Shown one piece after another: positions 1-64,000 of a stretch of 64,000 bases of DNA (position 1 is its first letter; every line of letters starts with the position of its first letter). A program made the position numbers and the translations under genes. Under the pieces are notes generated by a model that did no database searches, had not been told where the DNA came from, and saw only the letters and a program-made list of their open reading frames with translations. Origin of the DNA: Brevinematales bacterium (lineage in GTDB: Bacteria > Spirochaetota > Brevinematia > Brevinematales > Thermospiraceae); assembly GCA_026417555.1 (NCBI GenBank), contig JAOADA010000001.1:461245-525244 (forward strand), read 5' to 3'.

Positions 1-644
1 GACAAAGCGTTCGTTTCACTGTTTCTGCCTTTCAGGATACCTTTCAAGGATGGGTAGAAGACATTTGGTATCAACCCCAAACCTCCCAGGATGTGGTGTA
101 TTATCCTGTTTTGATTCGTGTGGATAATTCTTCTCAAAAACTTCTCCCAGGAATGTCCGCTTCTCTCGAGATTGTTGTTGCAGAAAAAAAGAATGTCCTC
201 CGTGTTCCCTCTCGGGCTCTCCGCCTCCAACCAAATTCTCAGATGCTTGCTACTCTCACCAACCAGAAAAAAGAGGGAGATTTCACTTTTTCTCCCACAA
301 ATAGGCAAAGAAAAAGAGAGCCTCTCACCTCCCCCCAGAGACAAGAAAATACAAGCCTCCTTTGGCTCATCAATACAAATACAGGAGAAATCTTGCCAGT
401 GCGGGTAAAAACAGGACTCTCCGACGGACAATACACGGAGATTCTCCCTCTTCAAGAAAAAGACAATCTTGAAGGGAAAACCATCATTGTCTCTCTTTCT
501 CCGACCAAAAAAACCTCTTCCTCGCAGATCTCCTCCCCTTCTTCCCAAAAGATCACCACCCCACAAACTGGAACTGTTCCTCGTGGGGGTGAAATACCGG
601 GTGGTATGCCTGGTGGCGGAAATACTCCTCCCCCTATGTTTTAA
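1..644 (+). CDS. Periplasmic adaptor (HlyD/MacA-like) of an ABC efflux system, C-terminal part
   Basis: The gene is cut by the window start; the reading frame is open from base 3 to a TAA at 642-644. The visible part has the beta-barrel and membrane-proximal domain of a membrane fusion protein, including a segment ending in LLPGMSASLEIVV, which is typical of the RND/MacA adaptor family. The C-terminal 45 residues are rich in Ser, Pro, Gly and Gln and look disordered. Such adaptors bridge an inner-membrane transporter to an outer-membrane channel. The next two genes are a MacB-type ATPase and permease, which fits a MacA role. The substrate cannot be read from the sequence. Confidence 0.85.
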   Translation, partial: QSVRFTVSAFQDTFQGWVEDIWYQPQTSQDVVYYPVLIRVDNSSQKLLPGMSASLEIVVAEKKNVLRVPSRALRLQPNSQMLATLTNQKKEGDFTFSPTNRQRKREPLTSPQRQENTSLLWLINTNTGEILPVRVKTGLSDGQYTEILPLQEKDNLEGKTIIVSLSPTKKTSSSQISSPSSQKITTPQTGTVPRGGEIPGGMPGGGNTPPPMF

Positions 645-657
645 CAAGGAGTATCGT

Positions 658-1377
658 ATGACAGAATTTTTCCCTTTGATTGAACTTTATCGAGTTTCTC
701 GTACCTATGAACTTGATCACTCTTCGGAAGCAGCCATCCCTGCTCTGAAGGATGTTTCTCTCACTATTTATGAGGGAGAGTTTATTGCCCTTACAGGACC
801 CTCTGGTTCAGGAAAAAGTACCCTCATGAATATTCTTGGTCTTCTGGATACCCCAGATAAGGGACAATACTCCTTTAGGGGCAAACCTATTCATCATATG
901 TCATCAGACGAACTTGCTGATCTCCGTAACAAAACCATGGGCTTTGTATTTCAAAACTTCCAACTTATTCCTCGAACAACTGCTTTAGAAAATGTAGAGG
1001 TTCCCCTCTTCTACCGCCATCCCCCTCTCCCACCTCGAGAAATACGAAACAAAGCCAAAACAATGTTGGAAATGGTAGGTTTGAAGCATCGTCTCCACCA
1101 TTATCCCAACCAGATGTCTGGAGGACAACAGCAAAGAGTAGCCATAGCCAGGGCTTTAGTAGGAAACCCTTCCCTCCTTTTGGCTGATGAACCTACCGGA
1201 AATCTCGATAGCCATACAAGCAAAGAAATTATGGAACTTCTCACAGAACTGAATACACAGGGAATTACTATTGTGATGGTTACCCACGAAGAAGATATTG
1301 CCGCCTATGCCAAACGGGTTATACGGATGCGAGATGGTGAGATTATTGATGACGGTGAGAGGAGGAATTCATTATGA
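658..1377 (+). CDS. MacB/LolD-type ABC transporter ATP-binding protein
   Basis: This 239-aa ATPase has Walker A GPSGSGKST, a Q-loop (FVFQNFQLI), signature MSGGQQQRVAIARAL, Walker B LLLADEPTGNLD and switch His in VTHEED, so it appears active. The start is ATG at 658 after AAGGAG; upstream in-frame codons would overlap the adaptor gene and lack a ribosome binding site. It ends in an ATGA overlap with the permease gene, implying translational coupling. With the adaptor and permease it forms a MacAB-like tripartite system, probably for efflux of a drug, peptide or lipid. Confidence 0.93.
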   Translation: MTEFFPLIELYRVSRTYELDHSSEAAIPALKDVSLTIYEGEFIALTGPSGSGKSTLMNILGLLDTPDKGQYSFRGKPIHHMSSDELADLRNKTMGFVFQNFQLIPRTTALENVEVPLFYRHPPLPPREIRNKAKTMLEMVGLKHRLHHYPNQMSGGQQQRVAIARALVGNPSLLLADEPTGNLDSHTSKEIMELLTELNTQGITIVMVTHEEDIAAYAKRVIRMRDGEIIDDGERRNSL

Positions 1378-2582
1378 TATATCACATGCTTCTTCTTGCT
1401 TTCCGTTCTTTTTCAAGAAACAAGGTAAGAACCATCCTTACGATGCTTGGTATTGTGATAGGTATTGCATCTGTTTCTGTTATGGTATCTTATGGTCAAG
1501 GTATGCAATACCAAATAGAAAAAAGAATCACCAGTATGGGTGTGAATCTTCTTACGATATTTCCTACTCGATACCGAAGTGGAGGAAATTCTTTGACTGG
1601 AGCCAACCGTCTCACCTACAGGGATTATGAAACATTGAAAAAAGAACTCGCCACCATCAATGGAATAACACCTCTCGCCAGAAGTTCCGTGAACGTAACC
1701 ACAAGAGAAGAAAGTTATTCTACTACTCTCTATGGAGTTTCTGCTGAATTCCCTCTTATTCGAAACTGGCAAATCAAATGGGGAGAATTTTTCTCAGAAG
1801 AAGAGGTCAAAAGCGCTCAGTTTGTCTGTGTGCTTGGGACTACGACAAGCCAAGAACTTTTTGGTGAAGAAATAGATCCAACTGGCCAATACCTCAAAAT
1901 CCAGAATACTCTTTTTCGAGTGATTGGTGTTCTTGCCAAAAAAGGATCAACCGGTCCACAGGACGAGGATGATGTTGTTCTTGTTCCTTATACCACTTAC
2001 AAAATGCGCATCAATCCTTCCCCTTATATCCCCCAAATCCTAGTCAGTTCCCTTTCTCAGGAAGCATTAGAATCCACCATAGAAGACATCACAACGATTC
2101 TCAGACGAACCCATAGGCTCAAGGAAAATGCCTCCAATGATTTTCGGATACTCAACCAGAGTGAGATGTTAGAAACAGCGCAAAGTGTCAGTACTTCTCT
2201 CACACTTTTTCTGGTGAGCATAGCAGCTATATCTCTACTGGTGGGAGGAATAGGGATTATGAATATCATGCTGGTTTCTGTCGTTGAAAGAACACGAGAA
2301 ATCGGTATTCGAATGGCTGTTGGGGCAAGACGACAGGATATTTTGTGGCAGTTTCTGACTGAATCTCTCGTCCTTTGTTTTCTTGGTGGCATCATAGGTT
2401 TGGGTATCGGTATCGTGACAAGTATTCTCTTAGAAAAGGTCGTGGGATGGGCTATTGCTTTTTCATGGCCTGTTTTTGTATTATCTTTTGGGGTAACGCT
2501 CGTTATAGGCATTGTTTTTGGATATTATCCTGCTAAAAAAGCTGCCCAACTTCACCCTATTGAGGCCCTAAGATATGAATAA
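1374..2582 (+). CDS. MacB-like FtsX-family ABC permease
   Basis: This 402-aa permease has one N-terminal membrane helix (about residues 20-42), a large periplasmic MacB_PCD-type domain (about 45-270), and three C-terminal helices (about 278-305, 325-350, 368-392). The FtsX core is visible around SVVERTREIGIRMAVGARR, and the C terminus PAKKAAQLHPIEALRYE is classic for the family. It overlaps the ATPase gene by 4 bases. It is the inner-membrane part of the MacAB-like system and is likely mechanotransmissive rather than a channel. The substrate is unknown. Confidence 0.93.
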   Translation: MIYHMLLLAFRSFSRNKVRTILTMLGIVIGIASVSVMVSYGQGMQYQIEKRITSMGVNLLTIFPTRYRSGGNSLTGANRLTYRDYETLKKELATINGITPLARSSVNVTTREESYSTTLYGVSAEFPLIRNWQIKWGEFFSEEEVKSAQFVCVLGTTTSQELFGEEIDPTGQYLKIQNTLFRVIGVLAKKGSTGPQDEDDVVLVPYTTYKMRINPSPYIPQILVSSLSQEALESTIEDITTILRRTHRLKENASNDFRILNQSEMLETAQSVSTSLTLFLVSIAAISLLVGGIGIMNIMLVSVVERTREIGIRMAVGARRQDILWQFLTESLVLCFLGGIIGLGIGIVTSILLEKVVGWAIAFSWPVFVLSFGVTLVIGIVFGYYPAKKAAQLHPIEALRYE

Positions 2583-2605
2583 AGCCTTCCCCCTCTTTCT
2601 CGTGT

Positions 2606-2636
2606 GCCCCTGGGGTACCCATCCTTCCCCAGGGGC
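2606..2636 (+). terminator. Hairpin after the MacAB-like operon (possible terminator)
   Basis: A perfect 10-bp GC-rich inverted repeat (GCCCCTGGGG / CCCCAGGGGC, 11-base loop) lies 23 bases after the permease stop. It is followed by TTTG and an A-run rather than a T-run, so it is not a textbook intrinsic terminator. Its position between an operon end and the rpmE promoter suggests transcript termination or 3'-end protection. Confidence 0.5.
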
Positions 2637-2648
2637 TTTGAAAAAAAA

Positions 2649-2677
2649 TTGACAAAATCTCCCTTTTGGCTTATAAT
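2649..2677 (+). promoter_or_regulatory. Consensus sigma70 promoter for rpmE-xseA
   Basis: TTGACA (2649-2654) and TATAAT (2672-2677) match the sigma70 consensus exactly, with a 17-bp spacer. The rpmE ATG follows at 2710 behind AAGGAG. It should be a very strong constitutive promoter. Confidence 0.93.
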
Positions 2678-2709
2678 AAAGTCACACAGAGACGTAAGGA
2701 GAGACACAG

Positions 2710-2910
2710 ATGAAGACAGGAATCCATCCTCAGCTCTATGATACACTGGTGAAGTGTACGTGTGGGAATGAATTTACCATCCGTGCTGCTGTCCCAGAGA
2801 TCAATGTCGAAGTATGTTCAAACTGCCATCCCTTCTATACAGGTCAGAAGAAACTGGTAGAACGTGGTGGTATGGTAGAACGCTTCAAGAAACGCTACAA
2901 TATCAAATAA
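2710..2910 (+). CDS. rpmE: Ribosomal protein bL31 (zinc-binding form)
   Basis: This 66-aa protein of the large ribosomal subunit starts MKTGIHPQLY and has four cysteines, in CTCGN and EVCSNCHPFYTG. This is the Zn-binding (C+) type of L31. The length is normal for the family. An AAGGAG site lies 5-10 bases upstream of the ATG, under a consensus promoter. Its TAA stop overlaps the ATG of xseA by one base (TAATG), so the two are translated from one mRNA. Confidence 0.97.
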   Translation: MKTGIHPQLYDTLVKCTCGNEFTIRAAVPEINVEVCSNCHPFYTGQKKLVERGGMVERFKKRYNIK

Positions 2911-4262
2911 TGCCCCAGGAATCGAGTTTTCCCGACAGTTATTTTTCAGTCTCAGAGATCGGGGAACGTGCAGAAGAGGCCCTCTTACGCACGTTCCCTG
3001 ATCCTTTTTGGGTCAAGGGAGAAATTACCAATCTCAGCAATCAGAAAACCCTCTCTCTTTCCAAAAACTATATTTTTTGTTCCCTTAAAGATGAGCAAGC
3101 TCAAATCACTCTCTACATTCCTGCCAGTTCTTCTGCTTTTCAAATCATTCCTACCCTTAAAGACGGTACCGAGGTATATGTCTACGGAAAAATAAACTAC
3201 TACGCTAAGCAAAACTCCATCAGTATCCGAGTATTCTCCCTCCTAGTAAGCGGAGAGGGTGAACTTCGACGACAGTTCGAACTGATGAAAAAACGCCTTC
3301 AAGAGGAAGGGCTTTTCGACCAGAAACACAAGAAGCCTATTCCTTTATTTCCGAAAACAATAGGAGTAGTCACGTCTCCTACGGGTGCAGCCATCCAGGA
3401 CATCCTTAGCCGGACGAAACAACCCTACGGAGCACTTGATGTCATTCTTTTTCCCGTAAGTGTCCAGGGCAAAAACGCTGCTTCAGAGATAGCACTCGCC
3501 ATTCAAGTAGCCAATACCTATTTTAAAGAGACTATTGATGTTCTTATTGTCGGGAGGGGGGGAGGATCTGTTGAAGACCTCTGGGCTTTTAATGAGGAAA
3601 TAGTAGCACGGGCTATTTTTGCCTCTGAAATCCCCATTATCTCAGCTGTAGGTCATGAGGTAGATTGGACGATTGCTGATTATGTGGCGGATTTTCGTGC
3701 CCCTACACCTACGGCGGCTGCCGAATACCTTATGAAAGAGATTATTGCCACACATCGATCATTACGATACTCTACCACCTCTCTCTGGAATATTCTCATC
3801 CACCGGTTCCAGATCGTGAAACGTGCTCTCGAAGAAGCCAATCCAGAAAATCTTTTGGCAATACTTGAGCACCGATTTGACTCCATCCGCCAGAACCTTT
3901 CTCATCTTGGAAGTCGGCTTGTGTCCTCTCTCGAACATATTGGAGAAAACACCTCTCTCCATCTAGACAAACTCTCAGAGCGACTCTTCAATATCTACCA
4001 TCATCGAATCCTCAAAACAAAACACGCTCTCTCTCTTTTAAAAGAAAAGATGACCATGTTAGATCCTTCGCGGGTTCTTGATCGCGGTTACTCCCTCACC
4101 TATCTCCTCACCCCACAAGGAAAACACCTCCTTCGTTCCGCTGCGGAGGTATCCGAAGGAGACGTCCTCTTCACACGTTTAGGAAAAGGGGAGATACAAT
4201 CCTCAGTTCAAACTACCAAGCCTCCGAAAAAGGAAAACTCCCATCCGAACGAAATTGTTTGA
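2910..4262 (+). CDS. xseA: Exodeoxyribonuclease VII large subunit
   Basis: This 450-aa protein has the N-terminal OB-fold (about residues 10-105), then the catalytic domain with GVVTSPTGAAIQDI, VGRGGGSVEDLWAFNEE and SAVGHEVDWTIADYVADFRA, and a coiled-coil C terminus. Exo VII degrades single-stranded DNA from both ends. The chosen ATG at 2910 overlaps the rpmE stop; a longer reading frame upstream lies inside rpmE. The small subunit, often the next gene, is instead at 24219-24515. The 3' end overlaps the convergent gene at 4213-4542 by 50 bases. Confidence 0.95.
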   Translation: MPQESSFPDSYFSVSEIGERAEEALLRTFPDPFWVKGEITNLSNQKTLSLSKNYIFCSLKDEQAQITLYIPASSSAFQIIPTLKDGTEVYVYGKINYYAKQNSISIRVFSLLVSGEGELRRQFELMKKRLQEEGLFDQKHKKPIPLFPKTIGVVTSPTGAAIQDILSRTKQPYGALDVILFPVSVQGKNAASEIALAIQVANTYFKETIDVLIVGRGGGSVEDLWAFNEEIVARAIFASEIPIISAVGHEVDWTIADYVADFRAPTPTAAAEYLMKEIIATHRSLRYSTTSLWNILIHRFQIVKRALEEANPENLLAILEHRFDSIRQNLSHLGSRLVSSLEHIGENTSLHLDKLSERLFNIYHHRILKTKHALSLLKEKMTMLDPSRVLDRGYSLTYLLTPQGKHLLRSAAEVSEGDVLFTRLGKGEIQSSVQTTKPPKKENSHPNEIV

Positions 4263-4542
4263 TATCGAAAGAGAGAAGCCAGGGCATCTCCCCCTCTTTC
4301 TCAAGATAAATAGCCCCAAACACCAGAAGCCGAGCCTTGTAGGTTTTCCCCTTCCATTGAAACACAACATTGTAGTAAGAGTTGGAAACAATCTGGATGT
4401 TTTTTCTTTCCTCTACTGGTACGCGAAGATGCTGATACAAGATGCCCATATAAGGAAAACCCGAAGGAAGGATAACCTCAACCCCAAAAAGAGGAACAGA
4501 AAGGCATAATCCAATAACTCCCGTCACGAACCATCGTTTCAT
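4213..4542 (-). CDS. Small secreted protein of unknown function
   Basis: This 109-aa protein starts MKRWFVTGVIGLCLSVPLFG, a clear Sec signal peptide. AAGGAGG sits upstream of this ATG, so I prefer it over the longer frame. The rest is about 85 residues with mixed beta character and no motif I recognise. It lies 25 bases after the TPR lipoprotein gene as the last gene of the Mla-type operon, so a role in envelope lipid transport is possible but unproven. The 3' end overlaps xseA. Confidence 0.7.
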   Translation of the reverse strand: MKRWFVTGVIGLCLSVPLFGVEVILPSGFPYMGILYQHLRVPVEERKNIQIVSNSYYNVVFQWKGKTYKARLLVFGAIYLEKEGEMPWLLSFDIKQFRSDGSFPFSEAW

Positions 4543-4567
4543 ACAAACCTCCTTGTCCTGGTCTATC

Positions 4568-5356
4568 TTAGCGTAAAGTGGTATTTTTGTCAAGCAAAAA
4601 TCTGAGAAGTTCCTCATAATACAAGGCCCGAGACTCGTCTCCCTTGAGACGATATATCTCCATCAGTTGAGCCATATCTTTCTGGATACCATCAAGGTTT
4701 TCTGCTTTGCGATCATAGAGAAGAGCCTTCTGAAAAGCCTCCAGAGCCTTTTCATAGCGTTTCTCTCCTTTTTCCACGAGACCACGATAATAATGATATA
4801 ATCCAAGGATTTCATAATCAGAGAAAAACCAAAGCGAAAACCCTACTCCATCAAGAAGATGACGAGCCTCTTGCCAATTCTCCTGACTCAGGTAAAAATC
4901 CGCATAATGAATCCTTCCCAATATTTTTTCCCCTTGGGTTCGTGCATAAGAAAGCATGAGTTCATAAGAGGCTTTGGCACCTTCTCTCTCCCCACATTTC
5001 TGAAGATAACGTGCCCAAACCAAGAGAAGATCAAAAGAACGTACTTTTTCTTGGGAAGCAATTCTTTTCCCTGTTTCAAGGTAGTTACTCACCGCATCCA
5101 ACCGATGTAAACGCAAAGAAACCTCTGCCAGATTAGCATACTGTTTTACCATCTCCTCTGGTATATAGAGTTGATAGGCTTGTTTCAAAGCCTCCTCAAA
5201 AAAGGCTTTGGCTGATTCATATTCTGCTCGTCGAAAAGCCGTAACCCCTGCCAAAGATTGTCTCTCAAGGCTTTTTCGTACCTCACTCCTGAGAGTGGGA
5301 TTACGACTACATCCCATCACTATCAGCAACAAAAGAAAAACTCTCTTGTGTCTCAT
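4568..5356 (-). CDS. TPR-repeat lipoprotein in the Mla-type operon
   Basis: This 262-aa protein has a lipoprotein signal (VFLLLLIVMGC, modified Cys at about residue 16). Helical TPR-like repeats follow from about residue 38 to the end (for example AFRRAEYESAKAFFEEALKQAY and YEKALEAFQKALLYDRK). The start overlaps the end of the MlaD-like gene by 4 bases. TPR lipoproteins usually act as scaffolds; here it may dock the MCE complex at a membrane. No catalytic motif is seen. Confidence 0.85.
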   Translation of the reverse strand: MRHKRVFLLLLIVMGCSRNPTLRSEVRKSLERQSLAGVTAFRRAEYESAKAFFEEALKQAYQLYIPEEMVKQYANLAEVSLRLHRLDAVSNYLETGKRIASQEKVRSFDLLLVWARYLQKCGEREGAKASYELMLSYARTQGEKILGRIHYADFYLSQENWQEARHLLDGVGFSLWFFSDYEILGLYHYYRGLVEKGEKRYEKALEAFQKALLYDRKAENLDGIQKDMAQLMEIYRLKGDESRALYYEELLRFLLDKNTTLR

Positions 5357-6303
5357 TTCCTTTCCCCCTGTTTCAAAGATGGTGAGGAGGAACTACTTCC
5401 CAAAAGATTTCTCAAACTCTGGAGAACAGAACGCAGTTCAATCAGGTTATCCTTGAGAAGTGAAGTAAGCTGTTTTACATCATCAGGTGTCCCTTCTAAC
5501 TTGCCGCTAACAACAGAGAGACTCTGGAGGCTCTTGTCTACTGAAGCCAAAATACTCTCAAGCCTGGTATAGAGTTGTTTCTTGTCCTGAAGAAGGGCTC
5601 CCACAGTGTTATTTTCAGAACGAAGTAGCGTAGTAATCTCTTTAAGATTTTTGGTGATAGTTTCCAGGTTTGCTAAAGAAGCAAGAACACGATCTGAGGT
5701 GACTGTAGACTCCCCTGTCCGAAGTCCACGTACGATGAGATTGAGCTCACCGGTAGTACTTTGAAGGTTCAAAAGGATACCCTGAATCGTAGGTTTCAAT
5801 TCAAGAACCCCATCCAGTACATCTTTTACCTTAGCGGTGAGATCATCCTTGGAAGGTTGCTGTTGGGCAACCAATTGAAGAACCTCTTGACCTTTTGGCA
5901 TATCCATCGAGAGTACCAGACTCTCGGGAGGCAAAAGCTGACTATCCACCTGTGGCAAAACAAGAATGAGAGAGGCTGCTCCCAAGAGCGAAGACTGTAC
6001 TTTGAGGACAGTATTTTCCTGAATCAATTCTTTGTATTCTTTGAGAATATAAAAATCCAAAGAGACCTTTCTATCAGGGGTCAATGCCAATTTTTTGATC
6101 TTGCCCACGGTAATACCCTTGTATTTGACAGGCATACCACTTGTCAGGCCATACGCCTCATTGAGAATAGTATAATAGCGCACCTTTTGTTGAAGTACAT
6201 CACTCCCCCGCAAAATAAGGATAGTCACTGTCAACAGGAAAAAAAGCCCGAGAAAGATAAACACAGCCACGGCTTTTTGAGCGGATTTAAACGTAAACGG
6301 CAT
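5353..6303 (-). CDS. mlaD: MlaD-like MCE-domain protein
   Basis: This 316-aa protein has one N-terminal membrane helix (about residues 12-32) and an MCE domain (about 38-115) containing the usual GLTSGMPVKYKGITVGKIKK segment. A long helical tail (about 125-300) ends in a Ser-rich stretch. MCE proteins form hexameric rings that carry lipids between inner and outer membranes. It is longer than E. coli MlaD (about 180 aa), nearer to the long-tailed MCE proteins of other phyla. It is in an operon with MlaE and MlaF homologues; no MlaB or MlaC gene is seen nearby. Confidence 0.9.
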   Translation of the reverse strand: MPFTFKSAQKAVAVFIFLGLFFLLTVTILILRGSDVLQQKVRYYTILNEAYGLTSGMPVKYKGITVGKIKKLALTPDRKVSLDFYILKEYKELIQENTVLKVQSSLLGAASLILVLPQVDSQLLPPESLVLSMDMPKGQEVLQLVAQQQPSKDDLTAKVKDVLDGVLELKPTIQGILLNLQSTTGELNLIVRGLRTGESTVTSDRVLASLANLETITKNLKEITTLLRSENNTVGALLQDKKQLYTRLESILASVDKSLQSLSVVSGKLEGTPDDVKQLTSLLKDNLIELRSVLQSLRNLLGSSSSSPSLKQGERK

Positions 6304-6312
6304 ACTTCCTCC

Positions 6313-7038
6313 TTATTCCTGATGACAGAGAGACTGAAGTCCCTTGAGTTCACTCTTCTTGGCCTCTTCTGGTGTACCACTAAAAAGAAGGCGTCCCTCT
6401 TCTAGATATCCCACCCTTGAAGAGACCGACATCCCAAAACTCACATCATCACTCACCAAAATCATGGTTTTTCCTTTCTCTTTAAGTTCCTGAAAAAGAC
6501 TTCGTACCTTTCTTTTTGAAAATGGATCAAGGTTAGCAAGGGGATTATCCCAAAAGATATACTCTGGATCGTGCATCACAGCCCGAATAATATTCACAAG
6601 CATCTTCTCTCCCATACTTAAGGCTGCTGGTCTGAGCTTCAACTCATGCTGAAGTTGAAACATTTCCACGTACGGCATAATCCTTTTTACGGCCTCCTTA
6701 AAACTCATCCCATAATTATACCGAAAAAAAAGTGTCAGATTATCCTCTATAGACATGTTACTAATGAGGGCGGCATTCTGAAAGACAAAACCACACTGGC
6801 AATGATACGCTAACATATCTTTTTGATTAAATTGAAGAATATTCCGTCCTCCTACGATAATTTCCCCCTTTTGAACAAGCTGAAGCCCTGCAATACTTTT
6901 AAGAAGAGAGGATTTTCCGCTTCCCGACTTTCCCAGAAGATAATACACCGTTCCCGAGGGAATAAACTCCTCAACCTCATGGAGAATAACCGCATCACCA
7001 AGCACAAGGGAAAGGTTTTTGACGTAAATATTTCCCAT
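6313..7038 (-). CDS. mlaF: MlaF-like ABC ATPase with degenerate catalytic residues
   Basis: This 241-aa protein lies between the MlaE and MlaD genes. Walker A (GKSGSGKSS, residues 36-44), the Q-loop Gln (about 87) and a signature-like LSMGE (140-144) are present. Two catalytic positions are altered: Walker B reads IFWDNP, with Asn165 where the catalytic Glu belongs, and the switch region reads VSDD, with Asp197 where His belongs. ATP binding looks possible, but hydrolysis should be impaired by the usual criteria. It may be a regulatory or slow ATPase, or may pair with another subunit. Confidence 0.88.
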   Translation of the reverse strand: MGNIYVKNLSLVLGDAVILHEVEEFIPSGTVYYLLGKSGSGKSSLLKSIAGLQLVQKGEIIVGGRNILQFNQKDMLAYHCQCGFVFQNAALISNMSIEDNLTLFFRYNYGMSFKEAVKRIMPYVEMFQLQHELKLRPAALSMGEKMLVNIIRAVMHDPEYIFWDNPLANLDPFSKRKVRSLFQELKEKGKTMILVSDDVSFGMSVSSRVGYLEEGRLLFSGTPEEAKKSELKGLQSLCHQE

Positions 7039-7063
7039 CGTCTCTTCCTGTTGTAGAATTATA

Positions 7064-7855
7064 TTATATATAAAATATCACCGTCAGAAGGGCATCTAGC
7101 ACAAAAAGCACAGTAATAGAACTCATCACCGCTGCCGTTGTTACTTGAGGAATCTGGGTGCTCACAAAAGCCTGAAATCCGTGAAACACAGACACCACAG
7201 CGATAAACATCCCAAACAAGGCACACTTCAAAAAACTAGCGAAGATATCCATGAGCGTGATACTATTGAAAATATATTCAAAAAAGAGTTCATACGAAAC
7301 TCCACCCACTACATTTGCCACCACAAATCCCCCAATGAGAGCCAAAGCACTGAAATAGATATTGAGAAGCACGAGAGAAATTATCATACCCACAACACGA
7401 GGAAAAACAATAAACTTGAGGGTATCAATACCCTGCATTTCCATCGCATTCACCTCGTCATTGACCATCATGGTTCCTATTTCTGCCGCTATGGCAGTCC
7501 CCGATCGGCTCAGAACAATGAAAGCAGTCAAGACAGGCCCCAACTCCCGTACAATCACAATGTTGAGAAGCTTACCCACAAAATCAAGTGCACCAACCCT
7601 CGAAAGCTGAGTAAATCCTTGCAAAATAGTGATAGCCCCCAATGCCAAGGCCACTACACTGATGATCTTAATAGCCATAACACCCGTAAAGTATGTCTGC
7701 ATCACGATAACCGCATTGACCTGGTCTCGTCCCTTCCTATCAAAGAGATAGTTACGAAAGGAGTAGAGAATAAGCGCAAAAATACCCCCTACAAAACGAA
7801 CAAAACGCCGAAGCCCAATCCACTGCTTCACTAACCAAGCCACACACCTTCTCAT
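7064..7855 (-). CDS. mlaE: MlaE-like lipid-transport permease
   Basis: This 263-aa membrane protein has five or six hydrophobic segments and the family hallmark RSGTAIAAEIGTM followed by NDEVNAMEMQGI. MlaE is the inner-membrane permease of MCE phospholipid transporters. It starts 2 bases after the stop of the preceding small membrane protein gene and ends 25 bases before the MlaF-like gene, consistent with one operon. The length matches the family. Confidence 0.94.
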   Translation of the reverse strand: MRRCVAWLVKQWIGLRRFVRFVGGIFALILYSFRNYLFDRKGRDQVNAVIVMQTYFTGVMAIKIISVVALALGAITILQGFTQLSRVGALDFVGKLLNIVIVRELGPVLTAFIVLSRSGTAIAAEIGTMMVNDEVNAMEMQGIDTLKFIVFPRVVGMIISLVLLNIYFSALALIGGFVVANVVGGVSYELFFEYIFNSITLMDIFASFLKCALFGMFIAVVSVFHGFQAFVSTQIPQVTTAAVMSSITVLFVLDALLTVIFYI

Positions 7856-7857
7856 GT

Positions 7858-8172
7858 CTACCCCTTCGTATTTTTTGGAAGAAAGGCATTATACAACAAA
7901 CCAAACAACCAAGCAAGAAGTCCAGCATCCAGGGAAGAAAGCACGGTAAGCACGACAAGGGAAACCACGTTGTTTTTCAGGTTTTTCACAAAAGAAAGAA
8001 GGGGATCATAAGTAAAAGTCACAAAAACAGAATACAGCGACATCACTTGAGAAAGTTTTTCGAACACTGGTGTCCCATACCCTGTGGCCACAAACCATAT
8101 ACCCATAAGAAGCGTAACTCCCCCTGCCAAAAGAGCCGCACTCAATGCCAAGGCTTTGAGATGAAGTTTCAT
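7858..8172 (-). CDS. Small two-helix membrane protein, holin-like family
   Basis: This 104-aa protein has two hydrophobic helices (about residues 6-30 and 68-95), with the second followed by LLAWLFGLLYNAF. The pattern (Lys-Ala-Leu-Ala N terminus, short loop, second helix with GLLAWLFGLLYN) resembles a family of chromosomal proteins labelled bacteriophage holin in databases. There is no phage context here. It is the second gene of the Mla operon, with a strong AGGAGG site, so it may help membrane insertion or assembly of the MCE complex. That role is inference. Confidence 0.7.
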   Translation of the reverse strand: MKLHLKALALSAALLAGGVTLLMGIWFVATGYGTPVFEKLSQVMSLYSVFVTFTYDPLLSFVKNLKNNVVSLVVLTVLSSLDAGLLAWLFGLLYNAFLPKNTKG

Positions 8173-8181
8173 TTTTTCCTC

Positions 8182-8733
8182 CTACTTTTTGAGATAGGTC
8201 TCCACTGCATGGCGAATTTTGTAGAGAATATTATCCACCTTTTTTGGAGAAATGGCAAGTTCAGAGGCAATGTCAAGATAACTTTTCCGTTCCACAAAAC
8301 GCTTGATCACCACCTTTTTCTCCAGAGGAGAAAGAGTAGAAAGAAAATCTTGCCATAACAGTTTTTCCTCCGTTTTTTCAGCCAAGGAAAGAGTTTCTTC
8401 TGGCATTTCCGCAATAATCTCAGGATCTACTATTCCCTCTTGAGAGGAAAATCGTCGCAAATAACTCATCAAATGATTCCATACACATACCTTAGCATAG
8501 GTATTAAAACGGGTATTTTTGTCAGGAAGATAGGTTTTCACTGCCTCAGAAAGGGCAATAAGTCCTTCCTGAACAAGATCCTCTTTGTCCCAAAAGACGA
8601 TAGTCCTCACCCACCTCTGAATACGGTAGGTATAACGTTTATAAAACTCCTTTTCCGCGCTCTTATCCCGCGGAAGAAGAGAGAGTAGCTCTTCATCAGT
8701 CAGGGAAGAATAGAAACTTTGTTTTATATTCAC
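8182..8733 (-). CDS. RNA polymerase sigma factor, sigma70 family (SigH-like)
   Basis: The protein has sigma region 2 (KEDLVQEGLIALSEAV, FNTYAKVCVWNHLMSYLRR) and region 4 with a helix-turn-helix (YLDIASELAISPKKVDNILYKI). No region 1 or 3 is obvious, which resembles SigH or ECF-like alternative factors. I chose GTG at 8733 because AGAGG lies 6 bases upstream; the frame is open to ATG 8772 and TTG 8781, which lack a good site. It is the first gene of the Mla-type operon, 9 bases before the next gene, which suggests it controls envelope or lipid stress genes. Confidence 0.88.
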   Translation of the reverse strand: MNIKQSFYSSLTDEELLSLLPRDKSAEKEFYKRYTYRIQRWVRTIVFWDKEDLVQEGLIALSEAVKTYLPDKNTRFNTYAKVCVWNHLMSYLRRFSSQEGIVDPEIIAEMPEETLSLAEKTEEKLLWQDFLSTLSPLEKKVVIKRFVERKSYLDIASELAISPKKVDNILYKIRHAVETYLKK

Positions 8734-8800
8734 GAATACCTCTGAAACATTTCCATCGTCTCTATGTATCATCGTATACAAAGGGGGGAAAACTCAAGTA

Positions 8801-8829
8801 TTGTGAGATTTTCTTTTTTGGCTTATACT
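8801..8829 (+). promoter_or_regulatory. Sigma70-type promoter for the PEGA/TPR gene
   Basis: TTGTGA (8801-8806), a 17-bp spacer and TATACT (8824-8829). The expected transcription start near 8836 leaves only about 10 bases before the ATG at 8846, just enough for the GGAGG site. Confidence 0.75.
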
Positions 8830-8845
8830 ATAGATGGAGGTTTTT

Positions 8846-10012
8846 ATGAAGCAGTGGATTTTTTTGGGCTTGCTTATAACTTCTCTCTCATGGCCATGGG
8901 TTTTTATCCTTTCCGACCCGCTGGGTGCCGATGTTTTTGTTCATGATACCCCCATAGGGAAAACCCCATGTATTCTCACAAACGAGCCCTCCTCTTTTGT
9001 CTTGGCTCTCCGTAAACCAGGGTATCGAAGCATTCGAACAACAGTACGATCTACGACAAGAGTAACGAATCTGTTCTACACTCTCCAGAGCGAAAGTTTT
9101 CGTGTCAACTTCCCTGGATACGAGACCATTACTATCCAAAATCAAATCTTCCGGGCCTCAGAAGTCGAAAATCTTGCCCTCGGCATATACCAATTTGACA
9201 TCGTGAGTAATCGAATCTCTCTTGAAAGAATTAACCCGAATAAACCCTGGTTTTACTTTTCTCTTGGTATAGCCAGTACAGGTATTGTAGCAGGGACAGT
9301 GGGGCTCATTCTGGGAAGTATAGAATACGAGAAGTTTACCTCCGCCACCTCTTATGAAGAGGCCGTCAAGAGAATGCAAACAAGTATGTTTTATGATAAT
9401 CTTGCCCTGTGGAGTTATGGAATCGCTGCTATCAGTGGTGGTATGAGTCTCTCCTTTTACCTTGAGGATAGAGCTTTTCAAAAAAAATCCTCACAGTTCA
9501 TCATCAAAAAAGTTGGGTATCTTGGTGAAGACAAGGTACTTTATGATCAGGCAATGGACCTCTTGAGCCAAAAAAAAGAGGAAATGGCTGCTCAATCCTT
9601 TGAAAAACTTGTTCGCACCTACCCTGACAGTCTTTTTGTCCCCCCCTCTCTCTACCAATGGGGAAAGATCCTTCTCTCTGAAGGAAACCATGTCAAAGCA
9701 CAAGAGATATGGAGGGTTCTTTTGGAAAGGTATCCCGTTCTTGATCTCTATGAAATGACTCTGTATGAACTCTTTCTTATCGACATGAAACAATCCCAAT
9801 TTTTGTCAGCAACACGGTACCTTGAGACTATGAGACTTCTTCAGTTTTTTTATTCCGTGGAGGATATTGATTGGTTTGAGTTGGATCTCTACCGATCATG
9901 GAGCCAGCAAGACCCTTCAAAACTTCCTCTCTATCAGCAAAAGAAAGAAGCCTTTATCACCACACGTACCTACAGTCCAGAGAGGCGTCAGGCCCTCGAA
10001 AAAGAAAAGTAA
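8846..10012 (+). CDS. PEGA-domain and TPR protein, envelope-associated
   Basis: This 388-aa protein begins with a hydrophobic signal (MKQWIFLGLLITSLSW), then a PEGA domain (about residues 22-75, with SDPLGADVFVHDTPIGKTP and a YRS end). Two hydrophobic helices follow (about 135-155 and 185-205), then TPR-like repeats (about 225-370). I chose ATG 8846 because GGAGG precedes it; ATG 8834 would place that site inside the coding sequence. PEGA domains bind surface polymers or scaffold envelope complexes. It is followed by a secreted ankyrin protein on the same strand. Function unknown. Confidence 0.85.
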   Translation: MKQWIFLGLLITSLSWPWVFILSDPLGADVFVHDTPIGKTPCILTNEPSSFVLALRKPGYRSIRTTVRSTTRVTNLFYTLQSESFRVNFPGYETITIQNQIFRASEVENLALGIYQFDIVSNRISLERINPNKPWFYFSLGIASTGIVAGTVGLILGSIEYEKFTSATSYEEAVKRMQTSMFYDNLALWSYGIAAISGGMSLSFYLEDRAFQKKSSQFIIKKVGYLGEDKVLYDQAMDLLSQKKEEMAAQSFEKLVRTYPDSLFVPPSLYQWGKILLSEGNHVKAQEIWRVLLERYPVLDLYEMTLYELFLIDMKQSQFLSATRYLETMRLLQFFYSVEDIDWFELDLYRSWSQQDPSKLPLYQQKKEAFITTRTYSPERRQALEKEK

Positions 10013-10114
10013 CCGTAGTGAATCGAAGGACTCTAGGAGATAAGGGAAAAATTTGCTTTTTTGAAGGTGTTTCCTGCATAATATTTTTATCTTTGGTTGG
10101 GACTGAGGAGAGCT

Positions 10115-11758
10115 ATGAAAAGGATTCTTTCCTTCGGGGTCTACTTTTTTCTTCTTTGGGGATATACAAGAATTCACGGGGATGTGAACCGAGAACTTCT
10201 CCTCGCCATTTCCCAAAAAAATTTTGAGACCGTACAACATCTCATCGAAAACAAAAAAGCCTCTGTATTTTTCCGAGATGTCAATAAACGAACCCCGCTT
10301 CATTGGGCAGTCATTGCGGGTGACCTTAAAATTGTTGCCTACCTCATCTACAAAGGGGCTGATATTGAGGCCAGAGAAAAAAATGGGGCAACCCCTCTTC
10401 ACTTTGTTGCTTACAGCAAAAACCTTGATATTGTCAAATACCTTATCCAGAACAAGGCGGAAATCAATGCCACTGATTATGCAGGATGGACCCCTCTCCA
10501 TTACTATACCTATTACCAATTTGAAATGGGGGTGAAATACCTCATCTATACGGATGCTGATCTCGAAGCCAGAACGACAAAGCCCTCAATGGGTATTCCT
10601 GCTGGGGCAACAGCCCTTGATATAGCTATCAAAATCAACAAGCAAGCGTATATTGATGCCCTTTCTAATCCACAAATCTACCAGAATATTGCCAACCGAC
10701 CCCGTCTTGCTCTTGAGGTCATACCTAAACTCTCGTTTTCTAACATACTTTTCGCTGAGGAAAAAGGAAACCTTTCTTTTCTTGTCAAAAATACCGGTGA
10801 GGGCCCGTCACAAACCACTTTTCTTGAATTTTCAAGCATAACAAACCAATGGTTTTTTTTGTCAACGAATTTTTCCCCTCAGATGGTAGAAAGTGGAAGG
10901 ATGTATACGTGGACCGCAGAGATCATAGGTCTTACTCCTCCCCGTGACACTGAAGTCTATTTCCGTGTAAGGGCTATTGATCTCGATTCAAAAAGATCCT
11001 CAGAATGGCAAGAGGTTCGCTTCTGGATCTGGTCAAACCGTCCCCCCTCTCTCGTCCTTGGGGCAACCATGATGGGAAGTGCCAATGTACTCCGTCCCAT
11101 GATGGGTACTTCTCTCCTCCTTACCCTCTCGAATGAGGGCCTTGGTCCCCTTAAAAATGCTCTTTTGACTCTTCAAGACACTAAAGGTTACGTAGTACCA
11201 GTACGTATAGGACCTCTTTTTCTCCCTCGCCAGTCCTCTACCAATCTTCTTCTTTTCCTCCAGACAGGAGAAAACGTAGAGGATGGGGAAACAACCCTTG
11301 AGATCCAGATTTCCTCCCCTTTTCTTAACCGTTTTCTTACCTTTTCGCGTATCCTTCCTACAAAAGGATATCTTCCTCCGCAATTGTCTTTTTCACCAAG
11401 CCTGTATAGACGCCTGAGCCTCACAATCATCACCAATACCGTCCAGCTAGAAACGGGAGCAACCACAGAAACACTCACCACAAACTCATCTCTTCTTGTG
11501 TATCCCATGTTGGAAATTGTCAATACCGGAGAACGCCCTGCTACCAACCTCTCTCTTGAAATACGTATTCCCACCGAAACAAACACCTTTCTTTACACGT
11601 ATGCCATTCCTCTTCTTGCTACGGGAGAAAAGAGAAGTTTAGCCATTCCCATAGAAAGACGGTTGTTACCAGGATACCTTATTTTCTTGAAAGCTACAGA
11701 TGGAGTAACCACATACCTTTCCACCAACCTTCCATCACACTTCTGGCCAGAGGAATAA
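10115..11758 (+). CDS. Secreted ankyrin-repeat protein with CARDB-like repeats
   Basis: This 547-aa protein has a signal peptide (MKRILSFGVYFFLLWGYTRIHG) and ankyrin repeats (about residues 30-185) with the consensus TPLHWAVIAGDLKIVAYLIYKGADI, TPLHFVAYSKNLDIVKYLI and TPLHYYTYYQF. The C-terminal 350 residues contain two or three beta-rich segments with NTGEGPSQT and NTGERPATN, like CARDB adhesion modules. The start is ATG 10115 after GAGGAG. It is followed 2 bases later by yqeK. It is probably periplasmic or surface-located and protein-binding; the partner is unknown. Confidence 0.82.
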   Translation: MKRILSFGVYFFLLWGYTRIHGDVNRELLLAISQKNFETVQHLIENKKASVFFRDVNKRTPLHWAVIAGDLKIVAYLIYKGADIEAREKNGATPLHFVAYSKNLDIVKYLIQNKAEINATDYAGWTPLHYYTYYQFEMGVKYLIYTDADLEARTTKPSMGIPAGATALDIAIKINKQAYIDALSNPQIYQNIANRPRLALEVIPKLSFSNILFAEEKGNLSFLVKNTGEGPSQTTFLEFSSITNQWFFLSTNFSPQMVESGRMYTWTAEIIGLTPPRDTEVYFRVRAIDLDSKRSSEWQEVRFWIWSNRPPSLVLGATMMGSANVLRPMMGTSLLLTLSNEGLGPLKNALLTLQDTKGYVVPVRIGPLFLPRQSSTNLLLFLQTGENVEDGETTLEIQISSPFLNRFLTFSRILPTKGYLPPQLSFSPSLYRRLSLTIITNTVQLETGATTETLTTNSSLLVYPMLEIVNTGERPATNLSLEIRIPTETNTFLYTYAIPLLATGEKRSLAIPIERRLLPGYLIFLKATDGVTTYLSTNLPSHFWPEE

Positions 11759-11760
11759 AT

Positions 11761-12333
11761 ATGATTGAAAGAAAAAAAGATTGGGAAAAAGAAATTGCCT
11801 CCCAGCTTTCCGAAGAGAGGTGGCTCCATACCTTGGGGACTATTGAGATCGCCCTCCACCTTGCGAAAATTCATCGTCTCAATGAAGAAAAGGTGTATCT
11901 CGCCACTCTCCTTCATGATATCGGCAAAGCCTACCCTCTCGAAAAACAAAAGGAACTTGCCCTGGCCTACAATCTTCTCTCCCCAGAAGACCTCAGGGCA
12001 GAAGGCGTCGTTCACGCCAAGGTAAGTGCCTACCTCGCTCGAGAACGCTACCGTATTCAGGATGAAGACATCTTGTTTGTAATCGCTCATCATAGCACAG
12101 GACACCCTGATTACGGTCCCCTTGGATGGGTAGTCTATGTCTCAGACTATCTCGATCCCAATAGGAAACTGGTTCACCAGACTACCCTGCTCGCTACCTG
12201 TGAGGCAGATCTCAAAGAGGGGTGTCTTCAGGTACTCCTTGCCAAGCTTCAGTACCTTTTTGACAAGAGAAAGTACCTCCACTCCTACAGTGTAGATTTT
12301 TACCATAGCTTAATCCAGTCATTCCCCTTTTAG
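11761..12333 (+). CDS. yqeK: YqeK-family HD-domain hydrolase (likely Ap4A hydrolase)
   Basis: This 190-aa protein has an HD domain with HTLGTIEIA, LLHDIGKAYP and HAKVSAYLARERY, then AHHSTGHPDYGPLGWVVYVSDYLDPNR. This is the pattern of YqeK, a metal-dependent enzyme that splits Ap4A symmetrically to ADP. It starts 2 bases after the ankyrin gene, so they share a transcript. In many bacteria yqeK sits with nadD and rsfS; that context is absent here. The 3' end overlaps the convergent gene at 12330 by 4 bases. Confidence 0.85.
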   Translation: MIERKKDWEKEIASQLSEERWLHTLGTIEIALHLAKIHRLNEEKVYLATLLHDIGKAYPLEKQKELALAYNLLSPEDLRAEGVVHAKVSAYLARERYRIQDEDILFVIAHHSTGHPDYGPLGWVVYVSDYLDPNRKLVHQTTLLATCEADLKEGCLQVLLAKLQYLFDKRKYLHSYSVDFYHSLIQSFPF

Positions 12334-13070
12334 AAATAAAATCCTATCCACCCATGAAAGCGATCATACCAGTGATCAGAAAGAAAATAGGACGGCATAT
12401 TATACCCCACGCCTATATCTCCCCCTATTACGAGGTGATTCCATTTGATCATCACCCCTCCCATCACCATCGTATTCCAGCTCGTTTCACCTCCCATTAC
12501 TCCTATCCCAGTAAGAAATCGTGCCCTTACATAGAGACGTTCCTTAAGAAGAGTTTGATACCACCCTGTCCCAAGAAAAAGTTCAATCAGAGGCGTCTCC
12601 ACAGAGGCAATACCCATCATGTAATCAAACGACCATTTCCGAGGAAAAAGAAAATAGGAAACGTCAACGAAACCTGCACCACCACTTTGTTTTTCCTCCT
12701 GCTTCAAGGGGGAAAAAGAAGCAAACCCATACGACATCATCACTCTATCGTTGAAAGGGGTCAAAAGAAGGCTTTTCTCCCCTCCTTTTGCTACCATCAC
12801 TTTATTTGAGAGAAGTCCTTTCTCTTTTTTGTCCTCAAGGAGAATCTCATACTCCTCGTTGGCCACCAGTTCATAGCGATCCTCAAAACCCTGATCGTTC
12901 GTAATATGACCTAACACATTGCCTTGAATTTTTATCTTTCCCCCTACAGCAAAATAGGGGATCACCCGTACCACAAGGATACCACGCTCAGAGATATCTA
13001 CACCCAAGGCTTTGGCCACTTCTGCAGATACCTCATTTATCACATCAACAAGGCCATATTTTCGTATCAC
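12330..13070 (-). pseudogene. 3' part of a frameshifted secreted, beta-rich protein gene
   Basis: This 246-residue frame starts at a GTG without a ribosome binding site and without a signal peptide. Its C-terminal half looks like outer-membrane beta strands alternating with glycines and ends in GWIGFYF, with a terminal aromatic residue. It overlaps by 26 bases the end of the secreted 120-residue frame just upstream. Removing one A from the AAAA run near 13058 would join them in a single frame. So this is probably the second half of one gene of about 365 residues. I do not recognise the family. Confidence 0.6.
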
Positions 13071-13407
13071 TCAAGATATTCGTAGTATAGATTGGCTTAT
13101 TTTTTTCATTCCGAAGCACAAAGGCCAACCTCACATCCGGAGAACGGATGGGACCCTCAAACTCCATCGTAGTTTCAAGAGAAAGCCGACTTGCATTAGA
13201 TATATTCCCCCTTATGACATGCCAACCTGGCATCACTGCCAAACGAACATATATTCCCTCCTCAAGAAGAAAGGAAACAATCCCCTCTTGAGGGTAATCA
13301 TGGGAAGAAAGAGCTCGTGGCGTTTTGACAACAAGACTTCGGTTCCCTACAGCATAAGAAAAAACACCCGTAAAAAACAAAAGGAAAAAGCATGCTTTCC
13401 TTACCAT
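13045..13407 (-). pseudogene. 5' part of the same frameshifted secreted protein gene
   Basis: This 120-residue frame starts with a signal peptide (MVRKACFFLLFFTGVFSYAVG) after a good AGAGGAGAAGGG site and a clear promoter. It is beta-rich (GWHVIRGNISNASRLSLETT) and stops soon after KPIYTTNILSDTK. The frame one base on continues for 246 residues. Either this is a true frameshift, a sequencing error, or a short secreted protein with an overlapping cytoplasmic neighbour. I favour a frameshift because the downstream frame has an outer-membrane-like end but no export signal of its own. Confidence 0.6.
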
Positions 13408-13444
13408 ACCCTTCTCCTCTAAAATAATCCAGTTTTACAAGAAC

Positions 13445-13473
13445 ATAATAAAGGGAGTAATAAAAAAAGTCAA
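13445..13473 (-). promoter_or_regulatory. Sigma70-type promoter for the 13407 gene
   Basis: On the minus strand TTGACT (13473-13468), a 17-bp spacer and TATTAT (13450-13445), about 38 bases before the ATG at 13407. Confidence 0.8.
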
Positions 13474-13572
13474 AAAAAATATATTTTAAAAGAAAAATAG
13501 TATTGTGTTTAGTTAAATAAACATGAAGAATAAGAAAATTCTCATCTTGATGTCTCGTGATTTCTTATAGCT

Positions 13573-13594
13573 TTCTGAAAACTTCAGAATTTTT
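13573..13594 (+). terminator. Terminator-like hairpin on the plus strand
   Basis: Perfect 7-bp stem TTCTGAA / TTCAGAA with loop AAC, followed directly by TTTTT. The shape is that of a small intrinsic terminator, but the stem is A/T-rich and no plus-strand gene is known to end here. Confidence 0.4.
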
Positions 13595-13680
13595 CCTCAA
13601 GCCTATTTTGTGAAGCAATATCCATCTTTTTCTGCGTAACTTCACCTTGCAAAAAGAGAGAAACCTCTTCTTTTTCTGAT

Positions 13681-13704
13681 ATCCTTTGCGATAAGGATTT
13701 TTTT
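13681..13704 (+). terminator. Second terminator-like hairpin on the plus strand
   Basis: Stem ATCCTT / AAGGAT (6 bp, 6-base loop TGCGAT) with a seven-T run that begins at the last stem base. It could end a plus-strand transcript from the gene-less region, or read as a weak hairpin at the 3' end of the minus-strand gene that stops at 13724. Confidence 0.4.
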
Positions 13705-13723
13705 CATAGGGAGCACTTTTGTT

Positions 13724-14836
13724 TCAGTATTTGACCTCTACTGAAACAAGACACGAAAAGCCCCCTCGTTTCTCTGAAGTCATGGCACTGATATCCGTTT
13801 GGTACCGAAGCCACGTCAGGAGATTCACATTCTGATAGAGATTTCGTTGATAACCCAAAATCCACCACTGTCCCTTGTACCAGAGGTTTTGTTCTTCGTC
13901 GTCGAGATTTGCAACTACCGTAAGAAAGAAAGAATCTATCAAGGTAGGGATCATCATGAGATGAAGCGAGATATAGTGATGGGAAAGAAAGGGATAAACG
14001 GGGAGAGTAGAGTATTCAAAAAGGGAAAAATGAGTACGTTCAAGCGTGTGCGTCATGTATTCAACGCGAAATACCCATTTTCCCCAAAAAGAGTAATCCA
14101 TTCCCACCATGCCATGCCAGAAGCTCTTATTCGTATTCGTGGTAGAGTGATATACCCCTTCCCCATACCACGTTGGCCCAAAATCCCATTTCAAAGAGAG
14201 TCCTCCCATCCATGCTTCTTCTTTCCCACGATAGAAAAGAGCCCCTGTAACATACCACGACTCACCTCCCCCACCTGTTCTTACTCCAACCAGAGAATTG
14301 GTCCAAAAAGACCGTATAACCCCTATTCCTTCTGCGAAACCTACTTGCCCTAAGGGAAGTTTTATCCTCAGGGCATCAACTCCAAGACGAGAAAGATTCA
14401 CATCCCTAACATCCATTTGTGAAAAAAAATCCATCGGAGAAAAAATAAAACCTTCTCCCCATCTCACAAGTTGCCTTCCTAAGATCACATCCCCCCAGAA
14501 AGGCTTCACCATGACACTACACTTTCGTACATCCACCATCAGGAGGGTTTCTTCTCCTATGGACCACAACATACTTCCCTGGGCTCCATTGGTTATAACC
14601 CCAGAAAGGATCACAAGATCTCCAGAAACGTCAAAACGGGCATATTCTGTATCCCTATTGGCAACGGACACCCTCCATACCGTTTGCCCCCCAGACATCC
14701 ACTGGGACCATTGATCATTCGTTTCTCTGATGATCACCGTTCCCACACCGGAACGAAACCACCCCCCAACCAAAAGTCCATCTTCTGCCCACAAAAGTCC
14801 AACCCCCATTATCAACCAAAAGACACCCCATCGCAT
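13724..14836 (-). CDS. Putative outer-membrane beta-barrel protein of the Lol-like ABC operon
   Basis: This 370-aa protein has a signal peptide (MRWGVFWLIMGVGLLWA) and many alternating hydrophobic/polar strands with Trp, Tyr and Gly, ending SCLVSVEVKY with a terminal aromatic as in beta-barrel proteins. It starts 2 bases after the LolA-like gene and is the last gene of an operon with an ATPase and three FtsX permeases. I do not recognise a named family. Given its neighbours, it may be the outer-membrane receptor or exit point for the cargo of that transporter, but this is inference. Confidence 0.72.
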   Translation of the reverse strand: MRWGVFWLIMGVGLLWAEDGLLVGGWFRSGVGTVIIRETNDQWSQWMSGGQTVWRVSVANRDTEYARFDVSGDLVILSGVITNGAQGSMLWSIGEETLLMVDVRKCSVMVKPFWGDVILGRQLVRWGEGFIFSPMDFFSQMDVRDVNLSRLGVDALRIKLPLGQVGFAEGIGVIRSFWTNSLVGVRTGGGGESWYVTGALFYRGKEEAWMGGLSLKWDFGPTWYGEGVYHSTTNTNKSFWHGMVGMDYSFWGKWVFRVEYMTHTLERTHFSLFEYSTLPVYPFLSHHYISLHLMMIPTLIDSFFLTVVANLDDEEQNLWYKGQWWILGYQRNLYQNVNLLTWLRYQTDISAMTSEKRGGFSCLVSVEVKY

Positions 14837-14838
14837 AC

Positions 14839-15567
14839 CTATCGCTCCAGATATCGACGTGTAAAATAATTATCACTCACGGGAACATCAAAAGAAGCCT
14901 CTTCTATAACAACCACGGTTTTCGTATTTTTTTTGAGCTGGTCTGACACTGTTGTGAGAGTCGAAAACCACCTCCCCCCTACCTCACGAATCTCTGAAGA
15001 TTCCTGGACTTTAAGAAGTTTTCCCGAAGGAGCATAGCGTTCCTCCCTGATAGGCACAAAGGTTGTCTTGTGCACCCACATTTTTCTTCTGTAGTAGGTT
15101 ACCTCCTTTACTTTTGCTGTAAGTTCTACCACATAACACTCATACTGAGCATACTTCTCCTCCCCAACGAGTTGGATGGTGTATTTTTCATAGAGGTCAT
15201 CGGCTTCCAGCGCATCCTCATAGGACACATCACTTCCCATCATTCCCTGTTTAAGCATATGTCCAGAGATGAGAAAAGTATTATTCTCCTCTCCATCATA
15301 TACCCACATTTGTCTGTTGAGTTTGAGATAACGGGTATTTCTATCCTCTTTGTTGAGAAACTCTACGTAAGCGTTCTTTTTCTTTATCCAGGACTTCATC
15401 TTTTTGATACGCACTGGCTGATTTGGAAGATAAATTTCCATCCGCATAGTGATAATCGCCGAATCAAAATTCACCCGTTTGTCAACCTCTCGAAGAATTT
15501 CTTCTCCCGTCAAACCAAAATTCAGAGTGACCAACAACAAAAATACACCCAAAACACTGTATCTCAT
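14839..15567 (-). CDS. LolA-like outer-membrane lipoprotein-sorting protein
   Basis: This 242-aa protein has a signal peptide (MRYSVLGVFLLLVTLNFGLTG) and the layout of the outer-membrane lipoprotein-sorting family: TGEEILREVDKR, MRMEIYLP, KKMKSWIKKKNAYVEFLNK, RQMWVYDGEENNTFLIS and YYRRKMWVHKTTFVPIREE. These fold as an open half-barrel that shields acyl chains in the periplasm. It is 15 bases after the third permease and directly before the putative beta-barrel protein. It probably ferries a lipid or lipoprotein released by the ABC complex to the outer membrane. Confidence 0.88.
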   Translation of the reverse strand: MRYSVLGVFLLLVTLNFGLTGEEILREVDKRVNFDSAIITMRMEIYLPNQPVRIKKMKSWIKKKNAYVEFLNKEDRNTRYLKLNRQMWVYDGEENNTFLISGHMLKQGMMGSDVSYEDALEADDLYEKYTIQLVGEEKYAQYECYVVELTAKVKEVTYYRRKMWVHKTTFVPIREERYAPSGKLLKVQESSEIREVGGRWFSTLTTVSDQLKKNTKTVVVIEEASFDVPVSDNYFTRRYLER

Positions 15568-15582
15568 GACATCCTCCTTATG

Positions 15583-16851
15583 CTATACACTTCGGATAGC
15601 ATCTACAGGCTTCATTCGGGCAGCCAAACGTGAGGGGAAAAGAGAAACCAATGTCGCTACCACAAGACCCAGAATAAGCGATCCTCCTACACTCTTCGGG
15701 GTAATTTTCCATCGAATGACTGAATCCAGAGGAAGGTTCATATTGGCAAGAGAAGAAGAAAAATCTACTCCCCACACACTCAGGGGCCAACTAATCAAGA
15801 CTCCCAGCAAGACCCCCATACCACTCCCAATAAGCCCCAAGACAAGCCCCTCATAAAGGAAAAGAATGAGTACTTCTCCAGATTTGAGTCCCATGGCTTT
15901 GAGAATACCAATCTCCCTTCGCCTTTCCAAAACAATCATCATCATAATATTTGTGATGATGATCATCCCGAGAAAGGTCACCACAAAATAGATGAGGTTA
16001 TAAATGGGCAAGATCTGTTCCATCATACTCACAATACCACCTGCCCTGTTCCAAGGGATGGCCACAATATCCTGCCATTGATTTTCTGAAGTTGCCCACG
16101 ATTGGATTTCTTTTGCCAAAGCTGGGGCTCGTGTATAGTCCTTGAGAAACAGGAGAACCTCTTGCACTCCACCACCAGTTCGAAGAATATCCATGGCATC
16201 CTTTATATCCATCTGAAAGATATTTTCATCCATCATATTGAGCCCCGTCTGGAAAATTCCTACTACTTGAAACCGTGGAATGCGTATGCCATAATCAGAT
16301 CCCTGGAGCATCACCGAGAAGGTATCCCCCACACCAATCTTGAGAATATCAGCCATTTTTTTGCCCACAATCACTTCTCGATATTTATGCCCTTGTTTTT
16401 CTATTACCTGACCAGAAAGATAGCGCCCAGCAACAATAGCCTTTTCAAGAAGTAAAAGATCTTTCTCCACCCTGTAATCCCCCCCAAACCCAAAGGCTGC
16501 TTTGTTGTTTCCCTCATACTGGAGAAGCACAGGAAAACGTATCCGAAACACGACCAACTCAATCTCTTTTGACCATTGTGGATGGGAAAGTATCTTCTCT
16601 CTCAACCTCTCTGGTTCTGAGACAAGATACTGGACAGGAAAATAGCGAATATTCTCTGCATACGACCGGGCCGTGATACGAATATGACCGGAATCGTTCT
16701 TGGTACCATTGCGAATCATATTGTCAATCATTCCTTCAACCAACCCCTGCAAAACAACCACAAGGGCAAGCGCAAGGGTTACGGAGAGCACCGCAAGAAA
16801 AGAACGACGTGTATTCCTTCTGATGTTACGAAGCGCCATTTTAAATAGCAT
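15583..16851 (-). CDS. FtsX-family ABC permease (third of three, LolC/E-like)
   Basis: This 422-aa protein has an N-terminal membrane helix, a large periplasmic domain (about residues 45-285) and three C-terminal helices. The core reads VLERRREIGILKAMG, and the C terminus is PSRLAARMKPVDAIRSV. The start is ATG 16851 after AAAGGAGG; the frame extends upstream to 16881 but that overlaps the previous gene. It is clearly more divergent than the two permeases before it, which are close paralogues. It may be the partner that forms a heterodimer, like LolC with LolE. Confidence 0.92.
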   Translation of the reverse strand: MLFKMALRNIRRNTRRSFLAVLSVTLALALVVVLQGLVEGMIDNMIRNGTKNDSGHIRITARSYAENIRYFPVQYLVSEPERLREKILSHPQWSKEIELVVFRIRFPVLLQYEGNNKAAFGFGGDYRVEKDLLLLEKAIVAGRYLSGQVIEKQGHKYREVIVGKKMADILKIGVGDTFSVMLQGSDYGIRIPRFQVVGIFQTGLNMMDENIFQMDIKDAMDILRTGGGVQEVLLFLKDYTRAPALAKEIQSWATSENQWQDIVAIPWNRAGGIVSMMEQILPIYNLIYFVVTFLGMIIITNIMMMIVLERRREIGILKAMGLKSGEVLILFLYEGLVLGLIGSGMGVLLGVLISWPLSVWGVDFSSSLANMNLPLDSVIRWKITPKSVGGSLILGLVVATLVSLFPSRLAARMKPVDAIRSV

Positions 16852-16862
16852 ATTTTCCTCCT

Positions 16863-18128
16863 TTAGACATACTTGAGACAATCCGTTACCTGGAGCTTGC
16901 CAGCCTGGCGGGCTGGAATATACGCTGATACAAGTGCTGTGAGAAAAGCAAAAGTAAAGGCCACCACATACGCCTCAAGGTGCCATTCTCCATAAAATAT
17001 CCCCCATACAGGAAATCCAAAATCACTGCCTTTGACTGCTTGACCACCCAAAAAGCCTTCAATATTATATCCACCATACACCAACCACACATTCACCAAG
17101 GTCCCCATAACAAGCCCCAGAATACCACCCAAGACACCAAGAAGAGCCCCCTCCATGAGGAAAACCCTTTGAATCTGTTTTGGCGTAAATCCCATAGCCC
17201 GCATCACCCCAATCTCTTTCATCCGTTCATAAATTGCCATCAGGATAGTATTCACGATTCCGACTCCGGCAATAACCAAAAGAAGAAATGTCATCAAGAC
17301 AATAGTTCCTTTCTTTTGCTGCAAAAGAGCCATCATGTCCGCATACTGATCCACAAAGCTCTTCACCCGATACTGAGGAAGCTTCTCTCCCAATTCTTGT
17401 GCCACTTTCTGAACCTTTCTCTGGTAAGCCGCAATAGATTCTCCTTTTGGCCAATTTATCCTTACGTGCATAGTGATCCACTCCCCTTCCATGTCAAGGA
17501 GAACCTTTCCCCCCTGAGGAGAAAGAAACACTCCACTCTCATCAACCTGTGGACTTGTTGTCTTGAGAATACCCACCACGGTAAAATCCCAGGCATTGGC
17601 TGTTTCATATTTGGTTTGAGCTATAAGAGTAATGGTATCTCCAACCTCTACACCAAGATCACGGGCAAGATCCCGTCCTATCATCACCTCATTCTCATTA
17701 TTCCCAAGAAAACGGCCTTTGATCACTTTTTTGTCAAGATCAAAAGCCCTGGTATCTCCTATAGGATCAATGACATATCCCACCACATGGAAAGATTTCT
17801 CTCCAACAACAAGCTCTGTGAGAAAGGGAACGCGAAACGAAACCCCCTCTACCTCTGGATGGGATGTTACCAAGGAAAAAAGACTCTCCACCCGTGAAAG
17901 AGGATAACGAAGGGAATACGCCTTCTCATTACCCGCATATTCTGGAGAGGTTATGGTAAGAGAACCATCTGTATAGGAAACCATATTTTCTACCATCATA
18001 CGATCAATTCCTGTAAAGAGAGAATCCCCAAAAATATACAACATCAATCCAAACCCCATGGTAAGAATAGTGAGAAACGTCCGTCGTTTATGTCTGAGAA
18101 TGTTTCTTACCGCTATACGAAAAAGCAT
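16863..18128 (-). CDS. FtsX-family ABC permease (second of three)
   Basis: This 421-aa protein has the same four-helix layout with a periplasmic MacB_PCD-like domain. The core is YERMKEIGVMRAMGFTP and the end is YIPARQAGKLQVTDCLKYV. It closely resembles the 18144-19427 product throughout, including YGEKSFH-like, KGRFLGNNENEVMIGRDLARDLGV and GSDFGFPVWGI segments, so the two arose by tandem duplication. It lies 15 bases after its paralogue and shares one ATPase gene with it. Confidence 0.92.
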   Translation of the reverse strand: MLFRIAVRNILRHKRRTFLTILTMGFGLMLYIFGDSLFTGIDRMMVENMVSYTDGSLTITSPEYAGNEKAYSLRYPLSRVESLFSLVTSHPEVEGVSFRVPFLTELVVGEKSFHVVGYVIDPIGDTRAFDLDKKVIKGRFLGNNENEVMIGRDLARDLGVEVGDTITLIAQTKYETANAWDFTVVGILKTTSPQVDESGVFLSPQGGKVLLDMEGEWITMHVRINWPKGESIAAYQRKVQKVAQELGEKLPQYRVKSFVDQYADMMALLQQKKGTIVLMTFLLLVIAGVGIVNTILMAIYERMKEIGVMRAMGFTPKQIQRVFLMEGALLGVLGGILGLVMGTLVNVWLVYGGYNIEGFLGGQAVKGSDFGFPVWGIFYGEWHLEAYVVAFTFAFLTALVSAYIPARQAGKLQVTDCLKYV

Positions 18129-18143
18129 ATACTCCTCCTTTCT

Positions 18144-19427
18144 TTATACAAAACGGAGACACTCCGTCACTGAGAGCCGGGTAGCATGACGAGAAGGAAG
18201 AAATGCTGATAATGTCGCCATACCCACCGCAAAGATAAAGACAACAAGAAACGCCAGTGGATTCCAATCCCCATAGATCACTCCCCACACCGGGAGCCCA
18301 AAGTCACTCCCCGAGACACCACCAAAACCCAGCGACTCCATATCGTAGCCAATATATACCTGATAGGCATTAAGAAGAATCCCTCCCACCATTCCCACAA
18401 GAGCCCCTATCCCCCCTACGAAGGACCCCTCCAAAGTCAACATAAGTCGGATCTCAAAGGGAGAAAACCCCAACGCGCGCATCACCCCGATCTCCTTCAT
18501 TCGTTCATGGATACTCATGAGAATAGTATTTATAATCCCTACGGCAGAGATCAAGAAGATGACACCCAGCATGATGTACATGAATCCCTCATCTGTTTTC
18601 ATGAGTCCGAAAATCTCCCTATATTTCTCAGCAAAGGAGAGAATCCGGTATCCCGTAAATTGAGAAGCAATTTCACGCGAGTACTTCATAGCTCGTCTGG
18701 TATAAGACTCAACACTTTCACCCTTTGGCCATCTCACCCTGAGATGCGCAGAGAGTGCATCACTCTTTTCCAGAGCCAAAAGAGGGGAGGCTGTTTCATA
18801 AGAAACATAGAAACAGGACTCATCAAGGGTAGGATGAGAGGTTCTATAGATCCCTTTCACAAGAAGACCAAGGGCATTCAATGTCCCGTGTTTTGTCTGA
18901 ACTATCACCATTACCTCATCCCCAACATCGACACCAAGCCCCCGAGCGAGATCTTTTCCCAGAAGGACTTCATTGACTTCGCCCTCAAGATATTTTCCTT
19001 TCACCACAGCCCGACTCAGATCAAATACCTCTTTATCTCTTTGATGATCAATAACATATCCCATCGCGTGAAAGGACTTCTCCCCATAGAGTATTTCTCC
19101 CACAAAAGGAACACGAAAAGTCACTCCCTCTACCCAAGGAAAAGAAGAAAGACGATCTCTCAGTTCCTCAGGCTTAAAGAAGAAATACCGAAGAGGAAAT
19201 GCCTGCTCATGGTCGGCATACTCCTGTGTCGTAAAAAATATTGTCCCATCCGCATAACGAACCAGGTTTTCTGCCATCTGACGATGCATTCCCCTATAGA
19301 TTCCATCTGCCCAGAGAAAAACCATCACCCCTACTGCAATAGTGACCATGGTCAGAAATGTCCGCCGGCGATGACGAAAAAGGTTTCGAAAACCAAGAAG
19401 AAAAAGTATATTACCTTCTCTCATCAC
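18144..19427 (-). CDS. FtsX-family ABC permease (first of three)
   Basis: This 427-aa protein has an N-terminal helix (about residues 22-42), a periplasmic domain (about 45-285) and three C-terminal helices. The core is IHERMKEIGVMRALGFSP, with the C terminus PSRHATRLSVTECLRFV. Start codons GTG 19427 and ATG 19424 are adjacent, with GGGAGG 7 or 10 bases upstream. It overlaps the ATPase gene by 17 bases. It forms, with its paralogue downstream, the likely permease dimer of the transporter. Confidence 0.92.
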   Translation of the reverse strand: MMREGNILFLLGFRNLFRHRRRTFLTMVTIAVGVMVFLWADGIYRGMHRQMAENLVRYADGTIFFTTQEYADHEQAFPLRYFFFKPEELRDRLSSFPWVEGVTFRVPFVGEILYGEKSFHAMGYVIDHQRDKEVFDLSRAVVKGKYLEGEVNEVLLGKDLARGLGVDVGDEVMVIVQTKHGTLNALGLLVKGIYRTSHPTLDESCFYVSYETASPLLALEKSDALSAHLRVRWPKGESVESYTRRAMKYSREIASQFTGYRILSFAEKYREIFGLMKTDEGFMYIMLGVIFLISAVGIINTILMSIHERMKEIGVMRALGFSPFEIRLMLTLEGSFVGGIGALVGMVGGILLNAYQVYIGYDMESLGFGGVSGSDFGLPVWGVIYGDWNPLAFLVVFIFAVGMATLSAFLPSRHATRLSVTECLRFV

Positions 19428-20100
19428 GAGCTATCCTCCCATCCTGAAGGATAATGATACGCCTCGCATGTTTCTCTACCCGGGGATCATGGGTAGAAAA
19501 CACAAAAGTTGTCCCTTCCACTTCGTTCATATGGCGCATGATTTCAATTACCTCTTCTGCCGTTTTGGAATCCAGGTTTGCCGTAGGTTCATCTGCTAAC
19601 ACCACAAGGGGATGCTTCACAAGAGCCCTGGCAATGGCCACTCGCTGTTCCTGACCTCCAGAAAGCTCTCGAGGATAACGAGACTCCATCCCTTTTAACC
19701 CCACACGTTCAATCAGTTCCATGGCTCGTTTTGTTCTCTCCTCCTGAGAAAGCTTCCTATCGATAACCATAGGAAGCTCCACATTCTCGAGCACCGTCAA
19801 TACCGGGATAAGGTTATACGACTGAAAGATAAACCCAATATTGTTTTTGCGATATTCCGAGAGTTCGTTTTCTTTGAGATGGTGCAGCGGGGTCCCATCA
19901 TAAATCACCTCCCCTGCCGTGGGAACATCCAAACACCCAATGATATTGAGAAGCGTCGTTTTTCCACTCCCAGAAGGTCCCATAATCGAGATAAACTCCC
20001 CCCTCTCTATGATAAGGTCAATCCCGCGAAGCGCCTCAACATCAATCTCCCCTTTCTTGTACACCTTCCGGAGTCCTTTCATCTCTAAACAGACGGCCAT
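19411..20100 (-). CDS. LolD/MacB-type ABC ATPase
   Basis: This 229-aa protein has Walker A GPSGSGKTT, Q-loop FIFQSYNLIPV, signature LSGGQEQRVAIARAL, Walker B VVLADEPTANLD and switch His in FSTHDPRVEKHA, so it should be active. It is the first gene of a six-gene operon behind a strong promoter and is the only ATPase for three permeases. LolD-type ATPases energise release of lipoproteins or lipids from the inner membrane. Cargo specificity cannot be read here. Confidence 0.94.
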   Translation of the reverse strand: MAVCLEMKGLRKVYKKGEIDVEALRGIDLIIERGEFISIMGPSGSGKTTLLNIIGCLDVPTAGEVIYDGTPLHHLKENELSEYRKNNIGFIFQSYNLIPVLTVLENVELPMVIDRKLSQEERTKRAMELIERVGLKGMESRYPRELSGGQEQRVAIARALVKHPLVVLADEPTANLDSKTAEEVIEIMRHMNEVEGTTFVFSTHDPRVEKHARRIIILQDGRIARDERR

Positions 20101-20112
20101 AACGCCTCCTTT

Positions 20113-20129
20113 AGTTTATTTCATAAACT
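20113..20129. promoter_or_regulatory. 17-bp palindrome in the leader of the Lol-like operon (possible operator)
   Basis: AGTTTATTTCATAAACT is a perfect inverted repeat with 7-base arms and a 3-base centre. It lies between the -10 element (20139-20144) and the start codon (20100), just past the expected transcription start. This is a normal place for a repressor site. The binding protein is unknown. Confidence 0.6.
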
Positions 20130-20138
20130 TTCACCCAC

Positions 20139-20167
20139 ATTATAGACCATTTTCAAAAAAAAGTCAA
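20139..20167 (-). promoter_or_regulatory. Strong sigma70 promoter of the Lol-like ABC operon
   Basis: TTGACT (20167-20162), 17-bp spacer, TATAAT (20144-20139) on the minus strand. It drives 20100-13724, six genes. Confidence 0.92.
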
Positions 20168-20299
20168 GGAGAAAAAGAAACCAACACTGTGGAAATATGT
20201 CATCTTTGAGGTGTAAGAGAGAACCCCCTCAATCGTTTTTTCTCATAGCACGAAGATTCTCCTCTTGGAAAACGTATATCACGTAACCATCGCACTTTT

Positions 20300-20328
20300 T
20301 TGACTTTTTCTCATTTTTGCCACATGAT
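20300..20328 (+). promoter_or_regulatory. Probable sigma70 promoter of the carboxylesterase gene
   Basis: TTGACT (20300-20305), 17-bp spacer, CATGAT (20323-20328). The expected transcript start near 20335 leaves only about 9 bases before the GTG at 20344. Confidence 0.6.
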
Positions 20329-20343
20329 AGAAAGGGAAAGAGA

Positions 20344-22032
20344 GTGAAAACATTCACATCTTTTCTCGTCATGAGTGCCATACTTTTTGGCTGTCAAACG
20401 GTACAAAAGCCCGTGATTGAGAGTAATGGTCTCTCGAGGTGGGGAAATTCGCCCCTTGTGAAAATATCCTCTGGTTGGATTCAAGGGAGAGAAGAAGACT
20501 CGTGTTTTAGTTTCAAAGGCATCCCGTATGCCTCTCCCCCTGTGAAACATCTCCGATGGAAAGCCCCTCGTCCCCATCCTGGATGGGAGGGCATCTATTA
20601 CGCCAATACCTTCCGTGGCACCTCCCCTCAATTTCTTCCTTTTTTGGGATGGGTGATAGGGGATGAGGATATGCTCTACCTCAACATCTGGAGACCCAAA
20701 GGCGGGGAAACCAATCTCCCTGTCTATGTCTGGATCCACGGTGGAGGAAACTCCATTGGAAGCGCTCATTACGTTCCAGATTACTATGGTGCTCATCTCG
20801 CCAAGAAGGGAAATCTTGTTTTTGTTTCCCTTAATTATCGTCTTGGGCCCTTTGGATGGCTGAGTCACCCTCTTCTTCAGGATCAGACCAATGACCAGGA
20901 CGATTCGGGAAACTACGGTACCCTCGATATTATCGCTGCCCTCACCTGGATTCAATCAAATATCATTGCCTTCGGAGGAGATCCTTCTCGAGTAACCATA
21001 GCAGGAGAATCGGCAGGGGGGCTCAATGTTCTCTCCCTTTTGATCTCTCCCCAGGCTAAGGGTCTTTTCCATCGTGCTGTGATCCAAAGTGGATACACTG
21101 CCATTCTCTCTCGAGAAGAGGCATATGCCTATGCTACCTCTCTTTTTGCGAGGATTCTCGTAAAAAAAAGACAAGTACAGTCACTCGAAGAGGCAAAACA
21201 TATGCTCACTTCATTTCCTCGGGAGAGTATTCGCCGTGTTCTCTACAACACCTCTGCCAAGGAAATCCTTTCCTGTCTCCAGGGGGGGAGATTGGGAATG
21301 ACAGGAGAGGCTCATCTTATTGCTGATGGGAGGGTTCTCCCTCGTGAAGGATTTGCAGCTCTGGAGAAAGGGAATTTTTCCCCTGTTCCTGTGATTATAG
21401 GAAATAACAAAGAGGAAACGAAACTTTTTCTTTCCTTTTCAAGAAAAGACTGGGAATCACCTACGTATCAAGCCCTGGGTCTTTTAGGGGGAATGCGTTG
21501 GAAAGCCCTTTACGTAGACGCAATAGCAGACATCCTTTCTCAGCACCACATCCCTGTCTATGTTTATCGTTTCGATTGGGGATCCCCTGATACTAACGGG
21601 TATAGTCCCCTTGGCCCCAAAGAAGGGAAACGTCTCGGGGCTTTCCATACCTTAGAGATTCCCTTCTGGCTTGGGAACACAACCATCCAAGGATTTTTCT
21701 TAACAGGGAGGGTGTTTACGCCATCCAATGAAAAAGGACGAAAAGCCCTTTCTTCAGCCATGCAAGCTTACTTGATCGCTTTTGTCCATACAGGAAGCCC
21801 TACCCCAGAAACTCCCCTCCCTCCTTGGCCTCAATGGAAAGAAAAACAAGAAAAGCTTGGTCTTTTCTTTGACGCCACAGAAACAGAACTTCGACTCAGT
21901 TATCAGACATTTCCTTTCACACTCTCTCTGATTGAAGAGTATATAGAGAGGGTTTTCCCCCCTTCTGAAAGACAGCATATCCGACAATCTCTTGGTCTCA
22001 CAAACAGTCCTTCATCGACCTCTTCCCCATGA
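20344..22032 (+). CDS. Type-B carboxylesterase, lipoprotein
   Basis: This 562-aa alpha/beta hydrolase of the carboxylesterase/lipase type B family has KGIPYASPP, EDMLYLNIWRP, the oxyanion WIHGGGN, the nucleophile elbow GESAGG, a Glu near IGNNKEE and His in GAFHTLEIPFW. The start GTG 20344 gives a lipoprotein signal with lipobox ILFGC; further upstream codons add charged residues before the signal. It likely hydrolyses esters at the cell envelope. The 3' end overlaps the convergent FAH-family gene by 35 bases. Confidence 0.9.
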   Translation: MKTFTSFLVMSAILFGCQTVQKPVIESNGLSRWGNSPLVKISSGWIQGREEDSCFSFKGIPYASPPVKHLRWKAPRPHPGWEGIYYANTFRGTSPQFLPFLGWVIGDEDMLYLNIWRPKGGETNLPVYVWIHGGGNSIGSAHYVPDYYGAHLAKKGNLVFVSLNYRLGPFGWLSHPLLQDQTNDQDDSGNYGTLDIIAALTWIQSNIIAFGGDPSRVTIAGESAGGLNVLSLLISPQAKGLFHRAVIQSGYTAILSREEAYAYATSLFARILVKKRQVQSLEEAKHMLTSFPRESIRRVLYNTSAKEILSCLQGGRLGMTGEAHLIADGRVLPREGFAALEKGNFSPVPVIIGNNKEETKLFLSFSRKDWESPTYQALGLLGGMRWKALYVDAIADILSQHHIPVYVYRFDWGSPDTNGYSPLGPKEGKRLGAFHTLEIPFWLGNTTIQGFFLTGRVFTPSNEKGRKALSSAMQAYLIAFVHTGSPTPETPLPPWPQWKEKQEKLGLFFDATETELRLSYQTFPFTLSLIEEYIERVFPPSERQHIRQSLGLTNSPSSTSSP

Positions 22033-22768
22033 AATTCACCAGAGGATGAAGGCCCCCTATTTCTACAGACACCTCATCCCCCTCGGCCATAGGACCAATC
22101 CCAGCAGGGGTTCCTGTAGCAATCACATCTCCAGGAAGAAGCGTCATCACCGAACTAATATAACTCACCAAATATTCCACAGAGAAAATCATCGTCCCTA
22201 GAACGTCATCCTGACAAATAACACCATTTTTCCGAAGTCTGATAGAGGTAGAACCGTCTGGCCACCATTCTGTATCTATCACCGGACCAAACGGAGCAAA
22301 GGTATCAAACCCCTTTGCCCGTGTCCATTGCCCATCTTTTCGTTGTAAATCCCGTGCCGTTACATCATTAAACGGCGTAAAACCAAGAATATAGTGCCTC
22401 GCTTCCGCCATAGACACATGCTTTGCCTCTTTCCCAATCACCACCGCAAGCTCTGCCTCATAATCCACCCGTTCACTCTGAGGAGGCCAGAGAATCGTCT
22501 CTCGATGGGGAAGAACAGCTGTCGAAGGTTTAAGAAAAATGACTGGTTCCTCTGGGAGAGGCATACGAAGCTCTTCAGCATGCAAACGATAGTTCAAACC
22601 TACCGCCACAATCTTAGATGGTCTTGAGGGAACATCCCATCTCACCGTCTCTAACGGTTTTTCGCCTATCACATGCCCAGTCTTCATATCAAGAAGGCGG
22701 ACATATTCTCCCTCCCATATTCCCTGGGAATAGCGATCACGTTCATCCTTTATACCAATGATTTTCAT
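21998..22768 (-). CDS. Fumarylacetoacetate hydrolase (FAH) family protein
   Basis: This 256-aa protein has the FAH fold: VAVGLNYRLHAEE, PVIFLKPSTAV, the metal-binding DYEAELAVVIG, FTPFNDVTARDLQ, AKGFDTFAPFGP, then the usual GDVIATGTPAGIG near the end. Members act on beta-diketo acids (acylpyruvase, oxaloacetate decarboxylase, catechol-pathway hydratase). The substrate is not clear. The start is ATG 22768 behind AGAGGAAACACC, 26 bases inside the preceding GGDEF gene, so translation is coupled. Confidence 0.9.
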   Translation of the reverse strand: MKIIGIKDERDRYSQGIWEGEYVRLLDMKTGHVIGEKPLETVRWDVPSRPSKIVAVGLNYRLHAEELRMPLPEEPVIFLKPSTAVLPHRETILWPPQSERVDYEAELAVVIGKEAKHVSMAEARHYILGFTPFNDVTARDLQRKDGQWTRAKGFDTFAPFGPVIDTEWWPDGSTSIRLRKNGVICQDDVLGTMIFSVEYLVSYISSVMTLLPGDVIATGTPAGIGPMAEGDEVSVEIGGLHPLVNFMGKRSMKDCL

Positions 22769-23864
22769 GGTGTTTCCTCTTCTGTTCATACATGTGCCGA
22801 TCAGCCTTCTCAAAAACCTCAACCCAACTCACTGCCTGGGTCTCCAAGGCCCATCCCAAACTGACGGTAATAGTCTCTTTCACTACCTGTGGTTTGTGAT
22901 CCTGGTATCGCTTCACGGCCTCATGAATACGATCACTGTATCTTCTAATCTCATCGATACTTGGAATATCTGAAAAAAGCACACAAAACTCATCCCCTCC
23001 AACACGAAACAGGTAATCCGCTTGCCGAGATTCACTCACCATCACCTCGGCAATGTCCTTAAGAATCATATCCCCCACATGATGCCCATAGCTATCATTG
23101 ATATGCTTGAAATTATCAATATCCAGGATAGCCAGGGCAAATGGTTGTTCTCGTCTCTTTGCCAAGGAAAACATTTTTTCTGCCATGAGAACAAATTGGC
23201 GTTTATTGAGAAGTCCTGTCAGAGGATCAGTGATCGATTGCTGACGAAGATTCCACAATAAAAGGACACGAGAAAAGGCAATATTGAGAAGAGGAATACT
23301 TTTCTGAAGTCGTTTTGCTTCCCGATAGGTAAAAGGAATGTCTTTTTCTGACTCAAATACCACAAGCCCAGCAATCTCTTTATCATAAATAGGAATAATC
23401 AGATAGTTATATTTGCCCTTTCGCTGGTTCTGAAATCGCTGAAAAAGAGAAAGTGTGGCCAAAGACACATCATTGGTAGTTCCCAAAAGATTGGTCACAA
23501 AAATATTTTTTGTGAGAGAAAAACACTGAAGGAGAAATTGATACATCTCCGAACGACTCAAAGACGAAAAAAAATGAAAAACACGTTTTGTATCCCCTTG
23601 GGTGGGATACAAAATGCGAAGTTGGGATTCCTCAGCAATAGCCACTACTGATGTGGCAACCGGCGTTCTGAGAACCCTTTTCATGAGAGAAAGAATTTCA
23701 GACAGAATATAACTGATATCCTCACTGGCATTGATGGCCGTAAGGATAAGCCGTTGATTCTCATGACGACGATAAAGATCAATGTAACACCACACCATCC
23801 CTATATTGAAAACAAGAAGCACAAAAGAAAGCAGAAACCACACTATCACCATACACGCATCCAT
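22743..23864 (-). CDS. Diguanylate cyclase (GGDEF) with membrane anchor
   Basis: This 373-aa protein has an N-terminal membrane helix (about residues 6-28), a GAF-like domain (about 45-200) and a C-terminal GGDEF domain (about 215-370): DPLTGLLNKRQF, ILDIDNFKHINDSYGHHVGD and RVGGDEFCVLF. The motif GGDEF is intact, so it should make c-di-GMP. An inhibitory I-site RQAD sits five residues before GGDEF, so product feedback is likely. The start overlaps the PilZ gene stop (TGATG). It is coupled to a PilZ receptor. Confidence 0.95.
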   Translation of the reverse strand: MDACMVIVWFLLSFVLLVFNIGMVWCYIDLYRRHENQRLILTAINASEDISYILSEILSLMKRVLRTPVATSVVAIAEESQLRILYPTQGDTKRVFHFFSSLSRSEMYQFLLQCFSLTKNIFVTNLLGTTNDVSLATLSLFQRFQNQRKGKYNYLIIPIYDKEIAGLVVFESEKDIPFTYREAKRLQKSIPLLNIAFSRVLLLWNLRQQSITDPLTGLLNKRQFVLMAEKMFSLAKRREQPFALAILDIDNFKHINDSYGHHVGDMILKDIAEVMVSESRQADYLFRVGGDEFCVLFSDIPSIDEIRRYSDRIHEAVKRYQDHKPQVVKETITVSLGWALETQAVSWVEVFEKADRHMYEQKRKHHENHWYKG

Positions 23865-24205
23865 CAGCCCTCATAGTGCTCACGTTCAGGCAACCCCTTT
23901 TGAGCCAAAAGGTTGGTAACATACTTGTCAATTTTTTCAAGATTTTCGTTAGAGACCTCCTCAAATTTAATTCCAAGGAGTGTTCCATTCACAGAACGTA
24001 CGATCCCCCAGATATCTATCTCTTGGGCACTCACCCCCTCAAGGCGAAACCGAATACGGAGAAGATCACCCGGGACAAAAATTTGTTTCACCTCCATGGC
24101 AAGCCCCCCAGTAGAAATATCCACAATCATTCCCTCTCCCTCACATCCTTTATAACTGTAGATAGCCCTGATACTCACCTGAATACGTGTTGGACGTAAT
24201 GGCAT
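23864..24205 (-). CDS. PilZ-domain protein (putative c-di-GMP receptor)
   Basis: This 113-aa protein has a single PilZ domain with GMIVDISTGGLAMEV (the D/N-x-S-x-x-G motif) and an Arg-rich start (RPTRIQVSIR). The classical RxxxR is not exact: arginines are at 4, 7 and 13. The start ATG 24205 follows AGGAGGGG; longer in-frame starts lack this. It is 13 bases after xseB and overlaps the GGDEF gene by one base, so receptor and synthase are made together. Confidence 0.85.
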   Translation of the reverse strand: MPLRPTRIQVSIRAIYSYKGCEGEGMIVDISTGGLAMEVKQIFVPGDLLRIRFRLEGVSAQEIDIWGIVRSVNGTLLGIKFEEVSNENLEKIDKYVTNLLAQKGLPEREHYEG

Positions 24206-24218
24206 ATTCCCCTCCTCT

Positions 24219-24515
24219 CTACCTTTCGACACCATGATCCTCTCCCTTTTCCTCTGAGTCTGCATGAGGAAAAAGCTCCATTTCCGGTGAGGTGTCCTTT
24301 CCTTCGGCAAGGGCTCGCGTATTTTTTATCTCATAGACCTTCCGCTCTAACCTCGCAAGTTTCTCACTTAGTTCAGCATAGAGAGCCATCCCTTTTGTGC
24401 AAAGATCAATCACGTGCTCAAGGGGACAAGCTGGGTCCTCTATCTCCGCCACTATATCTTCAAGTTGCTTAAGTTTCTCTTCAAAAGACACTCCTTCAGC
24501 CGGTTTTCGACCCAT
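24219..24515 (-). CDS. xseB: Exodeoxyribonuclease VII small subunit
   Basis: This 98-aa protein has the helical XseB core: SFEEKLKQLEDIVAEIED, PLEHVIDLCTKGMALYAELSEKLARLERKVYEI. The acidic tail is longer than usual. It supplies the small subunit for the XseA product encoded 20 kb away at 2910-4262. Its own promoter (24538-24566) precedes it, and PilZ and GGDEF genes follow in the same transcript. Confidence 0.93.
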   Translation of the reverse strand: MGRKPAEGVSFEEKLKQLEDIVAEIEDPACPLEHVIDLCTKGMALYAELSEKLARLERKVYEIKNTRALAEGKDTSPEMELFPHADSEEKGEDHGVER

Positions 24516-24537
24516 ACTTCCTCCTCATTCTTCTCTA

Positions 24538-24566
24538 ATTGTAGCACAATTTCCCGGAAAAAGCAA
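24538..24566 (-). promoter_or_regulatory. Sigma70-type promoter for xseB-PilZ-GGDEF
   Basis: TTGCTT (24566-24561), 17-bp spacer, TACAAT (24543-24538). It overlaps the tail of a terminator-like hairpin of the esterase gene. Confidence 0.72.
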
Positions 24567-24582
24567 AACTCCCTGAGGTTTT
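24561..24582 (-). terminator. Weak terminator-like hairpin after the esterase lipoprotein gene
   Basis: On the minus strand AAAACCTC and GAGTTTT pair with one bulge, followed by GCTTTTT. It begins at the esterase stop codon. It overlaps the -35 region of the xseB promoter. Confidence 0.4.
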
Positions 24583-25846
24583 ACTTACCCCACAAAAAGA
24601 TCACAAACCGTTCAAAACGTTTCGCCCACGCTACCTCATTGTGATCTGCTGTGGCTTCTTCGATATAAAGATAATCTTTGCCTTCCTTCCAGCCCTTTTT
24701 CACAAGGTCAGAGTGGAGTTTTCGTGCTGCTTCAACAAAGATGCTGTCTATCCCTCTTCCCCCACAGTCAAGGTAGATTTTGTGTTTCCCATCAGGAAGA
24801 AGAAGATGATCGGAGAGGTAGGGTTGGACTTGAAGAACACGACGAATCCCGCGATTGACATCATCAACGCGATAATTTCCAAACGAAAAAGCCCCAATAG
24901 CACGAAACACCTCTGGCTTCGAGAATCCAAGATAAAGAGAAACCCCAGCTCCAAAACTTGACCCTGCTACCGCCATATCGCCAGAAAGAACTCGATAATG
25001 GCTCTTTATGTAGGGGATCAATTCCCCCACTACAAACTCGAGATATTTCTTGGAATATTCCACCACCCGCTTTTGTTCATTGGTATCATACGTCTCTCGA
25101 AACCCGTAATACGCTGAGAATCCCACATATTCCTCCGCCCTCGCTGAAGAATTCTCAATACCTACCACAATAAGCGGCTGAATCTTCTGCTCAGCAATCA
25201 GACGGTCCAGGGTCGTATCCACCTTCCAGCCACCAAAGTTTGCCACAGAACTATCCCATAGATTCTGACCATCCTGCATATACAAAACAGGGTACGCGTT
25301 GGTGGTGTGTCCATACTCCCATGGCAAATAAATAAAGATACGACGAGAAGCCAACCCATTAGATGGCTTAAGGTTAGTGATAAGAAGTCTCCCTTTTTTC
25401 TCTCCTGGAGCTATCCATCGGCTCATAAGGGGCTTGGTATAAGCCACAAAAGGATGAGAGGGATCCTGAATACGTTTCCCATTGGGAGTGTTCTCATCAA
25501 AACGAAGAAAACTATAATCCATCACTCTTCTCTCTTGTAACGGAAAGGACACATAAAAGAGAGGGGTCTTCTTATAGCGTTTCATTTCTACTTTTTTCTC
25601 TTTGTTTTCCAGTACTGGACTTTCAAATACTACGTGTGTAGCCCTTTCATCCCAGAGAAAAAAGGTTATCCTCCCTTGTTCTACCCAGGGAATAGCATGT
25701 CCTTTCACCCACGCACGAAAAACCTCTTCAGAAGGATTGCGATCGAGGTCTTGAAAAAGAAGTTTGACTTGATCTGGCACATCCTCTCGAACAGCACATC
25801 CCGCAAAAAGCATGAGTATGCCTATTCCCCACAACCATCTTTCCAT
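24581..25846 (-). CDS. Enterochelin-esterase-like lipoprotein
   Basis: This 421-aa lipoprotein (signal ending MLFAGC) has an N-terminal beta-sandwich (about residues 40-140, CBM48-like) and a C-terminal esterase D-type alpha/beta hydrolase: RIFIYLPWEYG, PVLYMQDGQNLWD, nucleophile AGSSFGAG, YIEEATADHNEVAWAKRF with the catalytic His. The family includes enterochelin esterases and carbohydrate feruloyl/acetyl esterases. ATG 25846 follows AAGGAGG, 16 bases after the methyltransferase stop. Confidence 0.88.
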   Translation of the reverse strand: MERWLWGIGILMLFAGCAVREDVPDQVKLLFQDLDRNPSEEVFRAWVKGHAIPWVEQGRITFFLWDERATHVVFESPVLENKEKKVEMKRYKKTPLFYVSFPLQERRVMDYSFLRFDENTPNGKRIQDPSHPFVAYTKPLMSRWIAPGEKKGRLLITNLKPSNGLASRRIFIYLPWEYGHTTNAYPVLYMQDGQNLWDSSVANFGGWKVDTTLDRLIAEQKIQPLIVVGIENSSARAEEYVGFSAYYGFRETYDTNEQKRVVEYSKKYLEFVVGELIPYIKSHYRVLSGDMAVAGSSFGAGVSLYLGFSKPEVFRAIGAFSFGNYRVDDVNRGIRRVLQVQPYLSDHLLLPDGKHKIYLDCGGRGIDSIFVEAARKLHSDLVKKGWKEGKDYLYIEEATADHNEVAWAKRFERFVIFLWGK

Positions 25847-25862
25847 ATTGTTCCTCCTTATC

Positions 25863-26429
25863 TTATACAATCCACGGAAGAAATCGCTTTGTTTTTCTTG
25901 CATATTCCCGGTAGTGTTCACCAAACGTTTCCTCAAGATAGGCCTCTTCTAAAGGAAGTCGCCACACCACCAAGGAAAAAAGAATCATTTCTCCCAATAA
26001 ACTCATCATCCACCATCCTGTCATGAGATACACGGCAACAAAAAGCCCTATGTACCCTACATAGATAGGATGACGAATATACGCATAGGGACCTTCTTTG
26101 ACCAACCGATAGGCTTTGCCAACCGAGGGACTAAAATTTTCCCCCAACGCCTCATGAGCCCAGAAAATAAGCCCGAGACACAACCAGCCTAACACCATTC
26201 CTGCTGTGGCAACTCCCAGAGGAAGAAGATGTATCATCCAAGAAGGGGCTTTCTCATATATATACACAACCGTAACCATACCTTGAAGAATACCCAAAAT
26301 AATCCGATACACCACCATACCAACAGGTTCTTTGCCTTTGTAACTATCAAAAACCGAATGACTTTTCACCCTAAAATACCATCTCCCTATCACCAAAAGA
26401 GAAAACATCCCTATCACCATCCATTTCAT
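25863..26429 (-). CDS. Isoprenylcysteine carboxyl methyltransferase (ICMT/PEMT) family membrane protein
   Basis: This 188-aa protein has four or five hydrophobic segments and the family motif GPYAYIRHPIYVGYIG, followed by PLEEAYLEETFGEHYREYARKTKRFLPW. Bacterial members methylate membrane substrates with SAM; the target is unknown. It overlaps the HD-GYP gene by 4 bases (ATGA). Confidence 0.9.
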   Translation of the reverse strand: MKWMVIGMFSLLVIGRWYFRVKSHSVFDSYKGKEPVGMVVYRIILGILQGMVTVVYIYEKAPSWMIHLLPLGVATAGMVLGWLCLGLIFWAHEALGENFSPSVGKAYRLVKEGPYAYIRHPIYVGYIGLFVAVYLMTGWWMMSLLGEMILFSLVVWRLPLEEAYLEETFGEHYREYARKTKRFLPWIV

Positions 26430-27994
26430 GACACAGCCACATCCTTAGGGAGAAGATGCCGTTTTTTTAGAGCCTGAACCAAAGCCTGATATACCCGTTG
26501 ATCAAAGGTTATCCCTATCTCCTCCTTCAAAAGAACCAATGCCTCATCATAGGCAAGAGCCTTTCGATAGGGTCTGTCACTTGTGAGAGCATCAAACATA
26601 TCAGCAAGCACAACAATAGTAGTTTCCCAGGGAAACTCCCCTACGTGTTTTCCATAGTATCCCGAACCGTCCAATTTTTCATGGTGGTAATGCACATACT
26701 CTCTTGCCTCTTTGAGAAAATCCACGCTTGCCAAGATATGATCTCCTATCTCAGGATGGTGCTTTATTTGATCAAATTCTTCTTCGGTCAATTTGCCATT
26801 TTTTCGAATGATATACTCATCAATTCCTATTTTGCCAATGTCATGCAACACGGCTGCAAACTGAAGATTGCGTAATGTTGTTTTAGAAAGCTCCATCTCC
26901 TCGGCTATCCATGTGACATATTCCAGTACCCTTTCCGAATGTCCCCGAGTGTAACTATCCTTGGCCTCAAGGGCTGTGGTCAAAGCACGAATTGTATCAA
27001 AATAGTTATGTTCCAATCTCTCGTAGTACACCTTGCTTGCGAGAACAGTCACAACAATTTGGGCCAAAATACGCCCGAGATAGAGATGATCTGAAGAGAA
27101 TACTCCATACTCCCCATTATAACGGGCAAAAGCAATCACCCCCCACCGCTTCTCATCCTGAATAAGGGGGAGGATTAACACAGCCCCTCGCAGAAATCCC
27201 TCTTCTTTCTGTCTCTCCACAAGAAAAGGTTGATGGATAACGTCATTCACCAAGAGGGGTTTTTGTTTTTCGAGCACAAAACCAGAGATTCCCTCGTTTT
27301 TAGAGAGTTCTTTCACGTCTTCGACCCCATATCGTGATACCGGCACAAGCATGCTACGAAATTCATCATACCGGTAGAACACCCCTGCCGACACAGGTAG
27401 CAGAGGCCTCACAAGCTCAAAAAAACGCTGATACACCTCCTCTGGGGTCACACAGAGGGAAAGCTCCTTGGTAAAATAATTCAGCCCAAGCATTTCCTGA
27501 AGCCGTCGTTCCATCAAAAGTCCAGTATACACATACTGACGAAGATGGTCTTTGAGATAACGACAAAACTGCCTTTCTTCTGAAGAAAGCCCATAATCTC
27601 CCATCAAAGCCACAAAACCCAAAAGCGTATAGTGAAAAACCACAGGTATCAGATAAGAGATTCTCTCAGAGTCAAAAAATAGCTTCAACTCTGGAGCCTC
27701 ATCACATAAGGCTTTGACTCTTATCTCACGTGTAGAAATCAGCCGATTCTCAAGAACCATATAGGTGATCAAGGGATTCTCTCGAGGAATAGCGATCACA
27801 TCCTCCCGCTCCCAGTTCCGGTACATCTCAAGATGATCTACCCAAAAAAAGAGTTGCGCCTCTCTTTGAATCTGCTCTTTAATCACCTGTCTCGTGAGTT
27901 GAGAAAGATGCAGGACATCCCGAAATCCAGCCAAGGTATCAAGCCCATACATCTCACCCAGCGCCAACCTTGACAAATACCCATGATTGGCCAT
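26426..27994 (-). CDS. HD-GYP c-di-GMP phosphodiesterase with GAF-like domains
   Basis: This 522-aa protein has GAF-like sensor domains (about residues 1-320) and a C-terminal HD-GYP domain (about 335-520). HSERV, LHDIGKIGIDEYI, IKHHPEIGDHIL and HYHHEKLDGSGYYG are visible, followed by VVLADMFDALTSDRPYRKA. The GYP motif reads GYY, with Pro replaced by Tyr; the metal-binding His and Asp are kept. It lies 8 bases after purA. There is no membrane helix, so it is cytoplasmic. It probably degrades c-di-GMP. Confidence 0.92.
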   Translation of the reverse strand: MANHGYLSRLALGEMYGLDTLAGFRDVLHLSQLTRQVIKEQIQREAQLFFWVDHLEMYRNWEREDVIAIPRENPLITYMVLENRLISTREIRVKALCDEAPELKLFFDSERISYLIPVVFHYTLLGFVALMGDYGLSSEERQFCRYLKDHLRQYVYTGLLMERRLQEMLGLNYFTKELSLCVTPEEVYQRFFELVRPLLPVSAGVFYRYDEFRSMLVPVSRYGVEDVKELSKNEGISGFVLEKQKPLLVNDVIHQPFLVERQKEEGFLRGAVLILPLIQDEKRWGVIAFARYNGEYGVFSSDHLYLGRILAQIVVTVLASKVYYERLEHNYFDTIRALTTALEAKDSYTRGHSERVLEYVTWIAEEMELSKTTLRNLQFAAVLHDIGKIGIDEYIIRKNGKLTEEEFDQIKHHPEIGDHILASVDFLKEAREYVHYHHEKLDGSGYYGKHVGEFPWETTIVVLADMFDALTSDRPYRKALAYDEALVLLKEEIGITFDQRVYQALVQALKKRHLLPKDVAVS

Positions 27995-28002
27995 GTCTCC
28001 CC

Positions 28003-30300
<2,298 letters not shown>

Positions 30301-30314
<14 letters not shown>

Positions 30315-31857
30315 ACCACCATCCTCCCAGCAGCATCCCTACCATGACAAAAAACACAACATAGGGAAACAGAAACCCTCCCCGCACATACCACGTCTGT
30401 AATGAGGCAGGGGGAATTTCTATCTCCCCGACATAATACCCCGTCGTGTAATCTCCCACATTCCCTTCCCAACGACCATTCAGATGGATAATTCCTGTAA
30501 CCCCTGTATTAGAGGCCCTCGCAATGGGACGACGAACACTTACCGCTGTTAAGAGCGAACCTGCAAAATGCTGCCAATGGGCAGGATTCAGTCCCAATTG
30601 GTATGCCCACCCGTCGTTAGTCGTATTCACAAAAAATTGGGCTCCTAACCTCACGAAAAACCGTGCCAAAAGGCCAAAAACATCCTCATAACATATGAGA
30701 ACGCGAAAAAGCCCCTTCCGACTTCGCATAAGGGTCCGTTCAGGAGAAGGAGTAAATCCTCCTGCTCCCTCAGCATCCATTAATTTTTTCACAAAAGGAA
30801 TCCGGTCATACCCTCTCATCCATTCGCCAAATGGAGCCAGATGAATTTTGCTATTACGGGGGCGATAATTTGGCCTCTCTGGATCCACAAGATCAGCAGA
30901 ATTGAAATCCTCTCCATTCTCAAAGGTAGGACTCGTTATAAGCATCGGAACATTCATCTCGTAAGGCCAAGAAAGCACCCTGAGATTGATCTCATTGTAC
31001 CAGGTATTGGAAGGTTTTGTCTCGAGAGAATACCAAATATAATGACGGATCATTGTCTCAGACCATATAATCATATCTGGTTTCGCAAGTGCTGCTTCAG
31101 CATTCAGCCGCCACATTCTTCCGACATACTCATAGAGATTTTCCCACCAGGGATCTCGACTCCCAATATTAGGCTGAATCAGCCCAACCCTTTCATGCGG
31201 AAGTGTTTTCACATATCTATCATAGTGCCTCAGTTGAAATTGTCCATACCCCACCACAAACAGGATCACCCCTACTCCACAAGCACACAAAAAAGGTTTC
31301 TTTTTCACAAACCCAAACCATTCTCCCTTCTCTTTTGCAAAAAGTACCCATTCCGTGAGCAAAGCATTGACCAACATCACAAGAAAACTGATCCCATAGA
31401 CTCCCCAAAGATCTGCTGATTGAACCACCACAGGAATATGCCACTGGGTATGTCCAAGAAGATTCCAGGGAAAACCATGAAACCCTACAGAACGAAAAAG
31501 TTCAAAACCCACCCAGATGGTTGGTGTACTTAACCATCGCCAACGAGGATAATGCTCCCCCATCCACCCAATAAGGAAAAACATTACCATGAAAACCACA
31601 GCATACAAGAGGGGAACTACTATAACAGCTGGGGCCCAAAAACCAGACAGCCAGAAAAAATTAGCCACAAGAAAAAGCAAACTATACCCAAAGGCATACG
31701 CCATCTGAGAAGAACCTTGTGTGTACAAAAGAAAAAGGACGGGCACAAAAACCACCCACGCCCCATACCCCATCCGAAAGGGGGGAAAACAGAGAGCATA
31801 GACAATTGCCCACCCTAACCATAACGCATGAAAAAGAAACACCTTGTTTCGAAACAC
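30301..31857 (-). CDS. lnt: Apolipoprotein N-acyltransferase
   Basis: This 518-aa protein has about six N-terminal membrane helices and a C-terminal nitrilase-like domain. The catalytic triad is visible as Glu in IIWSETM, Lys in NSKIHLAPFGE and Cys in LICYEDVF. It adds the third acyl chain to lipoproteins, fitting the many lipoproteins in the window. The start is GTG 31857 behind GGGAAAAGG. It has its own promoter at 31887-31915 and leads a long minus-strand gene run. Confidence 0.94.
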
Positions 31858-31886
31858 CCTTTTCCCGCCACTTTCTTTTTGACATC

Positions 31887-31915
31887 ATTATAAAGCAAAC
31901 CGACTTTTTTTACAA
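31887..31915 (-). promoter_or_regulatory. Sigma70 promoter of lnt-hisZ-purA
   Basis: TTGTAA (31915-31910), 17-bp spacer, TATAAT (31892-31887). Confidence 0.85.
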
Positions 31916-32021
31916 TACTCTCAAAAAGATTCTCTTGGCTCTTCTCAAGGGTTTTTCGTTCTCTGTCCTCACTCTCTATGGAGCACTCAACACTTTCTCA
32001 CCCTCGCACAATTAAAGAAAA

Positions 32022-32069
32022 CAAAAAAATATCCGAATCAAAAAGTTATCCCTGAAAGAATAGCTTTTT
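32022..32069 (-). terminator. Intrinsic terminator of the hisF-HAD/Smr-ABC-lipoprotein operon
   Basis: On the minus strand a stem of 11 pairs with one mismatch (AAAAAGCTATTC with GGATAACTTTTT, loop TTTCAG) begins 2 bases after the lipoprotein stop. A run of seven T lies about 10 bases further on. Confidence 0.65.
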
Positions 32070-32071
32070 GT

Positions 32072-32443
32072 TTACTTCCACAGTCTATAGGTGGCAGAAT
32101 TTGTCGAAGATGGTTTCATGCCCTCTTTCTCTCCATAGGCGGAAAGGGTAACACAAACTACTGCATACACATTGGTACGAAAGGTAAGAGGTGAGGTATA
32201 CTCCGTCCAGGGATCTTCTATCGTTACCGCTGGTGGAAGGGCAAGATTCGTATTCGAATGGAAGGTAACATACCTTTTCACCTTGATCGTTGCTTCTTCT
32301 GTAGCACATGCTACGGATACTGTTACACTGTTAGTATAGTTACCTCCTCCTGGAGAAAATGTCGGCGTCGCTACCGTTGAAGTCAATACCTCACATCCTG
32401 TCAACACCCATACCACCACACCCAATACCCACATATTTTTCAT
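32072..32443 (-). CDS. Small lipoprotein with a chitobiase-C-type (CHB_HEX) repeat
   Basis: This 123-aa lipoprotein has signal MKNMWVLGVVVWVLTGC with lipobox LTGC. The mature part reads PTFSPGGGNYTNSVTVSV with a beta-sandwich pattern that resembles the CHB_HEX_C domain, though the usual I-x-Y-T core is altered. The start is ATG 32443 after AAGGAGG. It is the last gene of the hisF operon. Surface-exposed, function unknown. Confidence 0.75.
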   Translation of the reverse strand: MKNMWVLGVVVWVLTGCEVLTSTVATPTFSPGGGNYTNSVTVSVACATEEATIKVKRYVTFHSNTNLALPPAVTIEDPWTEYTSPLTFRTNVYAVVCVTLSAYGEKEGMKPSSTNSATYRLWK

Positions 32444-32497
32444 CCTTTCCTCCTTAAGAGATGAAATCATACCGCTAAAAGAAAAAAAAAGCAAATA

Positions 32498-34213
32498 TTA
32501 TTCTACCACCGTCTGCATCTGGAAAAGCCTAGCGTACATACCCCCAGAACTCAACAATTCTGCGTGTCGGCCAACCTCTACAATTCTTCCCTCATGAAGC
32601 ACAACAATCCTATCAGCATGCATAATCGTAGCCAACTTGTGAGCAATAATGATCGTTGTCTGTTTGCCAAGAATACGTTCCATCGCCTGTTGGATTGCCG
32701 TCTCTGATTCGGCATCCAGTGCGCTGGTAGCCTCATCAAGGATGAGGACCTTAGGACGACGGAGAATTGCCCTTGCCAACACTACCCGTTGCTTCTCTCC
32801 TCCCGAAAGCTGGGCCCCTTTATCCCCAAGGGGTGTCTCATACCCTTTCGGAAGCCGCTCAATAAAATGATGCGCATGGGCTATTTTGGCTGCTTCGACG
32901 ATCTCCTCAAAAGAAGCCTCGGGACGAGAAAGGGCTATATTTTCTCGAATCGTTCCAGAAAAAAGAATTGGTTCTTGGGTCACAATACCAAGCTGAGAAC
33001 GATAACTTTTTCCATTATAGTGAGACAAGTTTTTTCCATCAATAGCAACTATACCCCGAGTAGGAACATAAAACCCTGCCAACAAAGACACCAATGTTGT
33101 CTTCCCAGAACCAGAAAGTCCCACAATCGCCACTGTTTCACACGGTGCAATCTCAAGAGAAATATCATGAAGGACACATCTCTCAGGCCCGTATCCAAAA
33201 GAAACCCCATCGCAAACAATCTTTCCTTGGATTTCTCCAAGAGAGGGAAGACGACTCTCATCCACCACTTCATAGTCCATAACCTCATAAATTCGAGAAA
33301 GAGCAGGAGAAAGTTTCCGGAGTGTGGTAAAAACGGTACTCGAGAGACTCAATGGTTCAGAAAGCACCGTGGCCAGCAAGAGAAAAAACACAATATCCCC
33401 ACTTGTTATCTGTCCCTGCTGAACCATATAGCCACCAATCACAAGGATTAGAATGATCCCCAAAGAACCAAACCACTCAGCCACAGGGGTACTCAGGAAG
33501 CGTATTTTGACCTCTCGCACAAGAGAAGCAAGATATCCCCTATTGGAACGCTGAAATCTCTCCCTCATTACCTCTTCCACAGCAAATCCCTTGATCACAT
33601 CCATTCCATACAGGGTTTCTTGAATACCAGACGTTACCTCAGAGATATGTCCCTGAACCTTTTGACTAGCTTGCTCTACCCATCTCCCCACCACCCCCAA
33701 GACAATCCCCAACACAGGTACCACAGAAAAGAAATACAACGTGAGAAGAGGCTGTCTGACAACCATCATCGTGATAATAGCCACGACAGTAAGCGGTTGA
33801 ACCATAAGTTCAATGAGAACATTCATGAGAAAAATTTCCACCACCTGGATATCATTGGTTAACCGGCTCATGATGTCTCCCGTTCTTTTTGACTTGAAAT
33901 ACCCTACTGGGAGTTGAAGAATCTTCTCATATACATCCTGCCGAAGTGCAGCCATCACTTTGACTGCCAAAGTGTTAGAGGTCACCAGCATGATATAATG
34001 AGACAAAGCCCAAGAGGTAGCAGAACCAAACAAAAGAAGTGCCCTGCCCAGAGGATCTCCCATGGTTTTTTCCAAAAAAACACCTGAGAAAAAATCCGCC
34101 AACTGAGAAACAGCCAGAAGTTTACTCACAACTACACCAAAGGCAAAGATTACCATAATTCCTACAAGCCAAACATGACGCCTCACATAGCCAGACAAGC
34201 GATGATACTGCAT
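32498..34213 (-). CDS. MsbA-like ABC exporter (fused permease and ATPase)
   Basis: This 571-aa protein has six membrane helices (about residues 1-310) and an ATPase domain (about 330-565) with Walker A GLSGSGKTT, signature LSGGEKQRVVLARAIL, Walker B VLILDEATSALD and switch His in IIIAHKLATI. The family exports lipid A-like lipids or drugs. It starts 1 base after the HAD-Smr gene. With Lnt, Lol-like and Mla genes around, a lipid substrate is plausible. It should work as a homodimer. Confidence 0.93.
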   Translation of the reverse strand: MQYHRLSGYVRRHVWLVGIMVIFAFGVVVSKLLAVSQLADFFSGVFLEKTMGDPLGRALLLFGSATSWALSHYIMLVTSNTLAVKVMAALRQDVYEKILQLPVGYFKSKRTGDIMSRLTNDIQVVEIFLMNVLIELMVQPLTVVAIITMMVVRQPLLTLYFFSVVPVLGIVLGVVGRWVEQASQKVQGHISEVTSGIQETLYGMDVIKGFAVEEVMRERFQRSNRGYLASLVREVKIRFLSTPVAEWFGSLGIILILVIGGYMVQQGQITSGDIVFFLLLATVLSEPLSLSSTVFTTLRKLSPALSRIYEVMDYEVVDESRLPSLGEIQGKIVCDGVSFGYGPERCVLHDISLEIAPCETVAIVGLSGSGKTTLVSLLAGFYVPTRGIVAIDGKNLSHYNGKSYRSQLGIVTQEPILFSGTIRENIALSRPEASFEEIVEAAKIAHAHHFIERLPKGYETPLGDKGAQLSGGEKQRVVLARAILRRPKVLILDEATSALDAESETAIQQAMERILGKQTTIIIAHKLATIMHADRIVVLHEGRIVEVGRHAELLSSGGMYARLFQMQTVVE

Positions 34214-34214
34214 C

Positions 34215-35111
34215 CTACTCTCCCTTCAAAAACACATCATACGATCCCCATCCTCCCCAGAGAGGATGACTCTCCCGAAAGGAGAGTACCAAGGGATGGT
34301 CAAAAAGAACCCTCTCCACCTGTTTTTTTCTCACCCCCTTTCCTTTTCCAGGAATAACCCGCACCTGCCTATATCCCTTTTTAGACGCTTCCTGCAAATA
34401 AAGCCGTACTACCCTTTCCACATCCTGAGGAGCATAGCCGTGCAAATCTAGTTCTGGACCCTCACACACAGGACGCCTTTCATCAAGCCCAGCCAGGACA
34501 AGCAGATCAGAAGGCTCTTTCAGCGTAAACTGGGGATTTTCTACTTTTCCATACCCCCATGAGGCATACGCAAAATCCATCCCTACCGCCTGTGCAAAAG
34601 CATAATCAATGGCTGTATCCCCCACCATGAGAACATCAGAAGGCTCCAAAGATTTTCCCTGTTTTTGCCAAAACCTCTGAACTACCCCAAAGGCTTCTGG
34701 GTGAGGCTTTGGGTTTTTTACATCATCTTCGCAAACACACAGATCAAACCACTGTTCCCCATTCCATGGGGCAAGGGTTTTTTTCATACCTTCTCGGCTC
34801 TTATTAGAGACAATCACCATAGGAATTTTCCCATATACCTCCCGAAGGGTTTCTACAATCCCTGGAAAAGGCTTGTGTTTCTCCCCGAGGGAAAAATACA
34901 CCTGACGATAGTACGCACGCGCCTCCTCTCCAAGCCCCACAAGCTTCATGGTCTCTCCAAAAGGATGACCCACCCTTTCTCGCATCCATTCCAGAGAAAC
35001 CGGCTCTCTTCCATACTGCCGAAGCATCTCAGAAAAAGCCTCATAAATCACTGGCAAACTATCTACCAGCGTACCATCCATATCCCACAGCAAAGCCGCA
35101 TACCGCACCAT
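34215..35111 (-). CDS. HAD phosphatase fused to a C-terminal Smr domain
   Basis: This 298-aa protein combines two domains. Residues 1-215 are a phosphoglycolate-phosphatase-like HAD: LLWDMDGTLVDS, IVSNKS, KNPKPHPEAF and VGDTAIDYAFA. Residues 218-297 form an Smr domain: ELDLHGYAPQDVERVVR, VIPGKGKGVRKKQVERVL and WGGWGSYDVFL. Smr domains of MutS2-type proteins are nucleases. The usual HGxG motif is PGKG here, so catalysis is uncertain. It lies 3 bases after hisF and 1 base before the ABC exporter gene. Confidence 0.9.
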   Translation of the reverse strand: MVRYAALLWDMDGTLVDSLPVIYEAFSEMLRQYGREPVSLEWMRERVGHPFGETMKLVGLGEEARAYYRQVYFSLGEKHKPFPGIVETLREVYGKIPMVIVSNKSREGMKKTLAPWNGEQWFDLCVCEDDVKNPKPHPEAFGVVQRFWQKQGKSLEPSDVLMVGDTAIDYAFAQAVGMDFAYASWGYGKVENPQFTLKEPSDLLVLAGLDERRPVCEGPELDLHGYAPQDVERVVRLYLQEASKKGYRQVRVIPGKGKGVRKKQVERVLFDHPLVLSFRESHPLWGGWGSYDVFLKGE

Positions 35112-35114
35112 ACC

Positions 35115-35885
35115 TTACTCCGCATAATCAAGCCTTACCTGTACCCCATGAGAAGACAGATATCGCTTGAGATCAGTAATCTCAAGTTCTCGAAAATGAA
35201 ACAACGAGGCAGCCAGAGCCGCACTCACTGACGTAGACTGAAAGACCTCAAGAAAATGCTCTTTTTTCCCCGCTCCCCCCGAAGCAATCACAGGGACACT
35301 CACCCTCTCGGCAATGAGTTTTGTAATCTCAAGGTCGTACCCATCTCTTGTTCCATCCCTATCCATAGAAGTCAAAAGGATTTCCCCTGCCCCACGCGCA
35401 CAGACCTCCTCAGCCCAAGCAAGGGCATCCCGACCGGTATCTATCCTTCCCCCATTGACAAACACATGCCAGGTTCCTTCCGCTACCCGCTTCACATCAA
35501 TCGCTACCACAATCGTAGAAGATCCAAACCGTTTTGAGGCCTCAGACACAAAATCCGGATTTTTCACTGCCATCGAGTTAATAGAAACCTTATCAGCCCC
35601 CGCCAATAAAATCTCTCGTATATCCTCAAGAGTCCGGATCCCTCCCCCAATCGTAAAAGGAATGAAGATCTCTCTTGCCACCGAACGAGCCACATCCACC
35701 ATAATTCCACGATTTTCGTGTGTGGCTGAGATATCAAGAAATACCAATTCATCAGCACCAGCCTCGTCATAGATCCTGGCGTTCTCAACAGGATCACCCG
35801 CATCCCGTAGGTTTTGAAACTGCACCCCCTTCACTACCCGTCCCTGATGGATATCCAGACAAGGAATAATCCGTTTTGCGTACAT
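35115..35885 (-). CDS. hisF: Imidazole glycerol phosphate synthase cyclase subunit
   Basis: This 256-aa TIM-barrel protein has [59 protein letters not shown] and [15 protein letters not shown]. The two catalytic aspartates are kept (LDI and MDRDG). It makes ImGP and AICAR from PRFAR using ammonia from HisH. ATG 35885 follows GGAGG. hisH and other his genes are not here, so the pathway genes are dispersed. It leads a four-gene operon. Confidence 0.95.
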
Positions 35886-35901
35886 AGATCCTCCACTACA
35901 T

Positions 35902-35930
35902 AGTGTAGCGAAAAAAAAGAAAAAAATCAA
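35902..35930 (-). promoter_or_regulatory. Sigma70-type promoter of hisF operon
   Basis: TTGATT (35930-35925), 17-bp spacer, TACACT (35907-35902). A small palindrome CTACATAGTGTAG (35896-35908) overlaps the -10 and could be an operator. Confidence 0.7.
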
Positions 35931-35973
35931 AAAGAAAAAGACAAAGATCCCCCTCCTTCGTCACAAGGATCTT
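35928..35973 (-). terminator. Intrinsic terminator after the AEC transporter gene
   Basis: On the minus strand AAGATCC and GGATCTT pair, with an inner CCTT/AAGG pair, followed by the T-rich TGTCTTTTTCTTTTT. It separates the AEC gene from hisF. Confidence 0.65.
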
Positions 35974-35979
35974 TTCTGC

Positions 35980-36921
35980 TCACACACCATAGACCTTTTC
36001 ATACAACCAAAGAAGCGGAGGAAGGGTTACCACCAATGCCCCCACACTCCACAGGAAAAAAGACTGAACGGCAAGACGATTTCCCCCCGCTCGTTCAACA
36101 AGAACAGGGAGAGCTGTTACAGGAGGCAAAGCACTCTGCAAAAATATAAAAAACCGGAAAAGTGGCGACAAGGGAACAAACCCAAGCAACCAAAGATGAA
36201 GAAGGGGAAAAACCCCATTCTTGACCAAAACAAACCCCACCTTTGCTCTGAGAGGCAAAAAAGAGGTAGTGTATCTATCCAAATACACATTTCCCCCTAT
36301 GACAAAAAGGAGCAAAGGAATAGACAATACCCCAATCCGTTTCGCTACATCTACAAGGAAGGCGGGCACATACATCCTCAAACCTGCATAATGAATACAA
36401 AGAGAAATAACCAACATCACCACAAGAGGAGGAAAAAGTTTCTTCCCATTCCATGACATAGGCCTTTGAGCTCTATAAAAAAAACCAAAACCCTGAAAAA
36501 GAAAAAACGAAAAAAGCATGGTAAAAAGAAAAAGATCTACCGTAATTTCTGGTTTTCCAGGAAAGAGCGAAGGCAACAAAATAAGGGGAATAAAAATAGC
36601 ATTGGGATACAGAAGAGAGACGAACACCTCTTTTCGATAGGAAGAAGCAAACATAAACGAAAACACCCATGACAAAACCCAAAGAAATCCAAATGCCCCC
36701 AACCATACAAGAGGATATACCCACCAATTGGGGTATTTTTCTAGCGAAAATTGCTCCATCATATCATAAAACACCAATGCCGGCACTGCCACATCCAGAG
36801 AGAGAAAAGAGAGTGTAGAAAGAGCCTCCTTGGCGATAGCCCTCCTTGCCAAAAGAAAAAAACCTACCACACCCAAACCCAAGAAAATTCCCACAGCCTC
36901 AAGTGTTTTCCAGAATATCAT
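35980..36921 (-). CDS. AEC-family (auxin efflux carrier-like) transporter
   Basis: This 313-aa membrane protein has about ten helices in the two-bundle layout of the AEC family: FLSLDVAVPALVFYDM in the first bundle and LPPVTALPVLVERAGGN in the second. Bacterial members export organic acids such as malate or malonate. The substrate is unknown. Its start overlaps the nucleosidase gene end by 23 bases, so the two are translated together. Confidence 0.85.
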   Translation of the reverse strand: MIFWKTLEAVGIFLGLGVVGFFLLARRAIAKEALSTLSFLSLDVAVPALVFYDMMEQFSLEKYPNWWVYPLVWLGAFGFLWVLSWVFSFMFASSYRKEVFVSLLYPNAIFIPLILLPSLFPGKPEITVDLFLFTMLFSFFLFQGFGFFYRAQRPMSWNGKKLFPPLVVMLVISLCIHYAGLRMYVPAFLVDVAKRIGVLSIPLLLFVIGGNVYLDRYTTSFLPLRAKVGFVLVKNGVFPLLHLWLLGFVPLSPLFRFFIFLQSALPPVTALPVLVERAGGNRLAVQSFFLWSVGALVVTLPPLLWLYEKVYGV

Positions 36922-37588
36922 ACGCTTTTATTCTCCATCTATGTAACCATTGTATCAACTTTTTCCTATATCCCCACAACCTCATGGAAAAAAACATTCC
37001 CCAAAGAAAGTGCAAGGGATGCTCACACAACCGTTTCCAAGGGAGTTTTGTAAAATCTTCCCCTATGTAAGAAAGGGGAGGAAGTTTCTCCTCACAACCA
37101 TCAGAGATGATCCGATACACACTCACCTCTATCCCTCGCTTCTTGCATTCTTCTACGTGTGTGGCTGTCTCCATGTCTATCACAGACACCTCTGGAAACT
37201 CTTCCTTGAGATATTTTTTTTCTTCTTTTTGGGTCCAGTGACTCACTTCAAGACCAACCACGGAGCTCTGCTTTTTTTGATATTCCCCAAGGAAACCCTT
37301 CTTGCCAGCACAATCTATCACAGCCCCGATAGCCACTATCTCTCCAGGAGAAAACCTTTTGTCAATCGAACCAGCAAAACCCATCACTACCACATGTTTT
37401 ACTCTCATGTGTTGCTCATCCAGCAACCGATAGAACCGGAGAACATTCCGTTTTCCCACCCCTGTCATTCCCCATACCATACCCTTGTCTTGCACCAAAG
37501 CAGGAATCTTGGTTATCCTTTTTCTCACAGAAGGAGGAAACTCTATCGGATGAGCTCCCACCCAAAGCATAGGGATATCCGCTGGCAT
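36899..37588 (-). CDS. Phosphorylase/nucleosidase family protein (MTA/SAH or futalosine type)
   Basis: This 229-aa protein of the PNP/UDP family has VWGMTGVGKRNVLRF, VVVMGFAGSIDKRFSPGEIVAIGAV, VIDMETATHVEECKKRG (nucleobase-binding Met-Glu) and RIISDG (catalytic Asp). Substrate choice among MTA/SAH and futalosine is unclear. The open frame extends 180 codons further upstream inside pfp and through a terminator. I place the start at ATG 37588 behind GGGGAG, though GTG codons near 37620 are possible. Confidence 0.78.
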   Translation of the reverse strand: MPADIPMLWVGAHPIEFPPSVRKRITKIPALVQDKGMVWGMTGVGKRNVLRFYRLLDEQHMRVKHVVVMGFAGSIDKRFSPGEIVAIGAVIDCAGKKGFLGEYQKKQSSVVGLEVSHWTQKEEKKYLKEEFPEVSVIDMETATHVEECKKRGIEVSVYRIISDGCEEKLPPLSYIGEDFTKLPWKRLCEHPLHFLWGMFFSMRLWGYRKKLIQWLHRWRIKAYDILENT

Positions 37589-37626
37589 CGTCTCTCTCCC
37601 CAGGACAGGTATCCTGCCCACCACTG

Positions 37627-37656
37627 AAAAAAATGGGCTGCCTTGACAGACAGCCC
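37627..37656 (-). terminator. Intrinsic terminator of the ferredoxin-serA-pfp operon
   Basis: On the minus strand GGGCTGTCT and AGGCAGCCC pair (9 bp, one G-T wobble, loop GTCA) and are followed by ATTTTTTT. It sits 11 bases after the pfp stop codon. Confidence 0.88.
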
Positions 37657-37667
37657 ATGAAACACCT

Positions 37668-39431
37668 TTAATACACCTGAACCTCTTCGCCAAGATCAAA
37701 GGCAAGAGAATGGTACCCCTGATTGAGGGCCACAGATATTGGCAATTGCTTGGCCGATGGTCCCCACAATTGACGTGGACCAGGACTGGTGAAATGGTCC
37801 TTTTCCGCCCAGATTGCTCGGCGACTCGCAAAGAAAAGAAATGCCGGCGAGTTTGTTTCCACCAGGGCTTTCTTGATAACCATCTCATCTTTCCCATGCC
37901 GTCGCTCAATATTGAGAAGCCCGGTAAGAGGAAGAGCAAGAACATCTCCTCCCTTCTGGAGATCTGTGACTGCAACAATATAGCCTGTATGCCCATCAAG
38001 AATGAGTGATCCAGCGGCCAGTCCAAGATTGAGTGTATAGGCCGCATCAAAAAGCGTTGGTGCTCCACAACGGCCTTCATACCCAAAGAAATGGCTATTT
38101 GTTGCAAACTTAAACTTCTGAAATCTTGCATACTCCTCGGCTGTCATATTGAGATGGCGTACCTCATCTTCATGTTTTTTCATCTCATTCAAGCGTTCCT
38201 CTACCATGATGATGAGAAGCCTTTCAGTAGGAATCTGGGAAACCTGAAGATTTCCATGAGAATCTCGATCAAGAAGAAGCATATTCTCAAACTCATCAGG
38301 GAGAGAAGCCATAAGTTTGGCAAGTTCAGCAGGAAGTTTTTTGTAGATGAAATCCTTCTTCTCATTCATGGTATGGATAGCCTGGAGATCAGCCTCATAG
38401 TGTGCCATTACCTCGTTCAATTCTGCAATCAGACGCATCATCTCAGGGATAAACTCAATCAATCCCTCAGGAACCACAACCACTCCATGATTGATACCCT
38501 TACTTGCCCTTTTGGCAATCACATCAGCAATAGATTGAACAAGGGTATCAAGAGACATGTTCTTTTCTTTGACCTCTTCAGAGATAATGGTGATAGCTGG
38601 TCGGGTCTGAAGAGCTACTTCAAGAGCGACATGACTTGCAGCACGCCCCATGAGCTTTACAAAGTGCCAATACTTCCGAGAAGAAGGGGTATCCTGAAGA
38701 ATATTCCCTACAAGTTCGGCATAGATCTTGGTAGCTGTATCAAACCCAAACGAAATAGGCAGAAAAGAGCCAATCTGCAAATCTCCATCAATCGTCTTGG
38801 GTACACCAATCACCTGGACACCCATATCAAAGAGAATCTCAGCGAGGATAGCCGCATTGGTATTGGAATCATCCCCCCCAATAACAACAATAGCACTGAG
38901 ATTGTATTTTTTCACGGTTTCTTTGACAGCATTATACTGCTCCTCTGTCTTGATTTTGGTTCTATCAGAACCCAAGAAGTCAAATCCACCTGTATTGACA
39001 ATCTCCTTTACCATATCATCCGTAATCTCAAAGAGGGTGCCTTCAAGAAGACCTTTGGGCCCATTCTTCACACCAAAAAGGGTGTTTCCCTCTCCAAGAA
39101 TCTTTTTCAGTCCTACGACAACATTATGCCCCCCGGCTGCCGGCCCACCAGAAAAAAGAACAGCCACACGCTTGCCAGTTACCTTTTTCTCAAGATTGCC
39201 TGTTGCCTTGAGAACCTTGTTTTCTGTTCTGGCTACTGTTTTGGGAAACTGGACATTCACAGCATCTCGATCACTTGTCCCAATTCCCTCATTTGATTTT
39301 GCAAACACCGCCGGTACAATCTTTCCATTCTTAAGAAACACCTTGCATACCGGGACCTTGAGCTTGCGAATCTCTTGTTCAAAAAGCGAGCGGTGATCTT
39401 CCATAGCTATTAACATATCTTGAAGAGACAT
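37668..39431 (-). CDS. pfp: PPi-dependent 6-phosphofructokinase, long form
   Basis: This 587-aa enzyme phosphorylates fructose 6-phosphate with pyrophosphate, reversibly. VLFSGGPAAGGHNV, VIGGDDSNTNAAILAE (the GGDD of PPi-using enzymes), GVPKTIDGDLQ and LMGRAASHVALEVALQT are visible. The long form of about 550-590 aa is common in spirochaetes, chlamydiae and plants. Glycolysis thus uses PPi here. It lies 46 bases after serA. Confidence 0.96.
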   Translation of the reverse strand: MSLQDMLIAMEDHRSLFEQEIRKLKVPVCKVFLKNGKIVPAVFAKSNEGIGTSDRDAVNVQFPKTVARTENKVLKATGNLEKKVTGKRVAVLFSGGPAAGGHNVVVGLKKILGEGNTLFGVKNGPKGLLEGTLFEITDDMVKEIVNTGGFDFLGSDRTKIKTEEQYNAVKETVKKYNLSAIVVIGGDDSNTNAAILAEILFDMGVQVIGVPKTIDGDLQIGSFLPISFGFDTATKIYAELVGNILQDTPSSRKYWHFVKLMGRAASHVALEVALQTRPAITIISEEVKEKNMSLDTLVQSIADVIAKRASKGINHGVVVVPEGLIEFIPEMMRLIAELNEVMAHYEADLQAIHTMNEKKDFIYKKLPAELAKLMASLPDEFENMLLLDRDSHGNLQVSQIPTERLLIIMVEERLNEMKKHEDEVRHLNMTAEEYARFQKFKFATNSHFFGYEGRCGAPTLFDAAYTLNLGLAAGSLILDGHTGYIVAVTDLQKGGDVLALPLTGLLNIERRHGKDEMVIKKALVETNSPAFLFFASRRAIWAEKDHFTSPGPRQLWGPSAKQLPISVALNQGYHSLAFDLGEEVQVY

Positions 39432-39477
39432 ACTCTATCCTCCTTCTATACTCCTAGAAGCAAACAGCCTGCTTCTC

Positions 39478-41070
39478 TTATTCCAAAACCAAAAACTTCA
39501 CCTTGTTTACACCGGGCACTTGTGTCAACTGGAGAAGTACCTCCTCTTCTGGTTTCTGGTCAATAGCAACCAGGATGAGGGCTTTCTTGGTTTCTTTCTT
39601 GCGTCCTACATGCATATTTGCAATGTTGATCCCCTTATCCCCAAGGATGGTTCCCACCCGTCCAACAACCCCAGGAACATCATCATTAGCAATGAGAATC
39701 ATATTTCCCGAGGGAGTTGCCTCAAAGAAATAATTGTTGAAATTTACCATCTTGCCATGGGTTTGGGCATATACGGTACCCCAGAGTTCCAGTTCCTCTT
39801 TGTCACTTTTGACAAAGACCTTGATCAAGTTAGTATACTCACAAGGAGTATCATCCATCACTTCTTCAATTCTGATACCACGGGACTGTGCAGTAGGCAA
39901 AGAGTTCACATAATTGACAGTATCACCAAGGAAGGGCATAAAAAGTCCCTTGAGAAGGGAACGGACAAGGAGATTCACATCCTTTGCCGAGATCTCTCCA
40001 TGACCTACCACCCTCACTCCTTCCAGTTGGCCTTCAAGAATCTGACCAGCCATATTTCCCAACCTCTCGGCAAGTTGAACAAAAGCCTTCAAGCGGTTGA
40101 AATCCTCTTTGCTCACAGAAGGCATGTTCACTGAATTCACAATCATGCCATGAAGGAGAAAATTGGCCACAGCCTCGGCACTCTCAATGGCTACATTGTA
40201 CTGAGCCTCAGCCGTAGAAGCCCCTAAATGGGGAGCAAGAATACAATTGGGAGCATCAAGAAGAGGGTTAGCCGAATCAAAGGGTGGCTCTTTGGAGTAT
40301 ACATCAATAGCAGCCCCTGCAATACGCCCACTTTTGAGTGCTTCCGCCAACGCCACTTCATCAATAATCCCCCCTCTCGCACAATTGATGATACGCACAG
40401 ACTTTTTCATCATTTCAATCTCTTTCTTGCCAATAAGCCCACGCGTAGCATCTGTCAGGGGTGTATGAACAGTAATGAAATCCGACTCTTTGTAGATTTT
40501 TTCAAGTGAAGAGAGTTCGATCTCAAGTTTGTGAGCCATTTCCTCAGAAAGGTAGGGATCATAACCAAGTACCCGCATCCCAAACGCTCGAGCCCTCTTG
40601 GCAACCTCTGTCCCAATACGTCCAAGACCAATAATACCAATGGTTTTATTGAGAAGCTCCACGCCCTTGAAGCTTTTTCTGTCCCAAACCTTTTGTTGCA
40701 TAGAAGCATGCGCAAAAGGAATCTTTCTCGCAAGAGCAATCATCATAGCAAAGGTATATTCAGCCGTAGAAATAGTATTGCCTGAAGGAGCATTAACAAC
40801 AACAATACCTTTTTTGGTAGCCGTGGGTACATCAATATTGTCTACCCCTACCCCAGCTCGAGCTATAATCTTTAGCCCCTCAGAAGCCTCAAGCACCTCT
40901 TTGGTGAGTTTAGTCTCACTACGCACAATAATCGCGTCATAGCCCTTGAGTTCCTGAATAAGGGCTTCCCCCTTGAGGGTTTCCTTCTCTACCACCTCAA
41001 ATTCTTTGTAGCGGCGAAGAATCTCTACTCCTTCCACATCTAGTTTATCAGTCACTAAAATACGAAACAT
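39478..41070 (-). CDS. serA: D-3-phosphoglycerate dehydrogenase
   Basis: This 530-aa enzyme, the first step in serine synthesis, has the NAD-binding domain (TIGIIGLGRIGTEVAKRA), catalytic RGGIIDE and EPP...HLGAST segments, an intervening allosteric substrate-binding domain (about residues 315-455) and a C-terminal ACT domain (DDVPGVVGRVGTILGDKGINIANMHVGR). This is the long type, feedback-regulated by serine in other bacteria. It lies 76 bases after the ferredoxin gene. Confidence 0.96.
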   Translation of the reverse strand: MFRILVTDKLDVEGVEILRRYKEFEVVEKETLKGEALIQELKGYDAIIVRSETKLTKEVLEASEGLKIIARAGVGVDNIDVPTATKKGIVVVNAPSGNTISTAEYTFAMMIALARKIPFAHASMQQKVWDRKSFKGVELLNKTIGIIGLGRIGTEVAKRARAFGMRVLGYDPYLSEEMAHKLEIELSSLEKIYKESDFITVHTPLTDATRGLIGKKEIEMMKKSVRIINCARGGIIDEVALAEALKSGRIAGAAIDVYSKEPPFDSANPLLDAPNCILAPHLGASTAEAQYNVAIESAEAVANFLLHGMIVNSVNMPSVSKEDFNRLKAFVQLAERLGNMAGQILEGQLEGVRVVGHGEISAKDVNLLVRSLLKGLFMPFLGDTVNYVNSLPTAQSRGIRIEEVMDDTPCEYTNLIKVFVKSDKEELELWGTVYAQTHGKMVNFNNYFFEATPSGNMILIANDDVPGVVGRVGTILGDKGINIANMHVGRKKETKKALILVAIDQKPEEEVLLQLTQVPGVNKVKFLVLE

Positions 41071-41146
41071 ATATACTCCTTTTTCGTCTTTTTACCCTGA
41101 CAGATTTGGACACGCAACGTGTGGCCAGCAGCTCACTTCCGTCAAT

Positions 41147-41329
41147 TTATTCGACAGAAATTGCCCCTACCGGGCATTGATCGGCAGCATCCTTTGCCAA
41201 GGAAGCATCATAGTCACTCACCGGTTTCACATGAGCCTTGCCATCAGCTTGCATCTCAAAAAGCTCGGCATAAATACTCTCACACACCCCACAACCAATA
41301 CAGGTGACTTGGTCGATCTTTACAGCCAT
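41147..41329 (-). CDS. Single [4Fe-4S] ferredoxin
   Basis: This 60-aa protein has CIGCGVC and a final CPVGAISVE, so one [4Fe-4S] cluster held by four cysteines (10, 13, 16 and 51). The second-cluster cysteines of the 2x type are absent. It resembles Thermotoga-type ferredoxins. A clear promoter and AGGAGGG site precede it; serA follows 76 bases later, probably on the same transcript. Confidence 0.95.
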   Translation of the reverse strand: MAVKIDQVTCIGCGVCESIYAELFEMQADGKAHVKPVSDYDASLAKDAADQCPVGAISVE

Positions 41330-41362
41330 ACGACCCTCCTGGAGAGAAATTTACGAGGATTT

Positions 41363-41391
41363 ATTGTAACATGAAGAGGATTTTTTTTCAA
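41363..41391 (-). promoter_or_regulatory. Sigma70 promoter of ferredoxin-serA-pfp
   Basis: TTGAAA (41391-41386), 17-bp spacer, TACAAT (41368-41363). Confidence 0.85.
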
Positions 41392-41528
41392 CAAAGAAAG
41401 AATTTTGGCAAAAAAAGTATCATTTCAAGATAAAACATGTACCATGAGTTTCATTCACTTGTTCAAAACACCTATCTTGTGCTTCCTTTTCAGAGATCCT
41501 AACCCATACTCAAAAAGTGTTCTCTTTG

Positions 41529-41542
41529 GTTAAACGTTTAAC
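41529..41542. promoter_or_regulatory. 14-bp perfect palindrome GTTAAACGTTTAAC
   Basis: It lies in the 253-base space upstream of the ferredoxin promoter and downstream of the HEAT gene. A CG-centred even palindrome of this type is typical of LacI/GalR-family operators. It is about 140 bases upstream of the -35 element, so a direct repression role is uncertain. No regulator gene is nearby. Confidence 0.45.
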
Positions 41543-41582
41543 TAAAACAAGAAGTGTGGTTTTCCCTCTTGTGCTTGAAAAC

Positions 41583-42248
41583 CTATTTTTTCCATGCAAT
41601 CTGTTTCTGAATCTCTTGAAGCATTTTCTGAACCAACGGATCTTGAACCCCCTGCACCACCTGTTTCAACACGGGAACATCCCTCTGAGAACCCACCTCA
41701 ATAAGCCCCCATGCCATCACTCCCCTCTTGGTTTCTTCAGGACGAATAAACCTCTCCATCATGATCTGAAAAAGATTTTTCTCAGTATAGTGTCGTTTGA
41801 AGAGATGCACCGCCGCAAGTGTCATGATCCAAGAGTCTGGATGATCCAAAAGCCTGACAAGAAGATCTGCCACCTCTGGTTCTTTATACCCTCCCAACGC
41901 CTGAATAGCGGCAGACTGAACCCAAGGATTGGGGTCGCGTTCAGCTATCCGAAGAAGTACAGGCAAAGCCCGTGGGTCTTTTATTTCCCCGAGGATTTCT
42001 ACACAGCTTGCCCTCGTCACCGTATGGGGGGAGTTCTGAAGCATCTCAAGGACATGAGGAACTGCCACGGATCCAATCTTCACCAGTCCATACATGGCAA
42101 AAATAGAAACATCCTCACTATCAGAAAGAGCCTGAAGGAAAGAGGGAATCATCTCTACCGTCGGATTTTTACTCAGGGTGATTGCTGCATTGCGTCGCAC
42201 CTCCAGATCCTCAGCATAGAGCATCTGATCCTCAAGAGAAAGTGCCAT
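41583..42248 (-). CDS. HEAT-repeat protein
   Basis: This 221-aa protein is built from HEAT-like helical pairs, for example DLEVRRNAAITLSKNP, ALPVLLRIAERDPNPWVQSAAIQALGGY and EVADLLVRLLDHPDSWIMTLAA. No signal peptide. HEAT proteins serve as scaffolds or lyase subunits; nothing here indicates an enzyme. It is the last gene of the proS operon, 42 bases after surE. Confidence 0.85.
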   Translation of the reverse strand: MALSLEDQMLYAEDLEVRRNAAITLSKNPTVEMIPSFLQALSDSEDVSIFAMYGLVKIGSVAVPHVLEMLQNSPHTVTRASCVEILGEIKDPRALPVLLRIAERDPNPWVQSAAIQALGGYKEPEVADLLVRLLDHPDSWIMTLAAVHLFKRHYTEKNLFQIMMERFIRPEETKRGVMAWGLIEVGSQRDVPVLKQVVQGVQDPLVQKMLQEIQKQIAWKK

Positions 42249-42290
42249 TCCTATCTCCTTCCCAAAACGTGCCCTTCTATTATACGAGGT

Positions 42291-43058
42291 TTAGCCAGAA
42301 ATGCAAGCCCTTTTTTCATATTTTTTGAGTATTTTTTCCACATGGGAAAGAAAGCGCTTGTCTTGACGTTCAATAGCCAGAGGGGTGATAGAAACATACC
42401 CTGCCTCAACAAGACTCATATCCGTCCCATCCTCTGGAATAAACCGTGGCCACTCTCCTTCGATAGTTACATAACTTACTTTTTCTTTGTGAGAAACACT
42501 GACCGTATCTCGATAAACACGTTTTCCTAAATGGGTGACCCGAATACCCCGATAGGTGGACGTATGAGGAAAATTTATATTCAAGAGAAGTCCTGTCTGA
42601 AGAATCTCGTGATCAAAACATGCCAAAAGCCCGGCAAACAATTCTGCCGCCTCCTGAAAATAGCAAGGGTTTTCCCACTCGTTAATCGAAAGAGCCACCG
42701 CAGGAAGCCCATTCAAAGCAGCCTCCCGTGCTCCAGCCACTGTCCCAGAATAAAAGATATCCTCTCCCATATTCGGTCCATGATTAATACCTGATACCAC
42801 AAGATCAAACTGTACCTCTCGAAAAAAATGGATAAGGGCTACCTTCACACAATCAGCCGGCGTTCCATCCACAGCATAGCATGTTTCTTCCATCTGGCAA
42901 AATTCAAGTGGCTGAAAAAGAGAAATCGCGTGGCTTGTCCCACTCTGTTGGGAGAGAGGCGCACACACATACACCTGATGATCACGACCAAGCACTTTTC
43001 TGAGAGTCTGGATACCCTCGGCATGATAACCATCGTCGTTTGTCAGAAGTAACCGCAT
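42291..43058 (-). CDS. surE: 5'/3'-nucleotidase SurE
   Basis: This 255-aa enzyme begins MRLLLTNDDGYHAEGI with the metal-binding Asp pair (residues 8-9). APLSQQSGTSHAIS, the DGTPADCVKVAL segment and the SGINHGPNMGEDIFYSGTVAGAREA segment follow. It dephosphorylates nucleoside monophosphates. The length is typical. It starts 8 bases after the second GHKL gene. Confidence 0.96.
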   Translation of the reverse strand: MRLLLTNDDGYHAEGIQTLRKVLGRDHQVYVCAPLSQQSGTSHAISLFQPLEFCQMEETCYAVDGTPADCVKVALIHFFREVQFDLVVSGINHGPNMGEDIFYSGTVAGAREAALNGLPAVALSINEWENPCYFQEAAELFAGLLACFDHEILQTGLLLNINFPHTSTYRGIRVTHLGKRVYRDTVSVSHKEKVSYVTIEGEWPRFIPEDGTDMSLVEAGYVSITPLAIERQDKRFLSHVEKILKKYEKRACISG

Positions 43059-43066
43059 ACTCCCCC

Positions 43067-43744
43067 CTATTTTCTCTCTCGCAAGCTGTGAAAGTTTGCC
43101 GTAAAGGGTATCTCAAGACGGGCTACAGTCGTCTCATTGGAAGTATTCCCGATTCTGAAATACGCCGGATCTACTCCTATCCCCTTGAGAAGCATCACAA
43201 TCAACGCTATCCCCATACCAGCGCCCTCGAGTTCATCTCCCTGTTCAATGTAGTAAGTAGCGATATCATCGTACTTCATAGCTTTCTTGAGCTTGTCTCT
43301 CAGACGTTTGTTCTCCAGTTCTGTCATCCTGGCATGGTTAAAAACCTCAATCCTGACCCCATCCTCGGTGTATTCAAAACGGATCTCCACCCAATACCCA
43401 CGCCCCTTCAGGGCAGGAAGATGCTCAGCATACGAAGCCTCGTTGAGATAATTGCGAAAGGATATCATCCCCTGAACATAGGCCTCTTCATTGTGAATAT
43501 CCAGATGACTATCCTCAAAAAGCACCCGCTTGAGGTTGGCCTTGGTGGCATTGATCATGAGTTCTTTGATACAGGTATAGATCACCCCAACCATCTCTCC
43601 ATGTCCATAGTAGGAAAACACATAGTTTGTTGCCTCCTCTACCCGTCTCTCTACATCCTCGTTGAGCACATAAAAACGAAGTTTAAAAGGCTGTTTCTGC
43701 TCCACAATCTCCGCAATTGTGTGGGAAAAAAGTTCCATCTCCAT
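43067..43744 (-). CDS. GHKL-type ATP-binding protein, paralogue 2
   Basis: This 225-aa protein is a paralogue of the gene just before it. It keeps an N-box (ELMINATKANLKR), a D-box-like segment (TEDGVRIEVFNHARM) and a G-box (GAGMGIALIVMLLKGI) of the GHKL fold, the ATP-binding part of histidine kinases and anti-sigma kinases. There is no sensor, dimerisation or phospho-accepting domain. It starts 9 bases after its paralogue. Possible roles are an anti-sigma or switch kinase; the target is unknown. Confidence 0.82.
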   Translation of the reverse strand: MEMELFSHTIAEIVEQKQPFKLRFYVLNEDVERRVEEATNYVFSYYGHGEMVGVIYTCIKELMINATKANLKRVLFEDSHLDIHNEEAYVQGMISFRNYLNEASYAEHLPALKGRGYWVEIRFEYTEDGVRIEVFNHARMTELENKRLRDKLKKAMKYDDIATYYIEQGDELEGAGMGIALIVMLLKGIGVDPAYFRIGNTSNETTVARLEIPFTANFHSLRERK

Positions 43745-43753
43745 CTTCTCCCC

Positions 43754-44425
43754 CTATTCTCTCGCATGTCTATAATGAAGTGTAAATGGGACCTCGATCC
43801 TTGCAAACGTCTGATCATCAAGAGTAGTCCCAATCCGAAAAAGGGCTGGATCAAGTTCTATTCCCTTGAGAAGCATCACAATCAACGCTATCCCCATCCC
43901 GGCACCTTCCATTTCGTCCCCTTGCTCCAAATAAAACTCTGCAAGATTGTCGTACTGCATGGCTTTTTTGAGCTTTTCTCGAAGACGACGGTTCTCAATG
44001 GGGGCCATGCTGGCATTGTTGATAACCTCTATTTTCACCCCATCCGGGGAATGATTGAGACGAACCGTCACCCAGTAATTTTTCTCCTTGAGGTGAGACA
44101 GAAATGTATGATAACTTTTTTCAGCCAAAAGATTACGAAAGGCAAGCATCCCCTCAAGATAATGGTTCTCATTGTGAATATCAAGGTGATTCATCTCAAA
44201 CAGCACCCGCTTGAGATTGGCCTTGGTCGCATTGATCATGAGTTCTTTGACACAGGTGTAGATCACTCCTGTATACTCTTGCCGATTGTAAAACTCAAAC
44301 ACCGTTTGCAAAGCCGTTTCTACTTTCCCTTCTATCTCCTCATTGATAACATAAAATTTGAGGCTAAAGGGTTGAGATTTCTCTACCAATCCACGAACAA
44401 CCGTAGAAAACTCTTTATCCATCAT
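43754..44425 (-). CDS. GHKL-type ATP-binding protein, paralogue 1
   Basis: This 223-aa protein has N-box ELMINATKANLKR, D-box-like SPDGVKIEVINNAS and G-box GAGMGIALIVMLLKGI. The rest lacks DHp or sensor domains. Both copies share segments such as VIYTC-KELMINATKANLKRVLFE and LDIHNE. It overlaps the thpR gene by 11 bases. Members of such families can act on anti-anti-sigma proteins, or as ATP-dependent switches; none has been identified in this window. Confidence 0.82.
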   Translation of the reverse strand: MMDKEFSTVVRGLVEKSQPFSLKFYVINEEIEGKVETALQTVFEFYNRQEYTGVIYTCVKELMINATKANLKRVLFEMNHLDIHNENHYLEGMLAFRNLLAEKSYHTFLSHLKEKNYWVTVRLNHSPDGVKIEVINNASMAPIENRRLREKLKKAMQYDNLAEFYLEQGDEMEGAGMGIALIVMLLKGIELDPALFRIGTTLDDQTFARIEVPFTLHYRHARE

Positions 44426-44972
44426 GAGACTCCTTCAAGGGATAGGTTCGGAGTTTGGTATAACGCGCTCCATAGGGAGTCAATTCACTCTGGTAAAGAA
44501 AAAAAGCCTCAACATTTACCCATCTTTGGGGAATACAAACTAACTGGAGGAGTTTTTTCTCTTCCAGAGAAAGGGAAGATTTTATCCTCGCAAGCGTAAC
44601 ATGAGGATGAAAATCACGGTTTTCAGGAGAAAAGCCCTCGTGTTCCAACACCTTCCAGAGGCTGGTATAGAGGAGTCTCATCTCTTCACTCTCAGAAACC
44701 CCAGCCCAGAAAACCCTTGGCATACCCCAATGAGGGAAAACCCCTCCACCCCCAATCTCAAGAGAAAAACGTGAAATGGCAATGGTCTCCAACTCATCCT
44801 GGAGAGTGAAAACCTTCTCTTTGGTAACTTCTCCGAGGAAAGCAAGGGTGATATGCCATTGTTCAGGGGTTGTCCAGGAAAGTGTCTGAAGTTTTTTCTG
44901 AACGGGTCGAAGAGATTCCGCCAAGATTCTCTTGCATTCTTCATCCACGTCAATGGCAAGAAAGATTCTCAT
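44415..44972 (-). CDS. thpR: RNA 2',3'-cyclic phosphodiesterase (2'-5' RNA ligase family)
   Basis: This 185-aa protein has the two catalytic HxTx motifs, HITL (in QWHITLAFLGEV) and HVTL (in FHPHVTLARIK), of the 2H phosphoesterase family. It opens 2',3'-cyclic phosphate ends of RNA. The start MRIFLAID is typical. It overlaps the HlyC gene by 4 bases. Confidence 0.93.
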   Translation of the reverse strand: MRIFLAIDVDEECKRILAESLRPVQKKLQTLSWTTPEQWHITLAFLGEVTKEKVFTLQDELETIAISRFSLEIGGGGVFPHWGMPRVFWAGVSESEEMRLLYTSLWKVLEHEGFSPENRDFHPHVTLARIKSSLSLEEKKLLQLVCIPQRWVNVEAFFLYQSELTPYGARYTKLRTYPLKESHDG

Positions 44973-45664
44973 TTTTTCTTCATCCCTATCTTTTGTATTC
45001 GGCTTCCTTTGACATCCAATACCGTGAAAACCACACCATTATACTCTACTGTCTCACCTACGGAAGGCACGTACCCCTTTTCTCCCATGAGAAATCCCCC
45101 CAGCGTCTCAAAGGTGTCATCGGGCACCTTTTGCTTAAAAATATCATTGAATTTTGCAATAGACATTTTTGGTGAAAGAATCACACTTTCATCAGGCAAG
45201 ATTTCATACTCCTTTTCTGCTGTTTTGGTATCAAACTCATCCTCGATTTCACCGACAAGTTCCTCAAGGATATCCTCCAAGGAGACAATCCCCACCATCG
45301 TTCCAAACTCATCCACCACAATCCCCAAATGAATATGGGTCTGCCGAAATTCAGCAAGAAGTTGGGATACCTTTTTATTTTCGGAAACAAAGATAGGTTT
45401 TCTTAAGATCTTCTTGAGAGAAACTTGTTCAAAAAGCATCTGTCCCAGAAGATCCTTGGCATACAAAACACCAATGATGTTATCAACGTGGTTCTCATAG
45501 ACAGGATAACGAGAATACCCCTCCCTTCGGATAATCTCAACAATCTCCGAAAGAGAAGATCCTGCATCAATGAGAATCACCTCTGAGCGGGGTACCATAA
45601 TAGAGGAAACCGTAAGATGATCAAGAAAACGGTGAATCTCTTTCAGAAGAGCATCTCTTGTCAT
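44969..45664 (-). CDS. CBS-pair and CorC_HlyC domain protein
   Basis: This 231-aa protein has a CBS pair (about residues 15-150; VSSIMVPRSEVILID, YSRYPVYENHVDNIIGVLYAKDLL, LGIVVDEFGTMVGIVSLEDILEELVGEI) and a CorC_HlyC domain at the end. It lacks the DUF21 membrane domain seen in its two relatives at 49550 and 50794, so it is probably soluble, like CorC of the Mg/Co efflux system. It overlaps the lipoprotein gene by 4 bases. Confidence 0.92.
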   Translation of the reverse strand: MTRDALLKEIHRFLDHLTVSSIMVPRSEVILIDAGSSLSEIVEIIRREGYSRYPVYENHVDNIIGVLYAKDLLGQMLFEQVSLKKILRKPIFVSENKKVSQLLAEFRQTHIHLGIVVDEFGTMVGIVSLEDILEELVGEIEDEFDTKTAEKEYEILPDESVILSPKMSIAKFNDIFKQKVPDDTFETLGGFLMGEKGYVPSVGETVEYNGVVFTVLDVKGSRIQKIGMKKK

Positions 45665-46473
45665 TGGAGAGGTTCCTCCTCCAGAGTAAACTTGCCCAAG
45701 CCCTGAAAACGGGCTGACAGAGAAAAAATTCCCTGCCTCAGAAAAGGCACACTCCCCTGAAATTGAAAGTTTCCACTTTTGGAGATCATACGATGAATTT
45801 TTCGCCCAAGGCGTGTTTCCATGTGTACTTCCAGATTTGCCAAAGGAAAAGCCTTCTCCCTATACGCCGTATAGGTGTACTGTTGGGCTATCACATAGGT
45901 GTCCGCCGTAGCACCGACCAATCTTTGAAAAAGAGAGGTTTCCACTGTCATTTCCTGATTCTGGAAGAGGGCAGAAAAATTGGTAGTTCTTTCTTCCCCC
46001 TGGCCTATGAGATCATCCCATTGAGAAACATCAACAATCACCATATTCGCAAACCATTGGAGTGGGTACACAGGAAGATGACGATAATACACCGTAATCT
46101 TTCCTGACGGAGTCATATACCACTCATAAAACGTCGTACTAAGATAATTGATATACCCATAGATACCCCCAGCAAGGCTTCTGTCAGCATTCTCAATATT
46201 CACATCTTTGATAAGCATATGAAAAAAATACTCCCCGTTTGTGAAAGCCACAGGGGTAAGATAAAGGTCTCCTGTGATCACTATTGTCCCCTGATACCCC
46301 ACAAGTCCGGCCTCAAGTGAGAGCTGACTCTCCCCTCGAAAACGATAACGAAGAGTTTGTCCCACCGAAAACTTATACACAAAAGGTTCTCTCTGGCGAA
46401 TGATCCTCCCACATCCAGCAAGAGAGAAAACAAAACCCACACTACACACGATAAGGAGCCATTTCCTTCTCAT
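45661..46473 (-). CDS. Hypothetical lipoprotein of the proS operon
   Basis: This 270-aa lipoprotein has signal MRRKWLLIVCSVGFVFSLAGC with lipobox LAGC. The rest is beta-rich (FVYKFSVGQTLRYRFRGES, VHMETRLGRKIHRM), possibly a lipid-binding barrel, but no family is recognised. ATG 46473 follows a GAGG site and lies 32 bases inside the end of proS, so translation is coupled. It overlaps the HlyC gene by 4 bases. Confidence 0.75.
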   Translation of the reverse strand: MRRKWLLIVCSVGFVFSLAGCGRIIRQREPFVYKFSVGQTLRYRFRGESQLSLEAGLVGYQGTIVITGDLYLTPVAFTNGEYFFHMLIKDVNIENADRSLAGGIYGYINYLSTTFYEWYMTPSGKITVYYRHLPVYPLQWFANMVIVDVSQWDDLIGQGEERTTNFSALFQNQEMTVETSLFQRLVGATADTYVIAQQYTYTAYREKAFPLANLEVHMETRLGRKIHRMISKSGNFQFQGSVPFLRQGIFSLSARFQGLGKFTLEEEPLQ

Positions 46474-48166
46474 ACCATGCCTCAAAAAACTTCTCCACAT
46501 CATCAAGCGCAACAAGATGTTTGTCCTCAGATCGACGAAGCTTAAATTCTACCTTGCCCTCTTCGGTAAACGACTTGCCCACCGTAATACGAATCGGAAC
46601 ACCAATGAGATCAGCATCTTTAAATTTTACTCCAGGACGTTCATCCCTATCATCCAGCAAGATCTCAAAACGAGCCGAGAGCGTTGTGTAGATAGCTTCT
46701 GCTGCCTTCACCACCGCAGGATCAGACATATTGACAGGAATCACTATGCCATGAAAGGGGGCTATACTCATTGGCCAAATAATTCCATGCTCATCATGGT
46801 TTTGTTCAATGACACTCGCAATCGTTCGACCCACACCAATCCCATAACATCCCATGATAGGGGGAATACTTTGACCATTTTTGTCTAAAACCCTCACATT
46901 CATCGCTTGGGTATATTTATAACCCAGTTTGAAAATATGCCCCACCTCAATTCCCTTATAACTTTTCAGGGATTGAGAGCATCGAGGACATTTCTCACCT
47001 TCTTGGACTTGATGAATATCGGCCACTCTATCCCACGTGAAATCCCGCATAGGATTCATATTCTTCAGATGATAATCTTTTTTGTTGGCTCCTGAGATCG
47101 CATTCCGCATACCAATAACTGACTCATCAGCAATAATCCTGATTTTTTTCTTCAGGTTCACAGGAGACACAAAGCCAATAGGAGCCCCTGTCACCTGAAA
47201 TACCTCCTCCTCTGTCGCTGGTTCAAGCTCAATACAGTTTAGCACATGCTTCAGCTTTGTTTCGTTCACCATGAAGTCTCCCCGAATAAGTACCATCACT
47301 ATTTCATGTTCAGTACGATACACAAGACTCTTGATGAATCTCTGGGGGGAAACACCAAGAAAATCAACAAGCTCCTCGATCGTACGGACATTGGGGGTAG
47401 CAATTTCCTCCAAAGCAAGCATCTCTTCCGAAGAAGAACTCAATTCTCGTTTGGCTTCTGCACGCTCAACATTGGCAACATACCCACAGCTGTGACAATG
47501 GACAATGGTTTCTTCTCCAACTGAAGAAGGTACCATAAACTCCTCAGAATTTGATCCCCCCATATTCCCGGTATCAGCCTCGACAGGGATTACCTCCAAA
47601 CCACAACGGGCAAATATCCGTCGATACGCCTCCCGCATTGCCTGATAATTTTTTTCCAGCCCAGCCTCATCAAGATCAAACGAATAGGCATCTTTCATAA
47701 TAAACTCTCGACACCGCATAACACCATACCGGGGGCGAATCTCATCACGAAACTTGGTATTTATTTGATACAGGTTAAGTGGCAAATCCCTGTAGGACTG
47801 CACATTTTCCCTCACAATGTGGGTGAAAACCTCTTCATGGGTCGGTCCAAGAACCATGTCATTTTCATGACGATCCTGGAGTCGCATCATCTCTTTGCCC
47901 ATCACCTCATAGCGCCCAGATTCTCGCCACAATGACGCAGGAATCAGAATAGGAGGAAGAAGCTCCTGAGCCCCAGCCCTATTCATTTCCTCACGGATAA
48001 TCTGAATAACCTTGAGAAGAACACGGTGCCCAAGGGGAAGAAACGTATACAAACCGGCATCCAACTTTCGGATAATCCCTGCCCTCATCATGAGAATATG
48101 AGAGGTTATCTCTGCATCCTTGGGATCTTCGCGAAGCGTAGGCAAAAGCATCTGGCTTCGTCGCAT
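46442..48166 (-). CDS. proS: Prolyl-tRNA synthetase (bacterial type, with INS editing domain)
   Basis: This 574-aa class II synthetase has motif 1 (PILIPASLW region), motif 2 (NLYQINTKFRDEIRPRYGVMRCREFIMKDAYSFD), the INS editing insertion (about residues 235-395), motif 3 (GCYGIGVGRTIASVIEQNHDEHGI) and a C-terminal anticodon domain. It is full length. It is the first gene of an eight-gene run to 41583, with its own promoter. Confidence 0.97.
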   Translation of the reverse strand: MRRSQMLLPTLREDPKDAEITSHILMMRAGIIRKLDAGLYTFLPLGHRVLLKVIQIIREEMNRAGAQELLPPILIPASLWRESGRYEVMGKEMMRLQDRHENDMVLGPTHEEVFTHIVRENVQSYRDLPLNLYQINTKFRDEIRPRYGVMRCREFIMKDAYSFDLDEAGLEKNYQAMREAYRRIFARCGLEVIPVEADTGNMGGSNSEEFMVPSSVGEETIVHCHSCGYVANVERAEAKRELSSSSEEMLALEEIATPNVRTIEELVDFLGVSPQRFIKSLVYRTEHEIVMVLIRGDFMVNETKLKHVLNCIELEPATEEEVFQVTGAPIGFVSPVNLKKKIRIIADESVIGMRNAISGANKKDYHLKNMNPMRDFTWDRVADIHQVQEGEKCPRCSQSLKSYKGIEVGHIFKLGYKYTQAMNVRVLDKNGQSIPPIMGCYGIGVGRTIASVIEQNHDEHGIIWPMSIAPFHGIVIPVNMSDPAVVKAAEAIYTTLSARFEILLDDRDERPGVKFKDADLIGVPIRITVGKSFTEEGKVEFKLRRSEDKHLVALDDVEKFFEAWYEKEMAPYRV

Positions 48167-48197
48167 GGTCTATCCTCCATGAAAGTACTTAGAAAAT

Positions 48198-48226
48198 AGT
48201 ATAACACAAGTGAGAAAAAAAAACAA
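48198..48226 (-). promoter_or_regulatory. Sigma70-type promoter of the proS operon
   Basis: TTGTTT (48226-48221), 17-bp spacer, TATACT (48203-48198); GGAGG precedes the proS ATG at 48166. Confidence 0.78.
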
Positions 48227-48384
48227 AAAAGGTGTCCCATTTTTCCCTTTGCTGAGTTCCATGGAAGACATGGAAGACAAAGATACAAAGATGTTTTCTT
48301 CCTCAAAAAAAACATATCTCCGAACCCTTTGGATAATAGTATCCCCTTTCACGAGAGAAGTTTTCAAGAAACAAGGCTTTTCAT

Positions 48385-48413
48385 TTGAATTTTTTGCCCT
48401 TTTTCTGTATAAT
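48385..48413 (+). promoter_or_regulatory. Sigma70 promoter of the DegT aminotransferase gene
   Basis: TTGAAT (48385-48390), 17-bp spacer, TATAAT (48408-48413), followed by AAGGAG before GTG 48456. Confidence 0.86.
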
Positions 48414-48455
48414 ACAACTCTACACATGTGTGCTGTGCACGCTAAGGAGAAGATA

Positions 48456-49550
48456 GTGGATTTTATTGATCTGAAAACCCAATACCAACGAGACAAGGAA
48501 AACATTTGGAAAAGGCTCTCCAAGAATATGGAGAATGCCACCTTTATCCTTGGTCCAGACGTAACCGAGATTGAAAAGACCCTTGCAGAGTACGTCGGAG
48601 TAAAACACGCCATTGGGGTAGCCTCGGGAACAGACGCCCTTTGGATTCCTCTCTTGGCATACGGGATCCAGCCGGGAGATGAAATTATCACCACTCCCTT
48701 CACGTTTGTGGCCACGGTAGAAGTGATTGCTCTGGTAGGAGCAAAACCTGTGTTTGTTGATATTGATCCCAAAACCTATCTCATCGATGTCAATCAGATA
48801 GAAAAAGCCATCTCTCCCCGTACCAAAGGAATCATCCCTGTTTCGCTCTACGGACAAACTCCTGACATGGATGCAATCAATGCCATTGCCAAAAAGCACA
48901 ACCTCTGGGTCATGGAAGACGCTGCTCAGTCGTTTGGTGCCATCTACAAAGAAAGAAAATCCTGTAGCCTCTCCAATGTTGCTGCTACATCCTTTTTCCC
49001 CTCGAAACCTCTGGGGTGTTATGGCGACGGGGGAATGATTTTTACAAATGATGATGAACTTGCCATCAAGATGCGTCATATTGCTAACCATGGTCAACAT
49101 ATCCGTTATCATCATAAATACGTAGGAATGAATGCTCGCCTTGATACCCTTCAGGCCTCAATCCTCCTAGCCAAATGGCCCCATTTTGAAGAAGAAGCCA
49201 ACGCTAGACACCGTATTGGAAACCGCTATACAGAACTTTTACAGGATACAGTTCCTACTCCTACCCTTGCCCCCACTACCACCCGATGTGTCTATGCTCA
49301 ATACACTATCCGCGTCAAGGAGAGAGATTCCTTCATCGCCAAACTCAAGGAAAAGGGTATCCCTACCGCGGTACATTATCCTATTCCTTTGCATCTTCAA
49401 GAAGCTTATGCCTATCTGGGTTACACAAAGGGTGCCTTCCCCCACGCGGAGAAGGCGTGTGAGGAAGTTGTCAGCTTGCCTATGCACCCCTTCCTCACAG
49501 AAGATACTCTCCAATTCATTGTGAACACGGTGAAACAAGCGGTACAGTGA
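48456..49550 (+). CDS. DegT/DnrJ/EryC1/StrS sugar aminotransferase
   Basis: This 364-aa PLP enzyme has VASGTDALWIPL, DEIITTPFTFVATVEV, EDAAQSFGA and the PLP lysine in SFFPSKPLGCYGDGG. Members transfer amino groups to nucleotide-linked keto-sugars for surface polysaccharide. I chose GTG 48456 because AAGGAG lies 7 bases upstream; upstream ATG 48426 lies close to the expected transcript start and has no ribosome binding site. It is followed by two CNNM genes, joined by a TGATG overlap. Confidence 0.93.
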   Translation: MDFIDLKTQYQRDKENIWKRLSKNMENATFILGPDVTEIEKTLAEYVGVKHAIGVASGTDALWIPLLAYGIQPGDEIITTPFTFVATVEVIALVGAKPVFVDIDPKTYLIDVNQIEKAISPRTKGIIPVSLYGQTPDMDAINAIAKKHNLWVMEDAAQSFGAIYKERKSCSLSNVAATSFFPSKPLGCYGDGGMIFTNDDELAIKMRHIANHGQHIRYHHKYVGMNARLDTLQASILLAKWPHFEEEANARHRIGNRYTELLQDTVPTPTLAPTTTRCVYAQYTIRVKERDSFIAKLKEKGIPTAVHYPIPLHLQEAYAYLGYTKGAFPHAEKACEEVVSLPMHPFLTEDTLQFIVNTVKQAVQ

Positions 49551-50797
49551 TGGAGACAGATATAGTCTTTCTTCTCATCGCCACGGTACTCCTTGTTTTT
49601 TCTGCCCTCTTTTCCTCAAGTGAGACAGTTTTTGTGGGTTTGGATGAAACGAGGATTCGTACTTCACGATTCTCCAAGATCAGAAAAAACCTCAGGCACT
49701 TGTCCAAACGAGGGGGAGCTGTGCTTGTGATAGTGCTTCTCCTCAACAATATGACCAATATCCTCTTTTCCTCTCTTTTTTCACAAACTTTGACAATATC
49801 TGACCCTATCCTTTCTTCTCTTCTCATCACAGGTATTGTCCTCTTTTTTGGAGAGATGCTTCCCAAAACCTTTTCTCTTTTTAAAACCGACACCATGATC
49901 ATCATCAACAATACGTGGTTTTATCCTCTCTTTCGTCTTCTTGAGCCCTTGGGGCAGCTTGTGTACAAGGGTATCGAGAAGCTCATCCGTCTCATCCATC
50001 ACCTCAAACCCATCAACGAAGAAGACACCAAAGAGGTCAAAATAGAGGCTCTCCTCAGTATCGTCTCAAGAGAAAACCTTTTTTCCGAAGAAGAAAGAAA
50101 CATGATCGAATCTGTCCTGAATTTCGCCAAACGAGAGGTATGGAACATCATGACCCCTCGGAACCGTATCGTGAGTGTACCCATTGAGATGCCCATCCCC
50201 GATATTCTCAAAATATGTGAAAAAAGCCACTACTCAAAAATCCCTGTCTACGAAGATACCGAAGACAACCTTGTAGGCGTTGTCTACATCCAAGATCTTT
50301 TAGAGTACGTCCATCGTGAAAAGAAACACGGCAAAACAGCCAAAGATATCATGCAACCCCTTTATTATGTTCCAGAAACCAAGAAACTCTCTGAAATGCT
50401 TGAAGATTTCAAACAAAAGAAACTTCGTCTCGCCGTTGTGGTAGATGAATATGGACTTGCTGTAGGGCTTGTCACCATTGCCGACGTTTTAGGAGATATT
50501 GCCGGAGAAGTCATGGACGAAACCTTTGGTTTGCATAAAAAAATTGTCAAATTAACCGGAAACCGTTTCCAAGTGAGTGGTGATATCAGCCTGATGGATT
50601 TTAACGATTATTTTGATGCTCATCTTCAAAGCGAAACCTATGAAACCCTCGCTGGCTACTTGATAGAAAAACATGGGGATATTCCCGAGAGAGGAACAAT
50701 CCTTCACGCTGAGAATTTCACTTTCACCATCCAGAAATCCAATGACAAACAAATTGAGGCTATCATTGTAGATATCAAAAAGAGGAAAAAACCATGA
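49550..50797 (+). CDS. CNNM/HlyC-CorC family membrane protein, copy 1
   Basis: This 415-aa protein has a DUF21 (CNNM) membrane domain with three or four helices (about residues 1-190), a CBS pair (about 200-325; VWNIMTPRNRIVSVP) and a CorC_HlyC domain (about 335-410). Relatives transport Mg or Co, or have unknown roles. ATG 49550 overlaps the DegT stop; GTG 49547 is also possible. It ends in an ATGA overlap with its paralogue. Confidence 0.93.
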   Translation: METDIVFLLIATVLLVFSALFSSSETVFVGLDETRIRTSRFSKIRKNLRHLSKRGGAVLVIVLLLNNMTNILFSSLFSQTLTISDPILSSLLITGIVLFFGEMLPKTFSLFKTDTMIIINNTWFYPLFRLLEPLGQLVYKGIEKLIRLIHHLKPINEEDTKEVKIEALLSIVSRENLFSEEERNMIESVLNFAKREVWNIMTPRNRIVSVPIEMPIPDILKICEKSHYSKIPVYEDTEDNLVGVVYIQDLLEYVHREKKHGKTAKDIMQPLYYVPETKKLSEMLEDFKQKKLRLAVVVDEYGLAVGLVTIADVLGDIAGEVMDETFGLHKKIVKLTGNRFQVSGDISLMDFNDYFDAHLQSETYETLAGYLIEKHGDIPERGTILHAENFTFTIQKSNDKQIEAIIVDIKKRKKP

Positions 50798-52050
50798 TGT
50801 GGGCTATTCTTGGGCTTTTTGCACTCTCCGCTTTTTTCAGTGGTAGTGAAACGGCTCTTTTGTCCCTCAATCGGTTAAAACTCTACGCCAAGTTGGAAGA
50901 GAATGCCAGACATGAGCATCTTCTTTTGTTTCTTCTGAAACACCTTGATAGTGTCATTGGAAGCCTCCTCGTAGGCAATAACCTTGTTAATGTCCTTCTT
51001 GCGGTACTGTTTACCCGTATTCTCAGCCAGTGGTGGCAAGATCCCCTTCTTCTCTCTCTCATCACGATGGGAATCCTCACTCCCATTCTTCTTTTCTTTG
51101 GAGAAATACTCCCCAAGATTATTGCCAAAGAGTTAAGTGGTCCCTATCTCAAACTCTTCGGTTGGCTCATTCTCCTTGTTTTCTGTATTCTTTTGCCCAT
51201 CCAATTTCTTTTTCATCGAGTTATCATAGGACTTCTATGGATCGTCGGTATCAAACGAAAACGAGAAATCTTCAGTCGCGATGAGTTTGAATCCCTCATA
51301 CATATGGCAGAGCAGAGTGGAGAGCTCAGAAAAAGCGAAAAAGATTTCATTGAAAGTGTCGTTAACTTCAAGAATGTCAAGGTAAAAGAGATCATGGTTC
51401 CTCTCATCCGCATGAGCTGCGTTGAGGAAAACGACAGTGTCCAATTGGCCGCTGCCTTGATGATTACCACTAAACATACCCGTATCCCTGTCTTCAAGAT
51501 GCGTGTGGACAATATGGTAGGATACCTTGATCACAAAGATATCCTTAACAAACCAAGTGAAGACCCTGTAAAAAAATATATAAAAAAGGCTGTCTTTATT
51601 CCTGATACGGTATCTATCACCCAAGCCCTCCTTGAAATGCAAAAACACAGCGTTCAGATGCTTTTTATTGTGGATGAGTATGGTGGGGTAGTAGGGGCAG
51701 TAACAAACCATGATATCATTGGGGAAATCGTGGGAAGCTGGATTGACAGCCGAGAGGAGATGTTTCGCTACGAGAATGGCTTATGGCATGTGAGTGGAAT
51801 GGCCAACATTGATGACGTGAATGATATCATAGGCACAAAAATTGAGAAACAAGACTTTGAGACAATCGCTGGCTATCTTCTGGCTATGTTTCAGCGTATC
51901 CCCACCACTGGAGACACGTATGAGAGTCCGGAGTGTATTTTTGAGGTGGAGCATGCCACTGCCACCCGGATTGTCAGGGTAAAGATACAACCAAAGCGAA
52001 ACAAAAAAAACAAAGGGAGAAAAAACCGTGAAACCTCTGCCATCCGTTGA
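50794..52050 (+). CDS. CNNM/HlyC-CorC family membrane protein, copy 2
   Basis: This 418-aa paralogue has the same order: DUF21 (SGSETALLSLNRLKL; about residues 1-190), a CBS pair (VKEIMVPLIRMSC; LFIVDEYGGVVGAVTNHDIIGEIVG) and CorC_HlyC at the end. Such proteins occur as pairs in many genomes and may heterodimerise. Its start overlaps the previous gene by 4 bases and its end overlaps the methyltransferase gene by 23. Confidence 0.93.
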   Translation: MMWAILGLFALSAFFSGSETALLSLNRLKLYAKLEENARHEHLLLFLLKHLDSVIGSLLVGNNLVNVLLAVLFTRILSQWWQDPLLLSLITMGILTPILLFFGEILPKIIAKELSGPYLKLFGWLILLVFCILLPIQFLFHRVIIGLLWIVGIKRKREIFSRDEFESLIHMAEQSGELRKSEKDFIESVVNFKNVKVKEIMVPLIRMSCVEENDSVQLAAALMITTKHTRIPVFKMRVDNMVGYLDHKDILNKPSEDPVKKYIKKAVFIPDTVSITQALLEMQKHSVQMLFIVDEYGGVVGAVTNHDIIGEIVGSWIDSREEMFRYENGLWHVSGMANIDDVNDIIGTKIEKQDFETIAGYLLAMFQRIPTTGDTYESPECIFEVEHATATRIVRVKIQPKRNKKNKGRKNRETSAIR

Positions 52051-53263
52051 AGATATCAATCCACGAAAAACCAAAATTGCCAACCGTGAGGTGATCTTGA
52101 CCATCGATCGTTATGCCGGAGAGGGCATGTGTATTGCCTATGAGGAGGGTGGAGAACCCGGCAAGGTTGTCTTTGCACGGTATGTACTTCCTGGGGAACG
52201 GATACGGGCAAAGATCTACAGAGAAACCAAAGACTATGCCATGGCCGACCCTATAGAATGGCTTGAACTTTCGCCCTTAAGACAGAAGGCCCCTTGTCCC
52301 TACTTTGCCTTGTGTGGGGGATGTGACTATCAAATGCTTGACTACAACACCCAACTTGAGGTTAAAAAGCACCTCGTTCTGGAAACCTTTTCCCGCGTAG
52401 GCAAATTTCATGATCTTCAGCTCACAGGCATCATTGAAAGCCCCCAAGCCTTTTTCTACCGCAATACAGAAACCTTCAAAGTCAATCAATACAAAAAACT
52501 CATTGGTTTTTTTCGCAAGGATACCAAGTTTATTGTCGATATTGAAACGTGTATGCTTGCCATGCCAGGGATTAACGAAGCCTTGGCCAAACTCCGAACC
52601 CAGGAAGTCTTCCCCCCACACAACTTCAAAGTACGAACCACCGTACCTGGTGAAACGGTTGTTCACTGGGTACAGTCTCCTTATTATGAAGACAAACCCG
52701 TCTATGAACTCGTCCGGGCTGCTGGAAAAGAATTTCGTTTCAAAATTTCTAAAGACAGCTTCTTTCAAGTCAACACCTATGTCATTCCCCTCTGGCTTGA
52801 GAAAATCATCAGCTTTCTCGCCTCAGACAAACACGAACGCATTTTTGACCTCTACTGTGGCATTGGACTCATCACCCTGTTTGTAGGAGAATTCGCCAGA
52901 GAAACCATTGGGGTAGAAGTACAAAAAGCCTCTGTAGACGATGCTTGGCACAATCTCCACATCAATAATATCCAGAGTAAGATCGAGTTCATCCATGCCT
53001 CGGTAGATGATACCCTAGAAAAACTTGGGTATGCCGATGTCATGATTATTGACCCACCACGCAAGGGTATGGATCCCCACGTGATTGAGGTACTCAAAAA
53101 CATGCAACCAGAAAAGATTATCTACTCCTCCTGTAAACCGGCTACCATGGCAAGAGACATTCGCCTCCTTGGAGATCTCTATTCGATTGATCAACTCTGG
53201 ATGGTAGACATGTTTCCCCAAACACACCATGTCGAAATGCTTGCCCTTCTGAAAAAAAGATAA
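52028..53263 (+). CDS. rlmD: 23S rRNA uracil-5 methyltransferase (TrmA/RumA family)
   Basis: This 411-aa protein has a TRAM domain (about residues 18-80), a [4Fe-4S] cluster segment (CPYFALCGGCDYQML), a SAM-binding domain (IFDLYCGIGLITLFVGEFA), and the catalytic Cys in IIYSSCKPATMARDI. It methylates U to m5U; the exact site (1939 or 747) cannot be decided from sequence, so rlmD is tentative. It starts at GTG 52028 with an AGGGAG site, 23 bases inside the previous gene. Confidence 0.9.
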   Translation: MKPLPSVEDINPRKTKIANREVILTIDRYAGEGMCIAYEEGGEPGKVVFARYVLPGERIRAKIYRETKDYAMADPIEWLELSPLRQKAPCPYFALCGGCDYQMLDYNTQLEVKKHLVLETFSRVGKFHDLQLTGIIESPQAFFYRNTETFKVNQYKKLIGFFRKDTKFIVDIETCMLAMPGINEALAKLRTQEVFPPHNFKVRTTVPGETVVHWVQSPYYEDKPVYELVRAAGKEFRFKISKDSFFQVNTYVIPLWLEKIISFLASDKHERIFDLYCGIGLITLFVGEFARETIGVEVQKASVDDAWHNLHINNIQSKIEFIHASVDDTLEKLGYADVMIIDPPRKGMDPHVIEVLKNMQPEKIIYSSCKPATMARDIRLLGDLYSIDQLWMVDMFPQTHHVEMLALLKKR

Positions 53264-53416
53264 CTCTTTCCAAAAGAGAATATCCTCAAGGAAAAAGAGG
53301 CCTATGTTCGCAAAAGCCACATTTTTCTCACCTCCTTCCTATCATTTGCTCTCATCCTCATTTTTCTCAAGAGTGTGGACACTCTCTCTCCCGCGTCTAC
53401 CATACTCTCTCATTTG

Positions 53417-53445
53417 TTGAAAATTCGTCACCATTTACCTATAAT
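53417..53445 (+). promoter_or_regulatory. Sigma70 promoter of frr-uppS-cdsA
   Basis: TTGAAA (53417-53422), 17-bp spacer, TATAAT (53440-53445). Confidence 0.9.
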
Positions 53446-53480
53446 AAATGAGCCAAAAAGCACTACCAAGGAGGAAGGAT

Positions 53481-54047
53481 ATGATAGAAGCCTTTGAAAA
53501 ATTCAAAAAAGAAGCCAAAGAACGCATGGATAAGGCCTTGGCCCATTTCATGGAAGAACTGAAGCATGTGAAGACAGGCCGAGCCAGCATTGGTATGGTA
53601 GAGGATATCCGCTTTGAATATTATGGCACACCCACCCCTATCCGACAGGCTGCTTCTCTGAGTACCCCTGATGCCCATACCATTGTCATTGATGCATGGG
53701 ACAAGAGTATCCTCAAAAATATTGAAAAAGGGATCAATGATGCCAATCTTGGCTTCACTGTGGTGAATGATGGCAAAGTACTCCGTGTGGCCATTCCCCC
53801 ACTCACAGAGGACTCCAAAAAAGCCCTCGTGAAAAAGGTAAAGGAAATGGGAGAAGAGATCAAAATCACTATCAGAAATGAACGACGAGACATCAATAAC
53901 CATATCAAAGAACTCGTCAAAGGTGGTCATATAAGCGAAGATGATGAAAGAAAAGAACTTGAGGCTATCCAGAAAATCACAGACGAACACATCAAAAAAA
54001 TTGACGAATTGGTGGACAGAAAGTCCAAAGAAATTATGGAAATATAA
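53481..54047 (+). CDS. frr: Ribosome recycling factor
   Basis: This 188-aa protein releases ribosomes after termination. The RRF pattern is complete: FMEELKHVKTGRAS, YGTPTPIRQAAS, RVAIPPLTEDSKKALVKKVKEMGEEIKITIRNERRD, ending SKEIMEI. The start is ATG 53481 behind AAGGAGG; an in-frame extension would begin at 53448 within the promoter leader. The gene order frr-uppS-cdsA is conserved in bacteria. Here the usual partner pyrH is absent. Confidence 0.97.
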   Translation: MIEAFEKFKKEAKERMDKALAHFMEELKHVKTGRASIGMVEDIRFEYYGTPTPIRQAASLSTPDAHTIVIDAWDKSILKNIEKGINDANLGFTVVNDGKVLRVAIPPLTEDSKKALVKKVKEMGEEIKITIRNERRDINNHIKELVKGGHISEDDERKELEAIQKITDEHIKKIDELVDRKSKEIMEI

Positions 54048-54052
54048 ACTTT

Positions 54053-54790
54053 ATGAGGTTTTTTGGGTATTCTCTCGACCCTGAGCGACTCCCCCGCCAC
54101 GTTGCCTTTATCATGGACGGTAACGGGCGGTGGGCCCGTCGACGACTCCTTCCCAGAAACGAAGGACATAAAAAGGGATACCAGGTCCTTAAAACTATCA
54201 TTGAGTTTAACGAACATCTCAAGATACCCTACATCAGTGCCTATGCCTTTTCTACTGAGAACTGGAATCGCCCCCCTGAAGAAGTGGAATTTCTCATGAC
54301 TATGGCAGGTCGAGTCATCGATGAGTATGTAGATTCCATGAAGGAAAAACATATTCGTTTCTGTTACACAGGTACCTTCGAAGGACTCTCTCCAGAACTG
54401 CAGCAAAAGTTTACCCATGCTATGGAACAAACCAAAGACGGTACCTACGTCTTCAATATTGTTTTCAATTATGGTGGCAAGAAAGAGATTGTCGATGCGG
54501 CAAGAAAACTTGTTCTTGCTGTAGAAAAAGGGGACTTTTCTCTTGACCATCTCTCAGAAACATCTTTTGAGCAGTTTTTGTATTCGCCAGATATCCCCCC
54601 TGTTGATCTTTTGATACGCACAAGTGGTGAACAGCGTCTCAGCAATTTTCTTCTCTGGCAGTGTGCCTATGCAGAATTCTATTTCTCTCCCAGACTCTGG
54701 CCAGATTTTCGCCCAAAAGATTTCTGCGCTGCCCTTGCAAACTATCAGAAGCGTCAAAGACGCTTTGGAAAAATCTCTGCAAAGGAGTAA
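54053..54790 (+). CDS. uppS: Undecaprenyl diphosphate synthase
   Basis: This 245-aa enzyme makes the C55 lipid carrier for peptidoglycan. It has HVAFIMDGNGRWARRRLLPRNEGHKKG, STENWNRP, VFNYGGKKEIVDA and RTSGEQRLSNFLLWQCAYAEFYF. It starts 5 bases after frr; no clear ribosome binding site precedes the ATG, so coupling to frr is likely. Confidence 0.96.
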   Translation: MRFFGYSLDPERLPRHVAFIMDGNGRWARRRLLPRNEGHKKGYQVLKTIIEFNEHLKIPYISAYAFSTENWNRPPEEVEFLMTMAGRVIDEYVDSMKEKHIRFCYTGTFEGLSPELQQKFTHAMEQTKDGTYVFNIVFNYGGKKEIVDAARKLVLAVEKGDFSLDHLSETSFEQFLYSPDIPPVDLLIRTSGEQRLSNFLLWQCAYAEFYFSPRLWPDFRPKDFCAALANYQKRQRRFGKISAKE

Positions 54791-54793
54791 ACC

Positions 54794-55636
54794 ATGCGAG
54801 AAAGACTCATTGTTGCTCTTGTCCTGGTACCTATTGGGGCTTTTTTTGTTTTCACAAGTTTCTGGAATAATTTTCTCTTTTTCCTTGCCTTCCTCTCTGT
54901 GGCCTTACTTATCAATTATGAGGTTTCTTCTCTCCTCGAAAAACGCGGCTTTCATTTCTACCTTTGGACAAACTCTTTTTTTGTGACACTAAGTAATCTG
55001 TCTTACTACCTTTTCAGTCTTCAGATTTATGATATCGGATACTTTTACGTGATCCAGATTCTTCTTCTCTCGACATTTTTTCTTACTATTTTCTTTTCCG
55101 AATCGTTGCAAGGTTCCTTTGATGGCTCTACCACAAACCTTGGTATGTCTCTCGTTATGTATATCCTCACAGGAATATTTTTCCCCTTTTTGATTTTGGT
55201 GAAGGCTCAAGACAGAAGTGGTTGGATGCTTTTTCTTGTACTCTTTCTGACATGGATTGGTGATGCAGGGGGATTTTTCGTGGGAAAATTCTTTGGAAAA
55301 CATAGACTTGCCTTCCTTTCTAGTCCAAACAAAACTATTGAGGGATACGTGGGGGTATTTGGGGCTTCACTTCTCTCGGCTATTGGGTGTTTCTTTCTTC
55401 AGAAATGGGTTCATGCCCCAACTAACTTTTCTCTGACACAGTGTATTATTCTTGGGCTTTTGATGGCCATTTCTGGAAGCATTGGGGATCTTGCAGAATC
55501 TACCATCAAACGATGGTCTCGCTCAAAAGATTCAGGAAGCCTTCTCCCCGGACATGGGGGATTCTTTGATAGATTCGATTCCGTACTTTTTTCTGCACCT
55601 GTTTTCTATCTTCTCATAAAATTTATGGGGTACTAA
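54794..55636 (+). CDS. cdsA: Phosphatidate cytidylyltransferase
   Basis: This 280-aa membrane enzyme makes CDP-diacylglycerol from phosphatidate and CTP. About eight helices are visible. The signature is split in WIGDAGGFFVGKFFGKHR and SIGDLAESTIKRWSRSKDSGSLLPGHGGFFDRFDS. AAAGGAGT lies before the ATG. It follows uppS by 3 bases and its end overlaps truA by 4. Confidence 0.96.
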   Translation: MRERLIVALVLVPIGAFFVFTSFWNNFLFFLAFLSVALLINYEVSSLLEKRGFHFYLWTNSFFVTLSNLSYYLFSLQIYDIGYFYVIQILLLSTFFLTIFFSESLQGSFDGSTTNLGMSLVMYILTGIFFPFLILVKAQDRSGWMLFLVLFLTWIGDAGGFFVGKFFGKHRLAFLSSPNKTIEGYVGVFGASLLSAIGCFFLQKWVHAPTNFSLTQCIILGLLMAISGSIGDLAESTIKRWSRSKDSGSLLPGHGGFFDRFDSVLFSAPVFYLLIKFMGY

Positions 55637-56382
55637 TAATAAGCTCTCTTGAAATACAGTCCCGTCGCGGGAACCGCCTTTTTGAGGGGATGGGGGAGAT
55701 CCTTTTTCCCAACAAGGGCCTCCCTCACCTCCGCACAGGAAAGGTCACCACATCCCACGCGAAGTGATACTCCTACCAGCGTGCGAATCATCCCTCTCAA
55801 AAAACCATCCCCCTTAATAAAAAAAACAAGCCAATTTCCCCTTTCCACGAAGCGAAAGTACGATATCCTCCGATAAAAATTCATCTCTCGCTCTTCTCTC
55901 CCATACCCATAGCAAAAAAGACGAAAATCATGCCTCCCCACAAAGAGAGAACACACCTCTCGAAGCCTCTTCACATCATACCCCTCCGGTACCCAATGGA
56001 CATAGGCACGAAGAAAAGGGAAAAACACCCTCCCTTTCCAGATAACATATACGTATTCTCTTGCTGAGGCACTCAGTCTTGCATGAAAATGTTCTTCGAC
56101 GAGAGTTGCCTTGAGAGGAACTACAGAAGGGGGGAGATAGGAGCGTATTATCCGTGGCAAGGCTTCCACAGGAAAAGGCAAGCTGTCACAATGAAAATTT
56201 GTCGTATAACACAACGCATGTGCCCCTGCATCCGTTCTTCCACTTCCTGACACTTTGATCTCTTTCTCCAATACACGAGACAGCGCCTCTTCTACTGTGG
56301 CTTGTACAGAGGGATGCTCTTTTTGACGCTGCCACCCAAAAAAGGAGGAACCATCATAGGCAATATCCAGTCTCACGTTCAT
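55633..56382 (-). CDS. truA: tRNA pseudouridine synthase A
   Basis: This 249-aa enzyme converts U38-40 in tRNA anticodon arms to pseudouridine. It has LDIAYDGSSFFGWQRQ, SGSGRTDAGAHAL with the catalytic Asp in RTDAGAHA, and FIKGDGFLRGMIRTLVG. I chose ATG 56382; a longer frame from 56421 would add 13 residues not typical of the family. It is on its own on the minus strand, convergent with cdsA by 4 bases. Confidence 0.95.
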   Translation of the reverse strand: MNVRLDIAYDGSSFFGWQRQKEHPSVQATVEEALSRVLEKEIKVSGSGRTDAGAHALCYTTNFHCDSLPFPVEALPRIIRSYLPPSVVPLKATLVEEHFHARLSASAREYVYVIWKGRVFFPFLRAYVHWVPEGYDVKRLREVCSLFVGRHDFRLFCYGYGREEREMNFYRRISYFRFVERGNWLVFFIKGDGFLRGMIRTLVGVSLRVGCGDLSCAEVREALVGKKDLPHPLKKAVPATGLYFKRAYY

Positions 56383-56505
56383 AGAGAAAACCCCTCTCCC
56401 TTCTTTCCATTCGATACCCACTGATTGCCATAGGCCACCCCACCTCAGCCTAAAAAATACATGGGAGATGCGTCATGTCGTCTTGGTCCTTCACTGTGTG
56501 CTTGC

Positions 56506-56823
56506 TTAAGAGTAAAAAATCTCCAAAACCTTTCTCACTCTTTCATCTACAATATGATAACAGATCTCCTTTCCGTCTCGAACAGGTTCAATAAGCCCTG
56601 CTAAACGAAGAACCCTCAAGTGTTGGGATGCTGAAGACTGAGAAATACCCAATGCCTTCTCAATACTTGTTACATTACACTGGGATTGGCTGATAATTTG
56701 AAGCATCAACACACGTACAGGATGTCCCATTGCTTTGAGAAGAGAAGCGGCTTCCTCAGATCGAGAAAACCATCCCTCAAGCTTCACACGCATCTCTTCA
56801 GGAGAATAAGCGGATCTCTCCAT
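56506..56823 (-). CDS. ArsR-type winged helix-turn-helix regulator
   Basis: This 105-aa protein has MGHPVRVLMLQIISQ, then the recognition region NVTSIEKALGISQSSASQHLRVLRLAGLIEPVRDGKEICYHIVD. The ArsR metal site (CxC in ELCVCDL) is not there. It may sense a non-metal signal. It is directly after the large GAF protein gene (3-base gap), so the two are co-transcribed and may be linked in function. Confidence 0.88.
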   Translation of the reverse strand: MERSAYSPEEMRVKLEGWFSRSEEAASLLKAMGHPVRVLMLQIISQSQCNVTSIEKALGISQSSASQHLRVLRLAGLIEPVRDGKEICYHIVDERVRKVLEIFYS

Positions 56824-56826
56824 GTA

Positions 56827-59331
56827 TTACTCCACCTCTTGCAAGAATCCAATATTGTACAGCTCTGATTTTTGAAGATCTGTAGGCTCATGGGTTCCTT
56901 TCTCCCGTCCATAAATACCCACTCCTACAACCTCTCCATCCCTGATCACAGGGGTGATAAAAAGTTCCTCTAAATTTTGAAGTTCTCCATCCTTAAACCA
57001 CTGCTTGAGATAAGAAGCCTTCTCAAGATTCTGTTGGATATCAAGGGATTTATGGTGCGCAAGCACTTTTTTGTACAATGGATCATTGGTAGAGAGATTC
57101 AAAGCTACCTGAAATCCGTCCTGCAAGACATTCTCAAATTTTTCTCCTCGTTTCTCAAGGACACAAACACGGTTCATACCCAACGCACTTTTTGCAATAT
57201 CATGGGCTGCCTTTGCATAACTTGGCACATCATGAATAGTACTGATACGTTTTGGTGGCTCACTAAGAAGTTTGGCCAGATCCTCATGAAGTTCTTCACC
57301 AAACATCATCACCTTTTCTTGCGGGTTTTGAGCTTCCTTGGGCATCTCTGGAGAAGTTTGCATCCCTGTCTCTTCTACAGGAATAGCTGAGAGTTCTTCC
57401 ATATTCAAAGCAATAACCTCATCTTCCACTGTTTCTTCTTTCTCTGGGACAGAAATTTCTTCAAGAAGCGTATCTGCTACCTTCATTTCTTCAGGAAGTT
57501 CACTTTCAAGAAGAGTTTCTCCCGATTCTTGCTGTGGAGAGGCCTCCTCGAGAGAAATCTCTGGCATTTCTATAGTATCGAGATGTATCTCCTCCAATGA
57601 TACGTCCTCAAGAGAGGGCTCTTTTTCTCCTTCTTCGGAAGAGACTTCCTCTGATGCGTATCTCTCTTTTCCCACTTCCTCTCCCCCCATCTCTGCCATA
57701 CCCTCAGCATCCCCTAAGGGCAAAACCTCGGTTTCCACTTCCAGGGAGGGGGATTCCTCCGTTATCACTCCAAGATCCTCAATATCTTCAGTTGTTCCTT
57801 TTTCCTGGCCAAAGGAAGGTGTTTCAAATTCAAGAACCTCTTTTTCTTCAGGGAGTTCCGGCTCAAGTTTCATAAACTCTGGTTCAAGCACAAGCTCTTC
57901 TTTTGGAGAGGGAGCTTCTTCCTCTGCAGTCGCAAAAGATGGCTCAAGAAACATTTCCTCTCCTTCAGGTGAGACGGTGTCTTGCTTTTCTGTCTCCATG
58001 ACCTCATCAAGAAGTTTGTCTTGTTCTGCAAAAAGCCGCGTCGCCTCATCGGGTTGAAACGCTCCTGAACTTAATCCACTTAACGAGGGTGGTTCCATAA
58101 CCGTGATCTCTTCTGGGAAGGATCCTTCTTCCTTGGAAGAGAACTCTTTTTCCATCTCGTCAAAAGAAGGCTCTGCAAAAGAGGATTCTCCAAGGGAGGC
58201 TTCTCCACTACCACTCTCCGCGGGGGCATACTTTTCTATCCCAGAAAAAGCAGCTTCTTCTGAAAAAGAGGCTTCTTGAGAAAGAGATTCTGGTTTTTCC
58301 TTCTGTTCTTCTTTTCCTCCAAAGGCAAAGGAAGGAGAACGCGTGAGATCCTCAATCTCTTCGGACATCAGCATCTCTTCGATACCCTTCTTTGCCTCTT
58401 CACTGGAAAGAGTTTCTCCTTCTTCGATATCTTCTACCAGGTTCTTGAGATCATCACGGGGATGGTGACGAAAGGTTAGCGGTTGTTTATACAATTTCTC
58501 CTCTTGAAGTAGCCGGAAAAAGGCATACAAAATCAGAAACAAAAGTACAAAAGCAAAGATAATGATCCCGATCACAAGACTCGACACGTAGTTTTCATAA
58601 CGGGAAAAATAGACCACCTGAATACCATCCACGTCCTTCATCCCCCCTATTGTCTTTTTCCCCCTTGAGAGAACCGCTGGATCAACACTCGCATATTCAA
58701 CTATCTTTGCTGCCTCTTGTTGTCCTTTTTGACGCTTACTCACAAGGATAGTTTTCCCCCACGGAATCATGAGTCCATACGTAGGGGAAGAAAATCGAGC
58801 CGCATCATAATACATCACTACATGGAAATTTTTCTCCTCTTGTTGCAACACTTGAGCTACAAGAAACTCATTGGTACTCACAAAACGAAGAAAGGGCTGT
58901 CTATAGGTCTCCTGATAGACCATCGCTTGCGTCAACAGATCTGGAACAAAACGATTCACAAGTGCCTCACCAGGCTTCGTCGAATAGAGTACAATCCCTG
59001 TAGGATCAAGGAGTTGGATTTTTTTGAGAAAAGAAAGCTTGCCCAAAATGGCCTCAAGCTGGGTCGCATAAGGAGTAGTATCTTCCCCACTATAAAGAGC
59101 AACAATCATATCCCTCACCAATTTATCTGATACTACCCCGTTGACTTCCTGATATACCTTGGCCCTCTCATTGGTAAACCATCTGACATATTTTTCCACT
59201 TGAGTAGACACATGCCGGTCATAATCCCGCCCAAAATTCCCCACTTGGTTTCTCGCCATGAAGACAACAGCGAACAAAAGCCCAACAACAAGAAAAAAAG
59301 AAATAATGAGAACAACTTTTTTGGCCTGCAT
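56827..59331 (-). CDS. Large membrane protein with acidic linker and C-terminal GAF-like domain
   Basis: This 834-aa protein has two membrane helices (about residues 4-25 and 250-275) that bracket an extracytoplasmic Cache-like sensor (about 30-245; LLDPTGIVLYST). A very acidic Glu/Ser/Pro-rich linker (about 290-690) follows, then a GAF-like domain (about 705-834; NRVCVLEKRG, FITPVIRDGEVVGVGIYGRE). There is no kinase, cyclase or methyl-accepting domain. It may be a sensor whose output passes to the adjacent ArsR regulator. Its start is ATG 59331 behind AGGAAGAGG. Confidence 0.78.
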   Translation of the reverse strand: MQAKKVVLIISFFLVVGLLFAVVFMARNQVGNFGRDYDRHVSTQVEKYVRWFTNERAKVYQEVNGVVSDKLVRDMIVALYSGEDTTPYATQLEAILGKLSFLKKIQLLDPTGIVLYSTKPGEALVNRFVPDLLTQAMVYQETYRQPFLRFVSTNEFLVAQVLQQEEKNFHVVMYYDAARFSSPTYGLMIPWGKTILVSKRQKGQQEAAKIVEYASVDPAVLSRGKKTIGGMKDVDGIQVVYFSRYENYVSSLVIGIIIFAFVLLFLILYAFFRLLQEEKLYKQPLTFRHHPRDDLKNLVEDIEEGETLSSEEAKKGIEEMLMSEEIEDLTRSPSFAFGGKEEQKEKPESLSQEASFSEEAAFSGIEKYAPAESGSGEASLGESSFAEPSFDEMEKEFSSKEEGSFPEEITVMEPPSLSGLSSGAFQPDEATRLFAEQDKLLDEVMETEKQDTVSPEGEEMFLEPSFATAEEEAPSPKEELVLEPEFMKLEPELPEEKEVLEFETPSFGQEKGTTEDIEDLGVITEESPSLEVETEVLPLGDAEGMAEMGGEEVGKERYASEEVSSEEGEKEPSLEDVSLEEIHLDTIEMPEISLEEASPQQESGETLLESELPEEMKVADTLLEEISVPEKEETVEDEVIALNMEELSAIPVEETGMQTSPEMPKEAQNPQEKVMMFGEELHEDLAKLLSEPPKRISTIHDVPSYAKAAHDIAKSALGMNRVCVLEKRGEKFENVLQDGFQVALNLSTNDPLYKKVLAHHKSLDIQQNLEKASYLKQWFKDGELQNLEELFITPVIRDGEVVGVGIYGREKGTHEPTDLQKSELYNIGFLQEVE

Positions 59332-59431
59332 GCCTACCTCTTCCTTTCAATGGTAATGTATATTTCGGCACTTTCCCCTTTATTTCTTGAGCCTTTTCAA
59401 GAGTTTTAGAAGATCCTGAGCCCTACCATAT

Positions 59432-59460
59432 TTGACACCCGGGATGTTTTCATGTATCTT
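59432..59460 (+). promoter_or_regulatory. Sigma70-type promoter of uvrC
   Basis: TTGACA (59432-59437), 17-bp spacer, TATCTT (59455-59460); ATG is at 59480 after AAAGGAG. Confidence 0.75.
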
Positions 59461-59479
59461 ATATTCAAAGGAGAATGGC

Positions 59480-61294
59480 ATGGAACCATCTTTTTTTGAG
59501 TCTTTTCACGCTATTTCCCCCGAGGAGATACACTATCTCCCTGAACTTCCTGGGGTCTATATCATGAAAGATAAAGAAGGAAGCATTCTCTACATAGGCA
59601 AGGCCATCAACTTACGAAAGCGTGTTTCTTCCTATTTTCAAAGGGATGAAAAAACCCTCAAAACAGCCACAATGGTATCACAAATCTCTGAAATCGACTA
59701 CATCATTACCCAAAATGAGACAGAGGCCCTCCTTTTAGAAGCCAATCTTATCAAGCATTACCAACCAAAGTACAATGTCGTTTTCAAAGATAACAAGTTC
59801 TATCCCTACATCAAGATCACATTACAAGAAGATTTTCCAAGAATTGTTTTTGCCAGAGATCAGAAGAAAGACTCAAGCCTCTACTTTGGCCCCTATACCA
59901 GTGCCGCTATGGTTAGGGAATACATTGATATTCTCCAGAGACTGTTCAAGATCCGAACCTGCCGAGAACTTCCCAAACGAGAATGTCTCAACTACCATAT
60001 TTCTCGCTGCAGCGCCCCTTGCATACAAAAGGTGAACAAAGAGGAATATCAAGAACAAGTTTCTCATGCCATCCGTTTTCTCCAAGGGGAATATCAAAAA
60101 CTCATCAAAGAGTTTGAAGAAAAAATGTACGATGCCTCACGCAAACTTCTCTTTGAAAAAGCCCAAATCTACAAACAACAAATCCAGATTATTCGCAGTT
60201 TTGAAGAAACCCAATCTGTTTATCTCGAGAGAAATATCAACGCTGATTTTGTTGAGCTTGCCAGAGAACAGAGCAAGGCTGTAGCCATTGTCACTCTCGT
60301 ACGAGAAGGCAAAATGGTCGGCAAGAAAAGTTATAGTAGCGATGTTACCGACCAGACAGAAGAAGAAATCCTTGAGCACTTTCTCATGTGGTATCTTGCA
60401 GAAATCCATTCCCCCGGTATCTATCTCGACCAGAGATGGGAGTACCTGATACCAAAACTCCAAGCCTATCTCTCTCTCTCTCAGTCTCCCGTTGCTCTTT
60501 TCGTGGCTACCTCTCGTGAAGAAAAATCTCTCCTTCACCTCGCCAGGGAAAACGCTTCCCTCCACCTGATGCAACTTCTTTCACGGGTTGAAAGTTCTCA
60601 GGCACTCTTTGAACTTCAGGATGTCCTGGATCTGGATGTCCTTCCGATGCGTATTGAAGGCTTTGATATTGCCAATCTTCTGGGGGAACAGGCTGTGGCC
60701 TCACTCGTTTCTTTCTACGGGGGAAAACCAGACAAAAACAACTACCGCCATTACAAAATCCGTAGCAAATCTACCCCGGATGATTTTGCTATGATATATG
60801 AAGCTGTCCACCGGCGTTATAAGCGTCTTCTTGAAGAAAAAAAAGAGCTTCCCGATCTCGTTCTTATTGATGGGGGGAAGGGACAACTCAATGCTGCTCT
60901 CTCTGCTCTGGCCGATCTAGGGATCTCGCTCCCCGTCGTCGCCCTCGCCAAGAAAAACGAAGACATCTATACCCCCTATCGTGACACCCCTCTCCGTCTC
61001 CCCAAAAACTCCCCTGCTCTCCATATCCTCCAACGAGTTCGGGATGAAACCCACCGTTTTGCCAATAGTTTCTACAATCGTCTGAAAGAAAAAAGCCTTC
61101 TCTCCTCTCTCTTTGATGGTATCCCTGGTATCGGACCCCGAAGGAAAAAAATCCTCACCCAAAAGCTTGCCTCTCACCCTTCTCTTGAATTCTCGCCTGA
61201 GGAACTTCTCTCTCTGGGTATTCCCCCCAGTGCCGTAGAAGAGGTTCTTCACCGTCTCCACACCTACCAGAAAAAAACTTCACCACCATCCTAA
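59480..61294 (+). CDS. uvrC: UvrABC system protein C (excinuclease subunit C)
   Basis: This 604-aa protein has an N-terminal GIY-YIG domain (LPELPGVYIMKDKEGSILYIGKAINLRKRV), a UVR motif (RKLLFEKAQIYKQQIQII) and an RNase H-like C-terminal nuclease (IEGFDIANLLG, PDLVLIDGGKGQLNAALSAL) followed by a helix-hairpin-helix (IPGIGPRRKKIL). It makes both incisions in nucleotide excision repair. ATG 59480 sits behind AAAGGAG. Confidence 0.96.
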   Translation: MEPSFFESFHAISPEEIHYLPELPGVYIMKDKEGSILYIGKAINLRKRVSSYFQRDEKTLKTATMVSQISEIDYIITQNETEALLLEANLIKHYQPKYNVVFKDNKFYPYIKITLQEDFPRIVFARDQKKDSSLYFGPYTSAAMVREYIDILQRLFKIRTCRELPKRECLNYHISRCSAPCIQKVNKEEYQEQVSHAIRFLQGEYQKLIKEFEEKMYDASRKLLFEKAQIYKQQIQIIRSFEETQSVYLERNINADFVELAREQSKAVAIVTLVREGKMVGKKSYSSDVTDQTEEEILEHFLMWYLAEIHSPGIYLDQRWEYLIPKLQAYLSLSQSPVALFVATSREEKSLLHLARENASLHLMQLLSRVESSQALFELQDVLDLDVLPMRIEGFDIANLLGEQAVASLVSFYGGKPDKNNYRHYKIRSKSTPDDFAMIYEAVHRRYKRLLEEKKELPDLVLIDGGKGQLNAALSALADLGISLPVVALAKKNEDIYTPYRDTPLRLPKNSPALHILQRVRDETHRFANSFYNRLKEKSLLSSLFDGIPGIGPRRKKILTQKLASHPSLEFSPEELLSLGIPPSAVEEVLHRLHTYQKKTSPPS

Positions 61295-61355
61295 GACAAC
61301 ACCACTGTCTCCTCGACATCTCCCCGCTGGGTCCCAAGATTTTCCCCTTCTTGCC

Positions 61356-62093
61356 CTATGGTCTAATGTAGATAAAATGAAATTCCACCGTAATCCCTCC
61401 TGACGATTGGAGTTTTTCGGGAAGAGGCCCATAATTTGAAGTATGTTGAATCGCTTTGAGAGAGGCATGGTTAAGAGAATCATAACCAAAATCCCGTGTG
61501 AGTCGAACATTCTTGAGGTTCCCCTCGTTATCAAGATCGAAGGTGACTGTCACTACTCCATCTCCCATAACCCCCTTATAATACTGAAATACAGGAAAAT
61601 AGAGTTGCCAATTGCTCGCCACTGTTTGTTGAATATGCTTAAAGTAGGGAGCAAAGTCAATAGCCTCACTCTCAAGGGTTATCTCTCCCCGTGAAGACAT
61701 CCGAACCACCGGCTTTTTCGAGGGATCATAGAGAGAAGGCCCAGAAATCTCAGCAGACACTCCTGGACGGCTCGTACTGATTTCTCCCTTTTGAGGGATG
61801 GAGGGCACCATCTGCGGGGATTGGGGAAGAATCATGTTGTATTCTTCAAGAGGACCTACAGGCCCACGGGATCGAGAGTTGTGTTCTGAAAGTTTGGGCT
61901 TTTTTTGGGGTTCTTCGTGAGTAGGATGAGGATTGTCAATAAAAATATTCTCTACCATAACCTCATGGGTAACAGACGAACGAGGTGATTTCAAAAGAGC
62001 AATGATTTCCGGGTCAAGCCACCATCCAGCCCCAAGAAAAAAGTAGAGATGCACAAGAAGAGAAAGGTACAAAAAAAGAATCTCTTTTTTCAT
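61356..62093 (-). CDS. TonB-like energy-transducing protein
   Basis: This 245-aa protein has an N-terminal membrane helix (about residues 6-27), a Pro/Ser/Lys-rich middle (about 55-130) and a C-terminal TonB-type domain (about 150-245; GDGVVTVTFDLDNEGNLKNVRLTRDFGYDSLNHASLKAI, ending with a beta strand). TonB couples inner-membrane energy to outer-membrane receptors. No ExbB/ExbD or receptor gene is here. It starts 3 bases after the methyltransferase stop. Confidence 0.88.
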   Translation of the reverse strand: MKKEILFLYLSLLVHLYFFLGAGWWLDPEIIALLKSPRSSVTHEVMVENIFIDNPHPTHEEPQKKPKLSEHNSRSRGPVGPLEEYNMILPQSPQMVPSIPQKGEISTSRPGVSAEISGPSLYDPSKKPVVRMSSRGEITLESEAIDFAPYFKHIQQTVASNWQLYFPVFQYYKGVMGDGVVTVTFDLDNEGNLKNVRLTRDFGYDSLNHASLKAIQHTSNYGPLPEKLQSSGGITVEFHFIYIRP

Positions 62094-62096
62094 CGT

Positions 62097-62975
62097 TTAT
62101 TTCCAAGCTATCATTACCATAGAACTCGTCAAATGCCACGGACCTATGGTCACCTTACTTGCCATATGATACAGGGCAATCCTGACCCAATGTCGATAAT
62201 CCCATATTGATCGAAACAAAGCCCGACTTTTAACAAGTTTTGGCAACAACCCAAATTCTACCCCTCCCACAAACTTCACCCGTGAAAACCCTACCCTTTT
62301 CAAGGCAGAAGCAAGATTATGCCTATCAAAATACGAAAGGTGTCCCGGGAGGTAATAATGATACGAGGAACCCTTAAGCCTTGCCTGAAGCCCATCCATA
62401 TCCGCTGTTTGAACAAGCAATACACCTCCTGGTTGCAAGGCATGATAAATATTTTCAAGGGCTCTCAATGGGTGCCCCAAATGCTCTATCACCTCCACCA
62501 TGGATACGACGGAGAAAAAATCCTTGGGGAGGACATAGTCTTCTACGTTTCCTATCCAGATACGACCAGGAAAGATCTGCTGCGCGTATCCCCCGGCATA
62601 CTCTGAAACCTCAAGACCGTACGGCTCATACCCAAAAGCCACAGCTCCTTCCAAAAGCCCCCCAAAAGCACACCCCACATCAAGCCAGCGTTTTTCTCCC
62701 TTACTTTTGTCCATCCGCTTGAGCGCCCTTACCCGTGCTTTCCACACAGCCATAGAGGCGTGTTTGTTTTGGCGTTCATCTTGGTAAGTATACACCCCCT
62801 GCCCCGTATAATATCCTTCCCCATACCAGTGAAGACTCTCCTCTGTTTTCACATCCTGAAACTGAAACCCACACCCCACACATCGAAGAATACGAAGAGG
62901 AGGCTCCCACGTTTCAATCAAACGAAAAAACACAGCTTCACCACCACACAAAGGACACACACCTATTTTCTTCAT
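62097..62975 (-). CDS. SAM-dependent methyltransferase with N-terminal zinc ribbon, leaderless mRNA
   Basis: This 292-aa protein has an N-terminal zinc-ribbon-like segment (CPLCGG and CVGCGFQF) and a class I methyltransferase domain (RWLDVGCAFGGLLEGAVAFGYEPYGLEVS, VEVIEHLGHPLRALENIY). Such proteins often methylate sugars or lipids in surface glycan loci. The ATG has no ribosome binding site; a -10 element ends 7 bases upstream, so the mRNA probably starts at or next to the A of ATG. Confidence 0.88.
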   Translation of the reverse strand: MKKIGVCPLCGGEAVFFRLIETWEPPLRILRCVGCGFQFQDVKTEESLHWYGEGYYTGQGVYTYQDERQNKHASMAVWKARVRALKRMDKSKGEKRWLDVGCAFGGLLEGAVAFGYEPYGLEVSEYAGGYAQQIFPGRIWIGNVEDYVLPKDFFSVVSMVEVIEHLGHPLRALENIYHALQPGGVLLVQTADMDGLQARLKGSSYHYYLPGHLSYFDRHNLASALKRVGFSRVKFVGGVEFGLLPKLVKSRALFRSIWDYRHWVRIALYHMASKVTIGPWHLTSSMVMIAWK

Positions 62976-62982
62976 GGAAAAT

Positions 62983-63011
62983 ATTATAGGAAAAAAAGAA
63001 AAAAAACACAA
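62983..63011 (-). promoter_or_regulatory. Sigma70 promoter giving a leaderless mRNA
   Basis: TTGTGT (63011-63006), 17-bp spacer, TATAAT (62988-62983). The start codon begins at 62975, 7 bases past the -10. Confidence 0.8.
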
Positions 63012-63090
63012 GTAAGCCTTTCAACCTTCCCTTCTACCACCTTTTTTTCCTAAATCCAAGGCAAAAATTGTCAACGTCCCCCATGAATAA

Positions 63091-63118
63091 TTGACAAATT
63101 CTCCTTATGTCTTATAAT
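63091..63118 (+). promoter_or_regulatory. Strong sigma70 promoter of the HD-GYP gene
   Basis: TTGACA (63091-63096), 16-bp spacer, TATAAT (63113-63118). The -35 lies in a 7-base inverted repeat TTGTCAA/TTGACAA (63068-63097), which could be an operator. Confidence 0.88.
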
Positions 63119-63152
63119 ATACCTAGACTACAACCACAAGAGGAAAATCATC

Positions 63153-64000
63153 ATGTCCCACGTCGTCATGGAACTCTACGTCAATTCACTCTATCCAGGC
63201 ATGGTTTTTAGTGGGGATGTGTACGACGACAGTGAAACCCTCATCCTCGAAAAAGGCAAACCACTTACCTCCGATATTATCGAAAATCTCAAACTCAAGA
63301 AAGTTAAAAAAATCCATTACACCCAAGAATCCATGCTTTTTAAACAACCTGTGAGCCGTACGATGATCAGTGAGGTGAACCTGGGCAAAGCCGTCAACCT
63401 CCTCATAGACATTGAGAACATGCTCAAGAACAACTCTTCTGGCCTGCCCACCAAAGCCGCCAAAGAGATCGTAGGAAATCTTGTCACAGATATTCAAGAA
63501 AATCGTGATGCCTATCTGAATCTCTTAGAACTCCAGTCCCAGGATCAATACACTTACACCCACGGGGTCAACGTAACCACACTCTCTATCCTTATTGCCA
63601 CTATGGTAAACATACCCACAGAAAAGATCCACGATCTCGGTATCGCTGCCCTCTTTCACGATATAGGCAAAGTCATGATCCCCACTTCCATTATAGACAA
63701 ACCTACCCCTCTCACTCCAGAAGAATGGAAAATCATCAAACAGCATCCCGTCTACAGTTATAAGATTCTTCAGGCAGAGGCAGCTTTTACCGACAATATT
63801 CTCAAAACTGTCCTGTGCCATCATGAACATCATCAAGGGGGTGGCTATCCCCTTGGCATCAACCACGAGAAACTCTCTCTTCTTGCCAATATTATTTCAC
63901 TCGCCGATGTTTTTGATAGTATGACCTCACTCCGCCCTTACCGGGAAGCAAAAACTATGGACGAAGCCTTTGCTTACATCATGGAACAATCTGGAAAAAA
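63153..64000 (+). CDS. HD-GYP c-di-GMP phosphodiesterase, N-terminal part
   Basis: The gene runs off the window end. The frame starts at ATG 63153 after AAGAGG and stays open to base 64000 (at least 282 codons). An N-terminal helical segment (about residues 1-135) is followed by the HD-GYP domain: HGVNVTTLS, LFHDIGKVMIPTSI, IKQHPVYSYKIL, HHEHHQGGGYPLG and LADVFDSMTSLRPYREA. All HD-GYP residues are present, including GYP, in contrast to the GYY variant at 26426-27994. It is probably a cytoplasmic c-di-GMP phosphodiesterase. Confidence 0.92.
   Translation, partial: MSHVVMELYVNSLYPGMVFSGDVYDDSETLILEKGKPLTSDIIENLKLKKVKKIHYTQESMLFKQPVSRTMISEVNLGKAVNLLIDIENMLKNNSSGLPTKAAKEIVGNLVTDIQENRDAYLNLLELQSQDQYTYTHGVNVTTLSILIATMVNIPTEKIHDLGIAALFHDIGKVMIPTSIIDKPTPLTPEEWKIIKQHPVYSYKILQAEAAFTDNILKTVLCHHEHHQGGGYPLGINHEKLSLLANIISLADVFDSMTSLRPYREAKTMDEAFAYIMEQSGK

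Follow-up and report, generated by a model that had tools for sequence, protein, structure and literature searches.

What would a bacterium carry between its two membranes with one LolD-like ATPase, three permeases, a LolA-like carrier and an outer-membrane protein, and are these parts built to work together? This question is raised by an operon in a stretch of 64,000 nucleotides from a Brevinematales bacterium (contig JAOADA010000001.1; hereafter the window). The initial annotation had proposed a dedicated inner-to-outer-membrane route for lipids or lipoproteins with its own carrier and acceptor.

Layout of the operon

The operon consists of six tightly spaced genes on the minus strand (13724-20100), in the order ATPase, permeases P1, P2 and P3, PF17131 LolA-like carrier and outer-membrane barrel protein. 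All six ORFs were recovered, with intergenic gaps or overlaps of at most 20 bp, and together with the family assignments and the barrel model they bear out the gene inventory first read from the sequence. The features are as follows:

20139..20167, minus strand: promoter-like site, TTGACT-17-TATAAT (11/12 consensus matches; a consensus match only)
19411..20100, minus strand: ABC ATPase of the LolD/MacB class (PF00005, ABC_tran, 7.6e-35; TIGR02211, 236.8 bits)
18144..19427, minus strand: permease P1, subunit A copy 1 (FtsX and MacB_PCD domains; permease tree)
16863..18128, minus strand: permease P2, subunit A copy 2 (FtsX and MacB_PCD domains; permease tree)
15583..16851, minus strand: permease P3, subunit B (FtsX and MacB_PCD domains; permease tree; start as in relatives)
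14839..15567, minus strand: LolA-like periplasmic carrier of the LolA3 type (PF17131; secreted, without a lipobox)
13724..14836, minus strand: outer-membrane beta barrel of about 18 strands (structure model, PDB fold matches, PF06980-matching relatives)
12330..13407, minus strand: gene following the barrel gene, reading frame disrupted in the window (ORFs 13045-13407 and 12330-13070)

The promoter-like site ranks first among 18 such sites in the region and lies 39 bp upstream of the ATPase start. In the ATPase, aligned to LolD, the Walker A, signature and Walker B motifs are all intact, and its identity to same-genus counterparts is 90-92%. The P3 ORF extends to a TTG at 16881, but translation most likely begins at the ATG at 16851, which fits the starts of its relatives.

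The two downstream ORFs are 66% and 64% identical to consecutive parts of a 379-aa protein in a relative (G002), where the intact homologue directly follows the barrel gene. This gene has no Pfam match and no homologue at the other compared loci, including that of G001, and is not clearly part of the system. Searches of Rfam and PHROGs returned no match.

A duplicated permease subunit

Two close tandem paralogues and a more divergent third permease had been noted at the outset, and pairwise identities agree with that description (P1-P2 45%, P1-P3 27%, P2-P3 25%). The permease tree separates, with strong support, an A subunit from a B subunit; P1 and P2 represent a duplicated A and are sisters within the genus (support 100/99), while P3 is the B subunit. 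A separate new architecture with three permeases was therefore rejected, since the tree indicates the A:B heterodimer type with A duplicated. Moreover, subunit A has undergone strongly supported independent duplications in at least four lineages, whereas no duplication of B appears among the lineages sampled in the tree. This repeated one-sided duplication suggests that P1:P3 and P2:P3 may form alternative transporters. The copies of A are also diverging faster, as periplasmic domains of congeners share 46-76% identity for P1 and P2 but 79-86% for P3.

Among solved structures, P3 and P2 are closest in sequence to LolF/LolE, the nearest for P3 being LolF 9w37 (1.6e-21). In LolC a hairpin, the Hook, recruits LolA. 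The hairpin at this position is about five residues shorter than that of LolC in both A and B, and it is shortened in spirochaete LolF as well.

The carrier, the barrel and their engines

The carrier belongs to the PF17131 (LolA3) type, as its profile match lies far above the curated cut-off (1.7e-49; 168.4 bits against 30) and its model (pLDDT 92.4) has as best PDB fold match LolA3 of Porphyromonas gingivalis (9tp6, TM 0.80), to which sequence relationship is also detectable (2.3e-15). For 14839-15567 no match to classical LolA (PF03548) is listed at E<=1. LolA3 of P. gingivalis and Flavobacterium johnsoniae has been studied as an orphan LolA paralogue, and the available portions of those reports assign it no ABC or MMPL engine and no barrel (PMC13103446, PMC11885536).

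The protein encoded at 13724-14836 begins with a signal-peptide-like segment and ends in an aromatic residue (VSVEVKY). Its predicted structure is a beta barrel of 18 strands (pLDDT 86.6, pTM 0.83) and not a soluble fold, in line with the outer-membrane character initially suspected. The closest solved folds are MOMP, AlgE and OccD porins; the best 50 of 254 PDB fold matches at E<=0.001 are porins, AlgE, Occ and similar proteins, and since no Omp85 occurs among these 50, an Omp85-type barrel as in Borrelia was rejected. A sequence search of the PDB with the barrel profile gave no match. The protein itself does not match DUF1302 (PF06980), which is matched by 4/26 of its aligned relatives (best 8.9e-14); judged from this single alignment, it is a divergent relative of DUF1302 by homology through intermediates, not a member of the family.

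Both same-genus genomes retain the order ATPase-P1-P2-P3-carrier-barrel, and one genome of the same order has ATPase-A-B-carrier-barrel; the genes stay together instead of being scattered. The gene pattern is not confined to the window operon: carrier, barrel and engine recur together across Spirochaetota and several other phyla, the engine being either an MMPL/RND protein or an ABC system made up of an ATPase and a pair of FtsX permeases. The MMPL modules resemble AmeABCD of Castellaniella and the DUF1302-DUF1329-RND sets of Pseudomonas, which likewise join a DUF1302 barrel and a LolA-superfamily periplasmic protein to an inner-membrane engine (PMC6394551, PMC10866462). These proteobacterial sets differ in their RND engine and larger DUF1329 protein, and the ABC-driven form found in the window is not described in either paper. 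Of the published proposals, these sets, the orphan LolA3 and the Borrelia BBJ23-29 cluster come nearest to the window operon.

Carrier and barrel are paired beyond chance, because the whole genome has just two PF17131 genes and just two barrels of this type, and these form the same two neighbour pairs. This pairing and a same-strand count of 103:1 are cleaner tests of clustering than the figure of 104/115, which exaggerates clustering because its loci all have the carrier at their centre. Among the loci with full flanks in a named set that was drawn independently, 23/26 have both barrel and FtsX genes; greedy calling lost the carrier gene to longer antisense ORFs at 15/80 named loci, making these counts lower bounds. 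Each of the two trees, that of the carrier and that of the barrel, shows only a single switch of engine type, implying that carrier and barrel were inherited together with their engine.

PF17131 is present in 145/197 spirochaete genomes and absent from Borreliaceae and some Brachyspira-like genomes; the carrier and barrel profiles found no match in three Borreliaceae-like genomes (G069, G089 and G093). A Treponema pallidum-like genome has a carrier with an MMPL engine and no recognisable barrel, and hence the barrel is either not always needed or has been replaced there. TetR regulators flank many copies (10/10 tested); no TetR gene is found at the window operon itself.

Cargo, direction and a proposed route

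The operon is distinct from the housekeeping Lol pathway, as the genome has elsewhere its own LolF-LolD pair (C30) and its own classical LolA (PF03548; G000:C11:105826). The idea that the operon is the only LolCDE of the organism was accordingly rejected, and so was FtsX as the identity of the C30 permease, which the lolCE search and NCBIfam identify as LolF. The window permeases score 125.5, 125.2 and 106.2 bits against the lolCE equivalog; its cut-off of 362 bits is harsh for spirochaetes, since the genome's own LolF (250 bits) falls below it too, yet P1-P3 lie far below even this LolF. For the LolD equivalog TIGR02211 (cut-off 307.75) the genome's own LolD is likewise below the cut-off, at 247.6 bits, which makes the shortfall of the window ATPase weak evidence. 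The operon shares the mechanical ABC class and the carrier fold with LolCDE and LolDF-LolA, but differs from them in its A and B permeases with A duplicated, its PF17131 instead of PF03548 carrier and the barrel within the operon.

We consider it somewhat probable (about 0.58) that the operon encodes a self-contained route, served by a LolA3-type carrier, which exports lipid or lipid-like cargo from the inner to the outer membrane. The conserved operon and both folds agree with the part of the original proposal that gave a dedicated route its own carrier and acceptor, while a lipid or some other hydrophobic compound has become a more likely cargo than a lipoprotein.

The operon might instead be a second Lol pathway reserved for certain lipoproteins: the ABC transporter would extract these, the LolA-like protein would transport them, and the barrel, taking over the role of LolB, would insert them or flip them to the cell surface. 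This seems unlikely, though it fits the LolA-like carrier fold and the sequence proximity of P3 and P2 to LolF/LolE. Recognisable LolB is confined to beta- and gamma-Proteobacteria, and spirochaetes must therefore complete lipoprotein delivery by other means (PMC11784454). A similar export idea has been published for Borrelia BBJ23-29, where a MacB/LolE-class ABC system, a LolA-like protein and an outer-membrane barrel are also clustered (Nixon et al. 2026, PMC13078400); that cluster, however, has an Omp85-type barrel, two TPR proteins and one permease, unlike the porin-like, DUF1302-related barrel and the A and B permeases described here. Against lipoprotein cargo speak the separate LolF-LolD and LolA, the low lolCE scores, the occurrence of the same carrier-barrel pair with engines of the MMPL lipid-pump type, and the very weak binding of LolB by P. 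gingivalis LolA3 (PMC13103446) and the lack of a gliding or secretion phenotype in an F. johnsoniae lolA3 deletion (PMC11885536).

Less probable still is MacB-like efflux of a hydrophobic small molecule or peptide that is toxic, with the LolA-like protein as shuttle, the barrel as exit porin and TetR-type sensors regulating it where present. The frequent TetR neighbours and the MacB_PCD domains would suit such a role, and the RND protein AmeD with its DUF1302/DUF1329 partners has been described as a monoterpene efflux system (PMC6394551). The LolA3 fold has a hydrophobic groove (PMC13103446), which counts against this reading. The FtsX/MacB permease class is shared with MacAB-TolC, but the operon contains no MacA or TolC homologue, has a separate ATPase gene and a LolA-like carrier, and lacks a TetR gene. 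P1-P3 reach only 24-35 bits with the PRK10535 profile, the operon holds no fused NBD-TMD MacB, and a MacB-type permease with its ATPase sits apart at window positions 469-2582.

All known type VII (FtsX/MacB/Lol) ABC systems work outwards, and no conserved solute-binding or catabolic gene stands out beside the ABC modules, which makes improbable an inward route where the barrel imports a hydrophobic compound that the carrier delivers to the inner membrane for handling by the ABC or MMPL engine, even if the Pseudomonas and Castellaniella DUF1302/DUF1329 pairs, found through growth on hydrophobic substrates (P. putida genes required on Tween 20, PMC10866462; AmeB required on monoterpenes, PMC6394551), could also mean uptake.

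For the lipid export route, we infer complex formation, direction of transport, hand-off partners and class of cargo as follows. A dimer of the ATPase would power an A:B heterodimer of permeases belonging to type VII, the mechanical class of LolCDE and MacB, and this pair would lift the cargo out of the periplasmic leaflet. The cargo would then be handed to the LolA3-type carrier, probably via the slowly evolving P3 side, and the carrier would traverse the periplasm and unload at the 18-strand barrel. With A present in duplicate, P1:P3 and P2:P3 may act as alternative transporters that use the same B subunit, carrier and barrel.

More tentatively, and with odds slightly against it, PF17131/LolA3 carriers may define another, widespread class of lipid exporters that span the envelope, composed of a carrier and a dedicated porin-like barrel with interchangeable engines (ABC A:B heterodimer or MMPL pump), in whose ABC form repeated duplication of A could have given rise to several different cargo specificities served by the same B, carrier and exit barrel. 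If correct, this would place a lipid route made of carrier and barrel alongside Lpt, Mla/AsmA and Lol, and would bear on the passage of lipids and lipoproteins to the outer membrane and the surface in LPS-less diderms such as spirochaetes. It would also name candidate partners for LolA3-type carriers, namely a permease pair, an ATPase and a barrel in a set conserved across phyla, and give the three permeases a testable meaning as two A subunits sharing one B.

Organization of the operon and its relatives

Six minus-strand genes, with gaps or overlaps of at most 20 bp between neighbours, make up the operon at window positions 13724-20100. Open reading frames, Pfam families and permease identities confirm the gene set described in the initial annotation.

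Genes of the operon
19411-20100, minus: ABC ATPase (Pfam ABC_tran)
18144-19427, minus: permease P1 (Pfam FtsX and MacB_PCD)
16863-18128, minus: permease P2 (Pfam FtsX and MacB_PCD)
15583-16851, minus: permease P3 (Pfam FtsX and MacB_PCD)
14839-15567, minus: LolA-like protein, the carrier (Pfam LolA_like PF17131, 1.7e-49)
13724-14836, minus: outer-membrane protein, the barrel (no Pfam match above cut-off)

P1 and P2 are 45% identical, while P3 shares 25-27% with either, and the ATPase gene is preceded, at 39 bp, by a strong promoter-like site. After the barrel comes a gene (12330-13407, minus) that is broken into two overlapping frames, 13045-13407 and 12330-13070, owing to a frameshift in the strain or to an error of assembly; in the same-genus genome G002 the corresponding 379-aa ORF is intact. 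A divergent carboxylesterase gene (20317-22032, plus) is retained as neighbour in G002 (73% identical) and not in its congener G001. Further away, an 834-aa ORF (56827-59331, minus) has no Pfam match at 1e-5.

The operon is not the housekeeping Lol system: this 2.04-Mb genome (98% complete) has a separate LolF-LolD pair (L173; 250 bits to the lolCE model, 248 to LolD) and a classical LolA (PF03548), and the window permeases score 106-125 bits to lolCE. Another FtsX-class system lies nearby (469-2582, plus), with a MacB-type permease (PRK10535, 271 bits for the permease alone) and a separate ATPase.

As for gene order in other spirochaetes, the set is kept together: G001 and G002 have the identical six-gene order, a same-order genome has ATPase-A-B-carrier-barrel (A and B being two permease subunit clades), and in other class members the carrier adjoins the barrel with permeases nearby. 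PF17131 occurs in 145 of 197 spirochaete genomes, and an iterated barrel profile on 50 loci found 48 barrel genes, 38 directly adjoining the carrier. Among 80 independently fetched named loci, 65 had a callable carrier, 58 of these with FtsX genes and 51 with a barrel; because ABC-type carriers served as seeds of the scan, selection favours the FtsX count and not the barrel count. Well-flanked loci had both in 23 of 26 cases. Records with both are named, among others, Spirochaetes, Fibrobacterota, Cloacimonadota, Bacteroidota, Calditrichota, Acidobacteria, Aminicenantes, WOR-1, WOR-3, Coatesbacteria and KSB1, some of these names being MAG labels that are possibly wrong.

An unbiased test of the association is the window's whole genome, where two PF17131 genes and two barrels of this family form two neighbour pairs. 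The second pair belongs to a parallel operon (L027:5316-11430; contig C11, ~446.6-452.7 kb, before the window) of ATPase (57% identical), two permeases of unusual length (506 and 570 aa) on very long branches, carrier and barrel (441 aa). Locus L068:6802-14874 (G131) combines four permeases, forming two A-B pairs, with one visible ATPase, a carrier and a barrel.

Carrier, barrel and engine

The carrier model (pLDDT 92.4) best matches the crystal structure of P. gingivalis LolA3 (9tp6, TM 0.80); DUF1329/LolA-superfamily structures give TM 0.75-0.83, and classical LolA stands further down at ~0.45. The motif ISGHxLxxGMMGSDxSYED is invariant in an alignment of 13 ABC-linked carriers. LolA3 is described as an orphan paralogue with very weak LolB binding, whose deletion in F. 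johnsoniae left both gliding and amylase secretion unaffected (PMC13103446, PMC11885536).

The beta-barrel-like character first proposed for the 13724-14836 product is borne out as a model: AlphaFold2 (26 relatives; pLDDT 86.6, pTM 0.83) predicts a signal helix followed by ~18 strands. Foldseek returned 254 PDB matches at E<=0.001, of which the best 50 are porins, Occ channels, MOMP, AlgE and similar, with no Omp85 fold among those 50. PF06980 is matched by four of 26 aligned relatives (best 8.9e-14), and the family is a divergent relative of DUF1302. Conservation is highest in GRQ-LVRWGEG-FIFSPMD (residues ~120-136; G120 and G127 invariant in the alignment), a segment preceded by one strand and modelled with little regular structure; it might, as a guess, form a plug or constriction.

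Many loci have, in place of the ABC part, a single protein of ~770-1000 residues with ~10-14 predicted membrane segments. Three such engines tested belong to the MMPL family, the lipid-pump branch of the RND superfamily, and show sterol-sensing/Patched similarity. On the carrier tree the engine type, ABC or MMPL, switches only a single time, and likewise on the barrel tree, indicating that carrier and barrel were passed on together with their engine. Many ABC and MMPL modules have TetR-family regulators close by (10 of 10 tested); the window operon showed none. In the T. pallidum-like genome G057 a single pair of MMPL protein and PF17131 carrier is retained (L049:9360-12821), and a genome-wide search there found no barrel of this family.

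Comparable published sets combine DUF1302, DUF1329 and RND proteins, as AmeABCD in Castellaniella (PMC6394551) and in Pseudomonas putida, where a DUF1302-DUF1329 complex is predicted (PMC10866462). MMPL operons of Porphyromonas and Prevotella that also encode a lipoprotein-sorting protein and TetR respond to iron limitation with strong induction (PMC10434189). The nearest published proposal concerns Borrelia BBJ23-29, comprising ABC, LolA-like, Omp85-type barrel and TPR proteins (PMC13078400); the window's barrel is of another class, and carrier and barrel profiles found no relatives in three Borreliaceae-like genomes.

Permease subunits and the proposed export route

A tree of 86 permeases places most of them in two clades that both extend across phyla: A, with the first permease (support 96/92), and B, with the second (92/87). 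Within A, P1 and P2 group as sisters (100/99); P3 belongs to B. The presence of three permeases, noted initially, is most readily explained by duplication of subunit A. Separate, strongly supported A duplications occurred in the window genus, class family f5, same-order family f2 and G031, with no B duplication seen in this tree; a real bias is suggestive only (4/4; one-sided p = 0.06 if A and B are equally prone). Between congeners, the periplasmic domains of P1/P2 diverge faster (46-76% identity) than that of P3 (79-86%). Compared with other A subunits, their closest relatives L056 and L059 aside, both A subunits of G031 (L160:4152-6808) carry 8 extra residues in a periplasmic hairpin at the LolC Hook position.

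The early proposal of a dedicated inner-to-outer-membrane lipid or lipoprotein export route with its own carrier and acceptor seems right in outline, but lipoprotein is now the less likely cargo. Confidence in lipid export is 0.58, the individual transport steps being putative. In the simplest model, one B subunit would dock the shared carrier and take one of two alternative A subunits as its partner, and these A subunits may differ in cargo handling.
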